A DNA stretch of 41,810 bases, taken from positions 1-41,810 of the forward strand of contig VERA01000018.1 in assembly GCA_018882935.1 (NCBI GenBank). The letters run 5' to 3'. A program made the translations under genes and the position numbers. Below are positions 1 through 41,810 of the stretch, one piece after another (position 1 is the first letter of the stretch; every line of letters starts with the position of its first letter). The notes below the pieces were generated by a model that was not told the origin of the DNA, made no database searches, and was given only the letters and a program-made list of their open reading frames with translations. Source of the stretch: Burkholderiaceae bacterium. GTDB taxonomy: Bacteria > Pseudomonadota > Gammaproteobacteria > Burkholderiales > Burkholderiaceae_D.

Positions 1-2
1 GC

Positions 3-80
3 ATTGGCGTATCGGGTGGCACAGCAGAGGAAGACGAGCTATGTGCTGCTGCAGGCTTGAAAGCAATTGGCCTCGCCTAA
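3..80 (+). CDS. GlcG/HbpS-family heme-binding-like protein, C-terminal fragment
   Basis: The third frame is open from the left edge to a TAA at 78-80. It encodes 25 residues that begin IGVSGGTAEEDE and end GLKAIGLA. The GVSGGT-x-x-xDE signature followed by a small Ala/Gly-rich helix is the usual C-terminus of GlcG/HbpS-family proteins, some of which bind heme. The rest of the gene lies outside the window. Such genes occur inside catechol meta-cleavage operons, and here the fragment precedes dmpC by about 170 bases, so it probably belongs to the same operon. The function in the pathway is not established. The identification rests on one short motif, so confidence is moderate. Confidence 0.6.
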   Translation: MGVSGGTAEEDELCAAAGLKAIGLA

Positions 81-251
81 GCTACCCATGGAAATAATGA
101 CGTAATCAATTTATTTCATTAGTAGATTTAACTACCGAGCTACGTAGATAAGTTAAGAAGCCAGGCAAAAATGATTGTCAACGTAACCTAAAAACCAAGT
201 TCAGTCGCAAATTCAAGTAACAAAAAATTCTGAATTCAAGGAAGACGCACC

Positions 252-1706
252 ATGAAACAATTCCACAACTTCATTAACGGCGAATTCGTCGCCACCAGCA
301 AGACTTTCGAAAACCGCGCACCCGCCGACAATCATGTGATTGGTCTGGTGCACGAGGCTGGTCAGGCTGAGGTCGACGCTGCCGTGAAGGCGGCGCGTGC
401 AGCGATGAATGGTGAGTGGGGCAAGATGAGCGTCGTCAAGCGCGTTGAACTGCTCAACGCAGTGGCCGATGAGATCAACAACCGCTTCGACGAATTCCTC
501 GCTGCCGAGCTGGCCGATACCGGCAAGCCGCATTCGCTGGCTTCGCACATCGATATTCCACGCGGCGCGGCGAACTTCAAGATTTTCGCCGACATCATCA
601 AGAACGCACCGACCGAGAGCTTCCAGATGACGACGCCTGATGGCGGTACCGCGATCAGCTATGGCGTGCGCGTTCCGCTCGGTGTGGTCGCAGTGGTATG
701 CCCTTGGAATTTGCCGTTGCTGCTAATGACCTGGAAAGTTGGCCCTGCACTGGCCTGCGGTAATGCAGTGATCGTCAAACCTTCAGAAGAAACGCCCGCG
801 ACGGCCACGCTACTCGGTGAAGTGATGAACAAGGTGGGTATACCGAAGGGTGTGTACAACGTCGTGCATGGCTTCGGTCCCAATTCGGCGGGTGAGTTTC
901 TCACTAAGCACCCGGATGTCGACGGCATCACCTTCACCGGTGAAACACGTACCGGCGAGGCCATCATGGCCGCGGCTGCGAAAGGCGTGCGCCCGGTATC
1001 GTTCGAGCTCGGCGGCAAGAACGCAGCTGTGGTGTTCGCCGATGCGGACTTCGACAAGGCGATCGCTGGTGTGACTCGTTCAGTCTTCGAAAATTGCGGA
1101 CAAGTCTGCCTCGGTACCGAGCGTGTGTATGTGCAGCGTCCGATTTTCGACAAGTTCGTGAAAGCGCTGAAAGAGAAAGCCGAAGCGCTGAAGATTGGTC
1201 CGTCGGATATGCCGGGTGTGGGCATGGGCCCGTTGATTTCAGCCGAGCACAAAGAAAAAGTGTTGTCGTATTACCAGAAGGCCAAAGCGGAAGGCGCGAA
1301 CGTGGTGACCGGTGGCGGCACGCCGACCATGGAAGGCAAGTATGCCGAGGGCCACTACGTTCAGCCAACCATCTGGACTGGCTTGCCTGAGACCTCGCCG
1401 ATCATCCGCGAAGAAATTTTCGGGCCATGCTGTCATATCGCACCGTTTGATACCGAAGAAGAAGCGATCGCACTGGCCAACGATACGCCCTACGGTCTCG
1501 CCACCTCGATCTGGACTACCGATATTTCAGTCGCGACGCGCATGGCGAATGCGATTCACGTGGGTCTGTGCTGGATAAACAGCTGGTTCTTGCGCGATCT
1601 GCGCACGCCTTTCGGTGGCTCTAAAGGCTCCGGTATTGGCCGCGAAGGTGGTGTGCACTCGCTCGAGTTTTACACTGACCTGCGCAACGTCATGATCAAA
1701 ATTTGA
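252..1706 (+). CDS. dmpC: 2-hydroxymuconic semialdehyde dehydrogenase
   Basis: This NAD-dependent aldehyde dehydrogenase oxidises 2-hydroxymuconic semialdehyde, the product of extradiol cleavage of catechol, to 2-hydroxymuconate. That step opens the 4-oxalocrotonate branch of the meta pathway in the cytoplasm. The protein has 484 residues, the normal length for DmpC/XylG. Visible ALDH features are the oxyanion Asn in PWNLP (about residue 153), the general base Glu252 in FELGGK and the catalytic Cys286 in NCGQVC. The ATG at 252 follows an AAGGAAG ribosome site at 238-244. It heads a run of same-strand genes with short gaps (22 bases to dmpE), which fixes the pathway assignment over other ALDH subfamilies. 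Confidence 0.95.
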   Translation: MKQFHNFINGEFVATSKTFENRAPADNHVIGLVHEAGQAEVDAAVKAARAAMNGEWGKMSVVKRVELLNAVADEINNRFDEFLAAELADTGKPHSLASHIDIPRGAANFKIFADIIKNAPTESFQMTTPDGGTAISYGVRVPLGVVAVVCPWNLPLLLMTWKVGPALACGNAVIVKPSEETPATATLLGEVMNKVGIPKGVYNVVHGFGPNSAGEFLTKHPDVDGITFTGETRTGEAIMAAAAKGVRPVSFELGGKNAAVVFADADFDKAIAGVTRSVFENCGQVCLGTERVYVQRPIFDKFVKALKEKAEALKIGPSDMPGVGMGPLISAEHKEKVLSYYQKAKAEGANVVTGGGTPTMEGKYAEGHYVQPTIWTGLPETSPIIREEIFGPCCHIAPFDTEEEAIALANDTPYGLATSIWTTDISVATRMANAIHVGLCWINSWFLRDLRTPFGGSKGSGIGREGGVHSLEFYTDLRNVMIKI

Positions 1707-1728
1707 ATTCCCAACGGAGAACGCAGCA

Positions 1729-2517
1729 ATGGCAATGAATACCCAAAAAATCCAGCAGTACGGCGATGAGCTGTATGACGCGCTGGTCTCACGTGTCGCG
1801 GTTGATCCGCTGACGAATCGTGAGCCTGAGATCAGTATTGAAGATGCTTACCAGATTCAGCTGCGCATGATCGAGCGCCGGCTGCAGACTGGTGAGACGG
1901 TCGTTGGTAAAAAGATCGGTGTCACCAGCAAGATCGTGATGGATATGTTGGGCGTGAACCAACCTGACTTCGGCCATCTGCTCTCCGGCATGGTGTTCAA
2001 CGAAGGCGAAGCGGTCGACACCAGCAAGATGATCGCGCCGCGTGCTGAAGCGGAAGTTGCTTTCATCCTCGGCCGCGACTTGAGCGGTCCGGGTGTGACT
2101 GCCGCTGACGTGCTACGCGCAACCGATTGCGTGATGCCTTGCTTCGAGATTGTGGATTCGCGCATCAAAGACTGGAAAATCAAGATTCAAGACACCGTGG
2201 CCGATAATGCCTCGTGTGGCGTATTCACCTTAGGCGGCACACGCAAGAGCCCGCGTGATCTCGACCTCGCGCTGGCCGGCATGGTGCTGGACAAGAACGG
2301 CGAGATCATCAGCACCTCGTGCGGCGCTGCCGTGCAAGGCTCACCGGTGAATGCTGTAGCTTGGTTAGCAAACACGCTGGGCAAACTTGGCATCACGCTG
2401 AAAGCAGGCGACGTCATTCTGTCCGGATCGCAGTCGCCACTGGTACCGGTGAAGGCTGGTGACAGCCTGCACTGCGCGGTCGGCGGCCTTGGCAGCACCT
2501 CGGTGCGCTTCATCTGA
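1729..2517 (+). CDS. dmpE: 2-oxopent-4-enoate hydratase
   Basis: The enzyme adds water to 2-oxopent-4-enoate to form 4-hydroxy-2-oxovalerate, the substrate of the DmpG aldolase. The 262-residue product belongs to the hydratase/decarboxylase family with the fumarylacetoacetase-like fold. The expected metal ligands are visible as Glu107 and Glu109 in RAEAEVAF and Glu140 in CFEIVDSR, and the conserved lysine is Lys62 in GKKIGVTS. The sequence tracks DmpE/XylJ more closely than DmpH, for example in the DWKIKIQDTVADNASCG stretch. Two ATGs occur at 1729 and 1735 after a GGAG at about 1715. It lies 16 bases ahead of the paralogous dmpH, as expected for hydratase and decarboxylase that act in succession. 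Confidence 0.93.
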   Translation: MAMNTQKIQQYGDELYDALVSRVAVDPLTNREPEISIEDAYQIQLRMIERRLQTGETVVGKKIGVTSKIVMDMLGVNQPDFGHLLSGMVFNEGEAVDTSKMIAPRAEAEVAFILGRDLSGPGVTAADVLRATDCVMPCFEIVDSRIKDWKIKIQDTVADNASCGVFTLGGTRKSPRDLDLALAGMVLDKNGEIISTSCGAAVQGSPVNAVAWLANTLGKLGITLKAGDVILSGSQSPLVPVKAGDSLHCAVGGLGSTSVRFI

Positions 2518-2533
2518 TCACGAGGACAAGAAC

Positions 2534-3322
2534 ATGCAACTCGATAAAGCAACGATTGAAAAACTGGCCGCGCATCTGGAAAGCGCAGAGCTTGAAGCGC
2601 GCGACGTGCTGAAGATCACTGACGATTATCCGCAGATGGACTTTGAGGATGCGTATGCGATCCAGGACACCATCCGCGCACGCAAGGAAGCACGCGGCAA
2701 CAAGACGGTAGGTCTGAAAGCCGGCCTGACCTCCTTCGCCAAAATGAAGCAGATGGGTGTGGATGTGCCCTGCTTCGGTTTTGTATCTGATTACATGTCA
2801 CGCCCGGATGGTGGCGACATCAAGACCTCGGAGCTGATTCACCCGAAAGTCGAAGCTGAAATCTGCGTCGTTACCAAGGCGCCGCTGAAAGGCCCAGGCT
2901 GTCATGTTGGTGCTGTAATGGCAGCGATTGATTTTGTGTTACCTGCAGTCGAGATCATCGACAGCCGCTACCGCGATTTCAAGTTTGATTTGAAAAGCGT
3001 GGTGGCGGATAACACGTCGGCATCACGCTTCGTGATTGGCGGCCGCTCGCGCAACGTAGAAGAACTTGATCTGCGTACGCTCGGTGTGGTGCTGGAAAAA
3101 AATGGCCAAGTGGTGGCGATGGCCGCCGGTGCTGCCGTATAGGGCCATCCCGCTGCAGCGATCGCGATGATGGCGAATCACCTCGGCGCACGTGGCCAGG
3201 AAATCCCCGCGGGTACGTTCATCATGACCGGTGGCGTGACTGAAGCGATTCCGGTAGCTGCGGGTGACAATGTTCTGGTGCGCTTCCAAGATCTCGGCTC
3301 GGTCTCGATGCGTTTCGTTTGA
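2534..3322 (+). pseudogene. dmpH: 2-oxo-3-hexenedioate (4-oxalocrotonate) decarboxylase with in-frame amber codon
   Basis: The reading frame from the ATG at 2534 (GAGGA site just upstream) matches DmpH/XylI, which decarboxylates 2-oxo-3-hexenedioate to 2-oxopent-4-enoate. It includes Lys62, the metal-ligand pattern VEAEI (Glu107, Glu109) and Glu140 in VEIIDSR. A TAG at 3140-3142 is codon 203, directly after GAAV. The same frame then continues without further damage through GHPAAAIAMM and ends SVSMRFV at a TGA at 3320-3322, the normal family C-terminus. Full length would be 262 residues and the truncated form has 202, losing the C-terminal beta-strands of the fold. Family members usually carry a hydrophobic residue, often Leu, at this position, so a single TTG to TAG change explains it. 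A sequencing error or amber readthrough cannot be excluded. Confidence 0.9.
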
Positions 3323-3382
3323 GTTGTCTGTGGTTGGAACTGAACACCATTCAAAGCTCGATGCAGGCGCGATAACAACACG

Positions 3383-3946
3383 ATGAGCACGCTACCCACA
3401 CATCCCGGCGCTGTCACAGTTCTCGTCACCCGACGGGTCAAGTTGGGTCACGAGACCGCCTACGAACAGCTGATGCGCGACATCATGCGTGCAGCGGCGG
3501 AGTTTCCCGGGCATCTGGGTGCGCAACTGGTACGCCCGGATGATCAACCTGGGTCTGAGCCCGGCTTGTATCACGTCGTGTTCGCGTTCGACTCGCAGCA
3601 GCATCTGCAGGCATGGCAAGACTCCCCCGCACGCTCGCTGGGTTTGGCGGCGCTTGAGCCGCTGGTGGAAGGCCCGGCGCACATGCAAATGATTGGGCTG
3701 GCGAATTGGTTTATGACGAGTGCACAGCAACCGCCGCCGCGGTGGAAAGTTGCGATCATGAGCTGGCTGGGTATTTTCCCGACGGTGCTGGTGCTGTTCT
3801 TGTTAATCGGTGACATGCTTGCGCAATGGCCGCTGGTGCCACGCGTAATGACGCTGACCGGATTGGTAGTACTGATCATGACGTGGGTAGTGGCGCCACA
3901 ACTGACACGTCTGCTCAAGCCCTGGCTACATGCCCATAAAACTTGA
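3383..3946 (+). CDS. ABM-domain protein with two C-terminal membrane helices
   Basis: The 187-residue protein starts with an antibiotic-biosynthesis-monooxygenase-like ferredoxin fold (about residues 10-105). It contains VTRRVKLGHE, FPGHLGAQ, YHVVFAFDS and the WQDSP helix typical of the family. Two hydrophobic helices follow, about residues 125-145 (GIFPTVLVLFLLIG) and 152-172 (VMTLTGLVVLIMTWVV), with a basic tail, which anchors the domain to the inner membrane. It lies between dmpH and the SDR on the same strand and is probably co-transcribed with the pathway. There is no clear ribosome site before the ATG at 3383. ABM domains may detoxify quinones or bind heme or flavin, but no function can be assigned here. 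Confidence 0.75.
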   Translation: MSTLPTHPGAVTVLVTRRVKLGHETAYEQLMRDIMRAAAEFPGHLGAQLVRPDDQPGSEPGLYHVVFAFDSQQHLQAWQDSPARSLGLAALEPLVEGPAHMQMIGLANWFMTSAQQPPPRWKVAIMSWLGIFPTVLVLFLLIGDMLAQWPLVPRVMTLTGLVVLIMTWVVAPQLTRLLKPWLHAHKT

Positions 3947-4013
3947 AGTTTGCTACAAGCCGCTTGTAATTTCGATCAAACCTAAAGTACTTGAATACAC
4001 ATCTAAGGTCAGT

Positions 4014-4805
4014 ATGAATCTGCAGCTCAACGGTCAACACGCTGTCGTTACCGGCTCCACTGCCGGCATTGGCTACGCAATCGCGCATGCGCTCGCCGCA
4101 GAAAGTGCTACTGTCACTATCAACGGCCGCACCGAGCAAGGTGTGCAGCGTGCGCTGCAACGCCTTCGTTCCGACTTCCCGAATGCGACCTTACACGGTA
4201 TCGTGGCCGATGCAGCTACCGCTGAGGGTTGCGCCAGGCTGACCGCGGGTGCATCGATTGATATTTTGGTGAATAACATGGGCATCTTCGAGCCTAAGCC
4301 CTTCGACACTATTCCCGATGAAGACTGGCAGCGTCTGTTCGAAACCAATGTCATGAGTGGCGTGCGCCTGTCGCGTGCAGTGCTGCCAGGCATGAAGCAG
4401 CGTAACCGTGGTCGTATCGTATTCATCTCGTCGGAATCGGGCATCTGCCCGCCGGCTGAGATGGTGCATTACGGGATGACAAAATCTGCGCAACTCTCGA
4501 TCGCACGCGGCATTGCCGAAACCTGCGCTGGTACCGGCGTCACTGTCAATAGCGTGTTACCTGGCCCAACCCTCACCGAGGGCGCGAAAGATTTTCTGGA
4601 CAAGCTCGCTGCTGAGCAAGGCAAGAGCTTCGACGAACTCGTGCAATGGTTCTTCGCCAATGCAAGACCGACATCATTATTACGTCGATTTATTGATCCA
4701 AAAGAAGTGGCTGCGATGGTGGCCTATGTGTGTAGCCCGCTCTCCGCAGCCACCAATGGTGCGGCGCTGCGTGTGGATGGCGGCGTCGTACGCAGCCTGA
4801 TCTAA
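4014..4805 (+). CDS. short-chain dehydrogenase/reductase (SDR)
   Basis: This classical SDR of 263 residues has the nucleotide-binding motif TGSTAGIG (residues 13-20), NNMG (87-90), Asn112, Ser140 and the catalytic YGMTK (Tyr153, Lys157). The ATG at 4014 is preferred because AAGG lies just upstream and because the open frame above it overlaps the preceding gene. Arg39 after the second beta strand (NGRT) favours NADP(H), which is inference. The gene sits inside the meta-cleavage operon, 26 bases before dmpF, so it may oxidise or reduce an alcohol, diol or keto group of a peripheral aromatic substrate. Substrate cannot be deduced from the sequence. Assignment as an SDR is firm and the role in the pathway is contextual. 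Confidence 0.88.
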   Translation: MNLQLNGQHAVVTGSTAGIGYAIAHALAAESATVTINGRTEQGVQRALQRLRSDFPNATLHGIVADAATAEGCARLTAGASIDILVNNMGIFEPKPFDTIPDEDWQRLFETNVMSGVRLSRAVLPGMKQRNRGRIVFISSESGICPPAEMVHYGMTKSAQLSIARGIAETCAGTGVTVNSVLPGPTLTEGAKDFLDKLAAEQGKSFDELVQWFFANARPTSLLRRFIDPKEVAAMVAYVCSPLSAATNGAALRVDGGVVRSLI

Positions 4806-4831
4806 CTAGCCTTATGTAAGGGAGTAAAACC

Positions 4832-5749
4832 ATGAGCAAAAAAATCAAATGTGCCCTGATTGGCCCCGGCAATATCGGCACCGATTTGCTGGCTAAATTG
4901 CAGCGCTCACCGGTACTTGAACCGGTATGGATGGTGGGCATTGATCCTGAATCCGATGGTTTGAAACGCGCGCGCGAGATGGGTCTAAAAACGACTGCGG
5001 ATGGTGTGGATGGTTTGCTCCCGCATGTGATTGCAGACGGTGTACAAATCGCATTTGACGCAACGTCAGCCTATGTACATGCCGAGAACTCGCGCAAGCT
5101 GAATGAGCTGGGCGTACTGATGATTGACCTGACACCCGCAGCGATCGGGCCTTACTGTGTGCCACCGGTGAACCTGAAAGAACACGTTGGCCGCGGTGAA
5201 ATGAACGTGAACATGGTCACCTGCGGTGGCCAGGCCACCATTCCCATGGTGGCCGCCGTATCACGCGTGCAGCCGGTAGCGTATGGTGAAATCGTCGCTA
5301 CCGTATCGTCGCGCAGCGCTGGCCCGGGCACGCGTAAAAATATCGATGAGTTCACGCGTACCACCGCGGGTGCTATTGAGCGCGTGGGCGGTGCCAAAAA
5401 AGGTAAAGCGATCATCATCATCAACCCGGCAGAGCCGCCGCTGATCATGCGCGACACCGTGCACTGCCTGACGGAAGGCACGCCGGATGAAGCAAAGATC
5501 ACGCAGTCAATTCACGACATGATCAAGGAAGTACAAAAATATGTGCCGGGCTATCGTCTGGTGAACGGTCCGGTGTTTGATGGTAACCGTGTTTCGGTAT
5601 TCCTCGAAGTCGAAGGCTTGGGTGACTACTTGCCGAAGTATGCGGGCAACCTCGACATCATGACTGCTGCTGCTGCGCGGACTGCCGAGATGTTTGCTGA
5701 AGAAATCATCGCCGGGCGCCTGACGCTCGAAGCGACTGTAGCGGCCTGA
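4832..5749 (+). CDS. dmpF: acetaldehyde dehydrogenase (acylating)
   Basis: DmpF converts acetaldehyde, NAD+ and CoA to acetyl-CoA. It works in a complex with the DmpG aldolase that channels the toxic aldehyde. The 305-residue product has the Rossmann motif GPGNIGTD (residues 11-18) and the catalytic Cys131 in VTCGGQ, followed by the family signatures [10 protein letters not shown] and NPAEPP. The ATG at 4832 has a GGGAG ribosome site. It is followed after 28 bases by dmpG, the invariant partner, so the identification is secure. Length is close to the roughly 310 residues usual for the family. Confidence 0.95.
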
Positions 5750-5777
5750 TCGCACCCGACTTGACCGGAGAATGACC

Positions 5778-6821
5778 ATGACAATTCAAGGTAAAACCAT
5801 CACCCTGCATGACATGACACTACGCGATGGCATGCATCCCAAGCGCCATTTGATGACGATCGATCAAATGAAATCGATCGCGCAAGGTCTCGATAACGCC
5901 GGTGTGCCGCTGATTGAAGTAACCCATGGCGATGGTCTGGGCGGCTCGTCGGTGAATTACGGTTTTCCGGCACACACCGACGAGGAATACCTCGGTGCGG
6001 TGATCCCGCTGATGAAGCAAGCCAAAGTCTCTGCGCTGCTGTTGCCCGGTATCGGTACCGTCGATCATCTGAAAATGGCGCATGAGCTTGGTGTACATAC
6101 GATTCGTGTCGCCACGCACTGCACCGAAGGCGACGTATCGGAGCAGCACATCACCATGGCGCGCAAGATGGAGATGGATACCGTTGGCTTCTTGATGATG
6201 GCGCATATGAACACGCCGGAAGGCTTGGTTCAACAAGCCAAGCTGATGGAAGGCTACGGCGCCAACTGTATTTATGTGACTGACTCTGCAGGCTACATGC
6301 TGCCGGATGATGTACGTGTGCGTATCGATGCCGTGCGTCAGGCGCTCAAGCCCGAAACTGAGCTGGGTTTTCATGGGCATCACAATATGGCGATGGGTAT
6401 CGCCAACTCCGTAGCCGCGATCGAGTCAGGTGCGAATCGCATTGATGCCGCTGCCGCAGGTCTGGGCGCAGGTGCTGGTAATACGCCACTCGAAGTTCTA
6501 GTGGCAGTGCTTGACCGCATGAGCGTCAACACCGGTGTCGATGTCTGGAAGATTCAAGACGTTGCAGAAGACCTGGTGGTACCGATCATGGACTTCCCGA
6601 TTCGTATTGATCGTGATGCCCTCACCTTGGGCTATGCCGGTGTGTATGGTTCTTTCCTGCTATTCGCAAAACGTGCTGAAGCTAAATATGGCATCCCGGC
6701 GCGTGAACTGCTGATTGAGCTCGGCCGTCGCAAGATGGTGGGTGGTCAGGAAGACATGATCGAAGACGCTGCACTAACCCTCTCGCGTGAGCGTAGAGAA
6801 CGCGCCGCCAAGGCCGCTTGA
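5778..6821 (+). CDS. dmpG: 4-hydroxy-2-oxovalerate aldolase
   Basis: This divalent-metal class II aldolase cleaves 4-hydroxy-2-oxovalerate to pyruvate and acetaldehyde and passes the aldehyde to DmpF. The product shows DMTLRDG with Arg16 and Asp17, His20 in GMHP, and the metal-binding HGHHN near residue 200. The C-terminal communication domain carries [11 protein letters not shown]. ATGs occur at 5772 and 5778. The GGAG at 5767-5770 is only one base from the first and seven from the second, so 5778 is chosen, giving 347 residues. The start at 5772 would add only two residues. Position directly after dmpF confirms the pair. Confidence 0.95.
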
Positions 6822-6842
6822 ACATTTAATGAGGACAACGAT

Positions 6843-7034
6843 ATGCCGTTCGCACAAATCCATATGCTGGAAGGTCGTAGCGAAGACCAAAAACGCGCTG
6901 TGATTGAAAAAGTGACGCAGGCTTTGCATGAGGCCGTGGGTGCGCCGAGAGAGACAATTCGAATTCTGATTTCGGAAGTACCGAAGGCGCATTGGGGCAT
7001 CGGCGGTACCTCAGCCAAAGATCTGGGGCGCTAG
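6843..7034 (+). CDS. dmpI: 4-oxalocrotonate tautomerase
   Basis: This 63-residue enzyme isomerises 2-hydroxymuconate (the enol form) to 2-oxo-3-hexenedioate, the substrate of DmpH. After removal of the initiator Met the N-terminus is the catalytic Pro1, and Arg11 (LEGRS) and Arg39 (ETIRIL) match the canonical active site. The aromatic residue near position 50 is the Trp in HWGIGG. Length is exactly typical of the hexameric 4-OT subunit. A GAGG site lies upstream, and the gene follows dmpG by 21 bases as the last gene of the operon in this window. Confidence 0.95.
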   Translation: MPFAQIHMLEGRSEDQKRAVIEKVTQALHEAVGAPRETIRILISEVPKAHWGIGGTSAKDLGR

Positions 7035-7068
7035 GACGTTGCTTCGTTCACTCGATAGCCGTCACTCG

Positions 7069-7095
7069 GTCATCCCGGGGTAGGTCGGGACCTAG
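7069..7095 (+). repeat. REP-like dispersed palindrome, degenerate copy
   Basis: The 27 bases begin GTCATCCCGG and end GGGACCTAG, forming an imperfect CCCGG/TCGGGA hairpin. They match the cleaner copy at 39174-39200 at 22 of 27 positions by eye. The element sits in the 189-base gap between dmpI and the next gene. Short GTCATCCCGG-type palindromes are common extragenic repeats in proteobacteria. It could help terminate or stabilise the dmp transcript, but no T-tract follows it. Confidence 0.45.
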
Positions 7096-7223
7096 AAGCT
7101 TGCCAGCGGGTCTGATTATCCCGGCCGAGCATTACGGCACCCGACTCGTCGGTTCGTGAGACTTGTGTAAAATCCAAAGCATTTGCTGCATTCGATACAT
7201 CACATAGTCCACGAAGACGATCC

Positions 7224-7463
7224 ATGGACAACGATTTTCTGATTCCTCTGCTGGTTACCGTAGTCACAGCGATGACGATCGGCGCGATCTATTTGCTGAC
7301 GCTGTTGGTGAACGACGGTCAACCCGATCAAAGTGAGGAAGAAACCCTGGCCGAGTACATCGCCGACGAGGGCGCATCACCGGTAGCCCAAGCCGATGCC
7401 AGCGCCGACGCCAACGCCGATGCCGACAGCGCAGCTGCCCCGGCTGAGGCTCAACAAACCTAA
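7224..7463 (+). CDS. small single-pass membrane protein with acidic Ala-rich tail
   Basis: The 79-residue product has one hydrophobic segment (about residues 6-29, IPLLVTVVTAMTIGAIYLL) followed by an acidic tail rich in Asp, Ala and Glu with ADA/NADA-type low-complexity repeats. The family is not recognised. It ends eight bases before the TauE/SafE-like exporter gene on the same strand, so the two are probably co-transcribed and the small protein could be an accessory subunit. It is supported by the coupling and by the TM-plus-tail architecture rather than by homology. Confidence 0.6.
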   Translation: MDNDFLIPLLVTVVTAMTIGAIYLLTLLVNDGQPDQSEEETLAEYIADEGASPVAQADASADANADADSAAAPAEAQQT

Positions 7464-7471
7464 TAACCGCA

Positions 7472-8248
7472 ATGTCCCCTGCTGATGCGGCTTTGGTCGC
7501 CGCTGGTGCTTTTTTGGCCGGCGCCATGAACGCGATCGCTGGTGGCGGCACCTTCTTCTCTTTTCCGGCGATGCTGATGGCGGGCGTACCCCCGGTTACT
7601 GCCAACGCCAGTAACTCGGTCGCGTTGTGGCCGGCCAGTCTCTCGAGTGCTTGGGCTTATCGTCGCGAGGCGATGCGACACGGTCGCTGGGCCGTGCTAC
7701 TGGCGATACTCTCGGTGATCGGTGGTCTGCTCGGTGGTTTACTGCTGCTGGCAATTTCCAACCAAACCTTCATGCGGCTGGTGCCTTGGTTGCTGCTGAT
7801 CGCGACCTCGCTGTTTGCGCTCAGCGCGCAAGTCAATCGCATTATTCGCTGGTTAAAGCAGCGCTTGAACATGGCCGCCTCTGAGAAGCCGGGCAGTATC
7901 GGTGGCGCGGTGTTTCAGTTGATGGTGGCGATCTACGGCGGCTTCTTCGGCGCCGGCATGGGCATTTTGACGCTGGCCGCGCTCTCGATTCAGGGCTTTG
8001 ATGATATGCAAGAGATCAATGCCCTTAAAAACCTCACCTCGGCCATGAACTACACCGTGGCTGCACTCACCTTCATTATCGCCGGTGCCATCAGCTGGCC
8101 GCACACCCTTGTGGCCTTGGTCACCGCCGCAGTTGGCGGCACCGTGGGCGCAGCGTTTGCGCGCAAGCTACCGGCTGTGTGGTTAAAGCGTCTGGTGATC
8201 GCCGTTGGTGCCACGCTGACCGTGGTGTACTTCATCAAAACTGCGTAG
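7472..8248 (+). CDS. TauE/SafE (TSUP) family membrane transporter
   Basis: The 258-residue protein is almost entirely hydrophobic with about eight membrane segments. It opens with the family hallmark AGAMNAIAGGGTFFSFPAML and GVPPVTANASNSVALWP (residues about 14-50). The repeated half-motif GGFFGAGMGILTLAAL appears near residue 150. TSUP proteins move small anions such as sulfite, sulfonates or organic acids across the inner membrane. The substrate here is unknown. It follows the small membrane protein by eight bases and ends six bases before the convergent DUF4399 gene. Confidence 0.88.
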   Translation: MSPADAALVAAGAFLAGAMNAIAGGGTFFSFPAMLMAGVPPVTANASNSVALWPASLSSAWAYRREAMRHGRWAVLLAILSVIGGLLGGLLLLAISNQTFMRLVPWLLLIATSLFALSAQVNRIIRWLKQRLNMAASEKPGSIGGAVFQLMVAIYGGFFGAGMGILTLAALSIQGFDDMQEINALKNLTSAMNYTVAALTFIIAGAISWPHTLVALVTAAVGGTVGAAFARKLPAVWLKRLVIAVGATLTVVYFIKTA

Positions 8249-8254
8249 GGCTGA

Positions 8255-8644
8255 CTACTTTACCGTCACCTCTATCGACTTGCGCATCTTCTCGCCATAT
8301 GACCGATGCGCGCCATCGGCAAACTGCATGGTGAGACGATAACGACCGGGCGGCAATGTAATCTCGGTTTCTGTTTGGCCTTTACCAAAATGACGATGCT
8401 GATCATCCATGGGAATCACCGTGCCCTCCGCTACATCGGGCGCATTAATCAGTAAATGGTGGTGACCGGTGCCCTCTTTCATTTCGCCAGCGGGCGCGAC
8501 CTGCATTCCGGCCAAGCCAAACTTCACTTTGAAAGGCGACGACAGCGTCGCATTATTTTTCGGTTCAATGAAATCGACCGATTGCGCCAACACAGTGGCG
8601 TGTGCAAACAAAGCGCTAAAAGTAATGGCAATAAAGTAACGCAT
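8255..8644 (-). CDS. DUF4399 periplasmic protein
   Basis: The 129-residue product starts at the ATG at 8644, which follows an AGGAG site. An upstream in-frame start has no such support. A signal peptide covers about residues 1-20 (MRYFIAITFSALFAHATVLA). The mature part carries GTGHHHLLIN, a PMDDQHRHFGKGQTE stretch and LPPGRYRLTMQFADG, the pattern of DUF4399 proteins. Its His-rich sites could bind metal, but the role is unknown. It converges with the TSUP gene, leaving six bases between the stops. Confidence 0.85.
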   Translation of the reverse strand: MRYFIAITFSALFAHATVLAQSVDFIEPKNNATLSSPFKVKFGLAGMQVAPAGEMKEGTGHHHLLINAPDVAEGTVIPMDDQHRHFGKGQTETEITLPPGRYRLTMQFADGAHRSYGEKMRKSIEVTVK

Positions 8645-8810
8645 GGTGGGCTCCTGATCAGATTCAGCGCTCGATGATACCAAGTACTGCCTGAGGTCAT
8701 GCGTGATTTGCTAAGGCCGCTTGATCACCACACCCGCGCCCCTCGACAACCCGGAGCACGCTGATCTTTTAGGTCGAGCTGAGTTCGGCGCCCGGGAAAA
8801 CCTGACCCGC

Positions 8811-8838
8811 AAAAAAATTGCCCGCGCACTGCGCGGGC
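8811..8838 (-). terminator. Rho-independent terminator for the 67-residue ORF
   Basis: GCCCGCGC (8820-8827) and GCGCGGGC (8831-8838) form a perfect 8-bp GC-rich stem with a 3-base loop. Read on the minus strand, the stem is followed by AATTTTTTT (8819-8811), a classic intrinsic terminator. It lies 42 bases downstream of the stop of the minus-strand gene at 8880-9083 and supports that gene as a real transcription unit. Confidence 0.85.
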
Positions 8839-8879
8839 AAAACCCGAATCTCCGTTGCCGAAGAACAGGGAGGAGACAA

Positions 8880-9083
8880 TCAGTACGCCAACGCAACGCG
8901 GTCAGCGGTGTTGCGTAATGTGGCGCGAAAATCTTTACCTTGCTCGGTGGGTGGCACCCAGCCGTGACGACGCCAAATCGACTGCACGTTGTCTGATGCA
9001 CCACGGCCCTGGTTAGCCACTGGCGCGGCGTCAGCCATCGCTCTAGCGGTGGTTTCAATAATCATTCTGGCTTGATCGTACAT
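8880..9083 (-). CDS. 67-residue conserved-looking protein, unknown function
   Basis: The ORF starts at an ATG at 9083 with an excellent AAGGAG site seven bases upstream and ends before a strong minus-strand terminator, so it is very probably expressed. The protein begins MYDQARMIIETTARAMADA, a likely amphipathic helix, and has a central QGRGASDNVQSIWRRHGW stretch and a basic C-terminal half. There is no signal peptide or membrane segment. The family is not recognised. It is a compact single-gene transcription unit between the DUF4399 gene and the barrel gene. Confidence 0.65.
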   Translation of the reverse strand: MYDQARMIIETTARAMADAAPVANQGRGASDNVQSIWRRHGWVPPTEQGKDFRATLRNTADRVALAY

Positions 9084-9432
9084 AGGGCGGCTCCTTTCTT
9101 CATAGGCCTCGGATCAATTCCGACTACCGTCAAAGCGAGCAATTTCTATACCAACAAAAGCGTCGAAATCCCGACAACTCGCCGAATCTTGCCCAACTGA
9201 GTCTAGATACCGCATCGGCGCCGCAGCAGGCAAAACCCGATGTGCTGATCCAGAACATGATCTATTTTTGATACTATTTTTTATTTGATAACATTGATGC
9301 CTGAGCGATTATTCTGATGAGCAGGATTATTTTCAATATATTAATAAATAACTATCTGGATTCCCGGAAAAATTTTTTACATAAAATTTATATTCATGCA
9401 AAGATAGGCGCCGGTATTACGCAAGGAATCTC
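9084..9432. other. Gene-free, AT-rich upstream region of the beta-barrel gene
   Basis: No convincing ORF is present in these 349 bases. A frame opening at 9317 encodes a biased, unrecognisable peptide. The stretch at about 9260-9405 is strikingly AT-rich, with T-runs at 9262-9292 and TTAATAAATAA near 9340, and contrasts with the surrounding GC-rich coding DNA. It probably holds the promoters of both divergent neighbours, but no hexamer pair with good spacing stands out. Confidence 0.5.
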
Positions 9433-10374
9433 GTGTACGCGCCAAGAACGACCCACCGCGCCAATGGCCAGCGAAAACAACGCGTCACTCTCCGTGGGGC
9501 GCTTTGTCTATGTGCAGTGCTTTTAGCTGCAACCACTCAGGCCACGCTGGCCGCTCAGAACGACCAGCAACCGACGGATTTCATCGCACTGCCCAATCGC
9601 ACCGTAAATATTGCATTGTTTGCTGCAAGGCAGACCCTCGACGGCCCCTGGCGAGATGGTGTTCAACGCGCGCAAGGTGATGGCTCCGCCAATCTGATCG
9701 CACTGCGGGCGAACTGGCATTTCTCGGTGGGCGAAGATGATCAATACACGATTGCGCCGTTGATCGCGATTTCTGCTGCAGATACGCATACCAACGCGGG
9801 GCTGGTGCCACCACGGGGGGGCGATGCATCGGGGTACGGCGACCTGCGTCTTGGTATGGCATTCTGGTTTCACCGTGATCACGTCAACCGTGAATACCGA
9901 ATGGCCACCTTGATTGTCTCGGTACCCACTGGAACCTACAATCCAAAGCAAGCGGTGAATATTGGTGAAAACCGGACAAAGACTGTGCTCTCTTTGGGCT
10001 GGATGCAACCGATTGGCTCGAGTTTGGTCCTTGATCTGGTACCCGAGGTCGCATTTTTTGGTGATAACAAAGAATTTTTAGGCACCAATCGCCTAAGCCA
10101 AGACACTGCCTATGCAATGAGTGCAACGCTACGTTATAAAGCCACGCCATTGATTCATTGGTACACCACGGCTCAAGTAAATCGCGGCGGTGCCACACAG
10201 CGCAATGACATATTATTTTCGCGGGCGCCCGACAATACACGTCTGGCGCTGGGGGCACTGCTTGTCGCCAGTGAAAAAAGTCAGGTTCAACTGCGTTACG
10301 CGAGAGATGTCGATATAAAAAATGGGTCGCGCAATACAGGCGAATTAATGCTGCGATGGTCAACTATTTTTTGA
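9433..10374 (+). CDS. Outer-membrane beta-barrel, phenol MetA-degradation family
   Basis: The 313-residue protein initiates at GTG 9433, with AAGGA five bases before it. A signal sequence covers about residues 22-40 (ALCLCAVLLAATTQATLAA). The mature part alternates polar and hydrophobic residues in strand-like stretches such as LIALRANWHF, YGDLRLGMAFWF and ATLIVSVPTGTYNP, and ends LRWSTIF with the C-terminal aromatic residue recognised by the Bam machinery. This matches the putative MetA-pathway phenol-degradation family (Pfam Phenol_MetA_deg), thought to be outer-membrane proteins or channels for hydrophobic substrates. Proximity to the meta-cleavage operon is suggestive, but it is 2.4 kb away with unrelated genes between, so a shared role is inference. 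Confidence 0.78.
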   Translation: MYAPRTTHRANGQRKQRVTLRGALCLCAVLLAATTQATLAAQNDQQPTDFIALPNRTVNIALFAARQTLDGPWRDGVQRAQGDGSANLIALRANWHFSVGEDDQYTIAPLIAISAADTHTNAGLVPPRGGDASGYGDLRLGMAFWFHRDHVNREYRMATLIVSVPTGTYNPKQAVNIGENRTKTVLSLGWMQPIGSSLVLDLVPEVAFFGDNKEFLGTNRLSQDTAYAMSATLRYKATPLIHWYTTAQVNRGGATQRNDILFSRAPDNTRLALGALLVASEKSQVQLRYARDVDIKNGSRNTGELMLRWSTIF

Positions 10375-10395
10375 TAGACCGATACCGAGCAAAAT

Positions 10396-13236
10396 TCAAA
10401 ACTGAATAAATAACCAGTAGCCATTCGCCGTCAGAAGCAGGCTGAGCACACCGATCGCTGTCGATGCGTGCAGCATCCGCATCGACCTGAAAAGCACGCC
10501 CCAGAATGCCATGCCGAGTCCCAGCAGTACGATGGACTTGGCATAGATGAACCACTGCTGACGCTCTGCTGCGACCGCACTCGCACCCTGATGGCTCTGC
10601 GCGACTGCCATTAATTCTTGCTTGCGACCCTGAAGAAAGTTATCTGCCTTGACGCGGTCAGACAGCTCTTTATCATCCGCACCCGATGAAGCCGTAGTTG
10701 TCGTCGTCGATGTACCGGTTGCAGCCAAGGCCACGGTGGCCGCAGAGCCGCTCGCACCACCTGCCTGAACAACCCCTCCCGCTAATTTATCCATCGAGAG
10801 AATCACCGATTCCGGTGCGATACGATAAACCGTCTGCTGCACACTCGCCATTTGGTGCACGATGCGCGCATCGGTCGCGATGTTTTCATTCACAATAAAG
10901 CCATGCTGCATCGCAGTTTCACCAACCATTGTCGCGCCGTACGTCAGAAATAGTGCTGGCAGCAGCACTGCGCTTGTGTACCTTAATCGCTTATTTGTAC
11001 TAGCCTCGGCAGCGCTGCCGGGCGGCTTTCCTTGCTGCTCGCTCATGATGGGTCCTCCTTCGTCGGATGCCAAGAGTGTTCGTCTACCATCGTCCCAGGT
11101 AGCGCGAGTGGGCGGCGTCGGGTCATAGGCAATGCCATGAGCGGGCAGGGTCGCCGCCTTCATCACTGGCATCACCGGCAGCAGCGGTAGTAATGGCAAC
11201 CGACTAGCCGCCACAATCGAACGCGCCGACTGTATCGCTTCGACATAACCAAAAATTTTATAAGTACGATTACGCGTAGCATCCATACGCTCTCGCAGCG
11301 GATGCGCAGCAGCCGATGCTTCGACGTCGCTACTCGCTATCGGGTCAAACGAATTACGGTTATCCGACAGCCGCTTGTTGGATGAAAGCCCTTCTGCATC
11401 CTGTAGCTCGCGACGCTCACCGCCTCCCTCACCGTTCCATAGGCGGCGAGCAAGCTCGGGGGACATGCCCGGCGGGCGCGGGATCATCCCATCACCCGAG
11501 GCTGCTAGACCATGACGCCCTGTTGCTGGCGCGTCGCCAGACTTACCCCGTTGCTTATCGTCGACGTCTACTGCGTGGTCGCGCAGACTGCGAGGATCAG
11601 CAGGACCCTCGGCCAGATCGGACGGGTTTTTGTTGAGATCGCCCTCTGAATCGCGAAGCGACCGCATATCGGACAGCCCCTCGAGGGCTGTCGCATTTTG
11701 TATGGCCTTGGCATCCGCATCGCTATCGCGCAGCGACCGAATCTCGCCAGGTCCTTCACTAGTAGCGGCATCTTTCTGGGTGTGAGTATCCGTATCGCTG
11801 TCACGAATTGCTCTTGCCGCCGTCGGCCCTTCATTGGTTGCGGTTTGTTTTCCGACACTGTTGTCGGCATCGGTATCGCGCAGCGCGCGTACGTCTGATT
11901 CTCCTTGCAGCGCCTCTGTGGTTTTGTTGGTCGCACCGCTGGTATTGTTATCGCGCAGCGCGCGTGTGTCTGAATGCCCTTGCGATTCTGCTGAATTTTT
12001 ATTAGCTGTACTTTCAGTATTGTTATCGCGTAGCGCACGTATATCAGATGTACCGTTAGCAGCGGCCGCCTTGTCCTTTTTTGATTTCTTGCTGGTAGCG
12101 TTTTGCTCTATCGTCTTTAGAGAACCGTCGTTATCTAGCTCGTCCGATAAACGATTAACGTTTTGCCGCATCGTGTCAGTTAATCGGCTCTCCATCTCGG
12201 AGGGACGACCAGAGTCTCGGCTGTTATCCAGATCACCACTCTTCGAGCCAGCACTTTTACCGACCTCGCCCGTCTCTTCTTGCCATTCTTGCTTACGCTG
12301 AAATACAAGTCCGTCGGCCTGATTCTTATCGAACGCAGCGGGTATGTCATTACTTTTACCAACTTTCGATAAGTGCCTGGATAACTGCGGCACATCATTT
12401 TTAAGAAAAATTATGTTGAGATATTTATCGAACTCTTTTTCATTTACTGAAAATGCGTTCAGCATTCGGCGGAACAAATCGCGCTCAACCTTGGCAACTA
12501 CCCGGTCAGCCATCATTGCGTCACACGCATTCAATAAAATACACAGGCGCTGAGCCGGATTAAGTATCGAGGCCGCCGTTGCGAGGAATTGCGGTGCACG
12601 CACTTTGCCTACGTAGCGCAGGCCCGCTTTCAGTAGAGCGGGTGAGCAGCCTATCGACGCATTCAAACGACCGACCTCCTCCTCGGCCATTGATCCGTCC
12701 GATGCCATCATGTAGATCAGCGAGGCCACGAGCGCCAGAGGCGGAGTCAGCGTATCGGTATTGGTAGCGGCATCAAAATCACCGAATACCGAGGTTTTAT
12801 TTTTGAGATCGAGCGTGTCAAAATAAGGCTGGAAGCTTGCTTTGCTATGGCCCATTGCGGCGAGCATTCGGTCAAAAAGCGACTGCTCAGCCTGAACCAC
12901 TACACCATCCGACATCAGTGAGTCGCAGACATTAATAAGCAAGCAGAGCCTATCTTTTTTGTCGAGTAACGCTGCTGCCTCTCGCAAGAACTGCTCGACG
13001 CTATGATTCTCTTTGTACTTGACTGCCTGCTTTAAGGTCTCGGCATCACTACCAACGATCGATTGGAGCTGACTACTTTCAAACTCGGAAATATCATTAT
13101 CGACCGCGATCATGTAGATCACGGCGACGACTACGCATAGCCGAGGCGTCAAGGTCTGTGACTGCGAGCTCGTCCTCAGCTTTTCATCCTCTGCTGAGGA
13201 TGGCAATAAGTCGGGGAAACGATCGACGGATCCCAT
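10396..13236 (-). CDS. TerB-tandem, 25-residue-repeat, C-terminal membrane protein
   Basis: This 946-residue protein has an unusual architecture. Residues about 28-130 and 165-275 are two helical domains with the TerB-like pattern of an Asp/acid turn followed by Glu (AVDNDISEFE, MSDGVVVQAE, ASDGSMAEEE, MADRVVAKVE). A low-complexity hydrophilic region follows. Seven copies of a 25-residue repeat with core R-A/S-L/I-R-D lie at about residues 400-555. A Pro/Gly-rich linker follows, then a membrane helix near residue 752 (SAVLLPALFLTYGATMV) and two more in the last 53 residues. There is no signal peptide, so the TerB part is probably cytoplasmic. TerB domains are linked to tellurite resistance, metal sensing and membrane-associated stress systems. 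It is divergent from the histidine kinase gene. Function is unknown. Confidence 0.85.
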   Translation of the reverse strand: MGSVDRFPDLLPSSAEDEKLRTSSQSQTLTPRLCVVVAVIYMIAVDNDISEFESSQLQSIVGSDAETLKQAVKYKENHSVEQFLREAAALLDKKDRLCLLINVCDSLMSDGVVVQAEQSLFDRMLAAMGHSKASFQPYFDTLDLKNKTSVFGDFDAATNTDTLTPPLALVASLIYMMASDGSMAEEEVGRLNASIGCSPALLKAGLRYVGKVRAPQFLATAASILNPAQRLCILLNACDAMMADRVVAKVERDLFRRMLNAFSVNEKEFDKYLNIIFLKNDVPQLSRHLSKVGKSNDIPAAFDKNQADGLVFQRKQEWQEETGEVGKSAGSKSGDLDNSRDSGRPSEMESRLTDTMRQNVNRLSDELDNDGSLKTIEQNATSKKSKKDKAAAANGTSDIRALRDNNTESTANKNSAESQGHSDTRALRDNNTSGATNKTTEALQGESDVRALRDTDADNSVGKQTATNEGPTAARAIRDSDTDTHTQKDAATSEGPGEIRSLRDSDADAKAIQNATALEGLSDMRSLRDSEGDLNKNPSDLAEGPADPRSLRDHAVDVDDKQRGKSGDAPATGRHGLAASGDGMIPRPPGMSPELARRLWNGEGGGERRELQDAEGLSSNKRLSDNRNSFDPIASSDVEASAAAHPLRERMDATRNRTYKIFGYVEAIQSARSIVAASRLPLLPLLPVMPVMKAATLPAHGIAYDPTPPTRATWDDGRRTLLASDEGGPIMSEQQGKPPGSAAEASTNKRLRYTSAVLLPALFLTYGATMVGETAMQHGFIVNENIATDARIVHQMASVQQTVYRIAPESVILSMDKLAGGVVQAGGASGSAATVALAATGTSTTTTTASSGADDKELSDRVKADNFLQGRKQELMAVAQSHQGASAVAAERQQWFIYAKSIVLLGLGMAFWGVLFRSMRMLHASTAIGVLSLLLTANGYWLFIQF
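11578..12039 (-). repeat. 75-bp in-frame tandem repeats encoding R-A/S-L-R-D units (7 copies)
   Basis: The codons for RALRD, RALRD, RALRD, RAIRD, RSLRD, RSLRD and RSLRD recur at exact 75-base steps, with one 72-base step at the last interval. The first Arg codon is at 12037-12039 and the seventh at 11590-11592. Between cores the unit keeps a D/N-rich segment, a Lys or Gln, and an E/Q-G turn (ESQG, EALQG, NEG, SEG, LEG, AEG). Cores are conserved while linkers drift, so the array is old enough to diverge but kept in register. Confidence 0.9.
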
Positions 13237-13632
13237 CGCTCAGTCCCTCGGGTTCACGTGGCCACGGCGCGCCGAATTAGCGGCCTTGGTTCGGGCGATT
13301 GGCAAATCGTGGCGGTCAGCTTCACGGGGGGCAGCTGATGTCAGCACGCGCCGGGTCCGCCGAGGCGGCAGGCCAGGAAGATGATTGGTCGCTGAGGCGC
13401 GCTGATTGTGCATGGCGCAAATGCCTGAACACGAAAAAAGTGATTGCTGATACTACGTTTCGTCAGCAATCCAACCCGCACTCCTCCTCATACTTTCTCT
13501 CAAAGCCTCTCGATTAGATATAAAAAACATGAGGAGTTACCCTCAAAATCCGATTTTTTTAGATTCTCGGTACCGCTCTGCTTTACCCTTGCGTATCGCG
13601 GTTATGATGCTTAGGCAACATTAGCCTAATCA
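13237..13632. other. Divergent intergenic region with 9-bp inverted repeat
   Basis: These 396 bases separate the TerB-repeat gene and the histidine kinase gene and hold no convincing gene. A 72-residue frame at 13299-13517 has no recognisable features. A perfect inverted repeat GATTGCTGA (13442-13450) and TCAGCAATC (13463-13471) with a 12-base loop is the clearest structure, and a smaller one, TTAGGC/GCCTAA, lies at 13611-13629 next to the kinase start. Either could be an operator for the adjacent response regulator, which is inference. Confidence 0.5.
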
Positions 13633-15678
13633 ATGCTCACAAAAGCTCATAGTTATGGCCAACGCCTTGCCACCCTTGAATCAATACTGATGATGAAAAT
13701 CCAGGACCGATGGAGCCGTCTTTGCTGCAGCCTTGATCATCTGGCAGCGAAAAGCCGCCTGGCCTGCCTCTGCTTATTGCTACTTAGTACGAGCTGCTGG
13801 GGCATGGTCGCAGACCCGCTCAATGAGCGGTCCTACTTCGTAGATAAAAACGCGGCATTCGATATCCATTCGATTGAGCAGGCAGAATTCAAGCCATTCG
13901 CAAAGCGCCTGAATATCGGGTATGAGTTAGCGCCCATATGGATCCGTTTACGTGTCACACCTGGGACACAATCAGCGTCAGCCGCCGATAATCTACCTTC
14001 AGGACATTTAGTACTGCGAACCGGACCGCACGACGTCAATCAAATTGATGTGTATGAATTTAACAATGGGGAATGGCGTCGCCGAACTGCCGGCGATTTA
14101 TATAGCGACAGCGAGACGTGGTGTGCCGATGATTACTACTGCTTCAGATTGCATGATCACTCAACACAGCCCAAAACACTTTATCTCAGAATTCAGACTT
14201 ACAATTTTTTGATGTTCGACTCTGACGTTATCGCGCTCGAAAACATCCCGGTAGTCAGTAGCAACCGCATGAAGCGGATCGCAGCATCGCTGACGATGGC
14301 AGCATTTTTATTGGCGATCGGCTTTTATTTATTAAGCAAACACCGATCAAAACTCACTGTTGTCTATGTGATTTTTCAGATCTCGGTGCTGAGCTACCTG
14401 CTGAATATTTATGGTTTTCCGGAGCGGTGGTTTCCTCATCTTTCGGCAAGCATCATCGATGCCATGCCGCACTTGCTATTCATTTTACGTACGCTACTGA
14501 TGGCGGTGGCAGTCTACGTCGTTATCCGCCCCTATTGCGATGCACCGCTTTACCCGAAATTGATGACTGTTGTGGTCGTTGGATGTATCGTCAATTTCAT
14601 CGCTTTTTTCGCAGGATTCAAGGTATTTGCAATCCAGTTCAACTTAATTGTCTTCGCGGTGCAGCCAACTGTTCATCTATATGGCTTGCTTACCTCGAAA
14701 GGAATGGTTAAAAATGTCAGGATCTTGCTGTACACCGGCTATCTTATCTACTGTGTTCTGCTTGCGGGATCAATCATCCCTGCAATGCTGGTGAATGAAA
14801 TAGGAACCTTTGACGGCTCGGTTCAAAACATCACTGACTGGCGTCTTAACGGTGCCATTCTTGGTGTATTTGTGATTCTACTCATCAAATTTGAGGAAGA
14901 TTATCGTGAGAAGGTCAGTAATGAAAAATTGAACCAACTTCAAATGGATGCGCTGGAGGCCAAATCTTCGGCCGCCTTGCTGGCAGATAGAAATACCTTG
15001 ATTGACCTGTTAACCCATGACCTGAAGAACCCGCTCGGCACGATTACCTTTGCCTCCAGAGCGCTACGCGAGCAGTTACGTAACGACCCTTCTGCGACGA
15101 AACGATTAACCAATATCGATTTGAGCGTGACTCGCATGAACAACCTGATCGAGCACGTCGCTGTGTCGACCCGGGTTGATCGCTACTCGCCACCCAGTAA
15201 TCAGCTGTTATCACCGGCACTCGAGCTAATCGACGAATTGATTGAGAACTATGATGCGCCTGAGCGATTTGATGTAAAAGTCGATGTAAAGACGATTTTC
15301 AAAGCTGATCGCGACATGCTGAGCGTGGTCTTTGGCAACCTGATCGATAACGCTTACAAGTATGGACACGCGGCTGGCAAGATAAGCATTGAGGTGACGA
15401 GCGCGCAGCCGCGTGATAGTAGCCAGCGTTCGGAACGTACTGCAGAGACCCAACCCGAGATCGTACAGGTCAAGATCAGCAATACGATTGGGACGTTCGG
15501 TGCGCCCGACCGCGAACGCGTATTCGAGCGCTACTACCGTCCCTCCAGCACGATGAATATACCTGGCATGGGGCTAGGCCTGAGCCTGGTGAAAGCTGCG
15601 GCCGCGAAGATCGGAGCGACAGTACATTATTCTCGCGATGAGGAAACCGTGACATTCTCTGTTGAGGTGCCAAATTGA
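13633..15678 (+). CDS. 7TMR-DISM sensor histidine kinase
   Basis: The protein has up to 681 residues. Domain order is a signal sequence (about residues 45-58, LACLCLLLLSTSCW), an extracytoplasmic 7TMR-DISMED2-like beta domain (about 60-210, with IWIRLRV and LYLRIQTYN), seven membrane helices (about 215-420), a short coiled coil, a HisKA domain with the phospho-acceptor His462 in THDLKNPLG, and a HATPase with NLIDNAYKYG and GLGLSLVKAA. The DISM sensor family binds carbohydrates or other small ligands, but the ligand here is unknown. The start is uncertain: 13633 and 13690 are both ATGs without clear ribosome sites. It overlaps the response-regulator gene. Confidence 0.9.
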   Translation: MLTKAHSYGQRLATLESILMMKIQDRWSRLCCSLDHLAAKSRLACLCLLLLSTSCWGMVADPLNERSYFVDKNAAFDIHSIEQAEFKPFAKRLNIGYELAPIWIRLRVTPGTQSASAADNLPSGHLVLRTGPHDVNQIDVYEFNNGEWRRRTAGDLYSDSETWCADDYYCFRLHDHSTQPKTLYLRIQTYNFLMFDSDVIALENIPVVSSNRMKRIAASLTMAAFLLAIGFYLLSKHRSKLTVVYVIFQISVLSYLLNIYGFPERWFPHLSASIIDAMPHLLFILRTLLMAVAVYVVIRPYCDAPLYPKLMTVVVVGCIVNFIAFFAGFKVFAIQFNLIVFAVQPTVHLYGLLTSKGMVKNVRILLYTGYLIYCVLLAGSIIPAMLVNEIGTFDGSVQNITDWRLNGAILGVFVILLIKFEEDYREKVSNEKLNQLQMDALEAKSSAALLADRNTLIDLLTHDLKNPLGTITFASRALREQLRNDPSATKRLTNIDLSVTRMNNLIEHVAVSTRVDRYSPPSNQLLSPALELIDELIENYDAPERFDVKVDVKTIFKADRDMLSVVFGNLIDNAYKYGHAAGKISIEVTSAQPRDSSQRSERTAETQPEIVQVKISNTIGTFGAPDRERVFERYYRPSSTMNIPGMGLGLSLVKAAAAKIGATVHYSRDEETVTFSVEVPN

Positions 15679-16418
15679 GACATCAAATATTATCGAGCGT
15701 ACCTAGTCCTCTGGCGCAGATGTCGATCGCACTCGTTGAAGACGACGAGTTATTGCGTGCTGAGGTGAGTGACCATCTTCGTAATCATGGCTTTCTAGTA
15801 CATGATGTAAATTCAGCGCGTGCTCTGGATGACCTGATCACACAACAAGCAGTTGATATATTCGTTGTCGATCTTAATTTGCCGGGCGAAGATGGACTGA
15901 GTTTATCCAACCGATTACGTCATACCCTTCCTGAGGCCGGTATTGTGATCATGACAGCCAAGGTGACATTGAATGATCGGATCGCCGGATACGATGTTGG
16001 CGGCGCAGACGTTTACCTTACCAAGCCAGTGGCACCCGACGAGCTGGTGATGATTCTTCGCAGTCTGGGTAGACGCGTAAAGCCGGTGCGAAATGATCAA
16101 GCCCTATCGCTCAGTCTCAGGCAGAGAACACTGCAAGGCCCCAGCTTGTCTTCGGTATTGCGACTGACTATGCGGGAAAAAATGCTTCTGGTCGCGCTAG
16201 CTCAAGCACAAGACAACACATTAGATTCGGCCGTCTTGTGCGATGTGTGCAGCGGACACACCGAGGAAGAGACCATCAGCAAGCACGCGCTGGAGGAAAT
16301 CGTTGCGCGTTTGAGAAAGAAAATCCGTAACGCGCAATCCGAATCAGCAGAACCTGCGCTGAAGTCCGTGTGGGGAGTTGGTTACCAGCTCTGCGTACAG
16401 ATCAACCTTGTACCCTGA
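15675..16418 (+). CDS. OmpR-family response regulator
   Basis: The receiver domain has the acidic pocket VEDDE (residues 21-25), phospho-acceptor Asp66 in VVDLNLPGEDG and Lys117 in LTKP. The C-terminal part (about 150-245) looks like a winged helix ending VWGVGYQLC, as in OmpR/PhoB DNA-binding domains. The TTG at 15675 is chosen because GAGGTG lies five bases upstream and TTGA overlaps the kinase stop, which suggests translational coupling. An ATG at 15720 (MSIALVEDDE) is the alternative and lacks a ribosome site. It is the cognate partner of the upstream kinase. The nearest candidate target is the divergent TerB-repeat gene. Confidence 0.9.
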   Translation: MRHQILSSVPSPLAQMSIALVEDDELLRAEVSDHLRNHGFLVHDVNSARALDDLITQQAVDIFVVDLNLPGEDGLSLSNRLRHTLPEAGIVIMTAKVTLNDRIAGYDVGGADVYLTKPVAPDELVMILRSLGRRVKPVRNDQALSLSLRQRTLQGPSLSSVLRLTMREKMLLVALAQAQDNTLDSAVLCDVCSGHTEEETISKHALEEIVARLRKKIRNAQSESAEPALKSVWGVGYQLCVQINLVP

Positions 16419-16420
16419 GC

Positions 16421-16723
16421 GGAGGTGTCGCAGACAAACCGTGAAGTATGGCTAGCCTCCAACTACGCCAGCGACATTTGTAAAATGTTGCTGACTAGAC
16501 AGAGGTATCGCCGATAGTAAATGAAGTATGGCTAGCCTCCAACTACGCCAGCGACATTTGTAAAATGTTGCTGGCTAGACAGAGGTATCGCCGATAGTAA
16601 ATGAAGTATGGCTAGCCTCCAACTACGCCAGCGACATTTGTAAAATGTTGCTGGCTAGACGGAGGTGTCGCAGACAGTACTCGACGTACGGCAAGACACC
16701 TCCAACAACGCCAGCAACATTTT
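16421..16723. repeat. 80-bp tandem repeat array with internal hairpins (3 copies plus a diverged fourth)
   Basis: A unit of exactly 80 bases recurs: the word GAAGTATGGCTAGCCTCC starts at 16443, 16523 and 16603. The flanking 16-base word GGAGGTGTCGCAGACA at 16421 recurs at 16661, where a diverged fourth unit runs to the motA stop. Each unit carries a near-perfect 13-bp stem, GCCAGCGACATTT/AAATGTTGCTGGC with a GTA loop and one G-U pair (for example 16547-16559 with 16563-16575; copy 1 has one mismatch). The fourth unit adds GGAGGTGTC (16661) pairing with GACACCTCC (16695). It fills the convergent gap between the response regulator and motA, so bidirectional termination or mRNA 3'-end protection is plausible. 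Confidence 0.92.
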
Positions 16724-17587
16724 TTACTTGCCGCGGAGCCCGTCGAAGACCTCGGCGAACCCAGGCTGATTCTGGTGCGAGATAACGCTCCGCGCCGCCT
16801 CAATCACCAGCGGCACTGGATGACCACGCAAGGTCTGAACAATCATTTCATTGATGACTTTATAGATTTGACCGTCTTCGTCAATGATCTGCCCCAGACG
16901 CGCGGCGAGTGGGTCAAATACACCGTAAGCCACGAACACCCCGAGGAAGGTACCCACCAGCGCGGAACCAATCAGCGCACCCAGAACCGGCGGTGGCTGG
17001 TCAATCGCACCCATGGTTTTCACCACACCCAACACGCAGGCCACGATACCGAGCGCGGGGAGCGCACCGGCCACGTTGGAAAGCATGCCCTGGAATTTCA
17101 ATTCATCGTGATGGTGGGTTTTGATGTAGTTCTTCATCACATCATCCACGGCGTCAGCATCAAGGTTACCCTGCGCAATCACGACCAGTCGTAGCGTATC
17201 GCAAATCATGTGAACGATGGAATGGTCTCCGGCGAGCTTGGGGTATTCACCAAAAATAGCGGATGAATCCGGATTTTCTACGTGCGCTTCAAGGGCAACG
17301 GCGCCCTCTTTTTTCATCACGTTCAGCAGTTTGCCGACCATCAGAATCAGATCGAGATAATCCTGCGGCTTCCATTTTGGTCCCGCAATGCAGCGAGCGA
17401 TACCACCAAAACCGCCTTTGAAGATCAGCATACTGTTGGCGATCAGCTGCGCTCCGATGCCCGAGCCCACAATAATGAAGCCCTCGATCGGCGCTGCCTT
17501 GATGATCGGTGCCATTTTCCCGCCAGCCATGATGTAGCCGCCGAAAACGCAGCCAAACACGACGCCTAGTCCCACGAAAAAAAACAT
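16724..17587 (-). CDS. motA: Flagellar stator protein MotA (orphan)
   Basis: MotA forms the proton channel of the flagellar stator with MotB. The 287-residue product starts at the ATG at 17587, with AAGGAG six bases upstream. An in-frame ATG 18 bases further up lacks this site. Visible hallmarks are the N-terminal helices FFFVGLGVVFGCVFGGYIMAGG and GFIIVGSGIGAQLIAN, the cytoplasmic ALEAHVENP with the conserved Glu, and the TM3-TM4 prolines in ALPALGIVAC and FDPLAARLG. The usual downstream motB is absent: the gene ends in the repeat array facing the response regulator. MotB must be elsewhere or missing. Assignment to MotA is firm. Confidence 0.93.
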   Translation of the reverse strand: MFFFVGLGVVFGCVFGGYIMAGGKMAPIIKAAPIEGFIIVGSGIGAQLIANSMLIFKGGFGGIARCIAGPKWKPQDYLDLILMVGKLLNVMKKEGAVALEAHVENPDSSAIFGEYPKLAGDHSIVHMICDTLRLVVIAQGNLDADAVDDVMKNYIKTHHHDELKFQGMLSNVAGALPALGIVACVLGVVKTMGAIDQPPPVLGALIGSALVGTFLGVFVAYGVFDPLAARLGQIIDEDGQIYKVINEMIVQTLRGHPVPLVIEAARSVISHQNQPGFAEVFDGLRGK

Positions 17588-17786
17588 CTGCCTCTCCTTG
17601 TGCAAGCGGATTCGGGACCTGATGACCCAGGCCGCACGCTATCGTCTCTTTATTCGGCACGAGATCGGAGAATTCAAGCTCGCACCAAACGATATCATGG
17701 CAATTGTGAAACAAACTACCGAATAACGCTACCCTTGCGATTCAAAGGGAATATTCGACTGAACCGAATTATCTATTTGAAAACAT

Positions 17787-18014
17787 TTATCGAAATAGCC
17801 AGCACCACAGGCCGACACACTCACCGCTCGCCAACTGAATCACAATATCGATTAAAGCGCCGATCAGCATAGCGGGCACCCCGAAATAAAGCATGATTAG
17901 TGCCCAGCCCGCCGCGGTCGGGCGCGGCTTGTCAAGATCGAGACCGCGTACCCGGTGGGCTGCTGCCTTTGTTTGGCTTAGCGGTCGGCTGTGCGGCCTG
18001 GCGGTTTGAGGCAT
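17787..18014 (-). CDS. Small membrane protein, unknown function
   Basis: The 75-residue ORF has a basic, polar N-terminal third, a DLDKPRPTAAGWAL transition, and one long hydrophobic stretch (LIMLYFGVPAMLIGALIDIVIQL) followed by a Cys/Trp-rich end, ECVGLWCWLFR. The composition looks like a genuine single-pass or hairpin membrane protein rather than a shadow frame, and no gene occupies the opposite strand. There is no good ribosome site at the ATG at 18014, and an internal start is possible. The family is not identified. Confidence 0.45.
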   Translation of the reverse strand: MPQTARPHSRPLSQTKAAAHRVRGLDLDKPRPTAAGWALIMLYFGVPAMLIGALIDIVIQLASGECVGLWCWLFR

Positions 18015-18097
18015 GTTTAACTGTCTTGATTAATGACTGCAACTGATTATATCGACCGCGATCACAGGTGTAACACACCATTAACTGTGCCGTAAGC

Positions 18098-19012
18098 ATG
18101 CAAATTATTTGGAACCAAACCTCGCGCGAGCGCTGGGACGCTGAACACGCCAGGCACAGCACGGTCATGCAGCAGCACTGGGTTTACGGTGCCAGTATGC
18201 GTCTGCCGGGTATGCAAACGCATCGCGCTGAAGTTGTGTTGAATGGGCGCAGCGTGGCGCTGGCGCAGTTTATTTGCAGGCGTTATGCGGGCATATTCGG
18301 CATAGCCCTTTGTACGCGCGGACCGATCTGGCTTGGCGATGTCGCCGATGCTGACAAGGCGCGAATTCAGCGCGCGCTCAAGCAGTCGTTGCCGATGGCA
18401 AGGCCACGCATCATTTTGTTTTCACCGGACCTGACCGACCCGCAGCATCCCAGCATGGCATCACTGACGCGGGTGCTGACTGGCTACTCAACGGTGATGT
18501 TAGATCTGTCGCAACCGCTGAGCGCATTGCGTGCGGGCTTGCATCCGTATTGGCGCAACCGTCTGTCGGCGGCAGAGCGATCGGGTTTGAAGCTGGCGGT
18601 GTTATCGCATGATTCGGCCGAGCTACCGCGCATACTCGCTGAAGAGCAAATTCAACGACAACGCAAACGATTTTATGCGCTACCACTGGGGTTCATCGAT
18701 CACTACTTCGAAGAGGGCGGCACGGAATCAGCACTGATTCTGCAAGCGAGCTGGCAGTCACGGCCGGTGGCAGTGATGCTTTTTTTAATTCACGGCAGCA
18801 GCGCTACGTATCAACTGGGTTGGAGTCAAGCGCAAGGGCGCGCGCTGAATGCGCACAACCTGATTTTGTGGAACGCGATCGAGCAGCTCAAGCAACGCGG
18901 TATCGACAAACTCGATCTCGGTGGCGTGAACACGCACGATCTACCGGGTATCTCGCGCTTCAAGATCAATACCGGTGGCGAAGTGATCACCTATGCCGGT
19001 GGCTATGTTTAA
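18098..19012 (+). CDS. FemAB/GNAT-like acyl- or aminoacyl-transferase
   Basis: The 304-residue protein resembles the FemAB-related GNAT proteins that transfer aminoacyl or acyl groups to cell-wall or other acceptors. The N-terminal part (1-140) carries QFICRRYAGIFGIALCTRGPIW, typical of the first GNAT-like half. The second half has LHPYWRNRLSAAERSGLKL, the ATYQLGWSQAQGRALNAHNL stretch and the strand DKLDLGGVNTHD, followed by a C-terminal FKINTGGEV. These follow the FemAB order in which a peptide precedes LGG and the final FK. Substrate is unknown. It stands alone, convergent with the methyltransferase gene. Confidence 0.75.
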   Translation: MQIIWNQTSRERWDAEHARHSTVMQQHWVYGASMRLPGMQTHRAEVVLNGRSVALAQFICRRYAGIFGIALCTRGPIWLGDVADADKARIQRALKQSLPMARPRIILFSPDLTDPQHPSMASLTRVLTGYSTVMLDLSQPLSALRAGLHPYWRNRLSAAERSGLKLAVLSHDSAELPRILAEEQIQRQRKRFYALPLGFIDHYFEEGGTESALILQASWQSRPVAVMLFLIHGSSATYQLGWSQAQGRALNAHNLILWNAIEQLKQRGIDKLDLGGVNTHDLPGISRFKINTGGEVITYAGGYV

Positions 19013-19068
19013 AATCGCAAGGTGCTGACAATGACACCATTTCCATTGTGTAGGTGTAGCCTAAGCTG

Positions 19069-19089
19069 CCAACAACGCCAGCGACATTT
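19069..19089 (+). repeat. Solitary partial copy of the hairpin-repeat family
   Basis: These 21 bases (CCAACAACGCC then AGCGACATTT) match 16702-16722 of the 80-bp array at 20 of 21 positions. The copy lies in the 89-base gap between the convergent transferase and methyltransferase genes, the same type of location as the main array. The right arm of the hairpin is absent here. Confidence 0.7.
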
Positions 19090-19101
19090 CATTAGAGGCT
19101 T

Positions 19102-19842
19102 TCAAGGAAAAGGGGCGCGATAGAGCCACACAGGCTTACCATCGACATTATTTAATTGCGCAGTCGGCTTCAATTCTTCGGCTAAAAATTCCAGACTGAC
19201 CAGCCAACTACCGGGGCGTAGTTCTGCCCTTGCCTTCTCGACAGCACGCGGCATGGTCTCGGGTCGTTGAAACAGGTACACCATGTCGTACTGCGACCAA
19301 TCGCTTTTCCACATATCGCCCTGGCGAATACTCGCCCAAGGGCAGCGCAGAGCAGTGAGGCCGCGAAGTGGCCAGCTCCATTCCACACCAAACAATGCAG
19401 CCCGCGGGTAAGCGGCGCGTAACGCGATCAAGCCATCTCCCAGCCCACAACCGGCATCCAGGATGCGCGCGCCGTCGGCCAAAGGCGCATGCGCTGACAG
19501 GCCATTCAAAGCAGCTGAAGGCGTCGGAAATAAAGGCGCGTCTCGCCACGCATTGACGGGGTAAACAATCGCTACCAGTAGCAGTGGCAGTAGCCATGCC
19601 CAGGCGGGTAGCACCACACTGCCCGAGATGAGCAAAGAGAGCGGAAAACCAGCGGCGATTGCCAACCGGCGCCAAAATGTCGCAGCAAATACCGACAACA
19701 TGACGCCCGCGAGGGTAGCCGCGGATACCGCTAGCCACGCCACCAGGTTCAACCGTAGTAGCACGCTGTACAGTACCCAACTGCCCGCCCACGCCAGCAG
19801 GGCCGGTATTGGCCAACGAAAAAAAGACGAGGCAGAATTCAC
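19102..19842 (-). CDS. Membrane-anchored SAM-dependent methyltransferase
   Basis: The N-terminal part has about four hydrophobic helices (for example IPALLAWAGSWVLYSVLLRL and AWLLPLLLVAIVYPVN). It is followed by a class I methyltransferase domain with motif I ILDAGCGLGDGLIALR, acidic motif II FGVEWSWPL and a MVYLFQRPE strand. Translation is placed at a GTG at 19842, giving 246 residues, because the longer frame runs into the divergent gene. TATAAT lies seven bases upstream of that GTG, so the transcript could be leaderless, which is inference. The acceptor is unknown, and membrane anchoring suggests a lipid, quinone or envelope target. Confidence 0.72.
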   Translation of the reverse strand: MNSASSFFRWPIPALLAWAGSWVLYSVLLRLNLVAWLAVSAATLAGVMLSVFAATFWRRLAIAAGFPLSLLISGSVVLPAWAWLLPLLLVAIVYPVNAWRDAPLFPTPSAALNGLSAHAPLADGARILDAGCGLGDGLIALRAAYPRAALFGVEWSWPLRGLTALRCPWASIRQGDMWKSDWSQYDMVYLFQRPETMPRAVEKARAELRPGSWLVSLEFLAEELKPTAQLNNVDGKPVWLYRAPFP

Positions 19843-19905
19843 GCGCGGATTATAGGCTGCCGTTAAAATGCAAGATGGTGCTGCTGCACATGAAAGGATA
19901 TTCCC

Positions 19906-20118
19906 ATGAAAGTGAAACAAATCCTCACCGGTGTCGAGCTGGTTATTGCCGATCTTGAGGTTGAGCTGAATGGCGAGCTACGCGCTTCGCATACTTTGTG
20001 CGCGCTGCTGAAAGACGATAACGGCAAAGAAATCGTCATCCCGTTAAATACGCCAGATGGTCGGCCGATTTTCATGAACCCTGAAAATGCTATCGCTGAG
20101 GGCTCTGTTAGCCACTAG
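19906..20118 (+). CDS. 70-residue conserved-looking protein, unknown function
   Basis: The ATG at 19906 follows AAGGA in good position. The product (MKVKQILTGVELVIADLEV at the start) is a soluble, acidic protein with three predicted beta strands around VELNGELRA, HTLCALLKDDNG and KEIVIPLNTPDG. There is no signal peptide or membrane segment. The family is not recognised. It stands between two minus-strand genes as a single-gene unit, divergent from the methyltransferase and convergent with the DUF1854 gene. Confidence 0.65.
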   Translation: MKVKQILTGVELVIADLEVELNGELRASHTLCALLKDDNGKEIVIPLNTPDGRPIFMNPENAIAEGSVSH

Positions 20119-20146
20119 CGGCGTGTGACAGCGCTGCTGTTTCGAT

Positions 20147-20644
20147 TTACAGAAAACGATCGAGCAGCTTCCGTGATCCGCGGTCGAGCGCGCGGATGTC
20201 ATGCACCCGGTAGGTCACGCCATGGCTGTCGGTAATAATTAACCCACCATCGCGCAGCCGGCGAATATCTTCTTCACCCTTCAGCACAAAGCTGTTCAGG
20301 CCACGATCAGTTTTTACTGTCCAGGTACTGGGCGTTGCAAACGTACTGACATCCACCAGACGCTCAATCACAGGTAAAAACTCGCGCTGCGCGATCTCTT
20401 GCTCGATCATGGCGCGGGTGTCGGCATCCAGCACGCGCAGTTGATCTATAAAGACCAGCTCATGGCCATCAACGCTCAGCAACGACACTTGCTCACCCGG
20501 CGCATCGATTGGGAAGGCCTGTGCCGGCACGACACCGACATGCACCTCGCCAGTCTCGTCGGTGAAGTTGAGCCGACCGTAGCTATCACGACGCAGCCGG
20601 TGCGCTACCGGCATCCATGCCTTGCCGCTGGATTCATCGATCAT
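20147..20644 (-). CDS. Cyanophycin-associated DUF1854 protein
   Basis: The 165-residue soluble protein has the DUF1854 pattern, with HRLRRDSYGRLNFTDE near the N-terminus, REFLPVIERLVDV centrally and WTVKTDRGLNSFVLKGEEDIRRL toward the C-terminus. Its ATG overlaps the TGA of the ABC transporter gene as ATGA (20641-20644), so the two are translationally coupled. This pair recurs beside cyanophycin synthetases in betaproteobacteria and is annotated as cyanophycin metabolism-associated, but the role of neither is known. The transporter is likely its functional partner. Confidence 0.88.
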   Translation of the reverse strand: MIDESSGKAWMPVAHRLRRDSYGRLNFTDETGEVHVGVVPAQAFPIDAPGEQVSLLSVDGHELVFIDQLRVLDADTRAMIEQEIAQREFLPVIERLVDVSTFATPSTWTVKTDRGLNSFVLKGEEDIRRLRDGGLIITDSHGVTYRVHDIRALDRGSRKLLDRFL

Positions 20645-22935
20645 GCGTTCCCCGCCTTTGCCAGAGGAATTCGCAGCGGATCCGGCGCTTCATCTTCAGT
20701 ATCTACGTTGCGTGCCTGCGCCTCGTACAGGCGCCAATAAGCCCCTTGCTGAGCGATCAGCTCATCATGCGAGCCGATCTCGACCACTTCGCCACGCTCG
20801 AGTACTACCAAGCGATCAGCTCGGCGAAGCGTAGACAAGCGGTGTGCAATCGCAATCGTGGTTCTACCTTTGACCAGGTTATCGAGCGCTTTTTGAATTT
20901 CTTTTTCAGTGGCGGTATCGACAGATGAGGTGGCCTCATCCAGCATCAAAATATGCGGGTTAATCAGCAAGGCGCGGGCAATCGAAATGCGCTGACGCTC
21001 GCCGCCGGAAAGACCCTGCCCTCGCTCACCGACGATGGAGTCATAGCCATGACGCAGTCGCAAAATGAATTCATGCGCGTGCGCGGCTCGTGCTGCAGCA
21101 ATTACCTCGGCGCGCGTTGCGTCCGGCTTGCCATACGCGATATTTTCAGCAATCGTGCCATGAAACAGGAAAGGCTCTTGCAGTACCAGGCCAATATGGC
21201 GACGATAATCTGCGACCGAGAAGCGGCGCAAATCAATACCATCGACCGTAATCGCGCCATCGGTCACATCGTAGAAACGGCAGATCAGGTTCACCAGCGT
21301 GCTCTTACCTGAACCACTGTGACCCACTAGACCGATCATTTCTCCCTGCCGGATTTCGAGATTAATGCCCTTCAAAATTCGACGGCTACCATAGCGGAAA
21401 CCGACATCACGAAGCGCGATGATGCCGGGTGCCTTGGCGACGGGTACCGGGTTCGCGGGCTCGGGCACGCTGGAGCTGTGATCCAGAATATCGAAAATAC
21501 GCTTGGCACCCGCGGCTGCTTTTTGTGTGTGCGACACAATGCGGCTCATGGTGTCGAGTCGGCCATAGAACCGACCGATGTAGGCAATAAACGCGACCAG
21601 CACACCCACGGTCACCCCGTGATTAATCACCAACCAGATACCGAAGCCCCACACAATCAGCAAGCCGACCTCGGTCAGCATGGTGACGGTAGGCGCGAAC
21701 AAACTCCAGGTACGGTTTAATTTGTCATTCACCGCGAGGTTGTGCATGTTCGCTTCACGGAAGCGCTGCGACTCACGGCCTTCTTGTGCAAAGGCTTTGA
21801 CGACACGAATGCCGGGAATGGTATCGGCGAGTACATTGGTCACATCACCCCAGATACGATCAATTTTTTCAAACCCGGTACGCAAGCGGTCACGTACCGA
21901 ATGAATCAACCACATAATCAGAGGTAGCGGCAACAGCGTGACTAAGGTCAGCCAGGGATTGATGGTAAACAGCACCACAGAGGTCATCGCCAGCAGCAGC
22001 ACATCAGTTGCAAAATCAAGCGCATGCAGAGACAGGAAAATACAAATACGGTCGGATTCATTACCGATACGCGCAATCAAATCCCCCGTACGTTTGGCGC
22101 CGAAATAATCCAGCGATAACGTCATCAGATGGTTGAAAGTGGCCGTACGCAAATGCGCACCGATACGCTCTGAGACGAGTGCAAGCAGATAGGTTCGCCA
22201 CCACCCAAGCCCCCATGCCAATAGCGCCGCCACCAATAAGCCTGACAGGTACAACACCACGTCTTGAGTATCAATTTGCGCGCCGGTTTGCTGGGGAATG
22301 AGAATCTCATCCATCAGCGGCATCGACAGATAGGGCGGCACCATCAATGCTGCCGTTGACGCCAACGTCAGGAAGAAACCCAGCAACAGTTGCATCTTGT
22401 AGGGTTTGGCAAAACGCCAAAGGCGCAGCAACACCCAGGTCGATACCGGCTCGAGCAGCTCGCGGTGACACACCGGGCATTCTTCACTTTGATCAGGCAG
22501 CAGCGCATGACAACTCGGGCAGCGCGCGCCGGCATCCTCCGGCGCCAAGGATTGCCCACCACGCGCGGCTTGTACTTTTTCAAAATGCTGAATGAAACGC
22601 AGCGCACTCACCTCTTGCGCCAGCGTGAACCGCCAATGCGCCAAGGCGCCGAGTTGATCATGCAGCGCAAGGGTGGCAACGCCGCCATGATCGGAATGAT
22701 GCAACGTCAATGCGGGTTGCAACGGCCACTCAGACCACCCGTCACCATCTGAATGGCTTATCATTCGCTCGGTTGTCAGCAGCAGGCGGCTGTTCGCAAA
22801 CTGCAGTGCGGGGTTCAGGTCCGGCTCGAGCGTGGCAATCACATGCTCGTGCGCGCGCAGAGGCGGCGGCTCTCGATGATCTTGCGGCGCAGGGTTTACA
22901 TTCCGTGCTGCGGGAGAAGAGGCACTAGGCGGCAT
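20641..22935 (-). CDS. Cyanophycin-associated ABC exporter-like protein with zinc ribbon
   Basis: The 764-residue half-transporter has an unusual N-terminal cytoplasmic domain (about 1-175) with a CPSC..CPVC zinc-ribbon-like motif near residues 142-165. It is followed by six membrane helices (about 180-460) and an ABC domain with Walker A GHSGSGKST (near 535), signature LSGGERQRIS, Walker B ILMLDEATSS and the switch His in AIAHRLST. It is the type I exporter fold and should act as a homodimer. It is divergent from cphA' and coupled to the DUF1854 gene, so a link to cyanophycin or its dipeptide products is plausible. Substrate and direction are unknown. Confidence 0.92.
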   Translation of the reverse strand: MPPSASSPAARNVNPAPQDHREPPPLRAHEHVIATLEPDLNPALQFANSRLLLTTERMISHSDGDGWSEWPLQPALTLHHSDHGGVATLALHDQLGALAHWRFTLAQEVSALRFIQHFEKVQAARGGQSLAPEDAGARCPSCHALLPDQSEECPVCHRELLEPVSTWVLLRLWRFAKPYKMQLLLGFFLTLASTAALMVPPYLSMPLMDEILIPQQTGAQIDTQDVVLYLSGLLVAALLAWGLGWWRTYLLALVSERIGAHLRTATFNHLMTLSLDYFGAKRTGDLIARIGNESDRICIFLSLHALDFATDVLLLAMTSVVLFTINPWLTLVTLLPLPLIMWLIHSVRDRLRTGFEKIDRIWGDVTNVLADTIPGIRVVKAFAQEGRESQRFREANMHNLAVNDKLNRTWSLFAPTVTMLTEVGLLIVWGFGIWLVINHGVTVGVLVAFIAYIGRFYGRLDTMSRIVSHTQKAAAGAKRIFDILDHSSSVPEPANPVPVAKAPGIIALRDVGFRYGSRRILKGINLEIRQGEMIGLVGHSGSGKSTLVNLICRFYDVTDGAITVDGIDLRRFSVADYRRHIGLVLQEPFLFHGTIAENIAYGKPDATRAEVIAAARAAHAHEFILRLRHGYDSIVGERGQGLSGGERQRISIARALLINPHILMLDEATSSVDTATEKEIQKALDNLVKGRTTIAIAHRLSTLRRADRLVVLERGEVVEIGSHDELIAQQGAYWRLYEAQARNVDTEDEAPDPLRIPLAKAGNA

Positions 22936-23081
22936 GAATCCGTCGTGGTTGTCGCGAGCTGATTATGAGATGAGTTGAACCGAAGCGATTTACCAATGTC
23001 GCACTCTGCGCATTGTCGCCGAAGTCGGCGGCCGAGTCCTAACAATCCGACATCTTACCTTTTTACCCAAACCCTGACCCG

Positions 23082-25292
23082 ATGAGCACATCCAACCCCG
23101 CTGTGATGCCACCTGGACCATTCGAAATTCAGGTCCCGCGCATCACCTTCCTGCGTGGTCCGAACATGTGGACCTACACCCCGGTGCTCGAAGCCTGGCT
23201 CGTTCTTGGCGTGCTGGAGGAGTGGCCGAGCAACCGGCAGCCTGGCTTTATTGACCGTTTATTGTCAGTTTTGCCACAGGTCGCTGCGCATCACTGTAGC
23301 CCCGGGGTTCCCTATGGTTTTGAGGAGCGGCTGCGTGACGGCACATGGATGGGTCATGTGCTTGAGCATGTGATCATTGAGCTGCTCGAGCTTTCCGGTC
23401 TTGAGGCGGGTTTTGGTCAGACCCGGGAAACCACCCGCTCTGGCACCTACCGTATGGTGTTTCGCGTACCAGACGAGACGGTCGGCCGTACTGCGTTCGA
23501 ATCCGGCCTCAAGCTACTGCATGCGGTAATCAACCAACAGCCATTCGAGATCGAGCCCGAGCTGGCGAAAATTCGCAAAGCGATCGACGAGTTTTACCTC
23601 GGCCCCTCAACAGCACACATCGTGGCCAGCGCCAAGAAACGCAAGATTCCGCATATTCGTCTCAACCAAGGCAACCTGGTGCAACTCGGCTACGGCGCAT
23701 TGCAAAACCGTATCTGGACTGCTGAGACCGACCTCACCAGTGCCATCGCTGAAGGCATCGCCGGCAATAAAGACCTCACCAAGTCGCTGCTGCGCAGCTG
23801 CGGCGTACCGGTGCCAAATGGCGAGGTAGTGCACAGCGTAGAAGCTGCATGGGAAGTGGCCGAGGACATTGGCTTGCCGGTGGTCGTTAAGCCGCGCGAC
23901 GGAAACCGAGGGCGTGGTGTAATGCTGAATCTGCGTACGCGCGAGGAGGTGGAATCAGCGTATGCGATTGCGCGTGCTGAAGACCCTGACGTGATTGTTG
24001 AGCGCTATATCGAAGGCGACGAGCATCGCGTGCTGGTGGTCGGCGGCAAAGTCATCGCAGTCTCGCGCGGTGAGAGTGCATGGGTTACCGGTGACGGCCA
24101 CTCAACTGTGGCAGAACTCATCGAGCAACAAATTAACAGCGACCCTCGCCGCGGTAATGCTGATATTCACCCGCTGGAAAAGCTGAACCCGATCACTAAT
24201 AGCGTCATTCAAGGTAACCTGAGACGGCAGCGCCTCACCACAGAGTCGGTACCAAGCAATGCGCAGCGCGTGCTGATTGCTGCCAACGGCAACCATGCGA
24301 TTGAATGTACTGACCTTATTCATCCTGATAATGCCTTCACCTGCGTGCTTGCGGCGCAGGTCATTGGGCTCGATATTGCCGGTATCGATATCGTTTGCAA
24401 AGATATCGCGCAGCCGCTCGAATCACAACGCGGTGCGGTGGTTGAAGTGAACGCGGGTCCCGGCTTGTTGATGCATCTGAAGCCGGCTCAAGGTGACGTG
24501 CGGCCCGTGGGTGATGCGATTGTCAGTCATCTGTTCCCTGAAGGTCAACGCGGTCGTATTCCGATTGTGGGTGTTGCAGGCAGCGAAGGCACCACGCCGA
24601 TCGCGCGGTTGGTTGCCTGGCTGATGCAACTTTCCGGCGCGCGCGTAGGGGTTGCGTGCAGCGAGGGATTGTTTGTTGGGGCGCGGCAGCTTGAGCGTGG
24701 TGATTGCGCGCACTGGGAGCCCGGCCAACGCTTGCTGATTAACCGAAATGTCGAGGCAGCAGTTTTTGAGAATAGTCCGATGTCGCTATTGACCGAGGGC
24801 CTGGCGTACGACCGCTGCTGGGTCGGTATTGTCACTGACAGCAAACCCGTTCCCGGGCTCGATGACGAGCTGATGACCGAAGCTGAGCATCGCTACAAAA
24901 TACTCCGCACGCAAATCGATGTCGTGCTGGAGACCGGCGCTGCCGTGCTGAACGCCGATGATGACACTGTGCTGGAGATGGCCAAGTTATCCGATGGCGA
25001 TGTGCTGCTGTACGCGCGTGATGGCAAGCATCCCGCGCTGGTAGCGCATCGTGAATCCGGGCGGCGTGTTCTGTTTCTGGAAGATGGATTTCTGGTGCGC
25101 GCTCATGGCAATGCCGTGGCCGATAAAATTAATCTCAGCCGCGACCTTAGCCCCGCCGCTGCCGCTTTGTCCCACGAAGTACTGATGGCTTCAATCGGTG
25201 CCGCATGGGCGCTCGGGCTCGAAGCACAACTGATTCGAACCGGTCTCGATACTTTCGGTACGGTTCAGCCCCAAACGCTGGTGATTGCATAA
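23082..25292 (+). CDS. cphA': Cyanophycin synthetase-like protein CphA'
   Basis: The 736-residue protein shares the N-domain and ATP-grasp domain of cyanophycin synthetase (LGPSTAHIV near 185, DLTKSLLRSCGVPVP near 235, VVKPRDGNRGRG near 268, VEVNAGPGL near 450). Its Mur-ligase-like domain is degenerate. The P-loop equivalent reads VAGSEGTTPI, with the lysine of GKTTT replaced by Thr, and the protein ends where the Mur C-lobe begins (LDTFGTVQPQTLVIA). The ATP-grasp half, which carries the Arg/Asp ligation chemistry in this family, appears intact. This matches the shorter CphA2/CphA' type that occurs alongside full CphA. It is three bases from cphA. Confidence 0.88.
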   Translation: MSTSNPAVMPPGPFEIQVPRITFLRGPNMWTYTPVLEAWLVLGVLEEWPSNRQPGFIDRLLSVLPQVAAHHCSPGVPYGFEERLRDGTWMGHVLEHVIIELLELSGLEAGFGQTRETTRSGTYRMVFRVPDETVGRTAFESGLKLLHAVINQQPFEIEPELAKIRKAIDEFYLGPSTAHIVASAKKRKIPHIRLNQGNLVQLGYGALQNRIWTAETDLTSAIAEGIAGNKDLTKSLLRSCGVPVPNGEVVHSVEAAWEVAEDIGLPVVVKPRDGNRGRGVMLNLRTREEVESAYAIARAEDPDVIVERYIEGDEHRVLVVGGKVIAVSRGESAWVTGDGHSTVAELIEQQINSDPRRGNADIHPLEKLNPITNSVIQGNLRRQRLTTESVPSNAQRVLIAANGNHAIECTDLIHPDNAFTCVLAAQVIGLDIAGIDIVCKDIAQPLESQRGAVVEVNAGPGLLMHLKPAQGDVRPVGDAIVSHLFPEGQRGRIPIVGVAGSEGTTPIARLVAWLMQLSGARVGVACSEGLFVGARQLERGDCAHWEPGQRLLINRNVEAAVFENSPMSLLTEGLAYDRCWVGIVTDSKPVPGLDDELMTEAEHRYKILRTQIDVVLETGAAVLNADDDTVLEMAKLSDGDVLLYARDGKHPALVAHRESGRRVLFLEDGFLVRAHGNAVADKINLSRDLSPAAAALSHEVLMASIGAAWALGLEAQLIRTGLDTFGTVQPQTLVIA

Positions 25293-25295
25293 CGC

Positions 25296-27911
25296 ATGGA
25301 AATCAAACAAACACGCGCCCTACGCGGGCCTAACCTGTGGAGCCGCTACACCGCGCTCGAGATTGAGGTCGCTTGTTCTGACGAAGAATGCGAAATTGAT
25401 CAACTCAACGGCTTTGTCGACAAGCTACGTGCGATTTGCCCGGGCGTCGCTGATTTACGCGCACCCGGCTACCATGGCCCGCTAACGATGGCGCATGTAC
25501 TTGAGGCGACCCTACTCGCGCTGCAAGCGAATGCGGGTTGCCCGCTGTCTTTTTCACTGACCAATGCCACTCCCGTGCCGCAGCTGTATCAAGTCGTTGT
25601 TGAGTACAGCGAAGAAGACGTCGGTCGGCTGGCGCTGACTTATGCCATGCAGGTATCGCAGTACGTGTTCGATCTGTGTCGCGGGCAACTTGCTGACGAC
25701 GCGCCTGCGCCTGATGTAACAGCCATGGTGGCCGAGTTGCGCGAGATGGATGAAGATAACCGGCTCGGGCCCTCCACAGGATCGATTGTTAATGCGGCAG
25801 TTGCGCGCGGCGTTCCATTTAGACGCTTAACGAGTGGGAGTTTGGTGCAGCTGGGCTGGGGTTGCAAGCAGCGCCGCATTCAAGCTGCTGAAGTCGATTC
25901 AACCAGTGCGGTCGCAGAGACCATCGCTCAAGATAAAAACTTGACCAAGCATCTACTGCATGCAGCGGGTGTTCCGGTACCGCATGGCGCGCCAGTGAAG
26001 ACAGCCGAACAGGCCTGGGAAGTCGCGCTGCGTATCGGCCTGCCGGTAGTGTGCAAACCGCAAAATGGTAGCCAAGGCAAAGGCGTCACAGTCAACATCA
26101 CGCTGCGAGAGCAAATGGATAAAGCATTTGACGCAGCGACAATTGCGGCGCGTGGTAAGGGCCCGGTGCTGGTAGAAAAATTTTTCCCAGGCAGTGACTA
26201 TCGCTTACTGGTTGTGGGAAACAAGTTAGTGGCCGCAGCCCGTCGCGACCCACCGCAGGTAATTGGTGACGGCAAGCACAGTGTGCGCGAGTTGGTGAAC
26301 ATCTTGAATGCCGATCCACGTCGCAGCGAGGGGCACGCCACTTCACTCACCAAGATCAGCTTTGATGATATTGCAGTCGCCTGTCTCGCTGAACAACAAA
26401 TGTCACCGGAATCCATTCCTGAAGTTGGTCGGCGTGTCGTCTTACGTAATAACGCCAACCTCTCAACCGGTGGTAGCGCTACGGATGTCACCGATGATGT
26501 CCACCCCGAAGTTGCAGCCCGTGCGATTGATGCAGCTGCCATGGTAGGTTTGCATGTCTGTGGTGTGGATGTGGTGGTGGAGAACATCATGCGCCCGCTT
26601 GAGGAGCAAAACGGTGGCGTGGTTGAGGTGAACGCAGCGCCGGGATTACGCATGCACCTGACCCCCTCGTACGGTAAAGGCCGCAATATTGGTGAGGCGG
26701 TGATACAGCAAATGTTTCGACAGGGTGATGATGCGCGCATTCCTGTCGTCGCAGTCACGGGCGTTAACGGTAAAACCACGACCACCCGTTTGATTGCGCA
26801 TGTACTGGCCAACAAAGGTTTGTGCGTCGGCATGACTAACACCGATGGAGTTTACGTCGGTGGCCGCCAGACAGATAGCGGTGATTGCAGCGGACCGAAG
26901 AGCGCACGCAATGTGCTCGCGCATCCGCACGTTGAGGCCGCGGTGCTGGAAACTGCGCGTGGCGGTATGCTGCGCGAGGGCCTCGGCTTTGATAAATGTT
27001 CAGTAGCGGTAGTGACGAATGTGGGCGAAGGAGATCATCTCGGCCTGAATCATATGCACACCGCCGAAGATGTCTCGCGCATTAAACAAATCGCCGTACA
27101 AAATGTTTCGCCGAGCGGCTATGCGGTCTTGAATGCCGCGGATCCCTTGGTCGCCTCAATGGCGCCGCATTGTCCGGGCAAGGTGATTTTTTTCGCGCAG
27201 AGCCCGACCCATCCGGTGATGGTCACGCATCGTGCGCGTGGTCATCGCGTGGTGTACGTCGAGAATGCAGATATTGTGCTGGCCGAAGGTGCGCAGCATC
27301 ATCGTATGAAGCTTTCAGATGTGCCGCTCACGATGGGTGGCACGCTAGGATTTCAAGTAGAGAATACCTTGGCTGCAGTGGGCGCTTGCTGGGCGCTTGA
27401 TTTGCCGTGGTTAGATATTGTTGCCGGGCTAAAAAGCTTCAACAACGATATCAAAGGTGCTCCGGCTCGCTTTAATCGAATGTCTTATCGCGGTGCGACC
27501 GTAGTCGCAGACTATGGTCATAACCCGCACGCTATGCGCGCATTAGTCGCCGCCTTTGACGCCATGCCGGCAGCGGAAGGTATGCGACGCACCGTGGTCA
27601 TCAGTGGCGCCGGTGATCGGCGTGATGAAGATCTACGTCAGCTGACCCGGGTATTAGGGGCGGCGTTCGATAATGTCATTCTTTACGAAGATGCCTGCCA
27701 ACGGGGCCGTGCTGATGGTGAGGTGATTGGTCTGCTACGTGAGGGCCTGGAAGGGGCGCAGCGCGCATCGTTTATCGAAGAAATTCGCGGCGAGTTTATT
27801 GCTATTGACCGCGGGCTATCGCTACTGAAACCGGGTGATCAATGTCTGGTGCTGGTAGATCAAGTGCAAGAGGCACTTCAACACCTGGCGCAGCGGGTGG
27901 AAGCAGGGTGA
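25296..27911 (+). CDS. cphA: Cyanophycin synthetase (CphA)
   Basis: CphA polymerises Asp and Arg into multi-L-arginyl-poly-L-aspartate, a nitrogen and carbon reserve, in two ATP-dependent steps. The 871-residue product has an N domain (1-160), an ATP-grasp domain (about 220-475, with DKNLTKHLLHAAGVPVP, VCKPQNGSQGKGVT and VEVNAAPGLRMHL) and a Mur-ligase-like domain with an intact P-loop GVNGKTTTTRL near 490. It also keeps the distal DYGHNPHAM and SGAGDRRDEDL motifs of the C-lobe. Length and motifs are those of active bacterial CphA. It starts three bases after cphA', so the two are co-translated. No cyanophycinase or isoaspartyl dipeptidase gene is in the window. Confidence 0.95.
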   Translation: MEIKQTRALRGPNLWSRYTALEIEVACSDEECEIDQLNGFVDKLRAICPGVADLRAPGYHGPLTMAHVLEATLLALQANAGCPLSFSLTNATPVPQLYQVVVEYSEEDVGRLALTYAMQVSQYVFDLCRGQLADDAPAPDVTAMVAELREMDEDNRLGPSTGSIVNAAVARGVPFRRLTSGSLVQLGWGCKQRRIQAAEVDSTSAVAETIAQDKNLTKHLLHAAGVPVPHGAPVKTAEQAWEVALRIGLPVVCKPQNGSQGKGVTVNITLREQMDKAFDAATIAARGKGPVLVEKFFPGSDYRLLVVGNKLVAAARRDPPQVIGDGKHSVRELVNILNADPRRSEGHATSLTKISFDDIAVACLAEQQMSPESIPEVGRRVVLRNNANLSTGGSATDVTDDVHPEVAARAIDAAAMVGLHVCGVDVVVENIMRPLEEQNGGVVEVNAAPGLRMHLTPSYGKGRNIGEAVIQQMFRQGDDARIPVVAVTGVNGKTTTTRLIAHVLANKGLCVGMTNTDGVYVGGRQTDSGDCSGPKSARNVLAHPHVEAAVLETARGGMLREGLGFDKCSVAVVTNVGEGDHLGLNHMHTAEDVSRIKQIAVQNVSPSGYAVLNAADPLVASMAPHCPGKVIFFAQSPTHPVMVTHRARGHRVVYVENADIVLAEGAQHHRMKLSDVPLTMGGTLGFQVENTLAAVGACWALDLPWLDIVAGLKSFNNDIKGAPARFNRMSYRGATVVADYGHNPHAMRALVAAFDAMPAAEGMRRTVVISGAGDRRDEDLRQLTRVLGAAFDNVILYEDACQRGRADGEVIGLLREGLEGAQRASFIEEIRGEFIAIDRGLSLLKPGDQCLVLVDQVQEALQHLAQRVEAG

Positions 27912-28014
27912 GACAGTGGTTGTAGACGATAAGCCCTGTAATTTATTCTGTGTAAGTGCCAACGAAACTACAGCAGAGGCCAGGCTTCAACACTGCACGG
28001 AAAGACTAATTGGC

Positions 28015-28473
28015 TTAATGAGGCGACGAACCTAGTATCGACTCCAACGAATCGGCAGTGAGCACGACGTCGGCCCATGCGGTGAGCTCTGATTCGGATG
28101 CCAAGCTCAACCGCTGCCGAGCCCACGCTGGCAAATCGCCGAAGCGCTGTTGTAGTAATCGCTCGATTAGCTTGGCCTCGCCACGAGTGATTCCTCGCTC
28201 GATACCCTGCTCGATGCCCTGCTCTAACCCTTTTTTGAAACCTTGATCCATCAAAATACGCTCGAAAGAACTGACATATCTCATCTGCTGACCTTCCTCA
28301 GTTTTTTTGACATCTTCCCACAATGCCTTATCCAAGTCGTCGGGCAGACGCATCATCCAATCAAGAAAACACGGAAGCGCTTTACCCCCTGCGGCAAAAC
28401 TTTGCCGCCTGAGGTTGGATTTCGGCTGCCGGTGCGGTGTAAATCTGACTGGAACAAAAGTTGCGTAGCGCAA
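28015..28473 (-). pseudogene. Rpn/PD-(D/E)XK-nuclease transposase-like remnant (C-terminal part)
   Basis: The frame encodes the typical C-terminus of Rpn-family proteins: FLDWMMRLPDDL, MRYVSSFERI, then GFKKGLEQGIEQGIERGI with the EQGI-type repeats, followed by GEAKLIERLLQQRFG and the DUF4351-like tail. The N-terminal nuclease domain is missing. Upstream of about 28371 the frame runs into sequence without family similarity and only a TTG is available as start. Full-length members have about 300 residues, so this is a truncated remnant. An inverted-repeat element replaces the missing part. Confidence 0.75.
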
Positions 28474-28486
28474 GCCATTTACACCG
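28391..28486. repeat. Nested inverted repeats at the Rpn-remnant break point
   Basis: GCGGCAAA (28391-28398) and TTTGCCGC (28401-28408) form an 8-bp palindrome with a 2-base centre. Just beyond, CGGTGTAAAT (28435-28444) and ATTTACACCG (28477-28486) form a perfect 10-bp outer stem that encloses a smaller TTGCG/CGCAA hairpin (28461-28465 with 28469-28473). The cluster lies exactly between the recognisable Rpn remnant and the start of the unknown protein gene. Confidence 0.8.
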
Positions 28487-28509
28487 TCCGACTGACCAGC
28501 AACGGGCCC

Positions 28510-29748
28510 ATGGCAACGTCGATTACCAACACCAACAGCACTGCGTCTGTGACCGCACCGTCACCGAACCCTTCGCTGTTGCAAATGAGAACGCAGCTGA
28601 CAGCAGCCCTGCAGAGTATTGCCAGCAAAACCGGTAATGCTGAGCTAAAAGAGCTGATCAAAGACGCCAAAGTCACCGACGCTGCACCGAGGGGTTTTCC
28701 CGCAGGTGTGGGTTGGGCAGATGCGTTTCGCATGGTTGCACGACGCACCGAAGACAATAACCCTGCCACCCCGGGCAACTTGGTGCTGTCAGAGGACATC
28801 CTCAACAGAAACCTGCTGGCTGGCATCAAGCTGAATACACTCGGCATCAGTAATCTGTCTCAGTTCCCTCGCGGTACCTCGGTCACCGGTGCAATCGATG
28901 CGCTATACCAAAACACCCGCAACGGAGTACTGCTATCTGAAATGTCCAAAGCGGGTATCTATGACTTGACAGCATTTCCGAGCGGCACCTCGGCATTTGC
29001 GGCATTCAAAATGATTGAAGACCCGGATAAGCCGGGCGAGATCTCAACCACGGTGTACCGCAACTACAAGGCCGCCACCAGCGCGCTCAGGGCTCTTGGG
29101 ATAACGACGCTGGTGAATTTTCCTCGCGCTACCACTGCCATCGAGGCGCGCAACACGCTCGAACCCAAGGCCGAGCAAATCACAGCCATGCTGGGCATAC
29201 CAAAAGCCAAGTACGGCGATTACTTCAACGACCCGAACATTGACCCGCTCAGCGCTCTATCCGTGCTGGTGCAGCTGCCCAACTCGATAGCGAGCCTGAA
29301 GCCGCTTGATAGAACCCGGCTGGCCGCGCTGCCCGCCAGCGTGCTCGCGGCCCCGGAACTGGACCGTGGACGTGAGCTTGCGCGCCAGGCAACAGCGGCT
29401 AAAAATCTGATCGCGATGGGTTACGAGAGCCTGGCGCCGTTTGGTCGTATGGAGCGATTTGCCGGCAAAACCGTCTCTCCGCTTGACGCCTTCACCACGG
29501 CCAAGCTGAAGCCCGCCCCGCTCGACCTGCCGAGGCCAACCACCAGCAGCACCGAACGCATTTTCCAGCCAACGCCCACCAACCCGGTTCGAAGTTTTGG
29601 TCAACCTAACCCGGTCTCAAAAACCGTATTCACGCCGCCATCTAACCTGCGCGTCACGCCTAACCCTCCGGCGACCACAGTCACCGTGGTCAGTGCCGCC
29701 GAGGTGATCGCCTTCAACCAAAAGTTCTGGGGCGGGCGAACCGGCTGA
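28510..29748 (+). CDS. Unrecognised 412-residue repeat protein, possibly secreted or effector-like
   Basis: Translation is placed at ATG 28510, because the frame above it is antisense to the Rpn remnant. The N-terminus is Ser/Thr/Asn-rich (MATSITNTNSTASVTAPSP) with no signal peptide. Residues about 60-330 contain four or five degenerate copies of a helical motif, L-G/A-I-x-x-L-x-x-F-P-x-G/A-T-S/T-x-x-x-A (for example 110-130, 148-167, 195-212 and a part at 60-74). The tail from 335 is rich in Pro, Thr and Ser (PLDLPRPTTSSTER). There are no membrane helices. The unstructured ends with a repeat core recall secreted effectors, but no secretion motif is identified. The function is unknown. Confidence 0.65.
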   Translation: MATSITNTNSTASVTAPSPNPSLLQMRTQLTAALQSIASKTGNAELKELIKDAKVTDAAPRGFPAGVGWADAFRMVARRTEDNNPATPGNLVLSEDILNRNLLAGIKLNTLGISNLSQFPRGTSVTGAIDALYQNTRNGVLLSEMSKAGIYDLTAFPSGTSAFAAFKMIEDPDKPGEISTTVYRNYKAATSALRALGITTLVNFPRATTAIEARNTLEPKAEQITAMLGIPKAKYGDYFNDPNIDPLSALSVLVQLPNSIASLKPLDRTRLAALPASVLAAPELDRGRELARQATAAKNLIAMGYESLAPFGRMERFAGKTVSPLDAFTTAKLKPAPLDLPRPTTSSTERIFQPTPTNPVRSFGQPNPVSKTVFTPPSNLRVTPNPPATTVTVVSAAEVIAFNQKFWGGRTG

Positions 29749-29783
29749 TCCAGCCCCTCGCCTTTTGGTCTTTTCTTGATTTA

Positions 29784-29800
29784 CTTCGTATTTTACGAAG
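29784..29800. terminator. Short hairpin downstream of the unknown repeat protein
   Basis: CTTCGTA (29784-29790) and TACGAAG (29794-29800) form a perfect 7-bp stem with a TTT loop, 35 bases after the stop at 29748. No T-tract follows on the plus strand, so it is a weak intrinsic terminator candidate. An operator function for the downstream efflux operon is also possible. Confidence 0.35.
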
Positions 29801-29877
29801 CCAGACACCGCTTACTCGTAGGAAAAACTCTCGATTTCCTGACATAATCGCGGACTGTTTCTGACAGATCGCTGACA

Positions 29878-31254
29878 ATGACAAATGCTTGGCCGGTGGC
29901 GCACCCACCCTTTCAACCGCAATCGATTACCCAAAAACTTAAGCAGCGCTGGGTCAATGCGCTGCGCAGCAAAAGCATCACGCCACCAGTCATGCGACGG
30001 ATGTCGCTAGCGGGTTTGCTGGGACTGCTCGTGCTTGGCAGCCCGCTACTGGTACGTGCGGATACCACGCCGGATACCGAGATCAGGATAATCACCCTTG
30101 ATGAGCTGGTAAATACTGTGCTCCAGCACAACGCCGGCTTGAACGCAGCGCGCAGAACGATTGATATAGCAACCGCTGGCATCACCACCGCCGCCGCCTA
30201 CCCCAACCCGCGGTTCGAATTGAACGGCGGCCGAGGATCAGCGCTGACGCCCGGTACCAGCAGTGGCAGCATCGTCGGTGTCGGCGTCTCGCAGTTCATC
30301 GAGAACCCGGCATTACGTAGCGCACGCATTAACAGCGCGCTATTTGCCGAACAGGGCTCACAGCAAGCGTTCGCCACCAACCGTAATGAGCTGGTCGGTT
30401 TGGTGCGTTTACGCGCCAATGAATATTTACTGCGCAAATTGCAAGCGCGCGAGGCGGCGGAGTCGCTGTCGTTGCTTGAGCAAACGCGCGAACGTATCAA
30501 GGTGCGGGTAGAGACCGGCGAAACCGGAAAACTTGACTTGATACGCGCCGATGCAGAGATTATCAATGCACGTCAGCGTGAAGAAACAGCACGGCTACAA
30601 ATTGCGCAATCTGCCATCACGCTTAATCGTTTGGCGGCCGGCATGCTGCCCGCGCGCTGGGAACTCGAAGGTAACCTGGAAGACACGCGCGTACTACCTA
30701 CGCTTGATCAGCTGAAGGCAGAGGCTACGCAATTCAATCCAGAAGTTCGGTTACTTGAAGCTGAACTCGAGCGCACCAAATCTCGTCTGGAAGAGGCAAA
30801 TGCCAGCGTTATACCCGGGTTAGAGCTGCGTGCCTCCCAACTACGCGAACCCGATATCCGTAATGACATGATTGGCCTGTCAGTACAGATTCCGATTCTC
30901 GATCAACGTCGCGGTCCGAGGGCAGAAGCGGCCGCTGATCGCGAGCGGACTCGGGGTCGCCTTGAAGGCCGTCGTGCAGAGCTGTTGCAGCAACTTGAAC
31001 TCTCACGTCGTGCAGTAGATATCGCTACAGTGCGCGTCAAAGCATTATCTGAAGGAGCAGTACGTTCGTCGGAAGCCGCCTTACGCGTTGCCGAAGCCGC
31101 TTACCGCTTCGGTGAGCGCGGCATTCTTGAAGTGCTCGATGCGCAGCGTGTGTTGCGCGCGGTGAGGCAAGACTTACTGCTCGCGCGTTACGAGTTGCAA
31201 TCTGCCTTGATCGAACTCGATGTACTTACCGGCCGCTACGCCGCAGAAAAGTAA
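29878..31254 (+). CDS. TolC-family outer-membrane efflux channel
   Basis: The 458-residue protein forms the trimeric outer-membrane duct of the tripartite pump encoded with it. It shows the repeated coiled-coil hairpin pattern of the family: LVNTVLQHNAGLNAARRTI, the NPRFELNGGRG strand, then long helices with LLEQTRERIKVRVETGETGKLDLIRAD and, in the second repeat, RVAEAAYRFGERGILEVLDAQR. A signal sequence lies at about residues 42-60 (SLAGLLGLLVLGSPLLVRA), which makes the ATG at 29992 or 30001 an attractive alternative to the ATG at 29878. No start has a strong ribosome site. It is followed after 48 bases by the adaptor gene. Confidence 0.9.
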   Translation: MTNAWPVAHPPFQPQSITQKLKQRWVNALRSKSITPPVMRRMSLAGLLGLLVLGSPLLVRADTTPDTEIRIITLDELVNTVLQHNAGLNAARRTIDIATAGITTAAAYPNPRFELNGGRGSALTPGTSSGSIVGVGVSQFIENPALRSARINSALFAEQGSQQAFATNRNELVGLVRLRANEYLLRKLQAREAAESLSLLEQTRERIKVRVETGETGKLDLIRADAEIINARQREETARLQIAQSAITLNRLAAGMLPARWELEGNLEDTRVLPTLDQLKAEATQFNPEVRLLEAELERTKSRLEEANASVIPGLELRASQLREPDIRNDMIGLSVQIPILDQRRGPRAEAAADRERTRGRLEGRRAELLQQLELSRRAVDIATVRVKALSEGAVRSSEAALRVAEAAYRFGERGILEVLDAQRVLRAVRQDLLLARYELQSALIELDVLTGRYAAEK

Positions 31255-31302
31255 TTTCGATCCGAATCTATCCCGATTATCTATTTAGAAAAGCGAAGCG
31301 CA

Positions 31303-32490
31303 ATGAAACCTTTGCCCTTATCCAAGCTCACTGTACTTCTAGCGGCGACCCTGCTGCTCGCAGCGTGCGATAAAAAAGAAACGCCCGCCGCAGCTGGAAC
31401 AGCAGCTACCGCTGGTGGCGCAGCAAAAGCCCCAGCTAAACCCGCTGATCCTATGGTGGTCGAACTCACAGCCGAAATGACCAAAGCGTTTCGGGTTGAG
31501 CCCGCCAGCATGTCCGACATCGCCGTTGAGCAAAAAGTAGCTGGACGTATCGAAGCCAACGAGCGACAAACCATGCGTATCGGCTCTGCAGTAACCGGCC
31601 GTGTGATGCAAGTGTTTGCCGAAGTTGGCGATCGTGTGAAAGCCGGTCAGTCACTAGCGACCCTGTCGAGCCCCGAGCTAACCAATGCGCAGCTATCGTA
31701 TTTACGCGCTTTATCGATGTCGAGCCTGGCGGAACGTGCGGTAGAGCGTGCCAAAGCACTGGTAGCTGCCGATGTGATTGGTACCGCAGAATTGCAGCGT
31801 CGTGAAGTCGAGCTATCGGTAGCCCGCGCCGAGTTGCGTGCGGCACATGACCAACTGCGCTTGATCGGTCTGCGTGAGGAGACGATTGAAAAATTGCGTC
31901 AGACAGGTGCTATCGCGAGCGAGGTGAATATTCGTGCAACGCGCAGTGGCGTCGTGATTGAACGTAAAGTCAGCCAAGGTCAGGTCGCACAGCCGGGTGA
32001 TCCGCTGTTCACCGTCGCCGATTTGTCCAATGTCTGGGTGATTGGCGCACTACCGGAGCAAGACGCCAACTCGGTACATATTAATCAAAAAGTCGACGTA
32101 CAAGTTTCGGCGCTGGGTGCCGAGAAGCTGAGCGGCAAAATCGTGTTCGTCAGTGACACCGTACAGCCTGATACGCGTACCGTGCCGATTCGTACAGAGG
32201 TGAATAACCCTAAATTTGAACTCAAACCACAGATGCTGGCCACCCTCACCTTGAGCGGCATACGAGTCAAGCAGCTCGCAGTGCCCGCGACAGCGGTCGT
32301 GCGCGAGAATGACAAAGACTATGTTTTCGTCAAACTCGCTGAAAACCGCTTCCGTCTAACCGAAGTCGTACTCGACCCGGCCGCCGGTGAGCTACGCCCT
32401 GTTCGCAAAGGTATCGATGAAGGTACGCCTGTCGTTGTGGATGGCAGCTTCCACTTAAACAGCCAGCGCAAGCGCGCCGAGCTGGAGTAA
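31303..32490 (+). CDS. RND efflux periplasmic adaptor (CusB/CzcB family lipoprotein)
   Basis: The 395-residue membrane-fusion protein bridges the RND pump and the TolC channel. The lipobox LLLAAC places lipidated Cys22 at the mature N-terminus. An Ala/Pro-rich linker follows. The biotinyl-lipoyl-like halves (TGRVMQVFAEVGDRVKAGQSLATLSSPE and RATRSGVVIERKVSQGQVAQPGDPLF) flank an alpha hairpin at about 130-195. The beta-barrel part carries VWVIGALPEQDANSV. There is no His- or Met-rich metal-binding extension, so the metal cannot be named. The TAA is four bases before the pump gene. Confidence 0.92.
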   Translation: MKPLPLSKLTVLLAATLLLAACDKKETPAAAGTAATAGGAAKAPAKPADPMVVELTAEMTKAFRVEPASMSDIAVEQKVAGRIEANERQTMRIGSAVTGRVMQVFAEVGDRVKAGQSLATLSSPELTNAQLSYLRALSMSSLAERAVERAKALVAADVIGTAELQRREVELSVARAELRAAHDQLRLIGLREETIEKLRQTGAIASEVNIRATRSGVVIERKVSQGQVAQPGDPLFTVADLSNVWVIGALPEQDANSVHINQKVDVQVSALGAEKLSGKIVFVSDTVQPDTRTVPIRTEVNNPKFELKPQMLATLTLSGIRVKQLAVPATAVVRENDKDYVFVKLAENRFRLTEVVLDPAAGELRPVRKGIDEGTPVVVDGSFHLNSQRKRAELE

Positions 32491-32494
32491 GCCC

Positions 32495-35400
32495 ATGAAC
32501 GCATTAATCAAGGCGGCGCTGTCACAGCGCCTGTTGATGGTAGTGGTCGCGTTCGCGCTGGTCGGTTTCGGTCTGCGCGCGTCGATGAAACTATCGGTGG
32601 ATGCCTTCCCCGACGTCACCAACGTACAAGTACAAGTCGCCACTGAAGCACCAGGGCGCACGCCGGAAGAGGTTGAGCGCTTCGTCACCGTGCCTGTTGA
32701 GATCGGTATGACCGGCCTGCCCGGCCTGACCGAGATGCGTTCGCTCAACCGCAACGGTCTCTCGATCGTGACGCTGGTGTTTACCGACAGCACCGATGTT
32801 TACTTCGCACGCCAGTTGGTGATGGAGCGCCTGATGGAAGTGCGCTCGCGCTTGCCTGCAGATGTCACACCGATTCTTGGTCCGGTATCGACTGGTCTTG
32901 GCGAAGTATTTCAGTACACCCTCGAACTCCCCAATGACGGCAATAGCAAGCTGAGTGAAGCCGAACTGATGGAGCGCCGCTCAATTCAGGATTGGGTGGT
33001 CCGCCCCATGTTGCGCTCAATTGCGGGCGTGGCAGAAATTAACTCCTTCGGCGGCTACGAGAAACAATATCAAGTCCTGGTCAACCCGGATCGGCTGCGT
33101 CACTACCAACTCAGCATGGATGAAGTCCGTAGCGCGATAGCTGCGAACAATGCCAACTCGGGTGGTGGCATTTTGCCGCAAGGCGCAGAGCAGTTTCTGG
33201 TGCGCGGTGTGGGTCTGGCACGCTCGGTTGAAGATCTCGGCAATATCGTACTGAAAGAAGAGCGTGGTGTTGCTGTATTCGTGCGTGATGTCGCTCAAGT
33301 CAAAATTGGCTCTGCGGTGCGAATGGGTGCACTCGTCAAAGACGGTGTGACCGAGGCGACCGGCGGCATCGTGATGATGCTCAAAGGTGGTAACGCCAAA
33401 GAAATCGTCACCCGTATCAAGCAGCGGGTTGCTGAAATCAACAGCAAGCAAATGCTGCCGGGTGGCTTACAGATCGTACCCTTCTACGATCGAACCGAAT
33501 TGGTCGATGCCTCGCTCTGGATGGTTGGCAAGGTCCTGATCGAAGGGGTCATTCTGGTGGTGGTGGTGTTGTTCATCTTCTTGGGTGATCTGCGCTCGTC
33601 ATTAGTGGTGATTGCCACACTGGTGATTACGCCCTTGGTCACCTTCATGATCATGAACAAGATCGGTTTGTCGGCAAACTTAATGTCGCTGGGCGGGTTA
33701 GCGATTGCGATCGGGTTAATGGTCGACGGCACCGTCGTAGTGGTAGAAAACGTGTTTCATAAATTGGGGCATGCCAAACCCGAAGAACGCTTGAAGATCG
33801 TGCTCGAGGCGACGCTCGATGTTGCCAAGCCCACCATCTACGGCATCTCGATCATCATTCTGGTATTCCTGCCGCTGATGACCCTCACCGGTATGGAAGG
33901 CAAAATGTTCGGCCCGCTGGCGCTGACGATTGCGATTGCTTTGGCGGTCTCATTGGCGATATCGCTGTTTCTCTCGCCAGCACTGTGTGCTTACATCTTG
34001 AAAGGCGGTGCAGATCACGACACCAAGCCGATCGCGTTCATGAAACGCTACTACCTCAAGATGCTGAATGCAGCGATGTCTTCACAAAAGAAAACCGTTG
34101 CTGCCGCTGTCGCACTCTTGCTAACGTCATTTGCGCTATTTCCGTTCCTAGGCAAGAGCTTCATCCCCATCATGAAAGAAGGCTCGATCACGCCAACCAT
34201 TATTCGTATGCCGAGTATTGCGATTGATGAAGCGGCCAAGATCGACATGGAAGTGATGAAAATCGTCAGCGAGGTGCCCGGCGTCAAAAAAGCGATGTCG
34301 GTGCTCGGCCGCGGTGAATCACCGGCCGACCCATCGGGCCCGAATGAATCCAACCCGGTAGTCTCGATGGATCCTGAGTCGGGCAGACGCCAAGTTGAGA
34401 TCGAGGAAGATATTCGCAAAGCGCTCACGCATATCCCCGGCGTTCAAATTGTGATGAACCAGCCGATCGCGCAGCGCGTCGATGAAATGCTGACCGGTGT
34501 GCGTTCGCAGTTGGCGATCAAAATATTTGGCGACGATTTGAATGAGTTGAAACGCTTGTCGGAGCAAGTCGCCCAGATCGTCAAGACGGTTCCCGGTGCG
34601 CGTGATATTCGGGTAGATCGTTTATCTGGGCAGCAGACGCTCACGATTGATATCGATCGTCGCGCGATTGCACGACATGGTATCAATGTGGCTGATATTC
34701 ATACCATTATCGAAACCGCGATTGGTGGTAGCGAGGTGAGCCAGCTATACGAAGGCGAGCGTCGCTATGCGATACAACTGCGTTATCCTGAGAGTTTCCG
34801 TAACTCGGTCGATATCATCCGCGAGACCACGTTGCGCACCGCTGATAACGCACTCATTCCACTCGAGAGCGTCGCCACCATCAAGCTGGTGGATAGCCCG
34901 CCGATGATCAACCGCGAAACCGGTAAGCGCCGCGTGGTGGTGGGGAGTAACGTGGTCGATCGTGACTTGGGTGGCTTTGTGGCAGAGGTACAGCGACGGG
35001 TCGAGGCCGAGGTAAAACTACCCGAGGGTTACTACTTCTCATGGGGCGGTCAGTTCGAGAATATGCAGCGCGCCATGGGCACCTTGATGGTGATCGTGCC
35101 GTTGACCATTGTGGCGATCTACTTCCTGCTGTTCATGATGTTCAACTCAGTGCGACTGGCGGGGCTGATTATTACCGTACTGCCGTTCGCTTCCATTGGT
35201 GGCGTATTCGGGCTTGCGATCACCGGTGAGTATTTATCGGTGCCCGCATCGGTAGGTTTCATTGCGCTGTGGGGTATTGCGGTGTTGAATGGTGTAGTGC
35301 TAATCACGTATGTACGCACACTGCGTGAGCAAGGCGTGCCACTTGATCAAGCCCTGCGTGATGGTTGCTCGCAGCGCTTCAGGCCGGTGATGATGACAGC

Positions 35401-35596
35401 CACGGTGGCGCTGCTCGGTCTCGTGCCCTTCTTGTTTGCTACCGGCCCCGGCTCCGAAGTGCAGCGCCCATTGGCGGTGGTGGTGATTGGTGGGCTGATT
35501 ACCTCTACCCTGCTAACGCTGGTCGTGTTACCCGTGCTGTACCGCTGGTTCGAGCCGCCCGTCATTCCCAAAAAGATCGGCGACGAGTTCAGCTAA
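32495..35596 (+). CDS. Heavy-metal-type RND pump (CusA/CzcA family)
   Basis: The 1033-residue proton-driven pump has the family start (LIKAALSQRLLMVVVAFALVG), 12 membrane helices and large periplasmic loops (GIGMTGLPG-like pore region near residue 70). The TM4 signature reads AIAIGLMVDGTVVVVEN (about 404-420). It has the Asp and Glu-Asn of HME pumps but lacks the leading Asp of the DFG-type CzcA motif, so it is closer to the A-x-x-x-G-x-x-x-D class. Metal selectivity cannot be fixed from this. It follows the adaptor by four bases and completes a TolC-adaptor-pump operon without a CusF-like chaperone or metal sensor. Confidence 0.93.
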   Translation: MNALIKAALSQRLLMVVVAFALVGFGLRASMKLSVDAFPDVTNVQVQVATEAPGRTPEEVERFVTVPVEIGMTGLPGLTEMRSLNRNGLSIVTLVFTDSTDVYFARQLVMERLMEVRSRLPADVTPILGPVSTGLGEVFQYTLELPNDGNSKLSEAELMERRSIQDWVVRPMLRSIAGVAEINSFGGYEKQYQVLVNPDRLRHYQLSMDEVRSAIAANNANSGGGILPQGAEQFLVRGVGLARSVEDLGNIVLKEERGVAVFVRDVAQVKIGSAVRMGALVKDGVTEATGGIVMMLKGGNAKEIVTRIKQRVAEINSKQMLPGGLQIVPFYDRTELVDASLWMVGKVLIEGVILVVVVLFIFLGDLRSSLVVIATLVITPLVTFMIMNKIGLSANLMSLGGLAIAIGLMVDGTVVVVENVFHKLGHAKPEERLKIVLEATLDVAKPTIYGISIIILVFLPLMTLTGMEGKMFGPLALTIAIALAVSLAISLFLSPALCAYILKGGADHDTKPIAFMKRYYLKMLNAAMSSQKKTVAAAVALLLTSFALFPFLGKSFIPIMKEGSITPTIIRMPSIAIDEAAKIDMEVMKIVSEVPGVKKAMSVLGRGESPADPSGPNESNPVVSMDPESGRRQVEIEEDIRKALTHIPGVQIVMNQPIAQRVDEMLTGVRSQLAIKIFGDDLNELKRLSEQVAQIVKTVPGARDIRVDRLSGQQTLTIDIDRRAIARHGINVADIHTIIETAIGGSEVSQLYEGERRYAIQLRYPESFRNSVDIIRETTLRTADNALIPLESVATIKLVDSPPMINRETGKRRVVVGSNVVDRDLGGFVAEVQRRVEAEVKLPEGYYFSWGGQFENMQRAMGTLMVIVPLTIVAIYFLLFMMFNSVRLAGLIITVLPFASIGGVFGLAITGEYLSVPASVGFIALWGIAVLNGVVLITYVRTLREQGVPLDQALRDGCSQRFRPVMMTATVALLGLVPFLFATGPGSEVQRPLAVVVIGGLITSTLLTLVVLPVLYRWFEPPVIPKKIGDEFS

Positions 35597-35605
35597 ACCC
35601 ATCAA

Positions 35606-35639
35606 GCCCGGACAGGATTTCCAGTCCTCCTGCCCGGGC
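35606..35639 (+). terminator. Long GC-rich hairpin after the efflux operon
   Basis: GCCCGGACAGGA (35606-35617) pairs with TCCTGCCCGGGC (35628-35639) across a 10-base loop, with 11 of 12 positions paired. It begins nine bases after the RND stop codon and precedes the lipid kinase gene. No T-tract follows, so it may be an mRNA stabiliser or a factor-dependent terminator rather than an intrinsic one. Confidence 0.55.
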
Positions 35640-35683
35640 AGGTCGTACTAAACTTTCCATCGCCGCAGGGTAAACTGTGCGCG

Positions 35684-36685
35684 ATGGAAATTTCTCACCC
35701 TTCCGCACAAAGTCCCGACCACCCGCATGACGCAATGCGAGACGTGCAGCAGCCACGCGCCGAACGCGAACCCAAAACCGTCTTGCTGCTCAATGCCAAT
35801 GCCGCTGGTGGTCGCGCGGCGGGTTACAAGCGCCAAATCGAAGAACACACCGCAAAGCTGCCAAGGCGGCCCATGCTGTTCGTCAGTCGCGAGGCACAAA
35901 CCGCAATTCGGTTAGTCGAGGCATTACCAGCGCGCAGTCGTGTCATTGTGTTGGGTGGCGATGGTAGTGTGAACCAACTGCTCCCCTCGCTGCTCGCCGG
36001 TGGTCATACGCTGGGGCTGGTCGCAGTAGGAACTGGTAACGACACCGCGCGCGCACTGGGTGTCGACCGCATGAAATGGCGCGTCGCGCTCGACCACGCG
36101 CTGCAATCAGCACCGGAAAATATCGATATTGGCGAAATTCGTTATACCAACGCGCGTGGCTTCACCCAAAATAAATTATTCATCTCGAGTTTTTGTACCG
36201 GGTTTGACGCCGCAACCGCACAACAAGCGCAATCTCTGCCGCACTGGCTGGGCGGTATGCCGCGCTACACGATCGCCACCCTGATCATGCTGTCCGCACT
36301 AAGCAGCTTTGATTTGCGTATCTCGATTGATGGACAAGCAATTCATGCCGGGCCAGTCTTGCTGGCTAGCGCGCTCAACTCCGCGACCTATGGCGGCGGT
36401 ATGCAAATCGCCCCCAGCGCCGCCATCGATGATGGTGCGCTGGATCTGCTGATCGCCGAGCGCATGGGTCTGCTGCGCGTTCTCTCGCTGCTGCCACGCA
36501 TGCTGCTGGGTCGTCACTTGGGTGAGCCCGGCGTGATTCATCAGTGTTTTGGTGATCTGCACATCAAGGCACAGCAGCCGGTGCCCATGGCCGCTGATGG
36601 CGAGTACCTCGGCGAGGCCGTAGAGGCGAGGGTCAGCATACAAGCCGCGCGGCTGCCGGTGCTGCGCGCGCGCATTACGCTATGA
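35684..36685 (+). CDS. YegS/diacylglycerol kinase-family lipid kinase
   Basis: The 333-residue cytoplasmic or membrane-associated kinase carries the nucleotide-binding signature VIVLGGDGSVNQLL (residues 87-100) and GTGNDTAR (116-123), which define the DAGK catalytic fold. The C-terminal lobe shows LDLLIAERMG and PMAADGEYLGE. The family phosphorylates diacylglycerol, phosphatidylglycerol or related lipids. The first 30 residues are polar, Pro/His-rich and probably unstructured; an ATG at 35735 (MRDVQQ) is the alternative start. It follows the efflux operon after a hairpin and precedes the phosphodiesterase-like gene by 28 bases. Confidence 0.9.
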   Translation: MEISHPSAQSPDHPHDAMRDVQQPRAEREPKTVLLLNANAAGGRAAGYKRQIEEHTAKLPRRPMLFVSREAQTAIRLVEALPARSRVIVLGGDGSVNQLLPSLLAGGHTLGLVAVGTGNDTARALGVDRMKWRVALDHALQSAPENIDIGEIRYTNARGFTQNKLFISSFCTGFDAATAQQAQSLPHWLGGMPRYTIATLIMLSALSSFDLRISIDGQAIHAGPVLLASALNSATYGGGMQIAPSAAIDDGALDLLIAERMGLLRVLSLLPRMLLGRHLGEPGVIHQCFGDLHIKAQQPVPMAADGEYLGEAVEARVSIQAARLPVLRARITL

Positions 36686-36713
36686 TTCAACGAAATCATT
36701 CGTCAACCACCGC

Positions 36714-37484
36714 ATGATCGAACTGACACTACACGGCTGCAATGGCGGTATTGGGGGTGCTGGCCGGCAGACAACCTGTTACGGAATTGGCGATCGGCTG
36801 ATCATTGATGCCGGCACCGGCCTGACCACACTATCGCTTGATCAACTTGAAAAAATTGATCATGTCGTGCTGACTCACGCGCATCTGGATCATGTTGCCT
36901 GCTTACCGCTGATGCTAGATTCAGTCGCGGGCGCGCGCGCGACGCCTGTCACCGTATGGGCCAGCAACGAGGTAATCACCCTGCTGCGCACGCATTTGCT
37001 GAATGATCATATCTGGCCGGATTTCACCAAAATCCCCAGCGAAGACAAACCCTTCATGCGCTTCGCTGCAATCGATACCGAAGGTGTCGATATTGAAGGG
37101 TATTTTTTCAAGCCATTGCCAGCATCACACGGCATTCCCGCGTGCGGCTATCTGGTCAGCCATCAACATAATGCAATAGCCTTTTCAGGCGATAGCGACG
37201 ACTGCGCGGCTTTCTGGAAGGCGATTACCGAAGTACCACTGCTGAATGCGGTAGTCGTAGAGTGCTCTTATCCGGCATCCATGATCGACATGGCAGATCT
37301 GTCGATGCACATGCACAGTACTGCGCTTATCAAGCGCATTAACGCACTACCCCTAAATGTTGCCAGCATTATCGTGCACCGAAAACCCGGATTAGAGCAG
37401 CAGATCGCAGCAGAACTTCGTGCGGGTCTTGGTAATCGTGATCTCAGGCTACCCGAGCCCGGACAGCGCTACCTGTTCGGCTGA
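36714..37484 (+). CDS. Class II cAMP phosphodiesterase-like metallo-beta-lactamase-fold protein
   Basis: The 256-residue protein has the metal-binding motif THAHLDHV (His55, His57, Asp59, His60) and the downstream ligands ASHGIPACGYLV and FSGDSDDC. The final STALIKRIN and IIVHRKPG follow the class II 3',5'-cyclic-nucleotide phosphodiesterase pattern. Such enzymes hydrolyse cAMP or cGMP, but activity here is predicted, not shown. There is no signal peptide, so it should be cytoplasmic. It is 28 bases after the lipid kinase gene on the same strand and convergent with the glutamate synthase-family gene. Confidence 0.8.
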   Translation: MIELTLHGCNGGIGGAGRQTTCYGIGDRLIIDAGTGLTTLSLDQLEKIDHVVLTHAHLDHVACLPLMLDSVAGARATPVTVWASNEVITLLRTHLLNDHIWPDFTKIPSEDKPFMRFAAIDTEGVDIEGYFFKPLPASHGIPACGYLVSHQHNAIAFSGDSDDCAAFWKAITEVPLLNAVVVECSYPASMIDMADLSMHMHSTALIKRINALPLNVASIIVHRKPGLEQQIAAELRAGLGNRDLRLPEPGQRYLFG

Positions 37485-37508
37485 CGCTGTTCTTGCCCAA
37501 TACTCAGG

Positions 37509-39104
37509 TTAGCTCGCCGCACGCGCAAAGCTCTCTGCACTCGAGAGCTGCCACTCGGTACAGAAGGGTTCCGGCAAATTCGCCAGCTGCGACTCATCGA
37601 GTAGTACTCCGTGCGCCAGCGTCGGGATTTGCGTATCCAATGACACAGCCCGCCCGGAACCATCACGCACCATGATGTAGTGCGGTGTTATCTGTTCGGG
37701 ATGCTCCAGACCTGCGGCGCCTACCAGTTCGGCCACCGCCTCGACTGTCAGATCATGGAAGTTTTTCACGCGCGTGGCCTTGTCGGGTACGACCAGTGCA
37801 CGTTGACGATCGGGGTCTTGCGTTGCCACACCCGTTGGGCAATGATCGGTGTGGCACGAACGTGACTGAATACAGCCCAGCGCAAACATAAAGCCACGCG
37901 CAGAATTACACCAGTTCGCGCCGAGCGCCATTGCACGCGCCACGTCGAAGGCAGAAATGATTTTGCCGGAGACACCAATCTTCACCAGATCGCGCTTGCC
38001 CACACCCACCAGCGTGTTGTGCACTAAACGCAAACCCTCACGCATCGGCATACCCATGTGATCGCTGAATTCCACGGGTGCTGCGCCAGTACCGCCCTCA
38101 CTTCCATCCACCACAATAAAGTCTGGCCAGGTATCTTCCTTCAGCATCGCCTTCACAATGCCAAACCATTCCCACGACTGACCAACACATAATTTAAAGC
38201 CCACCGGCTTACCACCCGACAGCTCGCGCAAGCGGCGAATAAAATCCACCAAGCCGAGTGGCGTCGAGAACTCGCTATGCCCGGCAGGCGATACACAATC
38301 CTGCCCCATCGGCACACCACGCGTACTGGCAATTTCCGCAGTAACTTTAGCAGCAGGTAGTACGCCGCCATGCCCCGGCTTGGCGCCCTGCGAGAGTTTT
38401 ATCTCGATCATTTTGACTTGCGGCGACTGCGCCTGCTGCGCAAATTTTTCCGGATCAAAATGGCCCGCCGAATTACGGCAACCGAAATAACCTGAACCAA
38501 TTTCCCAGATCAAATCACCGCCATGCTCGCGGTGATATGACGAGATCGAACCCTCACCAGTATCGTGCGCAAAACCACCCATTTGCGCGCCACGGTTCAG
38601 CGCACGAATCGCATTTGGTGAAAGCGAGCCAAAGCTCATTGCCGAGATATTGAAGATCGATGAGGAATAAGGTTGCTTGCAATTCGGGCCACCAATCTGC
38701 ACACGCATCGTCGCCGGATCGGCATGCTTGGGTGCGGCCGAGTGGACGAACCACTCACTATCGGTCGCGTACATCGAGCGTATGGTGCCAAAGCCGCGCT
38801 TGTCATTTTGGCGCTTGGCACGCGAGTACACCATGGCGCGCTGATTGCGTGAGAAAGGTAAATCCTCTTCATCACTTTCCAAAAAATACTGGCGTATTTC
38901 GGGCCGAATATATTCAAGCATGAAGCGCAGGTGGCCCGTCACAGGGTAGTTACGCAAAATTGCATGATGCGTTTGCCGGTAGTCGCTCAAACCCACAATA
39001 AACAATGCCAGCGATAACAACGATAACCAGATCGAGACCGGTAACAACAGAAACACACCAAAGCCGGTCAAGACCCATGGCAGAAAACGCGTGTATTGCA
39101 TCAT
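37509..39104 (-). CDS. FMN-binding glutamate synthase-family protein, membrane-anchored
   Basis: The 531-residue protein starts at the first of two ATGs at 39104, preceded by GAGGGA. Two hydrophobic helices (about 6-37, VLTGFGVFLLLPVSIWLSL and following) anchor it. The remainder is the FMN-binding central domain of glutamate synthase: GAKPGHGGVLPAAKVT, IVVDGSEGGTGAAP, VSGKIISAFDVARAMALGA, and the Cys motif C-x5-C-x4-C (CIQSRSCHTDHCPTG) for a [3Fe-4S] cluster. It lacks the amidotransferase and the GltD-like part, so glutamate synthesis is unlikely to be its only or actual role. The physiological substrate of these single-domain members is unsettled. Confidence 0.9.
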   Translation of the reverse strand: MMQYTRFLPWVLTGFGVFLLLPVSIWLSLLSLALFIVGLSDYRQTHHAILRNYPVTGHLRFMLEYIRPEIRQYFLESDEEDLPFSRNQRAMVYSRAKRQNDKRGFGTIRSMYATDSEWFVHSAAPKHADPATMRVQIGGPNCKQPYSSSIFNISAMSFGSLSPNAIRALNRGAQMGGFAHDTGEGSISSYHREHGGDLIWEIGSGYFGCRNSAGHFDPEKFAQQAQSPQVKMIEIKLSQGAKPGHGGVLPAAKVTAEIASTRGVPMGQDCVSPAGHSEFSTPLGLVDFIRRLRELSGGKPVGFKLCVGQSWEWFGIVKAMLKEDTWPDFIVVDGSEGGTGAAPVEFSDHMGMPMREGLRLVHNTLVGVGKRDLVKIGVSGKIISAFDVARAMALGANWCNSARGFMFALGCIQSRSCHTDHCPTGVATQDPDRQRALVVPDKATRVKNFHDLTVEAVAELVGAAGLEHPEQITPHYIMVRDGSGRAVSLDTQIPTLAHGVLLDESQLANLPEPFCTEWQLSSAESFARAAS

Positions 39105-39173
39105 GTGTAGTCCCTCACATCATCCAAGTGCAGGCCAGGGTTTAACAAATCGGATAATCCGCGGCCCCTGCGA

Positions 39174-39200
39174 GTCATCCCGGCGCAGGCCGGGATCCAG
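39174..39200 (+). repeat. REP-like palindrome, canonical copy
   Basis: The element starts GTCATCCCGG and contains ATCCCGGC (39177-39184) pairing with GCCGGGAT (39189-39196) around a GCAG loop, then ends CCAG. It lies in the gap between the hydratase homologue stop and the FMN-glutamate synthase-family gene. A degenerate relative is at 7069-7095. It is a typical extragenic dispersed palindrome. Confidence 0.8.
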
Positions 39201-39210
39201 TACGTCATAT

Positions 39211-40074
39211 TTAATTGAATACCACCGACACCGTCGGATCACCCGGCAACCCGATGTACTGCAAGCGAACGCGCATACCCGCTTGGGTCGGTGCAGGCGT
39301 GATTAAACTACCCAAACTCAGTAAATCGCCTTTTTTTAATGAGATACCCGCTTGCTTCAACGATTTTGCTAACCAGATCGCAGCATTCAGCGGATTACCC
39401 ATGATGGCATTGCCCTGAGAACGACCAAGCTCTTTATTTCCATCGGCTTCATCAATCAGCACCACCGTCATATTTGCCAGTGAATCTGCGAATGCTTGCG
39501 TTACCTGTACCGGAATCTCTTGTCCGGTGACACCCCCACGAAAACCCACATTCACTGCAGTGAATCGGTTACCCGAGAACTGACCATCCAGCATCAAGTC
39601 GGGTAATTCAATAAACGGCACAATCGATTCCAGATGCGCCAAGGCCTCTAAGGGCGTACGCGCCTCGGCCAGTCCGGCATCTTTCACTTCTACGATCAGA
39701 TCCGCTTCGTACAAGGGACGTGCACCGAAGTCATGCGGTAGCACGGCGATGATGTCGATGATATTGCGGTCGAACATATAGCCCCAGCGCGGCCCATCCA
39801 CACCAAAACGCTGCTGTACCGCTGCGCTGGTAAACGCCGCCTTGTAACCAATCGGGCTACCCAGCACGTGCGTCAGTTTTTTGGCCAGCTTCTGCTTCGC
39901 GCACTCGGCATCTTCCACGCTGATGTCATTGCTGAATGCCCGGCTTAAGCGGCGCTGCGTGAAATCCTCAAGGTAGGCGTCGATTTCAGCATCCGTTGGG
40001 CAAGCAGCGTGCGCCATGGGTGCTGCGAAAACAATTGCGCTGATCAGCAGCGCGGGGATGGTCCAGACTCTCAT
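39211..40074 (-). CDS. Exported hydratase/decarboxylase-family protein (DmpE/DmpH homologue)
   Basis: The 287-residue product begins at the ATG at 40074 with a GAGGAG site. The upstream frame has no such support. A signal peptide (about 1-23, IPALLISAIVFAAPMAHA) predicts export to the periplasm. The mature domain is the hydratase fold: Lys78 in GYKAAFTS, Glu123 and Asp125 in YEADLIVEV (family E-x-E), Glu156 in FIELPDLML and the C-terminal GNPLNAAIWLAKSLKQAG. The metal-ligand pattern is largely kept, so catalysis is possible. Substrate is unknown. It is divergent from the DUF1538 gene. Confidence 0.85.
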   Translation of the reverse strand: MRVWTIPALLISAIVFAAPMAHAACPTDAEIDAYLEDFTQRRLSRAFSNDISVEDAECAKQKLAKKLTHVLGSPIGYKAAFTSAAVQQRFGVDGPRWGYMFDRNIIDIIAVLPHDFGARPLYEADLIVEVKDAGLAEARTPLEALAHLESIVPFIELPDLMLDGQFSGNRFTAVNVGFRGGVTGQEIPVQVTQAFADSLANMTVVLIDEADGNKELGRSQGNAIMGNPLNAAIWLAKSLKQAGISLKKGDLLSLGSLITPAPTQAGMRVRLQYIGLPGDPTVSVVFN

Positions 40075-40260
40075 GGGGTCGGTCTCCTCTTTTAATTGCG
40101 CCGAGAATAGCACGCGCCAAAGCCTCAAAATCCCTACAAAGCCATGGCCAATCAATTAACCCGAAACGTAATTATTCGAGTGTTTTCAGTTGTTTTAGGG
40201 GTTTATTACCAAATTACTCACATGTCATTAATAAATTGTTCACTTTCTTTGTTTTATTGA

Positions 40261-40290
40261 TTGTCAATCTCATCTCGGTTCAAGTATTCT
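40261..40290 (+). promoter_or_regulatory. Candidate sigma70 promoter of the DUF1538 gene
   Basis: TTGTCA (40261-40266) and TATTCT (40285-40290) are separated by 18 bases and lie 34 bases ahead of the ATG at 40325. The -35 box overlaps the short palindrome GATTG-T-CAATC (40258-40268), which could be an operator. The surrounding 40190-40260 is AT-rich. The match to consensus is 5/6 and 4/6. Confidence 0.4.
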
Positions 40291-40324
40291 TTCCGCGCAG
40301 TAACTTTTCAACCGGAGGGGAGAC

Positions 40325-41810
40325 ATGGCGAAGAATATTCGCTTCGGTGAGTACGTGCAGGCTGTAACGGTCGATTCCGACTCAATCAGCTACTCGAAAC
40401 TCATTCCAAAACCGAAGCTAGACAAGAACGGGAAAGAAATCCCGATGAAGCCCGAGAAGATGCAACTCGCGGGCGCTGATATTTATAACCTGCTGCAACC
40501 GTACATCAGTGTGCGGTTCATGGAGCAATTGCAGGCGGTGTTACCGCTCGCGCTTTATTTGGCACTGTTCCAGATTTTAGTGCTGCAACGCTCAGTGAAC
40601 GGATCAACGTCCATCACGCTGGGCCTGGTGGCGGTGATTGTGGGTCTGATGATTTTTATGGAAGGCCTGAAGCTCGGCCTGATGCCCTTCGGTGACATCA
40701 TCGGCAACACGCTACCGAAAAAGCTACCACTGGTGGGCGTTCTGATTATCGCTGGCTTGTTGGGTATTGGCGTGACGTATGCTGAACCTGCGATCGGTAC
40801 GCTGAAAATTGCCGGCTCAATGGTGGACCCGGAAAAAGCGCCAATGCTCTACTACGCGCTGATGGTTCGAACCGATGTCACCGTGTTACTGGTTGGCTTC
40901 GGTGTAGGCTTGGCAGCAGTGATCGGCTCTATGCGCTTCTTGTACGGCTGGAGCTTAAAGCCATTAATTTACATCTCGCTGATCCCAACATCTATCCTCA
41001 CGCTGTACTGCGCATCGAACGAACAACTGTCTTCGATCGTTGGCCTCGCATGGGACTGCGGTGGTGTAACGACCGGCCCTGTGACGGTGCCACTGGTACT
41101 CGCGCTGGGTATTGGTATCGCGTCTTCAGGCGGCAAGGGTGACAGCTCGTTGTCTGGTTTCGGTATCGTTACGCTGGCATCGATTTTCCCGATTTTGGCA
41201 GTGTTATCGCTCGGTGTGTACTTCGGGTTCACCGTATCGCCTGCCGAGATCAATGCAGCGAATTCGGTTGTATTCGAAGCTGCTAAAACTGCAGCGGGTG
41301 CCAGCAATGTATCGACCTGGGATCTGATTCTGATGGGTCCGATCAAAGACGGCGTACAAGCGATCGTACCGCTGGTGATCTTCCTTGGTTTCGTTTTGTT
41401 CGCGATTCTGCGTACACGCCTGCCAAACGCATTCATCATCGTCTGGGGCTTGTTCCTGTCGGTGGTGGGTATGTGTCTGTTCAACATCGGCCTGCTGTAC
41501 GGTCTGTCCGCACTGGGTGACCAAGCCGGTAGCTTGATTCCAGGCACGTTCCAGGAAATCACGATTCCTGAGCGTCTGCTGTCGCCCGGTGAGAACGCCA
41601 CCTACGGCAACCTGTATGGCCCGTTCTGGGGTGCAGTGATTGCGCTGATCTTTGCTTGGGTATTGGGCTTTGGTGCAACTTTGGCTGAACCTGCACTGAA
41701 CGCATTGGGTGCAACCGTGCAAAACATGACTAATGGCTCGTTCAAAAAGTCGATGTTGATGTATGCGGTTGCAGGTGGTGTGTCCACCGGTATCGCGCTC
41801 GGTGTAGCCA
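40325..41810 (+). CDS. DUF1538 multi-pass membrane protein, 5' part
   Basis: The frame opens at ATG 40325 (GGAGGGGAGAC upstream) and stays open for 495 codons to the right edge. The N-terminal 65 residues are hydrophilic (MAKNIRFGEYVQAV, IPKPKLDKNGKEIP), then hydrophobic helices follow. Two internal half-repeats each contain an AEPA motif: GVTYAEPAIGTLK near residue 155 and GATLAEPALNALG near 455, typical of the DUF1538 duplicated module. A soluble insert with PERLLSPGENATYG precedes the second. Function is unknown; it is presumably an inner-membrane transporter or channel. The C-terminus is outside the window. Confidence 0.82.
   Translation, partial: MAKNIRFGEYVQAVTVDSDSISYSKLIPKPKLDKNGKEIPMKPEKMQLAGADIYNLLQPYISVRFMEQLQAVLPLALYLALFQILVLQRSVNGSTSITLGLVAVIVGLMIFMEGLKLGLMPFGDIIGNTLPKKLPLVGVLIIAGLLGIGVTYAEPAIGTLKIAGSMVDPEKAPMLYYALMVRTDVTVLLVGFGVGLAAVIGSMRFLYGWSLKPLIYISLIPTSILTLYCASNEQLSSIVGLAWDCGGVTTGPVTVPLVLALGIGIASSGGKGDSSLSGFGIVTLASIFPILAVLSLGVYFGFTVSPAEINAANSVVFEAAKTAAGASNVSTWDLILMGPIKDGVQAIVPLVIFLGFVLFAILRTRLPNAFIIVWGLFLSVVGMCLFNIGLLYGLSALGDQAGSLIPGTFQEITIPERLLSPGENATYGNLYGPFWGAVIALIFAWVLGFGATLAEPALNALGATVQNMTNGSFKKSMLMYAVAGGVSTGIALGVA

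Follow-up and report, generated by a model that had tools for sequence, protein, structure and literature searches.

A bacterial genus that is represented by freshwater bacteria carries a large protein in which two N-terminal TerB domains, a repeat array and a C-terminal DUF4337-type membrane region are combined, and the gene adjoins two-component genes wherever the relevant flank can be read. Membrane-anchored TerB proteins are known as a kind; this variant appears to be new, and its repeat module undescribed. The protein can be looked at, tentatively and with confidence a little short of even, as an inner-membrane stress adaptor of the TerB type that has a repeat tether and is controlled by the adjacent two-component system. 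The features concerned are listed in Table 1; the window is the whole stretch of 41,810 nucleotides that was analysed, and it comes from a genome of 2.74 Mb.

Table 1. Positions of the TerB protein, its parts and its neighbours in the window
Feature	Position	Strand	Evidence
TerB-TerB-repeat-DUF4337-type membrane protein, 946 aa	10396..13236	-	open reading frame, Pfam TerB, relatives
TerB domain 1, residues 27-150 (approximate)	12787..13158	-	second Pfam stretch
TerB domain 2, residues 163-281 (approximate)	12394..12750	-	single score, model, fold match
Seven-copy repeat array, residues about 393-566	11539..12060	-	core positions, periodicity, profile score
DUF4337-type C-terminal region, residues about 740-946	10399..11019	-	Pfam in relatives, hydropathy
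Candidate regulator-binding box GAGAGGCTTTGAGAGAAAGTATGA	13488..13511	-	upstream alignments; post hoc pattern
Sensor histidine kinase: 7TMR-DISMED2, HisKA, HATPase_c	13633..15678	+	Pfam
OmpR-type response regulator, Response_reg + Trans_reg_C	15675..16418	+	Pfam
Outer-membrane-barrel-type protein PF13557, convergent neighbour	9433..10374	+	Pfam, neighbours

Domains of the protein

The reading frame is confirmed exactly, with 946 aa, an ATG start and the minus strand. Pfam places two PF05099 stretches on the protein (E 3.7e-10, 40.6 bits, cut-off 24.4), and the two N-terminal TerB-like domains that had been proposed in an earlier note on this DNA are thus present. Scored singly in the genome search, domain 2 is above the same cut-off with 28.8 bits and domain 1 is slightly below it with 22.0. 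The AlphaFold model of domain 2 has a mean pLDDT of 68; its top PDB match is the COG3793 tellurite-resistance protein 2ou3, with a Foldseek probability of 0.98 but an E-value of only 0.21, and the next is the TerB-type 2h5n, with a weak E of 0.47. At the sequence level, domain 2 gave eight PDB matches with unrelated names (best E 0.58), and profile A1, built for the protein family, gave none.

Nothing besides TerB is found in the window protein by Pfam up to E 1, and no family by NCBIfam up to E 0.1. A plasmid collection yielded five records, all TerB-family proteins and none covering 80% of the query. In these three sources no relative with a known function was found beyond the family name TerB; homologues of known function, which the earlier note had named as refuting, thus did not turn up. 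In the part of the open-licence literature that was covered, neither the architecture nor its repeat was found in print. No paper there brought TerB together with a histidine kinase, a tandem repeat and a transmembrane part, a TerB-like domain with a voltage-gated membrane protein, or a TerB domain with tellurite, membrane and a two-component system; the papers there on DUF4337 were unrelated by title and abstract; and none of the matches listed for four peptide strings was related by title.

The C-terminal region has hydrophobic stretches at residues 754-772, 897-915 and 926-944, with mean hydropathies of 1.43, 1.73 and 1.57. Only the middle one exceeds 1.6 (one strong, two weaker), and therefore the count of three helices also leans on relatives with DUF4337. 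One such relative, L096, has a C-terminal DUF4337 match at E 1.9e-12 (48.0 bits, cut-off 27); that of L034 is weak and below the cut-off (E 1.2e-4, 22.7 bits), and L036 matches only at E 0.078. Because the window protein itself has no match to PF14235 up to E 1, the label DUF4337-type rests on these relatives. Profile A1 also reaches a stand-alone DUF4337 protein, L152, at E 4.8e-46. The three membrane helices suggested earlier are thus borne out as three hydrophobic stretches, but the region is not merely an anchor, since the relatives place it in DUF4337. By the positive-inside rule, the charged segments NKRLRY, before the first helix, and RSMR, between the second and third, would put both the TerB pair and the repeats on the cytoplasmic side.

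Distribution

The carriers form a group of freshwater bacteria, with three Oxalobacteraceae MAG relatives, for two of which a pond is named. The long TerB protein is found in 12 of the 21 genomes of the Oxalobacteraceae genus (G000, G156, G178, G197, G198, G199, G122, G196, G189, G204, G135 and G200). The copy of G200 stops at a contig end, and the reading frame is interrupted in the assemblies of G178 and G196. Seven of the nine genomes that do not have the long protein (G195, G167, G047, G004, G145, G201, G202, G203 and G205) contain single TerB domains, repeat matches or short C-terminal matches; none of these three kinds was found in G004 and G202. Nine relatives align end to end except for the linker.

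A single-sequence search of 195 family genomes gave matches in nine, all in this genus and the window's own included. With profile A1, 14 of 399 genomes of the order have matches. Both ends of the protein are found only in G000 and G524, and the other 12 have a TerB-type or a DUF4337-type match alone. G524 belongs to another family, and it was rejected as an independent relative: its contig L151 is 96-97% identical at the DNA level to contig C54 of G135 (L036) over most of both. The 65% GC of L036 fits G135, whose flagellar stretch L091 has 67%, and therefore the G524 contig has probably been mis-binned or transferred.

Repeat array

The cores RALRD (three times), RAIRD and RSLRD (three times) start at residues 400, 425, 450, 475, 500, 525 and 549. 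The array had been described as a 75-bp in-frame tandem repeat of seven copies in register; all seven cores are there, but with spacings of 25, 25, 25, 25, 25 and 24 residues the register is imperfect at the last step. The 25-residue periodicity score is 357, compared with a mean of 121, an SD of 14 and a maximum of 189 in 2000 shuffles. Between copies the cores are 83% identical as protein and 71% as DNA, and whole units are 35% and 48% identical, respectively, so that the cores are indeed conserved while the linkers drift, as the earlier note had it. The first Arg of the core is encoded by CGT, CGC, AGA and CGG. Tandem Repeats Finder does not report the array, which is therefore old at the DNA level while being conserved as protein.

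The repeat region contains few hydrophobic residues (VILMFYW 13%) and much A, D, S and G. A full-length AlphaFold model, whose alignment comprised just six sequences (taken from the window, L029, L030 and L031), is of low confidence throughout (mean pLDDT 34), and it was rejected as a basis for the structure of the repeats. To judge from composition, the linker is probably an extensible, disordered tether.

Array length varies among relatives: some have no detectable array, and others have up to about 17-20 motif matches. With profile A2, seven of the nine TerB proteins score above their own shuffles, and L036 (G135) and L099 (G204) do not; judged by these two aligned relatives, the array is dispensable. 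G000 and G156 have a unit of 25 residues, G122 and G189 mostly one of 12-13, and G197 one of 11-12 or 23.

The same repeat occurs elsewhere in the genus. Profile A2 was built from 15 soluble repeat proteins, A4 from five other repeat proteins and A6 from short capped proteins. The window protein scores 113.3 bits with A2, against at most 2.5 in 200 linker shuffles, and only 9.5 with A4, against 6.0 for shuffles; six relatives score 21.4-64.5 with A4. Of 392 family genomes, 18 contain A2 matches, and all 18 are among the 21 of this genus; of 399 order genomes only the window's own does. A6 matches are found in 13 of the 392, again all in this genus. By these searches the repeat is a genus-restricted module, and therefore the partner of the TerB protein's repeats is probably shared with the soluble repeat proteins.

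One soluble repeat protein lies in the fliR-flhB flagellar cluster, between a SPOR-protein-cluster gene and a coiled-coil-type gene in nine of nine contexts (gene families were assigned for L040 only). The SPOR-protein cluster follows flhB, fliR is present on seven of the nine stretches and a MotB-type gene on six, and the window's own genome has a flagellar-cluster copy at L087:2236-3057. Other soluble repeat proteins share a C-terminal coil (hhalign 92.1% between two soluble families). L089 has MerR- and ApbE-type genes as neighbours, both L088 and the related L090 have a radical-SAM gene, and a short repeat protein in L051 lies between globin and molybdopterin-oxidoreductase genes; L092 ends in a glutaredoxin-like domain (E 3.1e-4, 21.3 bits, cut-off 22.9). 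The C-cap (ERI...LE) and the N-cap (VFR) of the soluble proteins may have counterparts in the TerB linker, with hhalign values of 24.7% and 8.7% against A2 and about 0 against A4. NCBIfam adhesin (MSCRAMM) matches of L040 and L034 are far below the cut-offs and look like low complexity.

The repeats might be a mere expandable spacer with no specific partner, shared because one simple sequence spread and slipped within the genus. Two of nine relatives with an undetectable array, the variable unit length and the drift that leaves whole units 35% identical are all what a spacer would give. However, the core is kept as protein despite its varied codons, the motif recurs in proteins that have the conserved C-terminal coil, and it was not found in 371 other family genomes. 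A spacer of this kind is unlikely, though it is the most serious of the alternatives, and a tether that also contacts a partner is preferred here.

Two-component genes and a candidate operator box

The kinase and regulator that had been described as divergent from the TerB gene are both real by reading frame and Pfam. Two-component genes adjoin the TerB gene in 10 of the 10 loci readable on the relevant flank (12 loci in total, those of G200 and G204 being truncated), and so the loss of linkage that the earlier note had named as refuting did not occur. A DISMED2 kinase and an OmpR-type regulator are present in seven of the ten. These are divergent from the TerB gene in G000, G156 and G178 and on the same strand in G122, G189, G199 and G196; in both G178 and G196 the contig ends within the kinase, the remaining part of which is on another contig. 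The other three (G135, G198 and G197) have a different, short-kinase system. Only the regulator start is on the contig in G197, and it matches regulators of the short-kinase type at 60-63%, not the window's.

Outside these loci, G204 has a short-type kinase on another contig, G198 has a DISMED2-type kinase on another contig, G195 matches the short type in part, and G200 yielded neither type of kinase. A DISMED2-type kinase (37% identical) is present in G202 and a short-type one in G201, and neither genome has a long TerB protein. With a DISMED2-type kinase counted at E under 1e-100, 8 of the 21 genomes have both kinase and TerB protein, 4 the TerB protein only, 1 the kinase only and 8 neither (Fisher p 0.024, uncorrected for relatedness).

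At 6 of the 12 loci (G000, G156, G178, G197, G200 and, at 27% identity, G198) the TerB gene has a PF13557-type outer-membrane-barrel gene as neighbour. A link with the cyanophycin synthetase genes at 23082-27911, suggested by the Arg/Asp-rich repeat, was rejected: over the stretches covered, the TerB loci of G122, G189, G198 and G199 have other gene surroundings. A scan of positions 13200-13700 predicted a single promoter and a single terminator, which were left out of account.

Alignments of the upstream regions suggested a box, RAGAGNNTTYRAGAGNNNGTRTGA, with two half-sites 10 bp apart, a common layout for OmpR-type regulators. For the 24-bp copy in the window, 0.11 occurrences are expected by chance at up to three mismatches. 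Among the loci examined, and at the same tolerance, the box is found only upstream of seven DISMED2-type TerB genes, with no mismatch in six and three in G199; it should be pointed out that the pattern was written from the very loci it finds, and these counts are no independent test. In the 21 whole genomes the perfect box is found only at the same six sites. Up to two mismatches add two further sites, in G198 and G122, each with two, and a reversed control pattern has three sites at that tolerance.

The box lies 251-254 bp before the TerB start codon where kinase and TerB gene are divergent and 113-117 bp before it in G122, G189 and G199, and the orientation towards the TerB gene is identical in both arrangements. 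When loci of the two arrangements are compared in pairs, the box ranks first among the shared segments in 9 of 12. It is clear in G156-G189 and G156-G196 (21 of 26, with 16 in a shuffle), does not surpass a shuffle in two of the nine (G000-G189 and G178-G122), and is not the best segment in G000-G122, G000-G199 and G178-G199. In divergent loci the kinase start is the nearer one (121 bp from the box in the window), and there the box may serve the kinase. Because the box upstream of the TerB gene is conserved, the reading of the TerB protein as the output of the neighbouring kinase pair is supported, although not proven.

The opposite direction has also to be weighed, with the protein as an input: it would then be a membrane accessory by which the neighbouring kinase is modulated. 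There is a precedent in E. coli: membrane-anchored DjlA, when overproduced, activates the Rcs phosphorelay by way of its J domain, and its TerB-like domain lies between the membrane helix and the J domain (PMC11451591). Adjacency to two different kinase systems suits an accessory as well as a target. On the other hand, DjlA acts on Rcs via the J domain and DnaK, with RcsC ruled out as the target (PMC11451591), Pfam finds no J domain in the window protein, and a box with TerB-directed orientation better suits a target. An input role is thus rather improbable, and the output role is kept in what follows.

Proposed account

In the adaptor account, the kinase would sense an extracytoplasmic signal via its DISMED2 domain, and the phosphorylated OmpR-type regulator would bind the candidate box and induce the TerB gene. 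The helices would anchor the protein in the inner membrane, leaving the TerB pair and repeats on the cytoplasmic side. There the repeats might form an extensible, probably disordered, multivalent tether, by which the TerB pair could meet partners near the membrane. Adjacency across both arrangements and both kinds of kinase speaks for this; the kinases of G202 and G201 that have no long protein, and the DISMED2-type kinase that G198 has elsewhere, speak against it. TerB domains are widespread, and a kinase system with seemingly one strong site per genome is a simple route to both signal and function. The repeat, common to several proteins of the genus, offers a second handle, on a partner that they may have in common.

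A further and speculative step, to which only a low probability can be given, is that the repeat is a genus-restricted address tag whose carriers meet the same cytoplasmic partner or each other. The carriers would be the TerB membrane protein, the flagellar-cluster protein, the glutaredoxin-like fusion and the proteins beside globin, ApbE and radical-SAM genes. If this is true, the TerB protein links an extracytoplasmic signal to a membrane-bound motility and redox assembly.

The earlier note saw in the conserved cores the binding of a repeated ligand, and this idea is weakened because the array is undetectable in two of nine relatives and the unit shifts from 25 to about 12 residues. A solenoid fold with such a ligand would explain the strict 25- or 12-residue register and the G/P and D/R at fixed places, but hydrophobic content is low and the array is missing in some relatives, so that a solenoid is improbable when set beside a flexible tether.

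Comparison with known systems

The likeness to the TerB family (PF05099; 2ou3, 2h5n) consists of both N-terminal domains, with fold matches at weak E-values; the window protein differs by its tandem TerB domains, repeat linker, DUF4337-type membrane region and two-component neighbour. A TerC-TerB complex has been associated with the inner-membrane stress response, among other functions (PMC12054061). Membership of the classical tellurite-resistance (ter) system can be all but set aside, since beyond the TerB domain itself no other ter-type family (TerC, TerD, others) was found among the window proteins scanned with Pfam.

DUF4337 (PF14235) is shared through the C-terminal region of the relatives L096 and, below cut-off, L034, whereas stand-alone DUF4337 members have no TerB part. 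The soluble repeat proteins (L040, L087 and others) have the same repeat as the window protein by A2 score, but neither a TerB domain nor a membrane region in Pfam. Ion-channel-TerB proteins of the same genomes (L042, L046, L048 and L051) likewise have a TerB-type domain behind a membrane part; in them a channel replaces DUF4337, the TerB-type domain is single and no repeats were seen. In L042, Ion_trans is found at E 8.4e-31 and Pfam TerB at only 0.037, with 34% identity to TerB domain 1 of the window protein.

By analogy, the nearest functional precedent is DjlA, the E. coli co-chaperone. It is likewise membrane-anchored, with a cytoplasmic TerB-like domain and a tie to a sensor-kinase pathway, and the role of its TerB domain is described as not clearly defined (PMC11451591). 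A weak NCBIfam DjlA match in the relative L096 (14.7 bits against 162) is confined to the TerB part. Whereas DjlA has a single helix together with a J domain, the window protein, in which no J domain was found, has two TerB domains and the repeats.

Gene neighbourhoods

The 3′ ends of the response-regulator gene and the convergent MotA-type gene are separated by a tandem array (window positions 16422–16722) of about 3.5 copies of an 80 bp unit with 92% matches. The inverted repeat GCCAGCGACATTTGTAAAATGTTGCTGGC is found in every copy. A MotA-type gene follows the two-component pair in both the window and a genome of the same genus (G156, stretch L029).

Three loci (L034, L035 and L097) carry the TerB, kinase and regulator genes on one strand, as opposed to the divergent arrangement of the window. 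These share amidohydrolase-like, acyltransferase-like and methyltransferase-like genes (assigned by eye), which lie beside the TerB-kinase-regulator genes and are not the neighbours found in the divergent loci. No barrel gene is present on the stretches read of these three loci.

Related proteins and near-identical contigs

TerB-type domains are also found at the C-terminus of voltage-gated-channel-type proteins, one in the window's own genome (see table) and others in stretches L046, L048 and L051. In L051, the channel-TerB gene is near that of a short capped repeat-type protein.

Features in the window and in other sequence stretches
Feature	Position	Strand	Match or context
MotA-type gene	window 16724–17605		MotA_N, 5.3e-25
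ABC transporter, DUF1854 and two cyanophycin-synthetase-type genes	window 20147–27911		consecutive
Channel-type protein, C-terminal TerB-type domain	L042:1767–3092 (own genome, G000:C136)		Ion_trans, 8.4e-31
Repeat-type protein, G145	L092:4078–5223	−	C-terminal glutaredoxin-like domain, match just below Pfam cut-off
Short capped repeat-type protein region	L051:6131–9169		protein gene situated between bacterial globin and molybdopterin oxidoreductase genes

Contigs L036 (G135) and L151 (G524) show 96–97% identity across most of their lengths; their genomes are assigned to different families. Such sequence similarity points to either mis-binning or recent transfer.
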